DNA of 38,764 nt, taken from the NCBI GenBank assembly GCA_947632565.1, contig CANRPT010000009.1:1-38764 (forward strand). Reading direction: 5' to 3'. The DNA is from an uncultured Bacilli bacterium (GTDB lineage Bacteria > Bacillota_I > Bacilli_A > RF39 > UBA660). Position 1 is the first letter of the stretch. Each line of letters opens with the position of its first letter. The notes below the pieces were generated by a model, which saw only the letters and a list, made by a program, of their open reading frames with translations, did not search any database and was not told where the DNA came from. Position numbers and translations under genes: made by a program. Positions 1 through 38,764 of the stretch are shown here, piece after piece.

Positions 1-89
1 TTAATATACCATATTTTTTATTATTTGAAAATAACCTTGTCTATTTTCATCCCTTACAATCTAGTACAGAGCGTTAAATTTTGTCAGTA

Positions 90-728
90 TTATTTTTTAC
101 ATTTTGTGTCTTGGTTTGAAAAACCGTAAGCTGGACTAGAATAAACTAGGTTAAATTGTTCTAATGCAATTTCTTTACCGTATTTTAAATCATCTTTTAT
201 CATCTGTCTTCTAAAATTTTCTGGATTATATTCCTTAACATTAAAATAATCCTCTTGTTCATATAAGTTAAAAAAGAGATCTGTTAAATCTAAATCAATA
301 ATTGTATTTATCCCCATATTTAGTGCTATTTCTCCAACTCTTTTTACACAAGAAGAAAAGTGATATCCACCAATTACTAATTCTTCAATATCTCCTAATT
401 GTTCAATTAATAATTGCTCATTTGGATATTTAGGTATAAAGTCTTTTTTTTCCTTTCCATTTTCGTCAATAGCACTATTTTCTGAAAATAAAATATCCGT
501 GTAAATAATTCTATCTTCTTTCTTGGGCATAATTCCAAATATATCTTTATCCGGATATAATGCATAGACCACTTGATAACCATGATCTCTATATCGTTTT
601 TGAATACATTCATTCAAAATAGCAAACGGTCTTTTAATATAGTGCTCATCATATAAATGGTCATCATGATCCAAAAACATATTTGTATACTCTTTTATTG
701 GATATAGATATAAAAATACTTTTTTCAT
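90..728 (-). CDS. Hypothetical protein, cysteine-hydrolase (isochorismatase)-like
   Basis: A 212-residue soluble protein with no signal peptide or membrane segment. The stretch at about residues 117-150 (LVIGGYHFSSCVKRVGEIAL, then G-I-N-T and D-L-D-L-T-D) resembles the nucleophile region of isochorismatase-like cysteine hydrolases, where a small-residue turn precedes a Cys-Val pair; Cys127 would be the nucleophile. The N-terminal half (Asp20, Asp22, Asp23) could supply the acid, but I cannot identify the Lys of the triad with certainty. The start is supported by AAAGGTGATG just upstream of the ATG. It stands alone, with no co-directional partner within 250 bp. The family assignment is inference from one motif; a purely lineage-specific protein is possible. 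Confidence 0.5.
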   Translation of the reverse strand: MKKVFLYLYPIKEYTNMFLDHDDHLYDEHYIKRPFAILNECIQKRYRDHGYQVVYALYPDKDIFGIMPKKEDRIIYTDILFSENSAIDENGKEKKDFIPKYPNEQLLIEQLGDIEELVIGGYHFSSCVKRVGEIALNMGINTIIDLDLTDLFFNLYEQEDYFNVKEYNPENFRRQMIKDDLKYGKEIALEQFNLVYSSPAYGFSNQDTKCKK

Positions 729-763
729 TTCATCACCTTTAAAATTCTTGATTTCTTAATTTG

Positions 764-794
764 ATTTTACCATATTTTAAATATTTACTGACAA
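764..794 (-). promoter_or_regulatory. Putative promoter for the 90-728 gene
   Basis: On the minus strand TTGTCA (789-794) and TAAAAT (764-769) are separated by 19 bp, with a TGG extension just before the -10. The spacing is slightly long, so this is a moderate call. Confidence 0.4.
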
Positions 795-999
795 TAAGAT
801 AGTACCGTAATAATTTTCTGGTTTACCAATATAACAAAAACACTCTTTAACAGTATGTTAATTTATTTTATAGGGCAATAGGAATATGAGTTTTGCACCC
901 ATGTAGTAAAAGTATTTGTAATACTTGATGAATTAAGGTTAGCATATAAAAATATAAATTACAATGTTATTAAAAAATTTCTTCTATTTTCTACCATTC

Positions 1000-1554
1000 T
1001 TAATTTTTCTCATTTATGGAATTAAATTGTTTAACTAATTTAACTGGATAAATTTCATATAATCTAAATGTATCAACCTCTAATTCAAAAGGTTTAAAAT
1101 TCTGTAATATTTGTTCTTTCATTGATAATATTTTACTATAATCTTTATCTATATGAATAGTAATATGAAATTTAAAATTTTCTGGATTATATCTTTCACT
1201 TGGTAAAATATGATAAATTTGTTCTTGCAATAATTTTAATTCTTTATTTTCTTCAATACTAAAATATAATACATAGCTATTTTCTTTTCCATTCATTATT
1301 TCAACATTTTTAATATATATTTTTAATTTAGAAAATACAATTTGCGATAAAGCTGTTATTACCTTTTCTTTATCTTTCATATCCCATGCTAACAAAGTAA
1401 AATGATATGGGAGTGTATCTGCTTCTATACGATTATTAACACTTTTACCAAATGGGACCTTGCATAATTTTTCATTAATCTTTTTAATATAATATTTTAT
1501 TTTCTCCATATTTCTATCATCAAAAACAGAAATAAATGTTATTCTTTTATTCAT
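1000..1554 (-). CDS. 2H phosphoesterase / 2'-5' RNA ligase-like protein
   Basis: Two His-x-Thr motifs, in PYHFTLLAW and KFHITIHID about 79 residues apart, are the hallmark of the 2H phosphoesterase superfamily (RNA ligase LigT/ThpR, cyclic phosphodiesterases). In that fold the two histidines face each other and act on 2'-5' or cyclic phosphodiester bonds in RNA or nucleotides. The length of about 184 residues is normal for the family. A longer reading frame starts at 1575, but AAGGAAAGG lies nine bases before the ATG at 1554, so MNKRITFIS is preferred. A TATAAT box sits just upstream, around 1587-1593. Monocistronic; the physiological substrate cannot be told from sequence. Confidence 0.75.
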   Translation of the reverse strand: MNKRITFISVFDDRNMEKIKYYIKKINEKLCKVPFGKSVNNRIEADTLPYHFTLLAWDMKDKEKVITALSQIVFSKLKIYIKNVEIMNGKENSYVLYFSIEENKELKLLQEQIYHILPSERYNPENFKFHITIHIDKDYSKILSMKEQILQNFKPFELEVDTFRLYEIYPVKLVKQFNSINEKN

Positions 1555-1647
1555 AACTAGATACCTTTCCTTCATTAATCTATAAATATTATATCAAATA
1601 TATTTTAATGTGTCTTTTTTTATAAAATCTAACTTTTTTGCAAAAGG

Positions 1648-1680
1648 AAAAGTTCATAATATCAAATATTATGAACTTTT
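1648..1680 (-). terminator. Terminator hairpin downstream of tRNA-His
   Basis: Perfect 14-bp inverted repeat (AAAAGTTCATAATA, loop TCAAA, then TATTATGAACTTTT). It lies directly after the CCA end of the tRNA; A/T-rich ends let it work in either direction. Confidence 0.7.
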
Positions 1681-1691
1681 ATCATCTATTA

Positions 1692-1768
1692 TGGGGCGGA
1701 ATAAGGGAATCGAACCCTTGCATACCGGAGCCACAATCCGGCGTGTTAACCACTTCACCAATACCGCC
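1692..1768 (-). tRNA. tRNA-His (anticodon GTG)
   Basis: The minus strand folds as a 77-nt tRNA. The acceptor begins GGCGGTAT and the 3' end is CCGCC followed by CCA, with CCA encoded in the gene. The anticodon loop is TTGTGGC on a CCGGA/TCCGG stem, and the T arm contains GGGTTCGATTCCC. The extra 5' G facing C73 is the tRNA-His identity element. One T-T mismatch is seen in the acceptor stem (pair 5-68). It lies between the surface-protein gene's terminator and its own terminator. Confidence 0.95.
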
Positions 1769-1793
1769 ATACATGTATTTCTTAAATACTTAA

Positions 1794-1830
1794 AAAATAC
1801 ATTTTTATTTTATCAACAAAAATGTATTTT
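1794..1830 (-). terminator. Terminator of the 1842-2939 surface-protein gene
   Basis: 13-bp perfect inverted repeat (AAAATACATTTTT and AAAAATGTATTTT) with an 11-nt loop, 12 bp after the stop codon, ending in a U-run on the minus strand. Confidence 0.7.
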
Positions 1831-1841
1831 GACAAGTACTT

Positions 1842-2939
1842 TTATTTAATTATATATGGATTTTCTTCTGTACCATTTCCATCACGATATAAGATATCAC
1901 TAGCTAGATAAACTACTGGACGAATATAACTATTTGTCGCTGCTCTAGAAGTTTCTACACTTCCATTACTACTAATACGAAAAACGCGATAAGTATTAGT
2001 ACTATCTGCAGTACTAGTCCACCAAGTATAATCGTAATGATTCAAATAATTATAATTAGTACAACTAGGAGTAATTGCATTACTACAATTCAAATCAATA
2101 CTAGCATTGAGATAATCATATAATGGTAATAATCCCATATATTGACTCTCTACAGTAACTGATTTTTCAATAGAGCCATCATTATAGCTATCATTTTCAT
2201 TTCTTTTTCCAATGTAAATAGCATGGGAAATCAATAATTTTTTATCATTTTCTGTTAAGAAAGAAGTTCCCTGATAACTATCTACCAATGCTTCATATAT
2301 TCTACTTACAGTAAAGTCATTAATCCCATCTGATCTATCTCTATCTACATTAAAACGATCATCCCAAACACTACGTTCATATTTTTGATCTAAAATTAGC
2401 ATCATTTGATGATTTGTGATTTTGACAATTCTCCAACTTTTACCAGAAAAATTTACATAGTTATTAGGATTTTCTCCACGATAAACAAGTTCTCCGTTAA
2501 GATCATATAATCCAGATCCATCAAAAACTCTATTTTCGTTCTCTTCGATGTAAGAAGAAAGTGTTTTGGTAGAATAATTTTCTCCACAATCTAATAATAC
2601 GGTATAACGATAATCAGAATTTGTATAATTTACGATTATTTTTGCAGAGCATGTTACTCCGTCCATTTTCTTGGTAAGTTCATTCATACTATCTAAAACT
2701 CCTGCTGCAGTAAGAGAAGCGTCAGTTGTAGTTACTTCTTGATTTTCACTCGTTGGTAGTAAAGAAGGATTGTTGCTATAGTATTCTTTTGCGGCTTCTA
2801 ATACTTTATTTTCGATATCTTGGTAAGTCACCTTTCCAAAAACAGCATTGTATACTAAAAGAATAATTACAATCAAAATTAAAATACCAAGAATTCCAAT
2901 TGAAATCCATAGTAATTTTTTTGTTCCTAAATTTTTCAT
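1842..2939 (-). CDS. Membrane-anchored surface protein with a C-terminal WWT/RPVV module
   Basis: A 365-residue protein. Residues 8-32 form one hydrophobic helix (LLWISIGILGILILIVIILL) preceded by lysines, so it is probably a signal anchor with the bulk outside. A helical segment (residues 38-55), a Thr/Ser-rich linker and a middle region with two Cys (VTCSAKI, LLDCGEN) follow. The C-terminal part has SGKSWRIVKI, YTWWTSTADS and YIRPVVYLAS. The order Trp-Arg-Ile-Val, Trp-Trp-Thr-Ser, Arg-Pro-Val-Val recurs in surface proteins of this lineage, and a divergent form is in the 16286-17569 gene here. The upstream frame opens with GTG at 2948, but AAAGGG eight bases before ATG 2939 decides the start. 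Ligand unknown. Confidence 0.65.
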   Translation of the reverse strand: MKNLGTKKLLWISIGILGILILIVIILLVYNAVFGKVTYQDIENKVLEAAKEYYSNNPSLLPTSENQEVTTTDASLTAAGVLDSMNELTKKMDGVTCSAKIIVNYTNSDYRYTVLLDCGENYSTKTLSSYIEENENRVFDGSGLYDLNGELVYRGENPNNYVNFSGKSWRIVKITNHQMMLILDQKYERSVWDDRFNVDRDRSDGINDFTVSRIYEALVDSYQGTSFLTENDKKLLISHAIYIGKRNENDSYNDGSIEKSVTVESQYMGLLPLYDYLNASIDLNCSNAITPSCTNYNYLNHYDYTWWTSTADSTNTYRVFRISSNGSVETSRAATNSYIRPVVYLASDILYRDGNGTEENPYIIK

Positions 2940-3255
2940 ATCAATCACCCTTTGAATACCATTATTATAACAAAATTTTTTTATTTATACAATAAAATTA
3001 CATGAACTTCCGAGAAAAACTATAACACCTTAGACTATGAATTTCTATAAAATAAGGGAATTTAATATTTTCAATGCTCAGTTATTAGATTCATTGCATA
3101 AAAAGGATAAATCTAATAATACCCTTAATGGTTGCACATTTAGATAATTTTTATACAATTTGGGCTCTGAATCGTTATGAAAAACTATTCTAGTAAAAAT
3201 TTTACTTTTTAGTCAAATGCCCATTCCAGAAAATGACTACTTCATACACTAAACT
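2940..3255. other. Intergenic region with a 10-bp inverted repeat
   Basis: About 320 bp between the divergent surface-protein and cotJ genes. The clearest structure is TTATTAGATT (3082-3091) facing AATCTAATAA (3110-3119) across 18 nt. No small gene with a ribosome binding site was found. Both divergent promoters should lie here, but no strong sigma-A box stands out for cotJ, as expected if a sporulation sigma factor is used. Confidence 0.4.
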
Positions 3256-3269
3256 AGAGGAGAGATTTT

Positions 3270-3746
3270 ATGAATAATATGAGATTTGATGGATATGGAT
3301 ATCCAGATATGAATGTATTTGATCAAGTATTCTTACAAAGTAATAATAATATGAATCCAGCCATAAATATGAATAATCAAAATATGGGTAATCAAAATTT
3401 AGCACAACCTTATGAAGGTTACATTCGTGGAAATTTATTTAACAATTTATATCAACAATATAAAAACTACCAGCCAGCTCGTTTAATACCAAACAACGAA
3501 CAAGCAGAATTATTGTTAAATGTAGATCAAATTACTTTTGCAGCACATGAATTAAAATTATATTTAGATATTCATCCAGATGATAAAAATATCATCAGAT
3601 TATATAATAACTATCAAAAAATGGCAAATGATGCCATCAATGCTTATGAAAAAAAATATGGGCCACTTTTAGCACATACCCCTTCCAAAGAAGATATGTT
3701 TAGTTGGGAAGCTTATGCTTGGCCATGGGAAAGGGAGGAATTGTAA
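3270..3746 (+). CDS. cotJB: Spore coat protein, CotJA-CotJB fusion
   Basis: A 158-residue protein. Residues 1-46 are Asn/Met-rich and probably disordered. Residues 47-71 (QPYEGYIRGNLFNNLYQQY) resemble the C-terminal part of CotJA, with its arginine-glycine, hydrophobic, Leu-Tyr pattern. Residues 78-158 are a full CotJB domain: an acidic helix start, AAHELKLYLDIHPDDKN, a central helix, KKYGPLL, and the signature AWPWE near the end. CotJA, CotJB and CotJC are normally separate genes of one operon whose products assemble into the inner spore coat. Here A and B seem to be one polypeptide, and cotJC follows one base after the stop. The ribosome binding site AGAGGAGAG precedes ATG 3270. The CotJB part is confident; the CotJA remnant is inference. 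Confidence 0.8.
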   Translation: MNNMRFDGYGYPDMNVFDQVFLQSNNNMNPAINMNNQNMGNQNLAQPYEGYIRGNLFNNLYQQYKNYQPARLIPNNEQAELLLNVDQITFAAHELKLYLDIHPDDKNIIRLYNNYQKMANDAINAYEKKYGPLLAHTPSKEDMFSWEAYAWPWEREEL

Positions 3747-3747
3747 G

Positions 3748-4320
3748 ATGTGGGCTTATGAAAAAAGATTACAGTATCCTGTTTCCATTCAGAAAAAGGA
3801 TTTACGAGTTGCTCGCTATTTAATTACACAATATGGTGGTTCTAATGGAGAAATGGCTGCTGCCTTACGTTATTTAAATCAACGTTATACGATGCCAGAT
3901 AATAGAGGAAAAGCTCTATTAACTGATATTGGTACCGAAGAACTTGCACATATCGAAATTATTTGCACCATGATTTATCAATTAATGAAAGGGGCAACTA
4001 TTGATGAAATTAAAGCTGCCGGATTAGATACTCATTATGCAGAACATGATTCTGCTTTATATCCAACAGATTCTAATGGAGTTCCATTTACTGTTACATA
4101 CTTTGCTACAACAGGGGATCCTCTTGCTGATTTAAGTGAAGATATGGCTGCAGAACAAAAAGCAAGAGCTGTTTATGAAAACTTATTAGATTTAACAGAT
4201 GATCAAGATGTAATCGGTCCTTTATTATGGTTAAGGCAACGAGAAGTAGTACACTTTAATCGTTTTAAAGAATTATATGAATATTATAGAGATAATCTTC
4301 CCCAACCAAGAGATGAATAA
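3748..4320 (+). CDS. cotJC: Spore coat protein CotJC, manganese-catalase family
   Basis: 190 residues matching the ferritin-like Mn catalase fold found in CotJC. Metal-ligand helices are visible as GSNGEMAAALRYL, GTEELAHIEII, EDMAAEQKARAVYE and REVVHFNRFKE, supplying the Glu and His residues of a dimanganese site. It opens with the typical CotJC start MWAYEKRLQYPV. The start at ATG 3748 is set by GGGAGG inside the end of the upstream gene; the same frame opens 33 bp earlier but that extension is not family-like. Translation is probably coupled to the cotJA-cotJB fusion. In Bacillus, CotJC is a coat component and Mn catalases remove hydrogen peroxide; activity here is inferred. Confidence 0.93.
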   Translation: MWAYEKRLQYPVSIQKKDLRVARYLITQYGGSNGEMAAALRYLNQRYTMPDNRGKALLTDIGTEELAHIEIICTMIYQLMKGATIDEIKAAGLDTHYAEHDSALYPTDSNGVPFTVTYFATTGDPLADLSEDMAAEQKARAVYENLLDLTDDQDVIGPLLWLRQREVVHFNRFKELYEYYRDNLPQPRDE

Positions 4321-4356
4321 AAAGAAATTTAGTGGAAAACCACTAAACTTCTTTTT
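4319..4356. terminator. Bidirectional terminator between cotJC and the AAA+ gene
   Basis: A 17-bp arm (4319-4335) and its complement (4340-4356) around an AAAA loop, with one mismatch. It ends in TTCTTTTT on the plus strand and in a U-run on the minus strand. It overlaps both stop regions of the convergent genes. Confidence 0.85.
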
Positions 4357-6112
4357 ATTTTTCTTCTTCTATAATTTGTTTAAATTTCTTATCAAAATTG
4401 ATTAATTCTTTTTGAATCACGTCTGGATAAATATTTTTAGAATTTTCTATTGCATTTCTAACATCAAAGATAGTTACTTCTTTTCGATTATGAAAAATAG
4501 CTTGTGAAAATGCTTGTGCTAAAAGAGTTAAGCAAATATCTGGATATCTAGAACCAATTCCATATACTCTTTTATATTCTGTCGTAATATCTACAATAAA
4601 AGCCATAATTTCCGATTGAATATAAGGACTATATTTTAATTTAGCATTGGTATTTTTTTCTATTTTAGGTAAAGTACCCATTAGAATTTTAATTGTTTGT
4701 TCCCTTGTTGGCTCTAACACATCTACCCTTTGGAATCTTCTTACAAAAGCTTTATCTCTTAAAACATATCGTTCATATTCATCACTAGTTGTTGCACCAA
4801 TCATTTTGATGCTACCTCTACCCAAACTTTCTTTAAACATGTTGGCAAAATCCAATCCGTATTCATTGGTAGCACCTATTAACATATGAATTTCATCCAT
4901 AAATAGTATTATATGATCTAGATCTTTTAATTCGTCAATTAAAGTTTGAAGTCTTGCTTCTCCATTTGGTAAAGTTCCCATTAAAGATGTTGTTTTGATA
5001 CTAATAATTCGATATTCTTTTAATAAATCTGGAACATTATTTCTTTGAATTTGATAAGCAATTCCCTCAACAATACTAGTTTTTCCAATTCCAGGTTTTC
5101 CTACCAAAATGGCTGATTTTTCTGGTGTTAATAAAATTAAACTTAACTCCTTCATTTCTTTTTCTCTTCCAATTGCTGGATTCGTAATATAATCTTTGCT
5201 ACAAAAATCTTCTCCATATCTTGCTAAGATACTAATTTTTCCTGTTTCTTTTTCTTTTCGACTTAATTCTTCCAATAAATTATTATTTACAATTTTGGGA
5301 TCTGCTACTAAATTTTCTTGATGATACATATCGTCTTCTTTTTGTAGCCATTCTTTTCTTTCCTCTTTTATTTTGGCATCAATATTAACTACTTTGGGAG
5401 TAGGAAATACTTCTTGTTCCATCATAGTAGGAGAAGTTTTTTCTTGATTTTTGATTTCTGACTTTAAAATACTTTCTTCCTGGTCCCAATTTGGTACCGT
5501 AAGATTACTATTTCTAATTGCACGATAAACATTTTTTCTTGGTGTATTATGTATAAAATTATTTTCAATAGAAATAGAAGGATTCTCTTCTTCTTTTCGT
5601 AATAGTTGTTGTTCTAAGTCAGTATCAATTCCAGTATCTACTTGGAAAGAAGAATCTATCTTTTCTTCTTCCACAGGATCTTCTTTTTGCACTTCTATTT
5701 TTTCTTGAGAAAATGGTGTCAAAGAGGAATTTTTATCGTTAAAAGTTTCTTGAGTTAATTCTACTTGATTTTCTCTTTTTTCCGTTTCTATTAAGTTATT
5801 TTTATTTTCTTCCATAGGGTTGATATAGGATTCTACAAAAACAGATTCTTGTTTTGGCTCTTCTCTTTTTGATTCAATAAACGAAATCGGTTTTAATTCC
5901 TGATAAGCATTATTTTCTGTTCTATCTGGAAAAACAATTTCCGGGTTTGTTAAAAAGGAATAATTAGCTTTTTCTAACAAAGGCTTTTTTTCTTCTATTA
6001 CAGGTGGTTTTTCATCTTCTTTTTCTGTTGTATCACGAAAAGAATCTTCTATATTATCATAGAAGTCATCAGAAAAAATAAAACGATTATTTCCTTTTGT
6101 TTCTTGATTCAT
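4355..6112 (-). CDS. Stand-alone Clp-type AAA+ ATPase with long acidic N-terminal tail
   Basis: 585 residues. Residues 1-290 are Glu/Lys/Asn/Ser-rich low complexity and probably disordered. From about 299 the sequence follows the first nucleotide-binding domain of ClpA/ClpB/ClpC: ILARYGEDF, NPAIGREKEM, Walker A GKPGIGKT (about 338-345), Walker B IILFMDEIH (about 401-409), sensor GATTSDEY and arginines in KAFVRRFQRV. The second AAA domain, N-terminal Clp repeats and ClpP-binding loop are absent, so it is not a protease chaperone of normal type. ATG 6112 is chosen over a TTG at 6118 because GAGGGG lies six bases before it. It sits head-to-head with cotJ across a shared terminator and downstream of polC's terminator. 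Substrate unknown. Confidence 0.7.
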   Translation of the reverse strand: MNQETKGNNRFIFSDDFYDNIEDSFRDTTEKEDEKPPVIEEKKPLLEKANYSFLTNPEIVFPDRTENNAYQELKPISFIESKREEPKQESVFVESYINPMEENKNNLIETEKRENQVELTQETFNDKNSSLTPFSQEKIEVQKEDPVEEEKIDSSFQVDTGIDTDLEQQLLRKEEENPSISIENNFIHNTPRKNVYRAIRNSNLTVPNWDQEESILKSEIKNQEKTSPTMMEQEVFPTPKVVNIDAKIKEERKEWLQKEDDMYHQENLVADPKIVNNNLLEELSRKEKETGKISILARYGEDFCSKDYITNPAIGREKEMKELSLILLTPEKSAILVGKPGIGKTSIVEGIAYQIQRNNVPDLLKEYRIISIKTTSLMGTLPNGEARLQTLIDELKDLDHIILFMDEIHMLIGATNEYGLDFANMFKESLGRGSIKMIGATTSDEYERYVLRDKAFVRRFQRVDVLEPTREQTIKILMGTLPKIEKNTNAKLKYSPYIQSEIMAFIVDITTEYKRVYGIGSRYPDICLTLLAQAFSQAIFHNRKEVTIFDVRNAIENSKNIYPDVIQKELINFDKKFKQIIEEEK

Positions 6113-6137
6113 ATACAACCCCTCATATTCTGAGAAT

Positions 6138-6166
6138 ATTATAGCATAGTTTTTTATAGAATGGAA
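6138..6166 (-). promoter_or_regulatory. Promoter of the AAA+ gene
   Basis: Minus-strand extended -10 TGCTATAAT (TATAAT at 6138-6143) with a poor -35 (TTCCAT) 17 bp upstream. It lies 26 bp before ATG 6112. Confidence 0.5.
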
Positions 6167-6194
6167 CTACTGAAATAGGTTTTTTTCATAAGAA

Positions 6195-6217
6195 AAAAGT
6201 GTTAAAAAAACACTTTT
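6195..6217 (-). terminator. Terminator of polC
   Basis: AAAAGTGTT, loop AAAAA, AACACTTTT: a 9-bp hairpin about 70 bp after the polC stop, followed on the minus strand by U-rich sequence. Confidence 0.6.
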
Positions 6218-6286
6218 CAAATTATTTTTTTGCATTGTATCTTATCATTATTTTAGTAAAAATTTCACACATTTATTTTCCTATTT

Positions 6287-9200
6287 TTAAAACAAAGTCA
6301 TTTGACTAGATTCTGGTAAATCTTGTAGAATTCCCATCATTTTCATCTTATCAATTAAGGTTTGGCTAATCTTTGCTCGTTTCTGTAAATCTTCAATACT
6401 TAAAAATGCTCTTTCTTTTCTTTCATTAACAATATTTTGAGCAACAGTATCTCCTAATCCATCGATAGAACGGAATGGTGGAATTAAGGTTTTACCATCC
6501 TCATCAATTAAAAAATATCTACTATCACTTTTATTAATATCAATTGGTCCAAAATTAACATCTCTTGCTGTTGATTCTAAGGCAATCTTTAATGTTTCTA
6601 AGACACTTGTCTCTTTATTGGTTGCTTCAAATCCTTTTTCCGTTAAATCTTCTATCTTCTTGCGAATAGCATGATATCCTTGCATCATTGTTTCAATATC
6701 AAAATCTGTAATACGAACAGAAAAATAAGAAGCATAATACCATACAGGATGATATACTTTAAACCAAGCAATTCTTAAAGCACTCATAACATAAGCAACA
6801 GCATGTGCTTTCGGGAACATGTATTTAATTTTACGGCAAGATTCAATATACCAATCTGGTACATTTGCTTCCTTCATCTCTTCTGCCATCCCTTTCCACG
6901 TTTCAGGGTCTTTGGATGCTTTTCCTTTACGAACAAACTCCATAATTTTAAAAGCTCGAATTGGTTTCATTCCCCAGTTCATTAAGTTCACCATGATATC
7001 ATCACGACATCCAATGACTTTATCGAATGGACAAATATTATTGGCAATTAGTTCACTTGCATTCCCTGCCCAGACATCTGTTCCATGGGATAAACCAGAT
7101 ATCTTCACAATCCCACTAAAGGTTTTTGGCTTGGTTTCCACTAGCATATTGATAACAAACTTCGTACCCATTTCTGGTACCCCTAAAGTTCCAGTAGGGC
7201 ATAAAATCTGTTCTTCTGTTACTCCTAAGGCTTCGGGTGAAGTAAGTAAACTTAATACTTTTTGATCATCCATCGGAATCGTAGTTACATCAATTCCTGA
7301 TAAATCTTGTAGCATTCTTAATACCGTCGGATCATCGTGACCCAGAATATCCAGCTTTAAGACATCTTGGTCGATTGCATGGTAATCAAAGTGAGTAGTT
7401 CTCCATTCACTTTCTGGATCATCTGCAGGATATTGAAAAGGAGTGAAATCAAAGACATCCATATATTGTGGAATAACAACAATTCCTCCTGGATGCTGCC
7501 CTGTTGTTCTTTTGACACCAGTACATCCTAGGGCTATTCTTTCTACTTCTGCGGTACGCATATTGGTAATTCCTTTATCTTCTAAATAACCTTTCACAAA
7601 TCCAAAAGCTGTTTTATCTGCCACGGTACCAATCGTACCAGCACGATATACATTATCCTCTCCAAATAAAACTTTGGTATAGGCATGAGCACTAGCTTGA
7701 TTATCTCCTGAAAAGTTTAAGTCAATATCAGGAACTTTATCGGCATTAAATCCTAAGAAGGTAGCAAATGGCATGTCCTGTCCTTCTTTTCCTAAAGTTT
7801 TTCCACATTTTGGACAAGTCTTATTTGGTAAATCATATCCACTCGAATACTCTTTTCCATAAGGCTCTCCTTCTTCATTTAAGAATTCCGAATACTTACA
7901 TTCTGGATTTCTACATAAGTAATGAGCTGGTAAGGCATTTACTTCCGTAATTCCCATCATCGTTGCAACGAAACTAGATCCAACAGATCCACGGGAGCCA
8001 ACTAAATATCCTTCATCATTAGAGTGTTTTACTAATCTTTGGGCAATTAAGTAAATTGGATCAAATCCTCCTCCAATAATTCCTCCTAATTCTTTTTTTA
8101 CTTTCTTTTCTAATGATTCTTCTGTACATTCTCCATCCTTTTCAAGATCCCATATTTCTTGAAAATGGTTTCTTAAGACATCTTTTACAGCATCAAATCC
8201 TTGCACAATAGTATTATGTAAGGAAGCAAAGACAAACTTTTCTTTTTCTTCATTAGTATATTCTGGATGATTCTTTTCTATTTGTTCTAAGTAAGTTTTT
8301 CTTAAAATATCTCCATATAACTCTGTAGCAATTCTTTCTTCAATATTATATGGAAGCGGATTTCCATACCAAGATTCTGCTTTGGTATAAACCAAATTGG
8401 TAACAACACTAGGACAATCCAAATATCCTGTTCCATCATCATTTGCTACTTTAGGAGAAAATGGAATTCCCCCCGTATCAATAATGACTTCGATATCTTC
8501 TGTCATATCTACTATCTTATTGGGATTGGTAATGACAATTTCTCTACGTATTTCAGGATCTAAGAAAGAAAAATCTTCTAACATTTCATTGGTAGTACGA
8601 AGATGATTGCTTGGAATTTCTTTAATATCATTTTTAGCAAGAGGGTGTCTTCCTCCACCTGGTACTTTTTGATTGACAATAATTTCACGATAAATTTTAT
8701 CTTCTCTCGTAATATGATGTACATCTCCTGTTGCAACTATTAGTTTTCCACTTTCTTTCGTAACACGTACAATTTTCGAAATACTTTCTAGTAACTCTTC
8801 TTTAGATGCAAAGTCACCCATTTGGAGTAAATGATCATAACACTCAGGAGGTTGAACTTCTACATAATCGTAAAAACTGATAATATTTGTTAATTCCTCT
8901 TCACTCTTACTTCTTGCTTCTGTAAATACTTCACTTTCATAACACCCACTACCAACCAATAATCCTTCTCTTAAACGAGAAATTTCACTACGAAGGATTC
9001 TTGGTGTTTTATATAAGTACTTGGTATTTGCTAAGCTAATTAGTTTAAACATATTTTTCAAACCAGTTTTATTTTTTGCAATTAAATTGACATGATAACT
9101 TCTACCATATTTATGAATTTCATCTTGACTGACTAATCGATTTAAATCTTGAATGGTTTCAAAATTTCTATCTGTTAATTTTTTTAACATTTTATGAAAT

Positions 9201-10960
9201 ACCAAAGCCGTTCCTTCTGCATCATAATCTCCACGATGGTGACTTTCCTCATCCCAAGGAACATCATATCTTTTTACTAACGCACTCAAACTATGTCTGG
9301 CATAATTCGTATCTAGTGCACGAGATAATTCTAACGTATCAATCACTGGATTTTCGAATGTTCCCAGATGATATTTTTGATAAGCCATCTCCAAAAAAGA
9401 AGTATCAAACTTTGCATTATGAGCAACCATCGGTAAATTTCCATACCATTCGATAAATCTCTTAACAGCATTTTCTTCGTTATCTTTTCCTGCTAACATG
9501 GTATCCGTAATAGCAGTTAGTTCTGTAATTTTTGGATTTAAAGGTTTTCCAGGATTAATTAATTCATCATAACGATCGATAATTTCTCCATTACAGATTT
9601 TAACAGCTCCAATTTCAATAATGGAATCTTCTCCACCTGCATTAAATCCAGTTGTTTCAAAGTCAAAAACCACATACGTAGCATCCATTAATTTTTCCTT
9701 GGTTCCTCTTACAACAATATTAATACTATCATCAATTAGTGTTAATTCCGTTCCAAATAAAGCATGGAATTTTTCACTTTCTTCTTTTCCTTTATTGTAG
9801 TCTCTTACATGATTATATACATGTGGAAAAGCCTGACATCCGTTATGATCGGTAATCGCAATTCCACGATGACCAAATTTGATTGCCTGATCCACTAGTT
9901 TTATTTCATCTGCTACTCCATCCATTTGACTCATCATGGTATGCGCATGTAACTCTACTCTTTTTTCTTCTTCGGTATCTTTTACAGTAGTTGCTTCTTT
10001 TTCTAAAATATTAATATCTCTAGCATTTAAAACTAAATCTTTGGAGAATTGATCATTTTTGGTATATCCTCGAATTAAGAACCACTTTCCTTCTTTTAAA
10101 GTTTTCTTTATTGTTCCCAATTCTTCATCCCCATGTACAAATAATTTACAGTAAATACTATCTGAATAATCTGTAATCTTAAGTGTTAGAATCTTTAAAT
10201 CACTTTTGCTGGATTCAAACAAATCTGTACCAAAAATATATCCTTCTACGGTTACAGGATCCATTTCTCCTAAAATATTTTTCATTTGCATTGGATGATC
10301 ATGAATCACACTTCCTAAAACAACACTTGGATCATCCTCTTTTTTTACTTTTCGAGAATAATTTCCCTTTCGATAGTTGGTATAGTCTTTTGTCTCCTGG
10401 ATTTCCTCTTTTTTTTCTATTGGAACAACTACTATATCTTTTGTTGCCTCTTTTAATTCTGATAAAATTTGTTTTTTTGTTTCATTTTCTTTTTCTAGAT
10501 TAACTACTACTTCTAAAGGTGTATCAAATCCATATAAAGATAATAAAAAGTTTAGTTTTGGTAAAATCAGTTGTACTTGTTTTTCTTCTTCTTGATTTCC
10601 TACCTCAATTCGATATTCTTCTTCTCTTAAATTATCCTCAAAAATACTAGAAAACACCAAAAGGTCTTTGGTATTTTCTAAAGCATATCGATAATATTCT
10701 TTTAACTTTTGAAGAGATTTCATCCTTGGTATAATCTGTAAATATACTTCCTTAATACTAGAAAAAGCTTGTTTCGTTAATGTCTCTAATCTTTGATAAT
10801 CTGCTAACTCTAAGATATTAGGATTTGATAAAACAAAAGTCCAACTTCGATTTTTTTCATTTACTTTTACTTTTTCCAGTAACATATCGGAAAAACGGTT
10901 TCTAGTAACTTCATCTAACCCAATTTGATCAAATAATATTTTAATTTTATTTTCTTGCAT
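6287..10960 (-). CDS. polC: DNA polymerase III alpha subunit, PolC type
   Basis: The main replicative polymerase of low-GC Gram-positives, with a built-in proofreading nuclease. Visible in order: N-terminal domain (1-210); an OB fold (about 234-320, VEGYIFGTDLF); a PHP domain starting VELHAHT (His338, His340) and IAITDHNG; a DnaQ-like exonuclease inserted in the PHP domain with VVFDFETTGF (Asp433, Glu435), HNAKFDTSFL and HHRGDYDAEGTA; the rest of PHP; a zinc-binding pair (CRNPEC, CPKCGK); and the polymerase core with PDIDLNFSG and GTIGTVADKTAFGFVKGY. The C-terminus has a helix-hairpin-helix region and ends in a clamp-binding-like QMTLF. At 1557 residues it is about 120 longer than B. subtilis PolC. 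GGGGGG precedes ATG 10960. It follows the 10988-11827 gene by 27 bp and is probably co-transcribed with it. Confidence 0.98.
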   Translation of the reverse strand: MQENKIKILFDQIGLDEVTRNRFSDMLLEKVKVNEKNRSWTFVLSNPNILELADYQRLETLTKQAFSSIKEVYLQIIPRMKSLQKLKEYYRYALENTKDLLVFSSIFEDNLREEEYRIEVGNQEEEKQVQLILPKLNFLLSLYGFDTPLEVVVNLEKENETKKQILSELKEATKDIVVVPIEKKEEIQETKDYTNYRKGNYSRKVKKEDDPSVVLGSVIHDHPMQMKNILGEMDPVTVEGYIFGTDLFESSKSDLKILTLKITDYSDSIYCKLFVHGDEELGTIKKTLKEGKWFLIRGYTKNDQFSKDLVLNARDINILEKEATTVKDTEEEKRVELHAHTMMSQMDGVADEIKLVDQAIKFGHRGIAITDHNGCQAFPHVYNHVRDYNKGKEESEKFHALFGTELTLIDDSINIVVRGTKEKLMDATYVVFDFETTGFNAGGEDSIIEIGAVKICNGEIIDRYDELINPGKPLNPKITELTAITDTMLAGKDNEENAVKRFIEWYGNLPMVAHNAKFDTSFLEMAYQKYHLGTFENPVIDTLELSRALDTNYARHSLSALVKRYDVPWDEESHHRGDYDAEGTALVFHKMLKKLTDRNFETIQDLNRLVSQDEIHKYGRSYHVNLIAKNKTGLKNMFKLISLANTKYLYKTPRILRSEISRLREGLLVGSGCYESEVFTEARSKSEEELTNIISFYDYVEVQPPECYDHLLQMGDFASKEELLESISKIVRVTKESGKLIVATGDVHHITREDKIYREIIVNQKVPGGGRHPLAKNDIKEIPSNHLRTTNEMLEDFSFLDPEIRREIVITNPNKIVDMTEDIEVIIDTGGIPFSPKVANDDGTGYLDCPSVVTNLVYTKAESWYGNPLPYNIEERIATELYGDILRKTYLEQIEKNHPEYTNEEKEKFVFASLHNTIVQGFDAVKDVLRNHFQEIWDLEKDGECTEESLEKKVKKELGGIIGGGFDPIYLIAQRLVKHSNDEGYLVGSRGSVGSSFVATMMGITEVNALPAHYLCRNPECKYSEFLNEEGEPYGKEYSSGYDLPNKTCPKCGKTLGKEGQDMPFATFLGFNADKVPDIDLNFSGDNQASAHAYTKVLFGEDNVYRAGTIGTVADKTAFGFVKGYLEDKGITNMRTAEVERIALGCTGVKRTTGQHPGGIVVIPQYMDVFDFTPFQYPADDPESEWRTTHFDYHAIDQDVLKLDILGHDDPTVLRMLQDLSGIDVTTIPMDDQKVLSLLTSPEALGVTEEQILCPTGTLGVPEMGTKFVINMLVETKPKTFSGIVKISGLSHGTDVWAGNASELIANNICPFDKVIGCRDDIMVNLMNWGMKPIRAFKIMEFVRKGKASKDPETWKGMAEEMKEANVPDWYIESCRKIKYMFPKAHAVAYVMSALRIAWFKVYHPVWYYASYFSVRITDFDIETMMQGYHAIRKKIEDLTEKGFEATNKETSVLETLKIALESTARDVNFGPIDINKSDSRYFLIDEDGKTLIPPFRSIDGLGDTVAQNIVNERKERAFLSIEDLQKRAKISQTLIDKMKMMGILQDLPESSQMTLF

Positions 10961-10987
10961 GAAAATCCCCCCAAGTACTATTCTAAT

Positions 10988-11827
10988 TTAAATAATTTCT
11001 AAGGTATTAATACGAACAATTCTTTTTTGATTGTGAACACAGAATTCAATAAACTCCATTAAATTCTTTTTTTTCATTTCGGAATCAAAAACATACCGAT
11101 CCATTTCAAAAGTAATTTTATCTCTCATCATATATCCTGGAAATTCTTCTTTTTCACAACCTAAATACATTAACCAATAAGGATAAATCTGTTGTTTTAA
11201 ATAAGTTAAGGTTGGATCCCCTTCTTGATAATTACTTTTTCCACTTAATCTGGTATATAATTCATTTTGAAAAGCTAGCTCTAAGACCGCATCGACTATC
11301 TCTTGATAATCTTGATTTACTTTTCCCATTTCCACTCTAGTAATTGTTTCCATCATTTTGACAATCGTTTCAATTGGTTTTTTGGGATTTATTTGTTTTC
11401 CCCAACCAATTGTATTTCCTTTTGGTATCGTTAAACAAGAATTCATCACTGGATGTAATGCAATTACTTGATAGTCTTCTTTTACTGGAAATTTTAAGAT
11501 TTCTTTCAAAGAATCACGAATCTTTTTTTTATATTGATCCCATATTTTTAAAAGTTCTAAACGATACTTTTCTGTTCCTTCTTTTAACTGCAAGAAAAGT
11601 TTTGTTTCGAATACTAAATTATATAAAGTATCATCATCAGGAATAAAGTTTTTGATATCAGTCAGCATCTCTATTTTATCTTTTTGAAGTCTTTCATATT
11701 GTTTTCGATAAGTTAAATAAAGTTTTTGTTTAAATTTATGAACTGATTCAGAAAAAGAAGAACCATATAAAAGGTTCCAAGTTAATAAATAATCATTTGC
11801 TATAAAATGAAGTTGCATCTCATTCAT
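10988..11827 (-). CDS. Conserved-looking hypothetical protein between dnaE and polC
   Basis: I do not recognise the family. About 279 residues, mixed charge and mostly helical, with no signal peptide, membrane segment or nucleotide-binding motif. The N-terminal 110 residues are rich in Lys, Glu, Tyr and Leu and could form a coiled coil (YLTYRKQYERLQKDKIEML). The C-terminal half has a YPYWLMYLGCEKEEFPGYM segment and ends in a beta-rich tail (QKRIVRINTLEII). The frame opens with GTG at 11842, but AAAGGTAGTG places the start at ATG 11827. It lies between dnaE's terminator and polC, so it is probably the first gene of a two-gene unit with polC. A replication role is only guilt by association. Confidence 0.6.
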   Translation of the reverse strand: MNEMQLHFIANDYLLTWNLLYGSSFSESVHKFKQKLYLTYRKQYERLQKDKIEMLTDIKNFIPDDDTLYNLVFETKLFLQLKEGTEKYRLELLKIWDQYKKKIRDSLKEILKFPVKEDYQVIALHPVMNSCLTIPKGNTIGWGKQINPKKPIETIVKMMETITRVEMGKVNQDYQEIVDAVLELAFQNELYTRLSGKSNYQEGDPTLTYLKQQIYPYWLMYLGCEKEEFPGYMMRDKITFEMDRYVFDSEMKKKNLMEFIEFCVHNQKRIVRINTLEII

Positions 11828-11865
11828 CACTACCTTTAACACTTAATATAAATATACCATAAACG

Positions 11866-11896
11866 AAAAGAAGAAGAAATATTTTTTCTTCTTTTT
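11866..11896 (-). terminator. Terminator of dnaE
   Basis: AAAAGAAGAA faces TTCTTCTTTT across a short AT loop directly after the dnaE stop codon; the minus-strand end is T-rich. It separates dnaE from the following gene. Confidence 0.6.
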
Positions 11897-14839
11897 TTAC
11901 TTTTTATTTAATCTTTCTACTTTATTCACAACAACCTGAAAAGTATCATATCTTCTTTCAACTCTACCTTCTATTTTTAAAACATCTCCAACTTGAATAG
12001 AAGGATATTTCTGATAAATTTTAGGAAACAACGTAAAATCTAATTTTTGATACTCATCACTTGCATCAAAAAACATCATTTCTTCTCCTTTTTTGGTTTG
12101 AATCACTTTTACTTTTTCCACTAACACAACAGTAGAAATAATTTGATTAAAGTACTCTCTTACTTGATTGAGATCAATCATATTGGGATACTTTGCTTTA
12201 TAGAAAGTAACAGGATGATTACTTAAATAAAATCCAAATAATTCTTTTTCCATAGAAATAAGTTCATTGTTGGTATATTCTTCTTTCTTTTCTAATTCGG
12301 GTTTTAAAACATAATCTAAATCTAAAGTACTAGCAAGTTCACTATAGTTTAAAATGGAATCCAAGTTTTCTATATAAGTTTTTCTAGTAAGTCCAAACTC
12401 ATCAAAACATCCTGTTAAGATTAATGATTCTAATACCCTTCGATTCAGTCCTTTGACTCGATCTAAAAAATCAAAGATATCGGTATATCCTTCTTTTCGA
12501 TTGGATACAATTTCACTACAAGCAATACTTCCTACATTACGAATACCAGATAAGGGAAAATAAATTCCTTCTTCGGCTACTTGATAATGATTTCCACTAT
12601 GATTAATACTTGGTTTTAAAATGGAAATATTTTTACTTTTTACTTCTAAAATGTATTCTTTGGTTTTACTTTCACTACCAATGACAGAAGAAAGTAAATT
12701 GCTATAAAAATAGAGTGGATAATATACTTTTAAATAGGCCATCTTACAGGCAGTAATGGAATAAGCAACAGAGTGACTTCTGTTAAATCCATAATTCGCA
12801 AATTTTAAAATCAAATCAAAAACTTTTTGAGCGGTTTCTTGGGAATAGCCATGTTCTACACTTTGTCTTAAAAATTTTTCTTCTTCTTTCTGTAACAACT
12901 CCACTTTCTTTTTACTCATGGCTCTTCGTAATAAATCCGCTTCTCCATAAGTATATCCCGCTAAGACATTTGCGATTTGCATAATTTGTTCCTGATACAC
13001 AATAATTCCATAGGTACTTTTCAATATTGGGATTAAACTATCATCTAAATACGTGATTGCTTCTTCCCCACGTTTTCTTCGAATATAAGAATCAATATTT
13101 TCAGAAGGACCTGGTCGGAATAAAGCATTTGCCGCAAAAATATCTTCAAAAGAAGTTGGTTTTAATTTTCGTAAAAAATTTCTCATTCCACTACTTTCAA
13201 ATTGAAAAATTCCTAAGGTATCTGCTTTTTGAAATAATTCTAACACTTTTGAATCTTCCAAAGGAATTTGTTGAAAATCTAACGTTATTTTTTCTCCTTT
13301 TTCAATATCTTCTATGATGTGCATAATGGTAGTTAATGTGGTAAGACCTAAAAAGTCCATTTTTAATAATCCTAATTCTTCTAGATATTCATGTGGAAAA
13401 GCCGTTAAATACATTCCATCCGATACGGTTAACGGAAGGATTTCATCTAAATCTTTTTGAGACATCACAATTCCTGCAGCATGACTGGAAGTATGTCTAG
13501 GAAAACCTTCTAAAAAGGAAGCAATTTTATATACAGCAGTTAATTTGGGATCATGTTCTATGAAATTACGAAATTCCGGATCTTGTTCATAAAAATCAGA
13601 AAGTTTTTGTTTTGTCATAGCTGGTATTTTTTTGGTAATAATATCGATCTGGTAATTTGGAATGAAAAATACACGCCCAACATCTCTTAAAGCCTGCTTT
13701 GCTGCTAGTGTTCCAAAAGTAACAATTCCGCTTACCCTTTTCTTGCCGTATTTTTCTATTACATAAGCGATGACTTGATCTCGGTAAATATCTGGAAAAT
13801 CAGTATCAATATCTGGCATCGTAACTCTTTCTGGATTTAAAAATCTTTCAAATAATAAATCATATTGAATCGGGTCAATATCGGTAATTCCTAGACTATA
13901 GCAGACTAAGGAACCTGCTCCACTACCACGTCCTGGTCCTACTAAGATTTTATTTTTTTTCGCATAACGAATAAAGTCATAAACCACTAAAAAATAATTC
14001 GAAAATCCCATTTTTTCAATCATTTCTAGTTCTTGATTCAACCTAGTTACATAACTTTCTCTTACTTTTCCAGAGAATCTTTTTTGTAATCCTTTCAAAG
14101 ATAAATTTTTTAAATATTCGTAACTAGAAAGTCCATTGGTTTCCTGATAAATTGGTAATAGTAAAGAAGGTTTGGGAAATTCAAATTGACAGAAGTCACT
14201 AATTTGATTGGTGGTAAATAAATTTCGATTACTGGTATATGCATAGATATCTTTGGTATCTAATGCATATCCTTTGGTATCATAGTTCACATCATCATGA
14301 ATGGTTTTGCCATCTCGAATCATCCATAAATACTTTAAATATTCTTCTTCTGTTTCATAAAGATAAAGATTCTTTCTTACATAAACAATGTTTTTCGTAA
14401 TCAGAAGAGCTTCTTTTTCTTCTTGTTGATTGGCATAAGAAAAATAAATTGTTTCTAAAATAGGTTCCAATAAAGAATAGGTGTTTTGATCAGGAAAAGG
14501 AACAATACCAATGACAGAATCATGATATTTTTGGATATCTTCTATGGTTACTTTTTGAGAAGATTGAATGGTGGATAATTTGGCTAAAGTAAGATATCCT
14601 GAATAATTTTTCGCATATAATAAAACAATGCCATTTTCTAAAGTAATTTCTAATCCGATAATAGGATGAATGTTATGATTTTTACATTGATGATAAAATT
14701 CCATCATTCCAAATAAGTTAGAATCACAGATTGCCAAAGAGGAGAAATGTTTTTCTTGGGCATATGCGATTAATCTAGGAATCGAAATTAAACTAGATAA
14801 TAAAGAATAATTGGTTTTAATATAAAGTGGTGTATACAT
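11897..14839 (-). CDS. dnaE: DNA polymerase III alpha subunit, DnaE type
   Basis: The second replicase of Bacillota, which extends primers before handing over to PolC. 980 residues, short like other Gram-positive DnaE. The order is a PHP domain (1-200), polymerase core with GPGRGSGAGSLVCY, MPDIDTDFPD (catalytic aspartates), SHAAGIVMS, FQFESSGMR, YQEQIMQIANVLAGY and FNRSHSVAY, then helix-hairpin-helix (NRRVLESLILTGCFDEF) and a C-terminal OB fold ending KIEGRVERRYDTFQVVV. The PHP metal motif is degenerate: the expected His-x-His near the start is YIKTN and the later Asp-His is CDSN, so PHP hydrolysis is unlikely. AAAAGGAGGAG precedes ATG 14839. Its terminator separates it from the polC unit. 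Confidence 0.97.
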   Translation of the reverse strand: MYTPLYIKTNYSLLSSLISIPRLIAYAQEKHFSSLAICDSNLFGMMEFYHQCKNHNIHPIIGLEITLENGIVLLYAKNYSGYLTLAKLSTIQSSQKVTIEDIQKYHDSVIGIVPFPDQNTYSLLEPILETIYFSYANQQEEKEALLITKNIVYVRKNLYLYETEEEYLKYLWMIRDGKTIHDDVNYDTKGYALDTKDIYAYTSNRNLFTTNQISDFCQFEFPKPSLLLPIYQETNGLSSYEYLKNLSLKGLQKRFSGKVRESYVTRLNQELEMIEKMGFSNYFLVVYDFIRYAKKNKILVGPGRGSGAGSLVCYSLGITDIDPIQYDLLFERFLNPERVTMPDIDTDFPDIYRDQVIAYVIEKYGKKRVSGIVTFGTLAAKQALRDVGRVFFIPNYQIDIITKKIPAMTKQKLSDFYEQDPEFRNFIEHDPKLTAVYKIASFLEGFPRHTSSHAAGIVMSQKDLDEILPLTVSDGMYLTAFPHEYLEELGLLKMDFLGLTTLTTIMHIIEDIEKGEKITLDFQQIPLEDSKVLELFQKADTLGIFQFESSGMRNFLRKLKPTSFEDIFAANALFRPGPSENIDSYIRRKRGEEAITYLDDSLIPILKSTYGIIVYQEQIMQIANVLAGYTYGEADLLRRAMSKKKVELLQKEEEKFLRQSVEHGYSQETAQKVFDLILKFANYGFNRSHSVAYSITACKMAYLKVYYPLYFYSNLLSSVIGSESKTKEYILEVKSKNISILKPSINHSGNHYQVAEEGIYFPLSGIRNVGSIACSEIVSNRKEGYTDIFDFLDRVKGLNRRVLESLILTGCFDEFGLTRKTYIENLDSILNYSELASTLDLDYVLKPELEKKEEYTNNELISMEKELFGFYLSNHPVTFYKAKYPNMIDLNQVREYFNQIISTVVLVEKVKVIQTKKGEEMMFFDASDEYQKLDFTLFPKIYQKYPSIQVGDVLKIEGRVERRYDTFQVVVNKVERLNKK

Positions 14840-14903
14840 ATTCTCCTCCTTTTAGTTATATTCTACCACGAAACTTAAAAATTTACTTCTTTCCAAAGAA
14901 AAA

Positions 14904-14936
14904 AGAATAGATTTTTTGGGAAAAATTATCTATTCT
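14904..14936 (-). terminator. Terminator of the D,D-carboxypeptidase gene
   Basis: AGAATAGAT (14904-14912) and ATCTATTCT (14928-14936), 9-bp stem; on the minus strand it is followed by TTTTTT. It overlaps the stop codon. Confidence 0.8.
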
Positions 14937-16191
14937 GATTTTTTTTGTTTCTTTTTTTCCATCTTAGACGTTTATGCTGTTTTTTTAATTTTCTTTGATA
15001 CGAAAAGAAAATAGAAAAACAGATTAGAATAAAGACAAGTACCATGATAAATCCTATATGTTCCAGTAAGAAAGCTATCAAAGAAAAAGTTAATTTTTCT
15101 TCTAAGACAATAGGAATCGTATCAATTTCTTGTTGTTGATAATAAAGATGAATCGTTCCTAATTGCTCTCCTACTTTCATAAACGGAGTAATAGTTTCCA
15201 TTCCTTCATAACGATAGGTAAAATCTTCTTTTTGATAATCATTATTTAAGTACCAAAGAAAATCTTCTTTGACAAAAACGGGATATTCTTTTTCTTTAGC
15301 ACTCTTGGTCTTTAAAGAAAGAAGAGCATCTCCTTTGGAAAACAATTTTTGATATCCATAATTTTGAAAATAATATTCATAGATTGCGATTGCATCTGTT
15401 AGATGATAATAAGCAGGTGTGATAGGTGCTCTGGCGGTTACTAATAAATAGTAGATATCATGGCCTTGATCATAAGCAATACTTGCTAGACACCTACCAG
15501 CATCATAGGTATAACCTGTTTTAGCTCCTAAAATATAATCTGCTTTTAAATGATATCTCGTTAATGTAGTTCCTAAAGTAGAATAAAATGTCATACTTTT
15601 ATCACTTGTCAAATAGGATTTACTTTGAAAAATTTGCCGGAAAGTTTCATTTTTTAGTGCTTCTTTTAACATGGTAGCTACTTCCTTTACGGTAGAATAA
15701 TGTCCTTCTACATCTAACCCAGAAGTATTCACAAAATGAGTATGAGAAAGACCCATCGCTTGTGCTTTTTCATTCATCCAAGCAACAAACTGTTCTTGCC
15801 CTCCTGCTAAAAATAAAGCTAAAGCATTGGTAGCATCTGCTCCACTTGGTAAAAAGGCTCCATATAATAAATCACGATACGTTACTTTTTGTCCAAGGCG
15901 AAAACCTGCTACCGAAGCATTGGCTTCTACTAAACCTTGAAATACTTCTCTCGTGAGTGTTACTTGCTCGTCCATATTTGGAATATGTTCAATTGCTACT
16001 AAGGTTGTCATAATTTTTGTCATACTTGCAATCGATATTTGTTCCTCTTCCGCTTGAGAAGCAATTACTTTATCTTCTTTTAAATTATACAAAATCATAT
16101 TTTTTGACTGAATTTCTACTTCTAAGGCATGCGCTGAAAACGGTAAAATCAAGTAGCAAACAGTAAGTAAAAGAATCGATATTTTTTTCAA
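14926..16191 (-). CDS. dacF: D-alanyl-D-alanine carboxypeptidase (DacF/PBP5-like)
   Basis: Trims the terminal D-Ala from peptidoglycan stem peptides outside the membrane. About 421 residues: signal peptide (KKISILLLTVCYLILPFSAHA), serine active site SMTK, second motif SGADATN, third motif KTGYTYDAG, then a PBP5-type C-terminal beta domain and a C-terminal membrane helix (FIMVLVFILICFSIFF) with a basic cytoplasmic tail. A helical anchor, rather than the usual amphipathic one, is slightly unusual. Upstream, AGGTGAT overlaps in-frame GTG and ATG codons and lies ideally for TTG 16191, giving a normal signal peptide; ATG 16197 is the alternative. A TATAAT box is at 16209-16214. Confidence 0.93.
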   Translation of the reverse strand: MKKISILLLTVCYLILPFSAHALEVEIQSKNMILYNLKEDKVIASQAEEEQISIASMTKIMTTLVAIEHIPNMDEQVTLTREVFQGLVEANASVAGFRLGQKVTYRDLLYGAFLPSGADATNALALFLAGGQEQFVAWMNEKAQAMGLSHTHFVNTSGLDVEGHYSTVKEVATMLKEALKNETFRQIFQSKSYLTSDKSMTFYSTLGTTLTRYHLKADYILGAKTGYTYDAGRCLASIAYDQGHDIYYLLVTARAPITPAYYHLTDAIAIYEYYFQNYGYQKLFSKGDALLSLKTKSAKEKEYPVFVKEDFLWYLNNDYQKEDFTYRYEGMETITPFMKVGEQLGTIHLYYQQQEIDTIPIVLEEKLTFSLIAFLLEHIGFIMVLVFILICFSIFFSYQRKLKKQHKRLRWKKRNKKNQNR

Positions 16192-16208
16192 AGTCATCAC
16201 CTAAATAC

Positions 16209-16214
16209 ATTATA
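16209..16214 (-). promoter_or_regulatory. -10 box of the dacF gene
   Basis: TATAAT on the minus strand 18 bp before the start; no convincing -35 is visible. Confidence 0.4.
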
Positions 16215-16285
16215 CTATTTCTTGTTTTTATCGGGTTTCTTTTTCTTGATTTTTCAGATTACTTGACAGAACATGACATGTTTTT

Positions 16286-17569
16286 TTAATTTTGAAGTAA
16301 ATTCGTTTTATAAGTAGTAATAACGGGACGGGCTCCATAAGCAATAGATATATCAGTCACATTGGAAGTGCGGGAAAATCCATAAAATCCATGGACCATA
16401 TAGGCGGCTTTGGCATATATAGAAGTACCTGGATATTCTGTCTTGGTCCAATAATTCGTGGTTAATAACCAAGGGGTAGAAATATCTTGACTATATAATT
16501 GAACTGTTTTCCCCTCTACCGCCATAATTTGTGAAATTTCTGGTAAAGTGATATTCGTCGTTCCAGGTAAATTCTTTGTTACGAGTGGAGCATAAGTATT
16601 TTTGATAAAATATCCTATATTATTTTCATCACTTTCATCATAAGTAGTTGTTCCGTCGGGATCAAATGGCATAGTACTACAAGTAAAATCGCCGGAACGG
16701 TATTCTCTAAACTGTCCATAACAAGAAGTATTATAACTTCCATCTTTGTTTAAATTATAATCAGATAATAACGTTACCATTTCTGTTTCTTTCTTACTAC
16801 TTTCTAAAACATGCCATTTACTTCCATCAATTCCTGCTACTTGGTCTCCTACTCTTAATTCTGTATCCTTGGTCATTGTGATTCTATCTTTTAACTCAAA
16901 ATTACAAATCATGACTTCTTCTCCTATTTTAGGTAACGTTAATTCCCATGTAATATTATCGAACTTCGTTGCGATTCCATTACATTTTACACTCTCTACT
17001 CGGTATCCTTCCTCTTGTGATGGAAATTTCATAGGATTTTCTTTTTCTCCGGTGTAATTCCATGCTAGGATCACATCTCTTCCTTCTAATTTCGTTATCG
17101 CTTTTCCATATTTGGAAATATCATCAAAATCTAAATTAGAAAAACCACCATGTACTCCAAATGTTATAGTTACTTGCTTTTTAGAAGGATTAATGATTAA
17201 AATTTTCACTTCTTTTGTTCCAAACTTTTCTATCATTCCTTGTGGTAAATCTTTACTATCCTTAGCATATCCAATTTGGATATTACTATTATCAGAAAGA
17301 GAATAATATAATTCATATTTCGAATCTATTTTATTTAAACTAGTTAGTTTTAAGGTTAATTCAGTATAAACATCATTTGGTTGTAGAGTAATCTGATGAT
17401 CCGTTAAATGAGAACTTTCTATTTGATAGTCTAAAGTTCCTGCTACAATATTTAATTTTCCATGTTCCTCTATTTGATGTGTAAAAAAAGCATAAGAATA
17501 ATAAGCAATTGAGGTAAAAAGTGCAATGATAATTAAAAAAATGAAATAAATAATTTTATTCTTATTCAT
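16286..17569 (-). CDS. Secreted surface protein with TasA-like N-terminus and RPV module
   Basis: 427 residues. An N-terminal hydrophobic helix (IIYFIFLIIIALFTSIAYYSYA) is followed by AFFTHQIEEHGKLNIVAGTLDY, which resembles the start of TasA/camelysin-type fibre proteins whose signal peptides are cut by SipW. A beta-rich region follows (to about residue 225). The C-terminal part has SKWHVLESS, TTNYWTKTEYP and YGARPVITTY, a divergent form of the WRIV/WWTS/RPVV module in the 1842-2939 protein. The assignment to TasA is inference from the signal region only; no SipW gene is in the window. AGGAGG precedes ATG 17569. The leader carries two inverted palindromes (17581-17609 and 17738-17760), which suggests unusual control. 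Confidence 0.6.
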   Translation of the reverse strand: MNKNKIIYFIFLIIIALFTSIAYYSYAFFTHQIEEHGKLNIVAGTLDYQIESSHLTDHQITLQPNDVYTELTLKLTSLNKIDSKYELYYSLSDNSNIQIGYAKDSKDLPQGMIEKFGTKEVKILIINPSKKQVTITFGVHGGFSNLDFDDISKYGKAITKLEGRDVILAWNYTGEKENPMKFPSQEEGYRVESVKCNGIATKFDNITWELTLPKIGEEVMICNFELKDRITMTKDTELRVGDQVAGIDGSKWHVLESSKKETEMVTLLSDYNLNKDGSYNTSCYGQFREYRSGDFTCSTMPFDPDGTTTYDESDENNIGYFIKNTYAPLVTKNLPGTTNITLPEISQIMAVEGKTVQLYSQDISTPWLLTTNYWTKTEYPGTSIYAKAAYMVHGFYGFSRTSNVTDISIAYGARPVITTYKTNLLQN

Positions 17570-17580
17570 ATAATTCCTCC

Positions 17581-17760
17581 TAGTTTTTAAGTAATGAACT
17601 TAAAAACTAAAAAAATTACCTCTATCATTTTATTGGTAGCATATGAGCAAGATTTTTGTGATCCTTTTTTTCTAATTTTTCATGATAAAATTTTTTGAAT
17701 CTCCTTTTAAAGGATAGATGAAAAGAAAAAAATAAAATATCTAAGTTCATTACTTAGATA
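17581..17760. repeat. Pair of inverted palindromes flanking the 427-residue gene's leader
   Basis: Site 1 (17581-17609): arms TAGTTTTTAAGT and ACTTAAAAACTA around spacer AATGA. Site 2 (17738-17760): arms TATCTAAGT and ACTTAGATA around spacer TCATT. The 15-bp cores (TAAGT-spacer-ACTTA) are exact inverted repeats of each other about 150 bp apart. Site 1 abuts the AGGAGG of the downstream gene. Site 2 on the minus strand is followed by a U-rich run and could act as a terminator. The layout fits recombinase core sites bounding an invertible segment, or two RNA hairpins that can pair with each other. The rest of 17610-17840 shows no gene. Confidence 0.6.
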
Positions 17761-17840
17761 CTTCATATTCTATGATAAGTATATCACTACCAAAAGAAAA
17801 ATAAAATACATTTTTCAAAACTTTTTTGGACTTGTAGAAC

Positions 17841-17869
17841 TTGTCAAAAAGTCGTTTTTATGTTATGAT
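17841..17869 (+). promoter_or_regulatory. Promoter of antisense RNA 1
   Basis: TTGTCA, 17-bp spacer, extended TGT-TATGAT. Near consensus, and matched in layout by the promoter of antisense RNA 2. Confidence 0.8.
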
Positions 17870-17900
17870 GAATATGTCAAGGAAACTTGCATAAAATAAA
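17864..17900 (+). repeat. 37-nt identical repeat, copy 1 (antisense RNA -10 and 5' end)
   Basis: Identical to 19043-19079. It covers the TATGAT box and the first part of the RNA, including a CAAG-GAAA-CTTG hairpin with a GNRA loop flanked by ATG/CAT pairing. Confidence 0.95.
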
Positions 17901-17985
17901 GAAAGGGAATACTTAACAATGCAAAGTTGAGTACTCACCAATAGGTTCGCACTTAATCTTGTTAGATTGAGTGCATTTTCTTTTT
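17876..17985 (+). ncRNA. Antitoxin RNA 1 of a type I toxin-antitoxin locus
   Basis: An RNA of about 110 nt bounded by a consensus promoter and an intrinsic terminator (GCACTTAATC, loop TTGTTA, GATTGAGTGC, then a T-rich run, 17949-17985). No ORF with a ribosome binding site lies inside. Sequence 17943-17964 (AGGTTCGCACTTAATCTTGT onward) recurs in the same orientation at 18090-18109 (AGGTAAGCACTCAACTGTTA) in the convergently transcribed toxin leader, so the RNA can pair with that leader. TCACCA at 17934-17939 can pair with the toxin's Shine-Dalgarno region. This is the par/Fst plan; exact ends are inferred. Confidence 0.75.
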
Positions 17986-17996
17986 AAAATTCATTA

Positions 17997-18071
17997 TCAT
18001 TTAAATAATAGAATAATAAGTAGAAGGATGATAATGATTAAAGCAAAGATTAAAAAATCTTTCTTAGTCAT
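17997..18071 (-). CDS. Type I toxin peptide 1 (24 residues, hydrophobic)
   Basis: A 24-residue peptide beginning MTKKDFLIFA, with an Ile/Leu membrane segment through the rest and ending LLFK. The ribosome binding site GGAGGTGGTG six bases before the ATG is strong. Its gene is convergent with antitoxin RNA 1, whose terminator ends 11 bp away, and the leader contains a hairpin that hides the ribosome binding site. Toxin 2 (19166-19243) has the same MTK start and LLFK end. Short membrane peptides of this type (Fst, Ldr, TxpA families) depolarise or disorganise the membrane. No clear sequence match to Fst, which has a charged C-terminal tail. Toxicity is inferred. Confidence 0.78.
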   Translation of the reverse strand: MTKKDFLIFALIIIILLLIILLFK

Positions 18072-18077
18072 TTCACC

Positions 18078-18093
18078 ACCTCCTTTCGGAGGT
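18078..18093 (-). promoter_or_regulatory. Hairpin hiding the toxin 1 ribosome binding site
   Basis: On the toxin mRNA ACCUCC-GAAA-GGAGGU: a 6-bp stem with a GNRA loop whose 3' arm is the Shine-Dalgarno sequence itself. Confidence 0.8.
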
Positions 18094-18124
18094 AAGCACT
18101 CAACTGTTAAATATTCCTATAAAA

Positions 18125-18154
18125 ATTATATCAAACGTTTGTTTTTTTATACAA
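18125..18154 (-). promoter_or_regulatory. Promoter of toxin 1
   Basis: Minus-strand TTGTAT (18149-18154), 18-bp spacer, extended TGATATAAT (TATAAT at 18125-18130). Predicted mRNA start is near 18118, giving a leader of about 47 nt. The -10 context TTTGATATAAT is shared with toxin 2. Confidence 0.7.
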
Positions 18155-18263
18155 TAGAATTTGATTCTAATTTATGGCAATAAAACACACATATTGACCA
18201 CCAATATGCGTGTGCAAAAAGAAAAACTATTCTTTTTTCATATAACAATAATAAAATATAACA

Positions 18264-18890
18264 TTATTTAAAGAATAAATGTCTGTCTTTCAATAATACA
18301 TTGGATTTTATTTCTCCTATTTCTTCTTCAACTTTTATATCTTCAAGATATTTTAGAACTCTATCTTCACTTTCATTATATTCAAAACGTCCTGTATCTT
18401 TATTAAAATTCATAGGAGTTTCACATTCTATATGCCAATCCATCAAATAATAATTATAATATTTAATATGTGGTTGGGGACTTGTTGTAATTATTGCTCT
18501 TCTTGTAACAGTTTGTACTTTATCAAAACCTAGCAAATATACCAAGAAATCTGAATTCAATTTTTGGGGATTATGCTTATAATTTCCTAACCATAATTTA
18601 TATAATTCCAATTGTTCTTTTGTTAGTTTTGAGGACTTATAAACATCAATATCTTTTCTTTCTCCTTCAAAATTATAATATTTTTTAAACTCTTCAAAAT
18701 GAGAAGCATAATAAGATTGACCACTACCATATTTTACTTCTGATAGAAGTTGATAATTTTCACCAACACAAAAATCATGAGCAAATATTTCGTGTCTTCC
18801 ATAGGTAAATATAATTTCACCATTTTGATCTATAAATGCTCCTTGGTTCTTATATAATTTAGCTTCTTCGAAGGGAATTATTAAACTCAT
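18264..18890 (-). CDS. Hypothetical protein between the two toxin-antitoxin loci
   Basis: 208 residues; I do not recognise the family. Soluble, aromatic-rich (many Tyr and Phe), acidic near the C-terminus (KYLEDIKVEEEIGEI), with no signal peptide. A short basic hydrophobic stretch (VQTVTRRAIITTS) lies in the middle. The leader AGGTGGTGGTTTGTTATGA is nearly the same as that of toxin 2 (AGGTGGTGGTTCATTATGA), and TATAAT lies about 20 bp upstream. It sits alone between the two toxin-antitoxin loci and may be accessory cargo. It could be a substrate-binding or immunity-like protein, but nothing visible shows a function. Confidence 0.55.
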   Translation of the reverse strand: MSLIIPFEEAKLYKNQGAFIDQNGEIIFTYGRHEIFAHDFCVGENYQLLSEVKYGSGQSYYASHFEEFKKYYNFEGERKDIDVYKSSKLTKEQLELYKLWLGNYKHNPQKLNSDFLVYLLGFDKVQTVTRRAIITTSPQPHIKYYNYYLMDWHIECETPMNFNKDTGRFEYNESEDRVLKYLEDIKVEEEIGEIKSNVLLKDRHLFFK

Positions 18891-19019
18891 AACAAACCAC
18901 CACCTGTAGTGATATTATACTACAAAAGTTTGAAAAAGATATATATAATTAACTTTTGTATAATATTAGGATTAATTAATGACTTATTACTAACCATTCA
19001 TTTTTTTAAAAATGTTTCT

Positions 19020-19048
19020 TTGACAAAATCCGGATAATATGCTATGAT
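19020..19048 (+). promoter_or_regulatory. Promoter of antisense RNA 2
   Basis: Perfect -35 TTGACA, 17-bp spacer, extended TGC-TATGAT. Confidence 0.85.
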
Positions 19049-19079
19049 GAATATGTCAAGGAAACTTGCATAAAATAAA
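19043..19079 (+). repeat. 37-nt identical repeat, copy 2 (antisense RNA -10 and 5' end)
   Basis: Identical to 17864-17900; the sequences diverge right after it, so this segment is either under strong selection or recently duplicated. Confidence 0.95.
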
Positions 19080-19165
19080 AAGGATGCATTTGATTGTGCG
19101 AATCAGATGTTATCCCTTATTGGATGTCATCTGAAATCAACGATTGTTGAAATCAGATGTTTTTA
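19055..19165 (+). ncRNA. Antitoxin RNA 2 of a type I toxin-antitoxin locus
   Basis: About 110 nt from a consensus promoter to an intrinsic terminator (CATCTGAAATCAAC, loop GATT, GTTGAAATCAGATG, then TTTTT; 19128-19164), with a 2x2 internal loop in the stem. It has the same 5' hairpin as antitoxin RNA 1 and an internal hairpin (CATTTGATT, loop GTGCG, AATCAGATG). CATCTGA of its terminator arm recurs in the same orientation at 19291-19297 in the toxin 2 leader, allowing pairing. Ends are inferred. Confidence 0.72.
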
Positions 19166-19243
19166 TTATTTAAATAGTAAAGTGATTACTATGAAGAATA
19201 ATAGTAGGATTATAATAAATTGAGAAAGTTCTCTCTTTGTCAT
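19166..19243 (-). CDS. Type I toxin peptide 2 (25 residues, hydrophobic)
   Basis: A 25-residue peptide beginning MTKRELSQFI, then an Ile/Leu/Phe/Val membrane segment, ending LLFK. AAAGGTGGTGG lies about nine bases before the ATG. It is convergent with antitoxin RNA 2 and its stop codon abuts that RNA's terminator. It shares start, end and charge pattern with toxin 1, yet the middle differs, so the two are diverged paralogues. As for toxin 1, membrane action is inferred from family knowledge of short type I toxins. Confidence 0.75.
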   Translation of the reverse strand: MTKRELSQFIIILLLFFIVITLLFK

Positions 19244-19255
19244 AATGAACCACCA

Positions 19256-19285
19256 CCTTTCTCTTATCTTTTGATAATGGAAAGG
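19256..19285 (-). promoter_or_regulatory. Hairpin hiding the toxin 2 ribosome binding site
   Basis: Toxin mRNA arms CCUUUCCAUUAUC and GAUAAGAGAAAGG with an AAAA loop and one 2x2 internal loop. The 3' arm contains the AAAGG of the Shine-Dalgarno. Confidence 0.75.
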
Positions 19286-19321
19286 GAAAACATCTGATAT
19301 ATTTCAAATGTATCCGTGGAT

Positions 19322-19330
19322 ATTATATCA
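19322..19330 (-). promoter_or_regulatory. Extended -10 of toxin 2 promoter
   Basis: TTTGATATAAT on the minus strand, the same as for toxin 1. A -35 at usual spacing is not clear (TTGTGC at 20 bp). Predicted leader is about 70 nt. Confidence 0.6.
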
Positions 19331-19493
19331 AACATTTATTTTTTTTAGCACAAGATATTGATACGAAAATATAATGATTAAAAAATTGCATATTGATAAC
19401 CAATATGCTTTTTTATTTTAGTCTTGCTCCAATAATCTATTTGATTTTTTCAATTGAATAAAAATAAAACATGACATTTTTTCAAAATATCAT

Positions 19494-19522
19494 TTGACTA
19501 AAATCAAAATATATGATAAAGT
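19494..19522 (+). promoter_or_regulatory. Promoter of rpmB
   Basis: TTGACT, 17-bp spacer, TAAAGT, about 40 bp upstream of the start codon. Confidence 0.6.
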
Positions 19523-19562
19523 TATAAGCGCAAGTTCATTATGTATCAAAGGAGGAAATGAA

Positions 19563-19754
19563 ATGGCTGTTAAAGTAACTAATAAAAAACCTTTATTCGG
19601 AAATAAACGTTCTCATGCTCTGAATGCTACTCGTAAAAAACAAGGAGTAAATCTTCAAACCGTAAGATTAGAAGATGGAACTAGAATTAGAATGAGTGCT
19701 AGAGAGTTAAGAACTACCAGAAAAGATGCAAATATCGAAGAAGTAAGTGAGTAA
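19563..19754 (+). CDS. rpmB: 50S ribosomal protein bL28
   Basis: 63 residues, normal length. Family features are the NKKPLFGNKRSHALNATRK start, the central LQTVRLEDGTRIRMSARELRT and a basic composition. The frame is open 69 bp upstream, but AAAGGAGGAAATGAAATG fixes ATG 19563. The zinc-binding Cys pairs of some L28 proteins are absent, so this is the zinc-free form. It is convergent with rpe. In Bacillus rpmB also lies next to the rsgA-rpe cluster, so synteny supports the call. Confidence 0.97.
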   Translation: MAVKVTNKKPLFGNKRSHALNATRKKQGVNLQTVRLEDGTRIRMSARELRTTRKDANIEEVSE

Positions 19755-19768
19755 TCACTTCTTTTTTT
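19745..19768 (+). terminator. Terminator of rpmB
   Basis: AAGTGA-GTAA-TCACTT then CTTTTTTTT; the stem overlaps the stop codon. Confidence 0.8.
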
Positions 19769-20400
19769 TATCTTAATTGATTGATTCTTTCTTGGAAATC
19801 ATCACTACTGGTGATGTAAGAACCAGAAACAACCAAATCAATAGGAATTTGTTTTACTTCTTTTCCCGTATCTTCTTTGATTCCTCCATCTACTTCTATG
19901 ATTACTTGATCTTTACTATCCTTTAAATAAGCTTTTAAATTTTTTAATTTTTCTATCGTATGAGGAAGAAATTCTTGTCCTCCATAGCCAGGTACTACAC
20001 TCATCACTAATACTAAATCTATCATTCCTAAATATGGTTTTATTTTTTCTAAACTCGTATCCGGATTGATAGCAAGACCTGCTTTAATTCCATAACTATG
20101 AATTAACTCTATATATTTTTCAATATTTTTTTCTACTTCTACATGAAACGTAATATATTCACAGTTTAGAGAAGCAAACTTTTTAATATAGCGATTTAAT
20201 TGATTGGTCATTAAATGAACATCTAATCTTTTGGAAGAAAGTTTACTAATTTTTTTTAACTGATGAAAAGGGATTTTTCTTCCCTTTACAAACTTTCCAT
20301 CTACAAAATCTACATGGATATAATCGGCATCTGTTAAATTGATTTGCTTCACTGCTTCTAAAATTTTTTTACAAGATAAAAAAGAGACTGATATTTTCAT
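19768..20400 (-). CDS. rpe: Ribulose-phosphate 3-epimerase
   Basis: Interconverts D-ribulose 5-phosphate and D-xylulose 5-phosphate in the pentose phosphate pathway. 210-residue TIM barrel with HVDFVDGKFV (metal His and catalytic Asp), LDVHLMT, ITFHVE, VLVMSVVPGYGGQEF, IEVDGGI and VSGSYIT, the phosphate-binding end. Family sequences usually begin with an SPSIL-type strand; here it reads VSFLSCKK, slightly divergent. Last gene of the rlmN-prpC-prkC-rsgA-rpe operon, 8 bp after rsgA. AGGAAGG precedes the ATG. Confidence 0.95.
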   Translation of the reverse strand: MKISVSFLSCKKILEAVKQINLTDADYIHVDFVDGKFVKGRKIPFHQLKKISKLSSKRLDVHLMTNQLNRYIKKFASLNCEYITFHVEVEKNIEKYIELIHSYGIKAGLAINPDTSLEKIKPYLGMIDLVLVMSVVPGYGGQEFLPHTIEKLKNLKAYLKDSKDQVIIEVDGGIKEDTGKEVKQIPIDLVVSGSYITSSDDFQERINQLR

Positions 20401-20408
20401 TTTCCTTC

Positions 20409-21236
20409 CTACTTTCTTTCCATCAACTTTTGATAATTTTCGTATCTACTCTTTAAGATTTTCCCATTTTTTACTGCTTCCTTTACCTTACAATCCTTTT
20501 CTTTTAAATGCATACAATCTGGATAAGGACAAGAATACTTTGAAAACTCTATAAAACCATTTCGAATTTCCTCTTTTTCTAATTCTTCTAAATCAAGAGC
20601 AGAAAAACCTGGAGTATCTAATACTTTTCCCTGAAAAAGTTCCATCAATTCTACATGACGGGTAGTATGTTTTCCACGACCTAATGCTTTGGAAATCTCT
20701 CCTATTTCTAATTGAAGATGAGGATCCAGTTTATTTAATAAAGTACTTTTTCCACTACCAGTTTGACCTGTAAACACTGTAGTTTTTTCACGAAATAAAC
20801 GCTTGATTTTTCTTAGTTCTGTATTCCATAAAACCAAATAACCAATTTTTTGATAATACTTTTGAATCTGTTTCATTTCCTTTTTTTCTTTTTTGGTTAG
20901 TAAATCTTTTTTGGTAAAGCAAATAATTGGTTTTACTTGATGGTATTCCAAGACAATTAATAATTTATCTAATAAATTACTAGAAAATACTGGTTCTTTA
21001 CAGCTTGTTACCACAAATGCTTGATCAATATTACTAACAGGTGGTCTTACTAAACTATTTTTTCGAGGTAAAATTTCTAAAATATAATTATTCTTTTCAT
21101 CAAAAATAACTTGATCTCCTACCATAGGAGCAATTTTATCATTCCGAAATTTTCCTCGAGAATGACATTCATAAATTTGATTTTTACAACTTACAAAATA
21201 TAAATTACTTAGTATTTTAATTATCTGTCCTTGCAT
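20409..21236 (-). CDS. rsgA: Small ribosomal subunit biogenesis GTPase RsgA
   Basis: Circularly permuted GTPase that acts late in 30S subunit maturation. 275 residues: N-terminal OB fold (1-65), then permuted G motifs in the order TKKD (G4), GQTGSGKST (G1), the switch region GRGKHTTRHV and DTPG (G3), and a C-terminal zinc knuckle CPYPDCMHLKEKDC. All key residues are present. GGGGGG precedes the ATG. It is 19 bp after prkC and 8 bp before rpe. Confidence 0.97.
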   Translation of the reverse strand: MQGQIIKILSNLYFVSCKNQIYECHSRGKFRNDKIAPMVGDQVIFDEKNNYILEILPRKNSLVRPPVSNIDQAFVVTSCKEPVFSSNLLDKLLIVLEYHQVKPIICFTKKDLLTKKEKKEMKQIQKYYQKIGYLVLWNTELRKIKRLFREKTTVFTGQTGSGKSTLLNKLDPHLQLEIGEISKALGRGKHTTRHVELMELFQGKVLDTPGFSALDLEELEKEEIRNGFIEFSKYSCPYPDCMHLKEKDCKVKEAVKNGKILKSRYENYQKLMERK

Positions 21237-21255
21237 GTTATCCCCCCCACTTCAT

Positions 21256-23052
21256 TTATTCTTTGGTTTCTTCTTCTGGTGAAACACTAGGACTAGGAGA
21301 AGGACTTGGTGAAGTTATTATTTCTGGAACCTTGGCTACCACAATCTTAAATGTAGCTCCTGATACAATTGGTGTTTTAGGAGAACGTGATTGGCTAATT
21401 ATCGTTCCTTCTGGATACTGTAAAGTTTCTTCGTAATCTATTTTTAAATCCAATTTATACTTGGTACAAAAAGCATCTACATCTTCAATAGTCCATCCTC
21501 CTTCTACCATATCAGGATATCCTTCTACAATATTTGGAATGTATAAAGTAATCGTATCTCCTTTTGCTAGTATGGTACCAGGTTTTACACTTTGGTCAAT
21601 AATTTCTTGTTCATCATAATCTTCTGTTAAATCAACATCTTTTTTCTCAATTTCCACAACTAATCCATGTACCTCTTCTAAAAGAGTCTTAATCGCAATA
21701 TAATTGGAACCTGTATAATCTTCTATTTCGTAAATCTCTTCTCCTAAAGATTCATAAAGAGTAATTGTAGAACCTTTTTTGATTGTTCTACCTTCTTGTG
21801 GATCTGTTCGAATCACATGTCCTTTTTCTACTTCAGCATTTGCTTCTTTCATTGTTTCTAATCCTACTGCAAATCCAGCATTTTTTAATTTTTCTTCTGC
21901 TTCAATTACAGTTAAATTAGCTACATTGGGTACTGTAACATCTGGAACTTTCGTAAGATATGGATAAATAAAGAAGATAGATACTAATGCTACTGCTATC
22001 AGAGTAAAGATAGAAGCTAATACCCATATTACTTTATTGGTTTTACGAACTATTTTATCTTCTTCTAAATAGTTTTGAGCTTCCTCTATTTCTTGATTTT
22101 CTTCTTTTTCTTTTTTTTCTTCTTGTAATTTTTCATCTGTTTTTTTCTTAACAACAGACATCATTTTTGTGTTTTCATCTATTTCATGTTCTGGATATTT
22201 AAAAACATATTTTTCTTCATTTATACGATCGTCATTTAAAACCGTTAACAAATCTGCATGCATTTCTTTACTATCACTATAACGATTTTTGGGATTTTTA
22301 GCAGTTGCTTTCAAAACAACATTTTCCACACTTTGTGGAATTGTTGGATTTTTCTTACGAATACTTGGAATTTCATCTCTCATTTGTTTTAAAGCAATTT
22401 CTACTGCATTATCTCCTTTAAAAGGTAGACTTCCTGTTAATAATTCATAGAATAAAATTCCCATGGAATAAATATCACTACGAATGGTAGAGCCTTTTCC
22501 ACTAGCTTGTTCTGGTGGTAAATAATGAACAGAACCCATGACAGAATTTGTTTGGGTTAATTGGGTAGAGTTTAAAGCCATCGCTATTCCAAAGTCCGTA
22601 ATTTTAATCGTTCCATCCTCTTTAATCATAATGTTTTGAGGTTTTAAATCACGGTGAATGATATAACTATCATGGGCTTGACTTATTCCATCTGTAATTT
22701 GAAGCATAATATCGATTGCTTCACTTAAGGTAAGAGCTCCTCTTTTCTTAATTAGTTGCTTTAACGTTTTTCCCTCAATATATTCCATCACAATATAGTA
22801 AATGCCATGATCTTCTCCTACATCATACATTTCCACAATATTAGGATGAGATAAACTAGAAGCAGATAGTGCTTCTCGTTGGAATCTTCTGACAAACTTT
22901 TCATCATTGGATAAATCTCCTCTTAATACTTTAATTGCTACTCTTCTATCTAAAATGGTATCATAAGCTAAATATACATTTGCCATACCACCTTCACCAA
23001 TGCTTTTAATGATCTCATAACGATCATTAATCTTTTGCCCCTTTTCTATCAT
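21256..23052 (-). CDS. prkC: Serine/threonine protein kinase with PASTA repeats
   Basis: Membrane kinase that senses muropeptides or lipid II and controls growth and, in Bacillus, spore germination. 598 residues: kinase domain 1-275 with GEGGMANVY, Lys41 in VAIKVL, HRDLKPQN (133-140), DFG (153-155) and GSVHYLPPEQ; a charged juxtamembrane linker; a membrane helix (about 341-364); then three PASTA-like repeats starting at VPDVTVPNV, EEIYEIEDY and IVEGYPDM; and a Ser-Pro repeat tail before EEETKE. The tail may cross or decorate the wall. Start and prpC stop overlap as TAATG, so translation is coupled to its cognate phosphatase. Confidence 0.97.
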   Translation of the reverse strand: MIEKGQKINDRYEIIKSIGEGGMANVYLAYDTILDRRVAIKVLRGDLSNDEKFVRRFQREALSASSLSHPNIVEMYDVGEDHGIYYIVMEYIEGKTLKQLIKKRGALTLSEAIDIMLQITDGISQAHDSYIIHRDLKPQNIMIKEDGTIKITDFGIAMALNSTQLTQTNSVMGSVHYLPPEQASGKGSTIRSDIYSMGILFYELLTGSLPFKGDNAVEIALKQMRDEIPSIRKKNPTIPQSVENVVLKATAKNPKNRYSDSKEMHADLLTVLNDDRINEEKYVFKYPEHEIDENTKMMSVVKKKTDEKLQEEKKEKEENQEIEEAQNYLEEDKIVRKTNKVIWVLASIFTLIAVALVSIFFIYPYLTKVPDVTVPNVANLTVIEAEEKLKNAGFAVGLETMKEANAEVEKGHVIRTDPQEGRTIKKGSTITLYESLGEEIYEIEDYTGSNYIAIKTLLEEVHGLVVEIEKKDVDLTEDYDEQEIIDQSVKPGTILAKGDTITLYIPNIVEGYPDMVEGGWTIEDVDAFCTKYKLDLKIDYEETLQYPEGTIISQSRSPKTPIVSGATFKIVVAKVPEIITSPSPSPSPSVSPEEETKE

Positions 23053-23816
23053 TATTTTTCACCTTCTTCTTTTTTCTGTCTTGGAAATCTTTCTAAATAA
23101 GCGATACTAATATTGTCTGTTCCACCACGATTCATCGCTTTTTTCATTAGGCGAATCACTTTATCTTCTATTTCATAATCACTTAATAGTACTCGTTCAA
23201 TACTTTCGATATCTAACATATTGGTTAGTCCATCGCTACAAAGTAAAATATCGGTAACTTGATTATCACAGTCAAAAATATCCGCTTCAATTGGATTATT
23301 TGCTCCTAATGCTTTCATTAAAACATTTCTTTTTGGGTGGTCTTTTGCTTGTTCTTCTGTTAGTTCTCCAGCTGTTACTAATAGATTTACTAATGTATGG
23401 TCATAAGTTACTTTATGTAGGTGTTCATCTTTCATGGCAAATCCACTAGAATCTCCAATATTTCCAAATAATACATAATTTTTCGTAACAATAGCTAGTA
23501 CTAAAGTAGTTCCCATTCCTTTACTTTCCGGATTTTCATCGACATGTTGAAAAATTAAACGATTAATTTCTGTTACAGAATTACGAATCCATTCAATGGC
23601 ATCTTCTTTTTCTAAACTTTTAAAAGTATCTTGAAAATGTTTTCCTAAATAGCTAATAGCAATGCTAGAAGCAACTTCTCCTGCACGATGTCCCCCCATT
23701 CCATCTGCTACTGCTAATAAATAATCATCATCCATATTGCGAACAATAATGACACTATCTTCATTATGACTTCGCACTTTTCCAGGATCTGTCATATAAA
23801 ATGATTTCATCCTCAT
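23052..23816 (-). CDS. prpC: PP2C-family protein phosphatase
   Basis: Metal-dependent Ser/Thr phosphatase that reverses PrkC signalling. 254 residues with SHNEDS, AVADGMGGHRAGE (two metal aspartates nearby), GDSSGF, LLCSDGLTN and RGGTDNISI. The second Asp-Gly metal motifs are intact, so it should be active. The reading frame extends upstream into rlmN to 23849, but AAAGGAGG places the start at ATG 23816, one base after the rlmN stop. Its stop overlaps the prkC start. Confidence 0.96.
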   Translation of the reverse strand: MRMKSFYMTDPGKVRSHNEDSVIIVRNMDDDYLLAVADGMGGHRAGEVASSIAISYLGKHFQDTFKSLEKEDAIEWIRNSVTEINRLIFQHVDENPESKGMGTTLVLAIVTKNYVLFGNIGDSSGFAMKDEHLHKVTYDHTLVNLLVTAGELTEEQAKDHPKRNVLMKALGANNPIEADIFDCDNQVTDILLCSDGLTNMLDIESIERVLLSDYEIEDKVIRLMKKAMNRGGTDNISIAYLERFPRQKKEEGEK

Positions 23817-23817
23817 T

Positions 23818-24837
23818 TTAATCCTCCTTTTTACTTCTAAGCTGTCCACATGCAGCGCTAATATTACTTCCGTATTCTCTACGAATTGTTACATTTATCT
23901 TATTCTTTTTTAGTATATCATAAAACCTAGTAATATTGAATGATTTTGTTCGTTTGTAAGAAATATTATTGGTTTCATTATAAGGAATTAAATTAATATA
24001 ACAGTTCATTCCTTTTACTAATTGGGCAAGTTCCTTTGCACACTCTTCAGTATCATTTATTCTATCTAATAAAATATATTCAAATGTTACTCTTCGATTA
24101 GTTTTTTTGATATATTCTTGTAAGGTATTCATTAATACCTCAATTGGATAAGCATGATTAATAGGCATGATTTGATTTCTAATTTCGTTATTTGGAGCAT
24201 GTAAACTAATGGCAAGATTTACTTGATAAGGAAGATTCATAAATTCTTTGATTTTAGGAACAACTCCACAAGTAGATACCGTAATATGACGACTTCCTAA
24301 TTCTATTCCTTTTGGGTGATTAATGATTTCAATAAATTTCACTAAATGATCATAATTATCAAAAGGTTCTCCAATTCCCATTACTACAACATGACTAATT
24401 CTTTTCCCACACTCTTCTTCTACTAATAAAATCTGTTCTATCATTTCATGAACTTCTAAGTTACGAACTTTTTTTAATCTTCCACTTTCACAGAATTTAC
24501 ATCCCATATTGCACCCTACCTGTGTAGAGATACATAAGCTATTTCCATAAAGATGATTCATTAAAACAGCTTCTATTTTTTCGTTATCTTTTAAGAGAAA
24601 TAAATATTTTCTAACATCGGTATCTTTCTCTATTTTGGTAATTTTTATCGTACGTATTTCAAATTCTTCTTTTAAAGAAGTAATTACTTCTTTTTTTAGG
24701 TTTGTCATCTCCTCAAAAGAAGAAACTCTTTTACGATATAACCATTCAAATACTTGTTGCCCTTTATATTTTTTATTCCCTTTTTCTAAGAAATAATTTT
24801 CTAAATCTGTATAGGATAAATCATAAATATTCTGCAT
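23818..24837 (-). CDS. rlmN: Dual-specificity 23S rRNA/tRNA methyltransferase RlmN
   Basis: Radical SAM enzyme that methylates C2 of adenine 2503 in 23S rRNA and of A37 in some tRNAs. About 339 residues: an N-terminal accessory helical domain, the cluster motif CNMGCKFCESG, GMGEPFDNYDHL, ISLHAPNNEIR, LIPYNE, and the C-terminal catalytic cysteine in SNISAACGQLR. Both the CxxxCxxC and methyl-carrying cysteines are present. The frame opens at GTG 24849; ATG 24837 is preferred as it follows GGTGAGG and gives a normal N-terminus. First gene of the five-gene operon; extended -10 TGGTATAAT at 24863-24868. Confidence 0.96.
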   Translation of the reverse strand: MQNIYDLSYTDLENYFLEKGNKKYKGQQVFEWLYRKRVSSFEEMTNLKKEVITSLKEEFEIRTIKITKIEKDTDVRKYLFLLKDNEKIEAVLMNHLYGNSLCISTQVGCNMGCKFCESGRLKKVRNLEVHEMIEQILLVEEECGKRISHVVVMGIGEPFDNYDHLVKFIEIINHPKGIELGSRHITVSTCGVVPKIKEFMNLPYQVNLAISLHAPNNEIRNQIMPINHAYPIEVLMNTLQEYIKKTNRRVTFEYILLDRINDTEECAKELAQLVKGMNCYINLIPYNETNNISYKRTKSFNITRFYDILKKNKINVTIRREYGSNISAACGQLRSKKED

Positions 24838-24862
24838 AACCTCACCCACTTATACATAATAA

Positions 24863-24868
24863 ATTATA
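24863..24868 (-). promoter_or_regulatory. -10 of the rlmN-prpC-prkC-rsgA-rpe operon promoter
   Basis: Minus-strand TGGTATAAT, an extended -10, about 26 bp before rlmN; the -35 is weak. Confidence 0.55.
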
Positions 24869-24903
24869 CCATGAATAGTTTTATTTGACTGAAACATTCC
24901 AAA

Positions 24904-24938
24904 AATAATGTCAATTTTTGTCAAGAATTGACATTATT
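24904..24938. promoter_or_regulatory. 13-bp palindrome overlapping the promoter of the 24984 gene
   Basis: AATAATGTCAATT (24904-24916) and AATTGACATTATT (24926-24938) are perfect inverted repeats with a 9-nt gap. The right arm contains the -35 TTGACA (24928-24933) of the promoter whose -10 is TGG-TAGAAT (24952-24957, 18-bp spacer). It sits between divergent genes with no upstream transcript to terminate, so a repressor operator is a better reading than a terminator. Confidence 0.55.
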
Positions 24939-24983
24939 TTTCTTTTTATGGTAGAATAAGTAGCTATAGAAAGGAAAAATAGT

Positions 24984-25652
24984 ATGGTAGTAAGACAAAC
25001 GATTGTAAAGTTAATCCGTTATCTTGAAAACTTTGGATATATATTTTCCTCCGAAATAGATGCTTTTCTTTCCGAAAATCTAGGAAGTTTTATTATCTTG
25101 GAAGAAAGCGAAAAGAAATTAGAATTATTAGACTATGAAACAAATAAAAAATATGTGGCTACTTTAACAGAAAATCAATTTTTTATGAAATCAACAACCC
25201 AATTTGAAAAAGAGAATAGTTATTTTGTAGTAGCAGATACTGGTTCTATTACCATTCGTTCTATTCGAGATGGGATTCTACAGGTAGATGATATTATGAT
25301 GAATGAAGACAAAACCATCCGTCAAATTCGCACTTCTATCTACGATAAAAATGCAACTTCTTATTTACTTTCCAATCATATAAATTCTAGTATTATCAAT
25401 CTTCAACTAGATTTGAACTCGGTTTTTCCAGATATTTTCCAATATACAACCAACAATATATATAGTTCTTTAAAAACAATTATTTTTCGTAAAAAAAATG
25501 TTTGGGAGAGGAAAGATATCAAATATGACTATGAACTTAATAACATAGTTGCTTTCCATTATAAAACGTTATATCAAAGTGGTTTATTAGAAGAAGTAAA
25601 AGAAGATGGCAAAGATAAATCAAAAGAATTATTGAAAAAAGGACTAAATTAG
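24984..25652 (+). CDS. Hypothetical protein
   Basis: 222 residues; I do not recognise the family. Soluble, with no signal peptide. The N-terminal third looks mixed alpha/beta (VKLIRYLENFGYIFSSEIDA), followed by a beta-rich part (FVVADTGSITIRSIRDGIL), a helical middle with many Asn and Ile, and a basic tail. GAAAGGAAAAATAGT precedes the ATG. It has its own strong promoter overlapped by a palindrome and its own terminator, so it is a regulated single-gene unit. It is not part of the rlmN operon, which runs the other way. Confidence 0.55.
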   Translation: MVVRQTIVKLIRYLENFGYIFSSEIDAFLSENLGSFIILEESEKKLELLDYETNKKYVATLTENQFFMKSTTQFEKENSYFVVADTGSITIRSIRDGILQVDDIMMNEDKTIRQIRTSIYDKNATSYLLSNHINSSIINLQLDLNSVFPDIFQYTTNNIYSSLKTIIFRKKNVWERKDIKYDYELNNIVAFHYKTLYQSGLLEEVKEDGKDKSKELLKKGLN

Positions 25653-25664
25653 TTCTTTTCTTTT
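25638..25664 (+). terminator. Terminator of the 24984 gene
   Basis: AAAAGGACTA, loop AAT, TAGTTCTTTT, then CTTTT; one G-T pair. Overlaps the stop codon. Confidence 0.7.
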
Positions 25665-25673
25665 CAACAAATT

Positions 25674-25701
25674 TTACTTCTTTTTCTTTCTCTGGTATAA
25701 T
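25674..25701 (+). promoter_or_regulatory. Promoter of the radical SAM gene
   Basis: TTTACT, 16-bp spacer, TGG-TATAAT (25696-25701). The predicted transcription start falls on or within a few bases of the start codon, implying a leaderless mRNA. Confidence 0.6.
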
Positions 25702-25711
25702 AATTTTCGTG

Positions 25712-26620
25712 ATGTTTATGAAAAATGTTTTTCAAAAATGTGAGATTTGTCCTAGAAATTGTTTGGTAAATCGTACCGAAGTTAGTGGTTTTTGTGGCGC
25801 TAAAGATAAAATGGTAATTGCTAGAGCTAGTTTACATGAATGGGAAGAGCCTTGCCTTTCTGGAACAAATGGTTCTGGTACGATTTTCTTTTCTGGCTGT
25901 CCTTTAAAATGTGTGTTTTGTCAAAACTATGAGATTAGTACTAAGTTAGTTGGCAAAGAAGTTAGTATGGAAGAATTTAGTACGATTTGTTTAAATCTTC
26001 AAAAACAGGGAGCTCATAATATTAATCTTGTTACCCCTACTCATTTTGTACCTCTTATTATCGAAGGGTTAAAACTCGCTAAAAAGAATGGTCTAACAAT
26101 TCCTATTGTTTATAATACTAGTGGGTATGAAAAGAAGGAAACATTAAAAATGTTAGAAGGTTTAGTAGATATTTACTTGCCAGATTTTAAATATTGGGAG
26201 GATACCTATGCCACCAAGTATTCTCATGCACCTCATTACTCTGAAATCATGAAAGAAGCTTTGAAAGAAATGGTAAGACAAGTAGGAACTCCAAAATTTT
26301 CTAAAGATGGAATCCTGTTAAAAGGAGTCATCGTGAGGCATTTAATGCTTCCTGGTCTCAAAGAAGATAGTAAAAAGATTTTATCTTATCTTTACCATAC
26401 TTATCATGATCAAATTTATCTTAGTATTATGAATCAATATACACCAATTCGAACTTTTGCGAAATATCCAGAATTAAACAAAAAAATAGATGACTCTGAT
26501 TATGACGAAATCATTAACTTTGCCCTAGATTTAGGTATTAAAAAAGCCTTCATGCAAGAAGGCGGTACTGTAGATAATAGTTTTATTCCTGATTTTTTGG
26601 AGCAGAAACTTCCACTTTAG
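25712..26620 (+). CDS. Radical SAM protein, PFL-activase-like (COG1313 type)
   Basis: About 302 residues. The N-terminus has two cysteine motifs (CEICPRNCLVNR, SGFCGAKD) before the radical SAM cluster CPLKCVFCQNYE; TPTHFVP and VYNTSGYEKKETL match the AdoMet-binding barrel strands, and PDFKYW and NQYTPIR follow. This arrangement fits the PflX/COG1313 family, whose substrates are unknown; it is not a true pyruvate formate-lyase activase and no PFL gene is near. The possible starts are GTG 25709, ATG 25712 or ATG 25718; none has a Shine-Dalgarno, and the promoter suggests leaderless translation. Its 3' end overlaps the convergent 26583 gene by 38 bp. Confidence 0.82.
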   Translation: MFMKNVFQKCEICPRNCLVNRTEVSGFCGAKDKMVIARASLHEWEEPCLSGTNGSGTIFFSGCPLKCVFCQNYEISTKLVGKEVSMEEFSTICLNLQKQGAHNINLVTPTHFVPLIIEGLKLAKKNGLTIPIVYNTSGYEKKETLKMLEGLVDIYLPDFKYWEDTYATKYSHAPHYSEIMKEALKEMVRQVGTPKFSKDGILLKGVIVRHLMLPGLKEDSKKILSYLYHTYHDQIYLSIMNQYTPIRTFAKYPELNKKIDDSDYDEIINFALDLGIKKAFMQEGGTVDNSFIPDFLEQKLPL

Positions 26621-26819
26621 GATCCAATTGATCTCGATATTTGGAAAGAATTGCTTCCACTACAAGACTGACAATTGCTGGAATCGGAGTAAATTTTGTG
26701 ACTAAAGAGTAAATAGCCAAGACTAGTGTTAAAAGTCCAAAAAAAATAATGAATCCTTTTAATATTTTTCTTTGTTTTACTCTTTTTATTTTTTCATCAT
26801 TGGTTAGTTTTTCTTTCAT
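26583..26819 (-). CDS. Small membrane protein downstream of DUF308 gene
   Basis: 78 residues: a basic N-terminus (KIKRVKQRKILKG), one clear membrane helix (FIIFFGLLTLVLAIYSLV), a second hydrophobic stretch (IPAIVSLVVEAILS) and a charged tail. The start overlaps the upstream DUF308 stop as ATGA, with GAGGAAAAG before it, so the two are translationally coupled and probably work together. Its last 38 bp overlap the convergent radical SAM gene. No family recognised. Confidence 0.7.
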   Translation of the reverse strand: MKEKLTNDEKIKRVKQRKILKGFIIFFGLLTLVLAIYSLVTKFTPIPAIVSLVVEAILSKYRDQLDPKVEVSAPKNQE

Positions 26820-27394
26820 TTCTTTTCCTCAATAACTGCTTCGATGATTTTCTCTCGTGCTTGTTTCATTTCTTTTTTAATAATCATAGAGTTCCAAACA
26901 TCTAAAATCGCATAAATAATCATAAAGATTCCAATGACTTGTGTTATCTTCACTGCTCCTCCAAAGGGATTGATAATAAATAAAACTCCACAGATAATAA
27001 TTAATAGTGATAAAAAGAAAGAAAAACGATACTGTGAGATTTTTTGTTTCTTTAATTCTAATGCATACTGTAGACGATTGATACCATTTACTACAAAATA
27101 AATTCCTAAAATAAATGGTAAAATACTAACAACCAATTTGGTATTGATAATTAAGATAAGACCAATAATCACAGTAATTACTCCTGTCACTAAATTGGGT
27201 TGATATTTGGTTTTTCTATAATCCATTAAAGAAGTAATTCCTGGGATTATAATAATCATTCCTAATACAATGGAAATCATTCGAATAACGGTAATTGGCT
27301 CAAAGAGTAAAAAAATTCCTAACACAAAAATAACTACAGAAGTGAGGATTGATAAATTAAAAATTTTACTAAGTCCTTTTCTCATTTCTTCCAT
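26816..27394 (-). CDS. DUF308 / HdeD-like membrane protein
   Basis: 192 residues with about six membrane helices in three pairs, each pair followed by a short polar turn. The repeated LGMIIIIPGITSLMDYRK, LGIYFVVNGINRLQYAL and IGIFMIIYAILDVWNSM elements are typical of the DUF308/HdeD family. The E. coli member is acid-resistance linked, but the role in Firmicutes is unknown. The cytoplasmic tail is Lys/Glu-rich. AGAGGTG precedes the ATG, and a consensus promoter lies just upstream. Followed by the small membrane protein in an overlapping pair. Confidence 0.8.
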   Translation of the reverse strand: MEEMRKGLSKIFNLSILTSVVIFVLGIFLLFEPITVIRMISIVLGMIIIIPGITSLMDYRKTKYQPNLVTGVITVIIGLILIINTKLVVSILPFILGIYFVVNGINRLQYALELKKQKISQYRFSFFLSLLIIICGVLFIINPFGGAVKITQVIGIFMIIYAILDVWNSMIIKKEMKQAREKIIEAVIEEKK

Positions 27395-27421
27395 GTTTTA
27401 CACCTCTATCTTTCTTTTTTT

Positions 27422-27450
27422 ATTATAACATTTTTTTGCTATCCTGTTAA
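27422..27450 (-). promoter_or_regulatory. Promoter of the DUF308 gene pair
   Basis: Minus-strand TTAACA (27445-27450), 17-bp spacer, TGT-TATAAT (27422-27427). One of the best sigma-A promoters in the window. Confidence 0.75.
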
Positions 27451-27455
27451 GATAT

Positions 27456-28295
27456 TTAGGATAGATTTCGGTAAAACTCTCTAGGAGTATTGATTTCAAA
27501 AGAATAAATTTTATGAGTTCTAGGATCTTTTATCTCTAAGTGGTTAGCGCATAAAAGAAATCTTTTTGCCTTTCTGCCACCATATTTGTTATCCCCAATA
27601 ATGGGATGCCCAATTTCTGATAATTGCACACGAATTTGATTTTTTCTTCCGGTTTGTATTTCTATTTTTAGTAAACTATTTTGATTTTCTTCCATTACTT
27701 CATAATTGGTAATGGCTTTTTTTCCCTCTTGATGATTCGCAATATAAACTTTTCCTATTTTATTTTCTTTTAAGTAAGAAACTAAACAATCATTCTTTTT
27801 TTCTAAAATTCCTTCTACCACTGCTCGATATTCTCTTTTTATGGCAACTTGTTCCCAATTTTCTTGGATTCGATTGCGAAGATTTTCATCTTTACAAAAT
27901 AAAACCAAACCACTCGTTTCTCGGTCTAAACGGTGAACAATATATATTTTTTCTGCATTTTGTTTGGTTTTGATGTATTCTCTTACTTGATGATAAAGGG
28001 TTCTATTTTTTTCTTTTTCTGTAGAGATGGTTAACATCCCACTAGGTTTATTGACAACTAAATAATCTTGATCTTCATAAATAATCGGAATAGTTCCTAT
28101 CTTCGTTTCTTTTCTTTCTTTCGTAATCTCTACTATTTGTCCTTTTTTTAAAGGAGTATCATAAGCTGTTACTACTTTTTGATTGACTGTAACATTGCGA
28201 TATTTTAAAAGACTTTTTAATTTCTTTTTGGAATAATCTGTATTTTTTTCTAAATAATGGAACAGATTATCTTCTTCTTTTACCATCCGTTTCAT
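27456..28295 (-). CDS. RluA-family 23S rRNA/tRNA pseudouridine synthase
   Basis: Converts uridine to pseudouridine in structured RNA. 279 residues: an N-terminal S4-like RNA-binding part (YSKKKLKSLLKYRNVTVNQ), then the RluA core with VVNKPSGML, the catalytic VHRLDRETSG (Asp), KREYRAVVEG, IQTGRKNQIRVQL and GDNKYGG. Family membership is clear, but the target uridine cannot be told apart among RluD/RluC/TruC types. The start overlaps the upstream glycosylase stop as ATGA with AAGGAGAAG before it. Last gene of the dnaB-cyclophilin-glycosylase unit. Confidence 0.93.
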   Translation of the reverse strand: MKRMVKEEDNLFHYLEKNTDYSKKKLKSLLKYRNVTVNQKVVTAYDTPLKKGQIVEITKERKETKIGTIPIIYEDQDYLVVNKPSGMLTISTEKEKNRTLYHQVREYIKTKQNAEKIYIVHRLDRETSGLVLFCKDENLRNRIQENWEQVAIKREYRAVVEGILEKKNDCLVSYLKENKIGKVYIANHQEGKKAITNYEVMEENQNSLLKIEIQTGRKNQIRVQLSEIGHPIIGDNKYGGRKAKRFLLCANHLEIKDPRTHKIYSFEINTPREFYRNLS

Positions 28296-28792
28296 GTAAC
28301 TTCTTCTCCTTTTAAGATTTGGTATTCTTTTACCAAATGTTCCATAGAAAAAATAGCATTTGCAGGGCTCGTTGATGGGAGGAAAATGGCATCTAGTCCA
28401 ACTTCTGGTGCTAAATGTTTTTGATATAGTTGAAAAGCTTTTTTTCCAATGGTATAAATTTTTTCTATTTTTGCTTCTTTTACGATTTTAGCAATAGGAT
28501 TCACTTTTACTTGGGTAATACTACTATCACTACTTCCTCGTATTTGACAACTAGCAATGACATCCCATAAAGCAATTTGATATTTTGTTAAAAAATGTTT
28601 CTTATCTTCTAAACTCTCTGGATATTTTTCTTGAAATACTTGGCTTAATACTTTCCAAAATCGATTTTTCGGATGCATATAGTAAAAATTTTGTTTTCTA
28701 GATTCTACGGATGGCATACTTCCTAAAATTAAAATTTTAGCATCTTTTTCATAATATGGTGGAAAGGGATGAATGACTTTATTTTTCTGCAT
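28292..28792 (-). CDS. DNA-deoxyinosine (hypoxanthine-DNA) glycosylase, UDG superfamily
   Basis: Removes deaminated adenine (hypoxanthine) from DNA. 166 residues starting with the signature HPFPPYYEKDAKILILGSMPSV, then YYMHPKNRFWKVL and a C-terminal LPSTSPANA, the pattern of the UDG family 6 enzymes. ALWDVIASC, with Asp near the active site, also fits. Mug-type glycosylases are the closest alternative. It overlaps the upstream cyclophilin gene by 14 bp and the downstream gene by 4 bp, so it is co-translated with both. Confidence 0.85.
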   Translation of the reverse strand: MQKNKVIHPFPPYYEKDAKILILGSMPSVESRKQNFYYMHPKNRFWKVLSQVFQEKYPESLEDKKHFLTKYQIALWDVIASCQIRGSSDSSITQVKVNPIAKIVKEAKIEKIYTIGKKAFQLYQKHLAPEVGLDAIFLPSTSPANAIFSMEHLVKEYQILKGEEVT

Positions 28793-29408
28793 TTATCTCA
28801 CGAATACTAGTAATTACAGGTTGATTTTCCGGTAAAACAGTTTCTCCATCCTCTTCTACTATTGTTTCTTCTGCAATTTTATCTACTATATCCATTCCAC
28901 TAAGCACATGTCCAAATGCTGCATAACTTCCATCTAAACTGGTACTATCTTCCTGTACAATAAAGAACTGACTAGATGCAGAATTCATGGCATTACTTCT
29001 TGCCATAGAGATTACACCTCTTTGATGAGAAATATTATTTTCTATTCCATTTGCAGAAAACTCTCCTTTGATTGTTTTTCCAGCTCCACCTGTTCCATTT
29101 CCATTAGGATCTCCACCCTGTATCATAAACCCTTCCACTACACGATGGAAAGTAAGTCCATCATAGAATTTACTATTCGCTAGATTGATAAAATTGGTTA
29201 CTGTAATAGGAGCTATATCTGCATCTAGTTCTAATTGAATCGTTCCATAATCTTTTACGATGATTTCCACAAGATGTTTTCCAGATAATAAGTTTTCCTT
29301 TTCTTTTTTGATTTTTTGATTGCTAATATAAGCATTGATTCCAAATATCAGGATTAAAATTAAAATTACTCCAACAATAAAAATAATATTTTTCTTTTGA
29401 TTATCCAT
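28779..29408 (-). CDS. Membrane-anchored cyclophilin-type peptidyl-prolyl isomerase
   Basis: 209 residues: an N-terminal membrane helix (IIFIVGVILILILIFGINAYI) without a cleavage-like site, a short linker, then the cyclophilin fold with FHRVVEGFMIQGGDPNGNGTGG, ARSNAMNSASSQFFIV and YAAFGHVLSGMDIVD. The catalytic Arg and Phe/Gln are present. Placed outside the membrane, it would help fold secreted proteins. No lipobox Cys, so it is anchored by the helix. GGAGGAAGC precedes the ATG; 16 bp after dnaB. Confidence 0.93.
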   Translation of the reverse strand: MDNQKKNIIFIVGVILILILIFGINAYISNQKIKKEKENLLSGKHLVEIIVKDYGTIQLELDADIAPITVTNFINLANSKFYDGLTFHRVVEGFMIQGGDPNGNGTGGAGKTIKGEFSANGIENNISHQRGVISMARSNAMNSASSQFFIVQEDSTSLDGSYAAFGHVLSGMDIVDKIAEETIVEEDGETVLPENQPVITSIREINAEK

Positions 29409-29424
29409 TTTGCTTCCTCCAAAC

Positions 29425-30780
29425 CTATTCTATCATATTTTTTTCCCTTTTTGTTCTCATAGAGACATTTTGAATAGAATTTAAAATATCATCTAATTCC
29501 TTTTTGTCCTCTTCTGTCATCTCTTCATTTTTTAAATCTTTATCAAACCAATCAGGAAGTTCTTCTTCTTTTTTCTTTTTCATGTTACCAACAACAGATT
29601 TGTTGTTCTTTGTTTCAAATTGTTTTTTCAATTTCTTATGTTCTTTTTCACTAATTCTCATTGCTTCTTCTACTGTTTCAATATTTAATCTTTTCCATTG
29701 TCCTGCAATGGTATCAATATAATTTTTGGATAACTTTTGATTATTAATTTTTAAGACATATGCAATTAAAACATTCACTACTCCTGGTGTCATCTTTAAA
29801 TCAACTAATAAAGACTCAATTAATTTTAAATCTCGTAAAGAAGGTTCCCCTGTTTTATATTTACTACGTAAAAAATCATAAGGATGCACAGATTCAAACG
29901 TATAAACCATTTTTGCCCATTTACTGGTATCCCCTTTTGGTGTTTTCAAATAATCTGGTTGTTTACTGTAAACAAAAGTAGGAAGTTTTCCATCTGTTTC
30001 AAATTGATAAAAATTACGACATTTCTTTCTTAATTCTACTTTATCTATTAATCCTTTTTCATTAATACTATCTCTTACTAATCCTTGCATATTCATGTCA
30101 TCAATATCATAAGTAAAAGCTAAAGCATTAATTAATTCTTTCGTTTCTTCATTAAAACATCTAGGACTAATCATGGTACTAGGAATACTAGAAATTAATA
30201 AATTAAAATCTATTTTTTCTGAAATAGTAATAGAATTCGTATTTTCTTTTTGAATATTATCATTTTCAATAAAAATATTTCCACTAACAGAACGAAATAC
30301 ACTACTAAAATTAGAAGTAATATCTTCATATTCTTTTAAATTCATTTTAGGTACTTTAAAAAAATCAACAATTCGATCATATTCTTTTTTTCCTAGATTA
30401 TTGTATAACACAATATTTAAAACAGGATGATTTAAGAACTCATTTGCAGACATGGGGGAATATAATAGATAAATATAATTATTGACATGATCTTTTTTAA
30501 AATATGTTTTTAATAAACCAACAGCTTCTAACTTTTTTCTGGCTACAACAATATCTTCTAATTTTAACTGCATCGTACTCATTAAATGATGATGGGTTAA
30601 ATCTTCACTCATTAATTCTCTTTTATCTAAATCATCTACTAAAGTAAAATATAAAGAAGTAGCACTATAACCTATAATTGGTTGATATAACATGGTAATT
30701 AGTTTTCGATCTAAATCTTTAATTATGGTTTGATTTACAACGATATAAGTATCTGCTGGTAAAATTAAAAGTTCTTTCAT
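29425..30780 (-). CDS. dnaB: Replication initiation/membrane attachment protein DnaB (DnaB/DnaD family)
   Basis: Firmicute helicase-loading factor (not the E. coli DnaB helicase). 451 residues: an N-terminal winged-helix part (ITMLYQPIIGYSATSLYFTL, KLEDIVVARKKLEAVGLLKTYF), a poorly conserved middle, a DnaD-like C-terminal domain (DLKLIESLLVDLKMTPGVVNVLIAYVL) and the ssDNA-contacting IAGQWKRLNIETVEEAM motif. The highly charged tail (KKKKEEELPDWF) ends the protein. AGGAGGTAGCC precedes ATG 30780. The usual partner dnaI does not follow; the next gene is the cyclophilin. Confidence 0.9.
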   Translation of the reverse strand: MKELLILPADTYIVVNQTIIKDLDRKLITMLYQPIIGYSATSLYFTLVDDLDKRELMSEDLTHHHLMSTMQLKLEDIVVARKKLEAVGLLKTYFKKDHVNNYIYLLYSPMSANEFLNHPVLNIVLYNNLGKKEYDRIVDFFKVPKMNLKEYEDITSNFSSVFRSVSGNIFIENDNIQKENTNSITISEKIDFNLLISSIPSTMISPRCFNEETKELINALAFTYDIDDMNMQGLVRDSINEKGLIDKVELRKKCRNFYQFETDGKLPTFVYSKQPDYLKTPKGDTSKWAKMVYTFESVHPYDFLRSKYKTGEPSLRDLKLIESLLVDLKMTPGVVNVLIAYVLKINNQKLSKNYIDTIAGQWKRLNIETVEEAMRISEKEHKKLKKQFETKNNKSVVGNMKKKKEEELPDWFDKDLKNEEMTEEDKKELDDILNSIQNVSMRTKREKNMIE

Positions 30781-30803
30781 GGCTACCTCCTAACTACTTA
30801 GTA

Positions 30804-31754
30804 TTATAACGAATTCTCATCAACAATAAAAGTAGTTTCATCTAAAAACTGATAATTTGTTTTATATTTTAATTCTCTTACCAATCGGAATAAAGCTTCT
30901 TCTTTTTGTTTCGCTTCTATCATGATATCAAAGTCTATGTTACAAAATTTAATCTTTTCTATAAACTGAATAAACGTATCACTATTAATATAATCATGAT
31001 GAGATCTAAACTCTTTTTTATTTTTCGGAGAAGAAAAATGAATTTTAGGTGTTGTTTTCCAAGTAGCAAAAATTTCTGTAATATAATCCTCTATTTTTTC
31101 ATTATTTTTATGAACCAGAAAATGATGATAGTCTAAGACCATTGGTACATTTAATTTTTTCGATAAAGCAAGTGTATTTCTCATATTAAAAGTTTTATCA
31201 TCATTTTCTAAGGCAATTTTTTCTTGAATTGTTTTTGGTAAGATAGAAAAGTTTTCTACAAAACGTTTCATAGCTTTCTTTTTTCCACCTTGAGAAGAAC
31301 CAATATGTAAGATAATATTGGTATTTAGATTCATCATTTTCATTAATGAATCGTAATATTTAAGAGATAAAATTGTACTTTCTACAACACTAGGATTCGT
31401 ACTATTTAAAACTAAATATTGGTCTGGATGAATATCTACTCTCATCTTTTTTTCTCTAATATAGTTTCCAATTTCTTTTAGTTCTTTTTCATGTTTTTTT
31501 AAAATATTATCATAGGTTTTAGGATATGTAAGAAGAGGGACTAAATGGGAAGTCATTCGATAAAAATGGATTTGATTTCTTTCATTAAAAATTAATATTT
31601 GTGTTAAATTTTTTAAATTTTCTTCAAATAATTTTGTTCTTTTTTCTTCTCCTCTTCTTACTCCTAATTTTTGATAATTGGTAAGAGTTAATGTCTTAGA
31701 TGCCGTAATATCTAATGTTACTGGTAAAGAAACATAACCTAATCTTATTCTCAT
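30804..31754 (-). CDS. uvsE: UV DNA damage endonuclease UvdE
   Basis: Nicks DNA 5' of UV photoproducts and some other lesions, independent of UvrABC. About 316 residues forming a TIM barrel: start MRIRLGYVSLP, VDIHPDQYLVLNS, LHIGSSQGGK, ALENDDKTF, VLDYHHF, IHFSSP, FRSHHDYIN and IMIEAKQKE supply the His, Glu and Asp metal ligands. The frame extends upstream to 31832, but AGGTGATTTC before ATG 31754 decides the start. In Bacillus the enzyme protects spores, which suits the cotJ genes here. 44 bp after the recombinase gene. Confidence 0.93.
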   Translation of the reverse strand: MRIRLGYVSLPVTLDITASKTLTLTNYQKLGVRRGEEKRTKLFEENLKNLTQILIFNERNQIHFYRMTSHLVPLLTYPKTYDNILKKHEKELKEIGNYIREKKMRVDIHPDQYLVLNSTNPSVVESTILSLKYYDSLMKMMNLNTNIILHIGSSQGGKKKAMKRFVENFSILPKTIQEKIALENDDKTFNMRNTLALSKKLNVPMVLDYHHFLVHKNNEKIEDYITEIFATWKTTPKIHFSSPKNKKEFRSHHDYINSDTFIQFIEKIKFCNIDFDIMIEAKQKEEALFRLVRELKYKTNYQFLDETTFIVDENSL

Positions 31755-31798
31755 GAAATCACCTGTTTTTAGTATGAAACAAAACAGTTTCCTTATTC

Positions 31799-32755
31799 CT
31801 AAGAATGATTTTTCCAAATCATATTCATACATTTTTTCTTTTGTGATAAATTAGGATGTACATATAAATTTAAGGTAATACTAATATCAGAATGCCCTAA
31901 TAATTCACTCACTGTCTTGTAATCAACTCCTAAACTAATACAGTTGGTAGCAAAAGTATGTCTCAAACTATGAAAATTAATGGGTTTCATTTTTAATTTT
32001 TTTAAAGTTGTATTAAAATATTTTCGATATGCTCTGGGTTCTACTCCTTCCAAAGTAGAACTTAACACATAAAACTTTGGATTTACTTTTAAAGGCTTGA
32101 TAATTGCAGCAAAATCTCTACTCATTGGGATATCACGGTTAGAATGAATTGTTTTAGGTGGTGAAACAACAATCCTAGATGTCACCTCATTTACATTTTT
32201 TAAATAAATTCTCTGTAGGGTTTTATTAATATGAATGATATTATTTTTAAAATCAATATCTGACCATTTTAAAGCACATAATTCACCTATTCGAATGCCT
32301 GAATATAGTGAAATTAAAATCCCAGCATTTCTAGGATTTAAGTTATTTAGTGCATATTCCGTTATTTTTCTTTGTTCTCGTTTTGTTAAAACATATATTT
32401 TTTGTTTCCTATGATTTTTAGGATAAATAAAATCTAAATTTATTTGGCTCATTTTTCCTTCATTCATGGCATATTTTAAACTACTTTTTAAAACCATCAT
32501 AATATCTTTTACTGTTTTTTCAGATAATCCTTTATCGGTTGCTACTCTTCCTGATTTTAATTTGTCTAAAATATATTTTTGTAATTCATTATGGGATATA
32601 TCTTGTAAATAGATATCTCCTAAATCTGGAATTAAATGATTATAAATGACATTGGCATAATTTGCATGGGTAGATTCTTTGACATAATCTTTTTTATATT
32701 TTAACCATCCTACTACCCAATCTCTATAAAATATTTTTTGGTTTTCATTATTCAC
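31799..32755 (-). CDS. Tyrosine site-specific recombinase next to surface-protein cassettes
   Basis: Breaks and rejoins DNA at specific sites through a phosphotyrosine. 318 residues counted from the GTG. The N-terminal arm/core-binding domain (about 1-110, ESTHANYANVIYNHLIPDLG) is followed by the catalytic domain with YSGIRIGELCALKW (Arg), PPKT (Lys), HSLRHTFAT (His, Arg), LLGHSDISIT (His) and LNLYVHP (Tyr). All six active-site residues are present. GTG 32755 is chosen, 11 bases after AAAAGGAG; a longer frame starts at 32767. It is divergent from cassette A, whose core site lies only 140 bp away, the usual layout of a recombinase next to its site. It could also be a remnant integrase of a lost element. 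Confidence 0.85.
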   Translation of the reverse strand: MNNENQKIFYRDWVVGWLKYKKDYVKESTHANYANVIYNHLIPDLGDIYLQDISHNELQKYILDKLKSGRVATDKGLSEKTVKDIMMVLKSSLKYAMNEGKMSQINLDFIYPKNHRKQKIYVLTKREQRKITEYALNNLNPRNAGILISLYSGIRIGELCALKWSDIDFKNNIIHINKTLQRIYLKNVNEVTSRIVVSPPKTIHSNRDIPMSRDFAAIIKPLKVNPKFYVLSSTLEGVEPRAYRKYFNTTLKKLKMKPINFHSLRHTFATNCISLGVDYKTVSELLGHSDISITLNLYVHPNLSQKKKCMNMIWKNHS

Positions 32756-32895
32756 AACAAACCACACTCCTTTTCAAAAAATAAAATATCATAAATTTTT
32801 AAAAAGGGGGAAAAAGTTACAATTTTTTTATTTTTTTGATTTTTGAGAATTAGTTTAAATCTTTTATGTATATAGTTAAAATAAATTTTGGATTA

Positions 32896-32920
32896 GTTTC
32901 AAAGTAGTTAACTTAGAAAC
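32896..32920 (+). repeat. Core site A, putative recombination site
   Basis: Left arm GTTTCAAAGT, spacer AGTTA, right arm ACTTAGAAAC. The arms are inverted repeats with one mismatch (9/10). The same 25 bp occurs at site C, and a version with two differences at site B. Homology between the three cassettes starts exactly here. Confidence 0.65.
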
Positions 32921-34349
32921 CACAGATCCAAGTGCTCCAACGATAGCTGGAGGTTCTTCATCATGGTCAGCAAAAGCTTTAACAATCAATGTTTCAAAGG
33001 AATCTACCGCAACAAGTGGAATCAAAAATTATCAATATTGTGAAGCAACAACCAATAGTGTAACCAACTGTTCTTGGAATGATCTAACAAATGGAACAAA
33101 ATCAGTATCCATTTCTACCAATGGAACAAACTACATCTTTTTTCGAGCAGTATCTAATGCAGGTAGAAGTGGTAAAGTTTCTAGTTTCCAAACTACTATG
33201 ATAGAAACCACTAATCCAACAACACCAGTAATCCAAGGAGGAGAAACTACCTGGTCACAAGTTGCTAAAACAATTAGTGTAAAAACAGTTTCAACGGCAG
33301 CAAGTGGAATTAAAAATTATCAATATTGTGAAGCAACAACTAATAGTGCAAACAGCTGTGCTTGGAATAATTTAGCAAGTAATGTAACATCAGTATCCAT
33401 TTCTACCAATGGAACAAAATATATTTTCTTTCGAGCAGTATCTAATGCAGGAAGATATAGTTCAGCATCAACTTCTCAAACAACTATGATAGATACTACA
33501 AATCCAACAATCTCTATTAATAGTAATCTACCTACTTCTATTACGAAAGGAGATAGTTATCCTATATTGGGAAGCTATGCAGCAAATGGTCCAAGTAGCG
33601 GAAGTGCTAGTTGCAGTAGCGATAGAGATGGAGCAGTAGAAGATACTAAACAACTAACCACTATAGGAAGTCATATTATCACTTGTACAGTAACAACAGG
33701 TGCTAAAAAAAGTGTTTCTACTACGAAAACAATTAATATTACTTATACATCATATCAAATTACCAATCTTGTTACAAATGGTTCTTTTGAGAAGAATGGA
33801 ATTAGTGAATGGTATAATCAAAATAAAACAGAATTTTGGTTATTTATAAATTTAAACGATTACCCTTATATTCCACAATTATTTGGGAATTATGCCTTTA
33901 ATATACACGTTAATAATGATCAATCTTTTGCTAGAGCCAGTTATAATACTACAAGTACATTAGCCAACCATAAAGTTTATGCTAGAGTATGGGCTATGAT
34001 AGATTATGGAACAGATATTGATCCAGGTTTATATTTAGAATTTTCAGAAGGATCTGATTTGTGGTCAACTCCATCCCAAAATCATAGCACTTGGTATAGT
34101 AGTAATGGATATGATAATAATACAGAAAGAAGAATATGGCGTTCTTTAGCACTCTATGAGACAGCAACATATAACTATTTAAAAATAATGTTAGCTCAAG
34201 GCAATGGTACTGGAAATGGAGTTTACATGTTTGATGGATTAACGGTAGTAGATTTAACAGCAGCTTTTGGAGCAGGAAATGAACCAAATAAAGATTGGTG
34301 TGATAAACACATTAATTATTTTGATGGTACAACTGAAATTTATAAATAA
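32898..34349 (+). CDS. Surface-protein cassette A without a start codon
   Basis: An open frame of 483 codons that begins inside core site A (FKVVNLETTDPSAPTIAGG) and has no ATG or ribosome binding site before it; the first in-frame Met is at 33198. It holds two Ig-like repeats of about 97 residues (SGIKNYQYCEATTNS, NGTNYIFFRAVSNAGR), a third HYR-like repeat (PTISINSNLPTSITKGD), then a C-terminal domain of about 200 residues. That domain resembles a carbohydrate-binding jelly roll (NLVTNGSFEKNGISEW) and ends DLTAAFGAGNEPNKDWCD, a motif common in surface and phage-tail proteins. There is no signal peptide or anchor, so it is probably a silent 3' cassette. IS1182-like element follows immediately. 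Confidence 0.7.
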   Translation, partial: FKVVNLETTDPSAPTIAGGSSSWSAKALTINVSKESTATSGIKNYQYCEATTNSVTNCSWNDLTNGTKSVSISTNGTNYIFFRAVSNAGRSGKVSSFQTTMIETTNPTTPVIQGGETTWSQVAKTISVKTVSTAASGIKNYQYCEATTNSANSCAWNNLASNVTSVSISTNGTKYIFFRAVSNAGRYSSASTSQTTMIDTTNPTISINSNLPTSITKGDSYPILGSYAANGPSSGSASCSSDRDGAVEDTKQLTTIGSHIITCTVTTGAKKSVSTTKTINITYTSYQITNLVTNGSFEKNGISEWYNQNKTEFWLFINLNDYPYIPQLFGNYAFNIHVNNDQSFARASYNTTSTLANHKVYARVWAMIDYGTDIDPGLYLEFSEGSDLWSTPSQNHSTWYSSNGYDNNTERRIWRSLALYETATYNYLKIMLAQGNGTGNGVYMFDGLTVVDLTAAFGAGNEPNKDWCDKHINYFDGTTEIYK

Positions 34350-34387
34350 CAAAAAGGGGATGTTAGAAAATAGATGATATATTTTCT

Positions 34388-35989
34388 TTACATCTTCTTT
34401 TCTTTTTGCTTTACAGTAGGAAAAACTTCCTCTTGTAAAATAGTTGGACTATTCCAATAACTTTTTTTAATTAAATAAGGTTCATCAAATAGTTTAAATA
34501 ATTTTCTAATATTAACACCTAAACACTCTAACATAAATTCACACTCAACACTATTGATACCCCTTCTTCTAAATCTTGTATAATTCATATTTTGTTTTAT
34601 TTGCCCATAAGTTCCTTCTACTTGAATACTTCTATTTATTCTAATTTCTATTCCTTCTAAACTTAATAGATTTTTTCTTGCTTCTTCTTTAAAAGTTTCG
34701 TATTTAACACTTAATTCTACTTTTCTAAAATTTTGAGATTTATCTTTTAAATATTCTTTACATTTATAAGAGTAATTGCAGTTATTACAACCAGTGAATT
34801 GATAAAATTTTGAATCGGAATATCTTGGATGAGTTTTAGTGAAAATATATTCACCAATATTTCCATTCAAACACCTAAAGCTATTATTATCTAAAAAGAA
34901 TAATTTTGGTCTCTTTCCTGATGCTTCACCATTCCAAGAACTAAACTTTAAATAATTTCCAATATTGTTTTGACTTAAAAATTCGTAATTGGTATAAATC
35001 CCATACCCTGAATCACCACACAATTTATGAGGATATTTATTATAGGATTTATAATATCTTTTTAACATTGGAATCAATGTATTTTGATCATCTCTATTTT
35101 GAAATATTCCATACATCATTATTAATCCACTTGATACAATTACTTGAGTGTTATATGCAGCATGAAAATCATGACTTAGTTTTGAATAATAGTCTTCTTT
35201 TAATACCATAGCTGTTGCATCAACATCAGTTTTATAATAGGAATTTCTTCCATCTCCACAAAGTCTTTCTTTTTCTTCATATTCTATTAATTTGTTTAAA
35301 TATTCATATCCTTTTTTTATTATTTTTTGGGATTTGGTTAGTCTTTTACCTTTGCCACTAGGAATATCATAATAATCTATATCATTTGAATTTGCATAAT
35401 TGGTTACTAAAATAATAACTTCTTCTGCTTTTATGTTCTTTTCATTTTCATATTCAAAATTCATTTCTTTTATTAAATCTTTAATTTTTAAATCTAACTT
35501 TTTATGATATGATTTAGGTTTCCACACAAAATTATATTTATTAGCATTGGCTTCTATTTTAGTTCCATCTATATATTGATTTTCAATGTTTATATTATAT
35601 TCCTTAATTATTGCTTTTGTTATTAGTGAAAATATTTCTATAGAATATGGTTTAATATATTTATTTATAAAATCACAAAAAGTTGCATAGCTGGGTTCAT
35701 TTTGTTCCATTAAATATATAACTCTTAAATCGGTGTAACATAATTTTTCTAATTCTCTAACTGAACTTCTAAATTCTGAAAAACAATATAAAACTGTTGC
35801 CATCATATTGTATGGATTATAACTGTTTCTCCCTTTACACTTTTTTTGTTTCTTATTTACATTTTCTATAATTTGATTAATTCCTGATTTTTGTAGAATA
35901 TTTAAAAATTTATCTATTTTTTCATACTCCTTATAACATTTAGTTGAAGGAAATTGAAAAATAGCCCTTTTTATAGTAAAATTATTCAT
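34388..35989 (-). CDS. IS1182-family DDE transposase
   Basis: 533 residues from ATG 35989. Typical order for IS1182: the N-terminal domain (YNPYNMMATVLYCFSEFRSSVRELE), YIDGTKIEANANKYNFVWK with the first Asp, KLCGDSGYG with the second Asp, a Cys-rich segment (CNNCNYSYKC), and EGTYGQIKQNMNYTRFRRRG with the catalytic Glu. No frameshift or stop, so it may be active. The frame extends upstream to 36025, but a TGATACAAT promoter lies within that extension, which argues for ATG 35989. Ribosome binding site is weak (GAAAGTTGG). Confidence 0.88.
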   Translation of the reverse strand: MNNFTIKRAIFQFPSTKCYKEYEKIDKFLNILQKSGINQIIENVNKKQKKCKGRNSYNPYNMMATVLYCFSEFRSSVRELEKLCYTDLRVIYLMEQNEPSYATFCDFINKYIKPYSIEIFSLITKAIIKEYNINIENQYIDGTKIEANANKYNFVWKPKSYHKKLDLKIKDLIKEMNFEYENEKNIKAEEVIILVTNYANSNDIDYYDIPSGKGKRLTKSQKIIKKGYEYLNKLIEYEEKERLCGDGRNSYYKTDVDATAMVLKEDYYSKLSHDFHAAYNTQVIVSSGLIMMYGIFQNRDDQNTLIPMLKRYYKSYNKYPHKLCGDSGYGIYTNYEFLSQNNIGNYLKFSSWNGEASGKRPKLFFLDNNSFRCLNGNIGEYIFTKTHPRYSDSKFYQFTGCNNCNYSYKCKEYLKDKSQNFRKVELSVKYETFKEEARKNLLSLEGIEIRINRSIQVEGTYGQIKQNMNYTRFRRRGINSVECEFMLECLGVNIRKLFKLFDEPYLIKKSYWNSPTILQEEVFPTVKQKEKKM

Positions 35990-36030
35990 GTGATACCAAC
36001 TTTCTAGACAAAAGTATTGTATCACAAAAT

Positions 36031-36065
36031 GCCCGTAAATCTTAAGGATTACGGGCCTTTTTTAT
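36031..36065 (+). terminator. Outward-facing terminator at the end of the IS
   Basis: GCCCGTAA and TTACGGGC stem followed on the plus strand by CTTTTTTTATTTT. It blocks transcription crossing from inside the IS; placed upstream of the transposase, it may also limit antisense reading. Confidence 0.7.
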
Positions 36066-36138
36066 TTTCATTCAAGAAAAAGAAGATGATAGAAATAAAT
36101 TATTTATTTTCTAACATCCCCTTTTGCTATTTTATTTT

Positions 36139-37002
36139 TTATTTAACAGTAAACGTTTGATAATACCAATCATCTTGCCTTGGATTTTGATTTTGAGTAT
36201 ATCCAACCCAATCGAATGCTCTAACATATACTTTCCAAATACCTTTTTCTGAATAGGAATAAATAGTATTGCTTTCTGTAGATGTTCCACTTGATTTTAA
36301 TACATTATCTAAATAAATTTCATAATTAAAATAATGAAGTGCAATGTCATTGACTGTGATTATAAACTTTCCAGATGTATTCGTAATAGAAATTGTTGGA
36401 GCGGTTTTATCAATTGCTATCGAATTAGGTTGTGATGTGATACTAGGAGTTCCCGCATTATTAATTGCTCTAAAGAATACAAAATATAATCCTTCTTTAG
36501 ATATTGTTACAGTATCCCCATCTATCCATTCACCACCTATCAAGTTTTCATTAGTTGTAGATATATAGTATTGATATTTAGCTATTCCACTCGTTGATGT
36601 AGAAGTATTTGTAACTTTTCTTGTTTGATTGGTATTTACCCAAGTATAATTAGAGACTCCATTACCTTGAGGAGCAGTAGGTGGTTGGGTATCTATCTTG
36701 GTAGTTTGAGAAGCTGATGCTACACTAGTTCTTCCTGCATTAGATACTGCTCGAAAGAAGATGTAGTTTGTTCCATTGGTAGAAATGGATTGACTGGAAG
36801 TTGTTGTTGCACAATCTGTCCAATTTCCTCCTGTTGGAGTAGTTGCATCTGTTGAGATATAATATTGATAATTTTTAATTCCACTGATTGCAGTAGATTC
36901 CTTTGAAACATTGATTGTTAAAGCTTTTGCTGACCATGATGAAGAACCTCCAGCTATCGTTGGAGCACTTGGATCTGTGGTTTCTAATTTAACTACTTTG
37001 AA
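36139..37002 (-). CDS. Surface-protein cassette B without a start codon
   Basis: 287 open codons from core site B to a TAA next to the IS. It begins FKVVKLETTDPSAPTIAGG like cassette A, then has a first Ig-like repeat (SGIKNYQYYISTDATTP, NGTNYIFFRAVSNAGRTS), a second repeat (IDTQPPTAPQGNGV, IAKYQYYISTTNENLIGGEW, FVFFRAINNAGT) and a different C-terminal end (KTAPTISITNTSGKF to WYYQTFTVK). The frame stays open upstream into a hydrophobic stretch (LILFLLIVISYN) but no start codon or ribosome binding site is seen, and a TAG precedes it. Its orientation is opposite to cassettes A and C. Confidence 0.68.
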   Translation of the reverse strand, partial: FKVVKLETTDPSAPTIAGGSSSWSAKALTINVSKESTAISGIKNYQYYISTDATTPTGGNWTDCATTTSSQSISTNGTNYIFFRAVSNAGRTSVASASQTTKIDTQPPTAPQGNGVSNYTWVNTNQTRKVTNTSTSTSGIAKYQYYISTTNENLIGGEWIDGDTVTISKEGLYFVFFRAINNAGTPSITSQPNSIAIDKTAPTISITNTSGKFIITVNDIALHYFNYEIYLDNVLKSSGTSTESNTIYSYSEKGIWKVYVRAFDWVGYTQNQNPRQDDWYYQTFTVK

Positions 37003-37004
37003 AT
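36980..37004 (-). repeat. Core site B, putative recombination site
   Basis: Minus-strand version of sites A and C, with two differences (ATTTCAAAGT left arm; AATTAGAAAC right arm; same AGTTA spacer). Inverted relative to A and C, so pairing with either would invert the DNA between them. Confidence 0.55.
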
Positions 37005-37065
37005 TATAACTAATTACTATTAGTAAAAATAAAATAAGCTTAAAATAATTAATCTAATTCTACAA

Positions 37066-38265
37066 TTAAAAAATACAAGATATCGGGATAATATAATTTT
37101 TTTCATCTAACGGAAGAATATCAGGATATAAACAAATAATACCTCCTATCCCTATCTTTTTCTTTGTCTTTTCAAGAATTTTAAAGTGTTTAATCATATC
37201 TTTGGAAGGATTAGCTGCTTTTTTAATTTCTAATGGATATAAAGTATCATTTTCAAAAAGTACTAAATCTACTTCTATACCATCTTTATCTCTATAATAG
37301 TAAATTCCCATATTATTTCCAGAGTTTTTATAATTTTTAATTAATTCACTTATTACAAATGTTTCTAAATAATGTCCACTAACACTACTATTCATTAACG
37401 TTTCTGGACTCGACCACTTACATAAATAAGAGCATAATCCCGTATCCATAAAATAAATTTTAGGATTTTTTATAGCCCTCTTCAACTCTAAATTATGATA
37501 TGGTTCTAATAAATATATAATTCCTGTAGCAACTAAAATAGATAACCAACTTTTAACTGTATTAACACTTATTTCTGCATCAGTAGCAATAGAACTATAA
37601 TTCAAAACTTCACCAGTTCTACTTGCTACGCTAACTAAAAATTTATGAAAACTAGTTAAATCTCCAACTTGAGTTAAATCTCTTACATCCCTTTCTAAGT
37701 ATGTTTTTATATATGTGCTAAAATATGCTTCTCTTTCAAATCGATTTAAATAGTAATTAGGCATTCCACCCATAAATATTTGTTCAAATAGTTCAGAAAT
37801 GTCTAATTGATATCCTAATTTTATATTTTCTGTTTGGAAAACTTTTGCATTTAATTTTTTCTTTTCACATATAGAAAGAGAATTCATTTCTAGAATTCCA
37901 ATCCTACCTGCTAATGACTCAGTAATATTTTTCATTAGTTGAAATTGTTGTGATCCAGTTAACCAATACAATCCAGTTTCCTCTGTATTATCAACCATAG
38001 ATTTTATATATGGTAATAACTCTGGAGCATACTGTATTTCATCAATAATAAGTGGTGGTTTATAGGTTTGTAAAAATAATTTTGGATCATCTTTTGCTAA
38101 AGTCCTAACTTCTAATTCATCTAAAGAAATATAGTTTCTTTCTTTCTCTTTAATATTTTTTAACATAGTTGTTTTTCCGACTTGTCTTGGACCAGTAATT
38201 AATAAAACTTTAAAACTTTTATTTAATTCTAAAAATCTTTTTTCAATATTTCTTGTTAAATACAT
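37066..38265 (-). CDS. AAA_14/DUF4143 family ATPase
   Basis: 399 residues. Walker A LLITGPRQVGKTTML and Walker B PPLIIDEIQYAPELL lie in the N-terminal AAA_14 domain, with sensor WLTGSQQFQLM. FMGGMPNYYL, LERDVRDL and a winged-helix-like NYSSIATDAEISVNTVKSWL follow. The C-terminal DUF4143 part has ELIKNY, KDGIEVDLV and YPLEIKKA, which resembles a PD-(D/E)xK nuclease core (Asp, Glu-x-Lys). The family is common in mobile regions and its substrate is unknown. AAGGGAGAG precedes ATG 38265. It lies alone between cassettes B and C, as accessory cargo. Confidence 0.85.
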   Translation of the reverse strand: MYLTRNIEKRFLELNKSFKVLLITGPRQVGKTTMLKNIKEKERNYISLDELEVRTLAKDDPKLFLQTYKPPLIIDEIQYAPELLPYIKSMVDNTEETGLYWLTGSQQFQLMKNITESLAGRIGILEMNSLSICEKKKLNAKVFQTENIKLGYQLDISELFEQIFMGGMPNYYLNRFEREAYFSTYIKTYLERDVRDLTQVGDLTSFHKFLVSVASRTGEVLNYSSIATDAEISVNTVKSWLSILVATGIIYLLEPYHNLELKRAIKNPKIYFMDTGLCSYLCKWSSPETLMNSSVSGHYLETFVISELIKNYKNSGNNMGIYYYRDKDGIEVDLVLFENDTLYPLEIKKAANPSKDMIKHFKILEKTKKKIGIGGIICLYPDILPLDEKNYIIPISCIF

Positions 38266-38410
38266 TTTATCTCTCCCTTTAATAACATTATACTATCTTT
38301 ACCAATTAAAATCAACGTCTATTTTTCATTGAATTGAAAAATAGACAAAATTTGCATCTTTTGAAGAAATTAAAATAAAATTTTTTTAATCAAAAAAGCG
38401 CTTTTATTAT

Positions 38411-38435
38411 GTTTCAAAGTAGTTAACTTAGAAAC
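38411..38435 (+). repeat. Core site C, putative recombination site
   Basis: Identical over 25 bp to site A and in the same orientation, so recombination between A and C would excise 5.5 kb. Confidence 0.65.
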
Positions 38436-38764
38436 CACAGATCCAAGTGCGCCAACAATAGCTGGAGGTTCTTCATCATGGTCTTCAAAAGCTTTAACAA
38501 TTAATGTTTCAAAGGAATCTACTGCAATCAGTGGAATTAAAAATTATCAATATTATATCTCAACAGATGCAACTACTCCAACAGGAGGAAATTGGACAAA
38601 TTGTGCAACAACAACTTCCAGTCAATCCATTTCTACCAATGGAACAAAATATATCTTTTTTCGAGCAATATCCAATGCAGGTAGAAATGGTAAAGTTTCT
38701 AGTTCCCAAACTACTATGATAGAAACCACTAATCCAACAACACCAGTAATCCAAGGAGGAGCAA
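38413..38764 (+). CDS. Surface-protein cassette C (mosaic, cut by window end)
   Basis: Open frame from core site C to the end of the window, again without start codon or ribosome binding site. The first Ig-like repeat has the middle of cassette B (YYISTDATTPTGGNWTNC) but the end of cassette A (KVSSSQTTMIETTNPTTPVI), so it is a mosaic. The hairpin-like AAAAAAGCGCTTTT just upstream is a possible terminator remnant. The true 3' end lies outside. Confidence 0.65.

Follow-up and report, generated by a model that had tools for sequence, protein, structure and literature searches.

We analyzed a stretch of DNA of 38,764 nucleotides (hereafter the window), i.e., positions 1 to 38,764 of contig CANRPT010000009.1 (C9) in the assembly GCA_947632565.1 (G000) of an uncultured Bacilli bacterium. 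The window contains three copies of a 25-bp sequence, each located at the left end of a silent cassette: site A at 32896..32920 on the plus strand (GTTTCAAAGT-AGTTA-ACTTAGAAAC), site B at 36980..37004 on the minus strand (ATTTCAAAGT-AGTTA-AATTAGAAAC), and site C at 38411..38435 on the plus strand, with the same sequence as A. Our re-reading of these positions confirmed the preliminary description of the three copies, in which B carries two changes relative to the identical A and C. The 10-bp inverted arms that it had also described are present, but they are not perfect: A and C each have 9 of 10 positions paired, and B has 7 of 10. The sites thus have inverted arms on either side of a short spacer, which is the form of a tyrosine recombinase site. 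An arm pairing of 9/10 is reached at 16 of about 38,740 positions in the window, with A and C among these 16, and full 10/10 pairing occurs at sites on contig C14 of the congener G007 and on contigs C10 and C43 of the window's own genome. Searching the window with a 23-bp pattern, and allowing up to three mismatches, gave three matches where 0.01 were expected, and no shuffled sequence reached three. All three sites, as well as the expressed copy described below, have the crossover spacer AGTTA, and the orientations of the sites (A plus, B minus, C plus) include both directions, as inversion-based cassette exchange requires. A further match to TAANTTAGAAAC, on contig C31, lies inside a coding gene and lacks the left arm, and was discarded as a chance match; a search for the site in viral contigs gave no match.

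Each site had been proposed to mark the 5′ limit of homology between the cassettes, and this is borne out by the flanking sequence, where the 50 bp to the left show 36-42% identity among A, B and C and the 50 bp to the right show 92-100%. The in-frame FKVVNLE joint proposed for the site stands for A and C only, as B reads FKVVKLE and the expressed gene reads SPQVVKLE. The F of this joint is part of the silent left flank, and so would be lost on exchange.

Cassette A (32898..34349, plus strand) is a start-less frame that runs from site to stop and encodes two repeats of ~96 aa followed by a C-terminal domain. Cassette B (36139..37002, minus strand) is a start-less frame lying tail to tail with A, and is the closest of the three to the one that the expressed gene currently carries, while cassette C (38413..38764, plus strand), also start-less, is truncated by the contig end. 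In A, B and C alike, there is no ATG, GTG or TTG between the closest in-frame upstream stop and the site, so that these cassettes are silent as they stand. Between the stops of A and B lies an insertion sequence (34342..36135, minus strand), which has terminal inverted repeats of 43 nt (84%) and contains a DUF772/DDE transposase gene (34388-36025); the counterpart cassettes in the congener G006 (L054) are only 7 bp apart. Sites B and C lie head to head, and the gap separating them is occupied by an AAA_14/DUF4143 ATPase gene (37066..38265, minus strand). In two species, genes for DUF4143 ATPases are present between cassette sites that lie head to head, with one in the window and three in G007, where each of three gaps in a cassette array holds one, and 4 of the 9 DUF4143 matches in four genomes sit in such inter-cassette gaps. 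None of the papers listed in a literature search on DUF4143 and inversion mentions DUF4143.

A search of the genome for other copies, as suggested in the preliminary description, identified one more contig with the sequence among the 80 contigs of the window's own genome. This contig, C35, matches at the DNA level from just inside the site, with 96% identity, and contains a 907-aa surface-protein ORF, open at the contig end, with its in-frame joint at this site (SPQVVKLETTDPSAP). The gene (L010:11094 onward) has a start codon, an N-terminus that is hydrophobic as judged by eye, and repeats with four cadherin-like matches, and towards its 3′ part it carries the site in the same reading frame. 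The ORF passes in frame through GTCCTCAAGT-AGTTA-AATTAGAAAC into a near-identical copy of cassette B, with one base different over the comparable stretch. The spacer and right arm of the C35 site are as in B and its left arm is gene-specific. The right-arm difference of A and C accompanies the cassette, the difference in the left arm remains with the flank, and the exchange can accordingly be assigned to AAGTAGTTAA. This genome contains a single expressed 5′ part together with multiple silent 3′ cassettes that can be joined to it in frame, an organization of the shufflon or vsa-like kind.

C9 and C35 are assembled as separate contigs that both terminate inside cassettes, and they may be neighbours on the chromosome. 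The break in C35 is explained without inversion, since this contig ends at a 77-nt repeat common to cassettes B and C. The overlap of its end with B and C was rejected as proof of inversion, as for C it amounts to exactly 77 nt, like the overlaps at other contig ends of these assemblies. Contig breaks are expected at repeats, and these two ends would also fit an assembly artefact in which misjoined repeats mimic common cassettes; however, the same architecture is present within single contigs, i.e., C9 with three sites, C90 of G007 with six, and C67 of G006, and we regard such an artefact as highly improbable.

The gene adjoining site A encodes a complete tyrosine recombinase of 322 aa (31799..32767, minus strand), and starts 128 bp from the site. 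The protein matches the Pfam domains Phage_integrase PF00589 (4e-26) and Phage_int_SAM_3 and contains the catalytic domain of the tyrosine recombinase family (R, H-x-x-R, H, Y), with residues R159, H266, R269, H292 and Y302 invariant in the recombinases of the window and of three congeners, which are 87, 76 and 74% identical to the window protein. It also matches the PDB Int 6emy at 8.5e-16, and its tyrosine aligns with that of 6en0. As with the recombinase gene in the window, the orthologues in G007 (C14) and G006 (C67) adjoin a site. The closest relatives outside the genus, with 55-56% identity, are flanked in L137 and L138 by inverted genes that belong to the type I specificity family. In Mycoplasma pulmonis, the tyrosine recombinase HvsR, encoded near the vsa genes, is reported to act at vsa and hsd genes (PMC2268961), and PsrA acts at hsdS repeats in Streptococcus pneumoniae (PMC7096588). 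Based on these relatives at hsdS-type genes, and on the activity of HvsR and PsrA at hsd and hsdS genes, the recombinase encoded in the window is likely to be an invertase, and it is the likely candidate for the enzyme that acts at these sites.

In the loci of these relatives (L137, L138 and L139, ~9,300-11,600), the 55-56% identical recombinases lie between inverted repeats, which in L137 and L138 are located within hsdS-type genes, and the latter two are likely phase-variable type I restriction loci. One relative's genome also contains a CRISPR-like array (L137:15791-16290) with eight 36-bp direct repeats at a spacing of ~66 bp. A perfect palindrome in L140 was dropped as evidence, since it is not adjacent to hsdS.

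Analysis of the congeners allowed us to locate junctions. The preliminary description had suggested looking for junctions at the spacer, and had named junctions elsewhere in the homologous region, of the RecA type, as the outcome that would speak against a recombinase site. In the assemblies we see the opposite of the latter, in that the common sequence begins at the T-N5-A of the site in two congeners. In G006, the contig that ends in the expression gene and the one bearing the recombinase gene enter one cassette that is identical over 122 nt, from TAACTA to the contig end, and the sequence to the left of this common cassette is unrelated between the two flanks. Similarly, the recombinase flank and an array flank of G007 enter one cassette with 74 nt in common from TAACTA onward. 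The spacer is AACTA at both G006 sites and at the integrase-side and array sites of G007. The cassettes with two flanks in these congeners may be duplicates instead of population variants. The expression gene of G011 has 77% identity to C35 up to the site and then continues into a different cassette, and a silent flank at the C7 end in this genome (ATTTCAAAGT-AATAA-ACTTAGAAAC) has the same spacer, AATAA, as this expression gene.

The congener G007 also provides an assembled array, with contig C90 (L244) containing six cassettes that all differ, lack a start codon and alternate in orientation (-,+,-,+,-,+). The sites of this array are about 25 bp long, with the left arm TATTTTAATT, the spacer AACTA and the right arm ACTTAGATAC or a close variant. 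Among the six cassettes the site is 84-100% identical, and the 50 bp to its left and right are mostly 20-50% identical. The only expression-like gene found in G007 (C41; L107 ~9300, minus strand) has the spacer TGTTA, compared to AACTA in the array. The expression partner of the array is therefore either absent from the assembled sequence or of a different type.

These findings bear on whether the cassettes are exchanged at the site or by homology. The A, B and C cassettes of G000 have several hundred bp in common at 83-92% identity, which suffices for RecA, and the palindrome might accordingly be a mere start of coding homology among cassettes that undergo RecA-dependent gene conversion or crossover. 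However, the left arm is kept in the silent copies even though it is untranslated there and the sequence to the left of it is unrelated; the cassettes of G007 are common only over the 25-bp site, which is too small a homology for ordinary RecA exchange; the junctions lie at T-N5-A in two relatives; and spacers match within pairs of sites and vary among loci. RecA-dependent exchange is thus very improbable, and the preliminary reading of the 25-bp sequence as a recombinase site is supported by the T-N5-A junctions, by the restriction of homology to the site in G007 and by the adjoining recombinase gene. Alternatively, the cassettes could be decayed duplicates, i.e., dead fragments from the activity of insertion sequences with no current recombination, as the insertion sequence between A and B and the lack of start codons might indicate. 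This does not agree with the frames of A and B, which stay open from site to stop over up to 483 codons, with the six diverse and intact cassettes of G007, or with the retention of the architecture in congeners, and there is very little chance that it is correct.

Sites with related arms are also present elsewhere in the window, at a second invertible segment with a left site at 17583..17607 on the plus strand (GTTTTTAAGT-AATGA-ACTTAAAAAC) and a right site at 17737..17761 on the minus strand, where AATGA is read on the minus strand, hence an inverted pair. These two sites bound a segment of ~130 bp directly upstream of a surface-protein-like gene of 427 aa (16286..17569, minus strand), which starts 13 bp from the segment. 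From its position and size only, the region 17583-17761 is likely to be a promoter inverton; a promoter scan of the segment scored at chance level. The C-terminal part encoded by the 427-aa gene resembles, by eye, that of cassette c6 of G007 (L244:8064-8654; WHVLE...LLSDYNLN...NIGYFI), and modules seem to be common to different switch types. Palindromic site pairs located 145-156 bp apart are present in the window (17583/17737), on contig C68 and in G011. In all six of the short inverted pairs the spacers are exact inverted copies of each other, and the spacer varies by locus.

A further type of switch concerns surface genes whose head segment is invertible. The window's own genome has three such paralogues (L011:5950-6420, L111:3857-4330 and L112:4771-5240), two of which are OFF and one ON. 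On C10 and C43, both OFF, a short surface-protein head points away from a headless gene. Inversion of this head in silico at the common spacer (ATCTA or ATCGA) yields a protein collinear with that of C53, the intact ON paralogue, which itself carries the reciprocal tail at its upstream site.

Across the genus, the pattern TNTAAGT-N5-ACTTANA clearly exceeds the control only in G000 (10 vs 2) and G011 (16 vs 0). The shorter TAAGT-N5-ACTTA barely exceeds its control (12 vs 8); we therefore take only the longer pattern and the pairing of sites as informative, and not TAAGT-N5-ACTTA alone. These counts bear on which enzyme acts. The sites could be real and be acted upon by another tyrosine recombinase, such as the XerC/D-like C7 or C15 or the tandem C13 pair, with the recombinase gene on C9 a chance neighbour. 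Five additional recombinase-like matches in the window's own genome, the orthologue in G011 with no site next to the gene, and four related patterns in G014, which has no close orthologue, are all consistent with this. Set against it, recombinase-like genes of ~300 aa occur genus-wide, even where the site pattern is no more frequent than the control; the pattern rises clearly above the control only in G000 and G011, the genomes with the most similar C9-type recombinases (87%); and a site adjoins the recombinase gene in three species. We consider the involvement of a different recombinase unlikely, although it is the least improbable of the alternatives to the C9 enzyme acting at these sites.

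Taken together, our analysis makes it highly probable that a shufflon/vsa-like inversion system for surface variation uses the 25-bp sequence as its recombination site, and that, by this system, alternative promoterless tails of a large surface protein can probably be swapped in frame onto one expressed head. In the proposed mechanism, the expressed gene on C35 would provide the start codon, the hydrophobic N-terminus and the cadherin-like repeats, and the silent cassettes A, B and C, and probably more, would serve as C-terminal modules, each headed by a site and in alternating orientation. The neighbouring tyrosine recombinase would bind both arms of two sites, and strands would be exchanged within the 5-bp spacer plus the flanking T and A (T-N5-A). 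Recombination of opposed sites would invert the intervening DNA, so that a different cassette would follow the expressed head in the same reading frame. The anatomy of the sites, the in-frame joins, the two flanks per cassette in relatives, the ON and OFF paralogues and the T-N5-A junction are read directly from the sequences; the choice of enzyme, the chromosomal order of C35 and C9 and switching in live cells are inferred. The system would serve to vary the cell surface, perhaps as a defence against host immunity or phages.

More tentatively, and with somewhat less than even confidence, we propose that one recombinase runs three kinds of switches, with common arms and a private 5-bp spacer as the address of each locus, and that the DUF4143 ATPases are part of this system. 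These switches would comprise promoter flips, flips of a promoter plus N-terminus in surface genes, and C-terminal cassette exchange, and the locus-specific spacer would prevent cross-recombination between loci.

By architecture, the system resembles the shufflon of R64 (pilV, Rci), where alternative C-terminal cassettes with short sites and alternating orientation serve one constant N-terminal gene; in both, the C-terminal cassettes are headed by sites, and the left arm may differ at the expression copy. It differs in that the system here is probably chromosomal, encodes a surface protein as opposed to a pilus tip, and has 25-bp near-palindromic silent sites. By mode of working, it resembles the vsa system of M. 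pulmonis, in which one expressed 5′ part (promoter, ribosome site and first 714 nt) is joined to silent 3′ ends by site-specific inversion (PMC2268961). The likeness to vsa/HvsR comprises a constant 5′ part, silent 3′ ends and a nearby tyrosine recombinase gene, and extends to the closest non-genus relatives of the present recombinase, which sit between inverted hsdS genes. However, the host is an uncultured gut Bacilli bacterium, the proteins seem to be unrelated, and the system here has ATPase genes in gaps as well as N-terminal and promoter-sized switches with related sites.

For the hsdS inversions by PsrA/CreX in S. pneumoniae, a 15-bp IR1 and the sequence immediately upstream of it are required (PMC7096588). 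As in that system, the recombinase gene is in the locus, and IR1 with its upstream sequence resembles the spacer and right arm, with a variable left arm, described here; the targets of PsrA are methylase specificity genes, whereas those here are surface proteins. The inverted pairs described here, which have common arms, lie about 155 bp apart and are scattered over several loci, suggest that one enzyme acts at many places, as do the global promoter invertases of the Bacteroides fragilis type. The present case differs in that three kinds of switches have common arms, and the assignment of the enzyme is putative. The combination of three switch types with related arms, private spacers and gap ATPases was not found in the library searched, nor did this library contain a paper on invertons in this lineage.

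Our findings describe a vsa/shufflon-like system of surface variation in an uncultured gut lineage of Bacilli with small genomes, with an array assembled in a congener and paralogues present in both states. If true, the reading of common arms and private spacers would provide a clear natural test of the way in which a single invertase can act at many loci with no cross-talk. In addition, the presence of relatives of this recombinase at hsdS genes would make it possible to trace the kinship of the enzymes that shuffle methylases and those that shuffle surface proteins.
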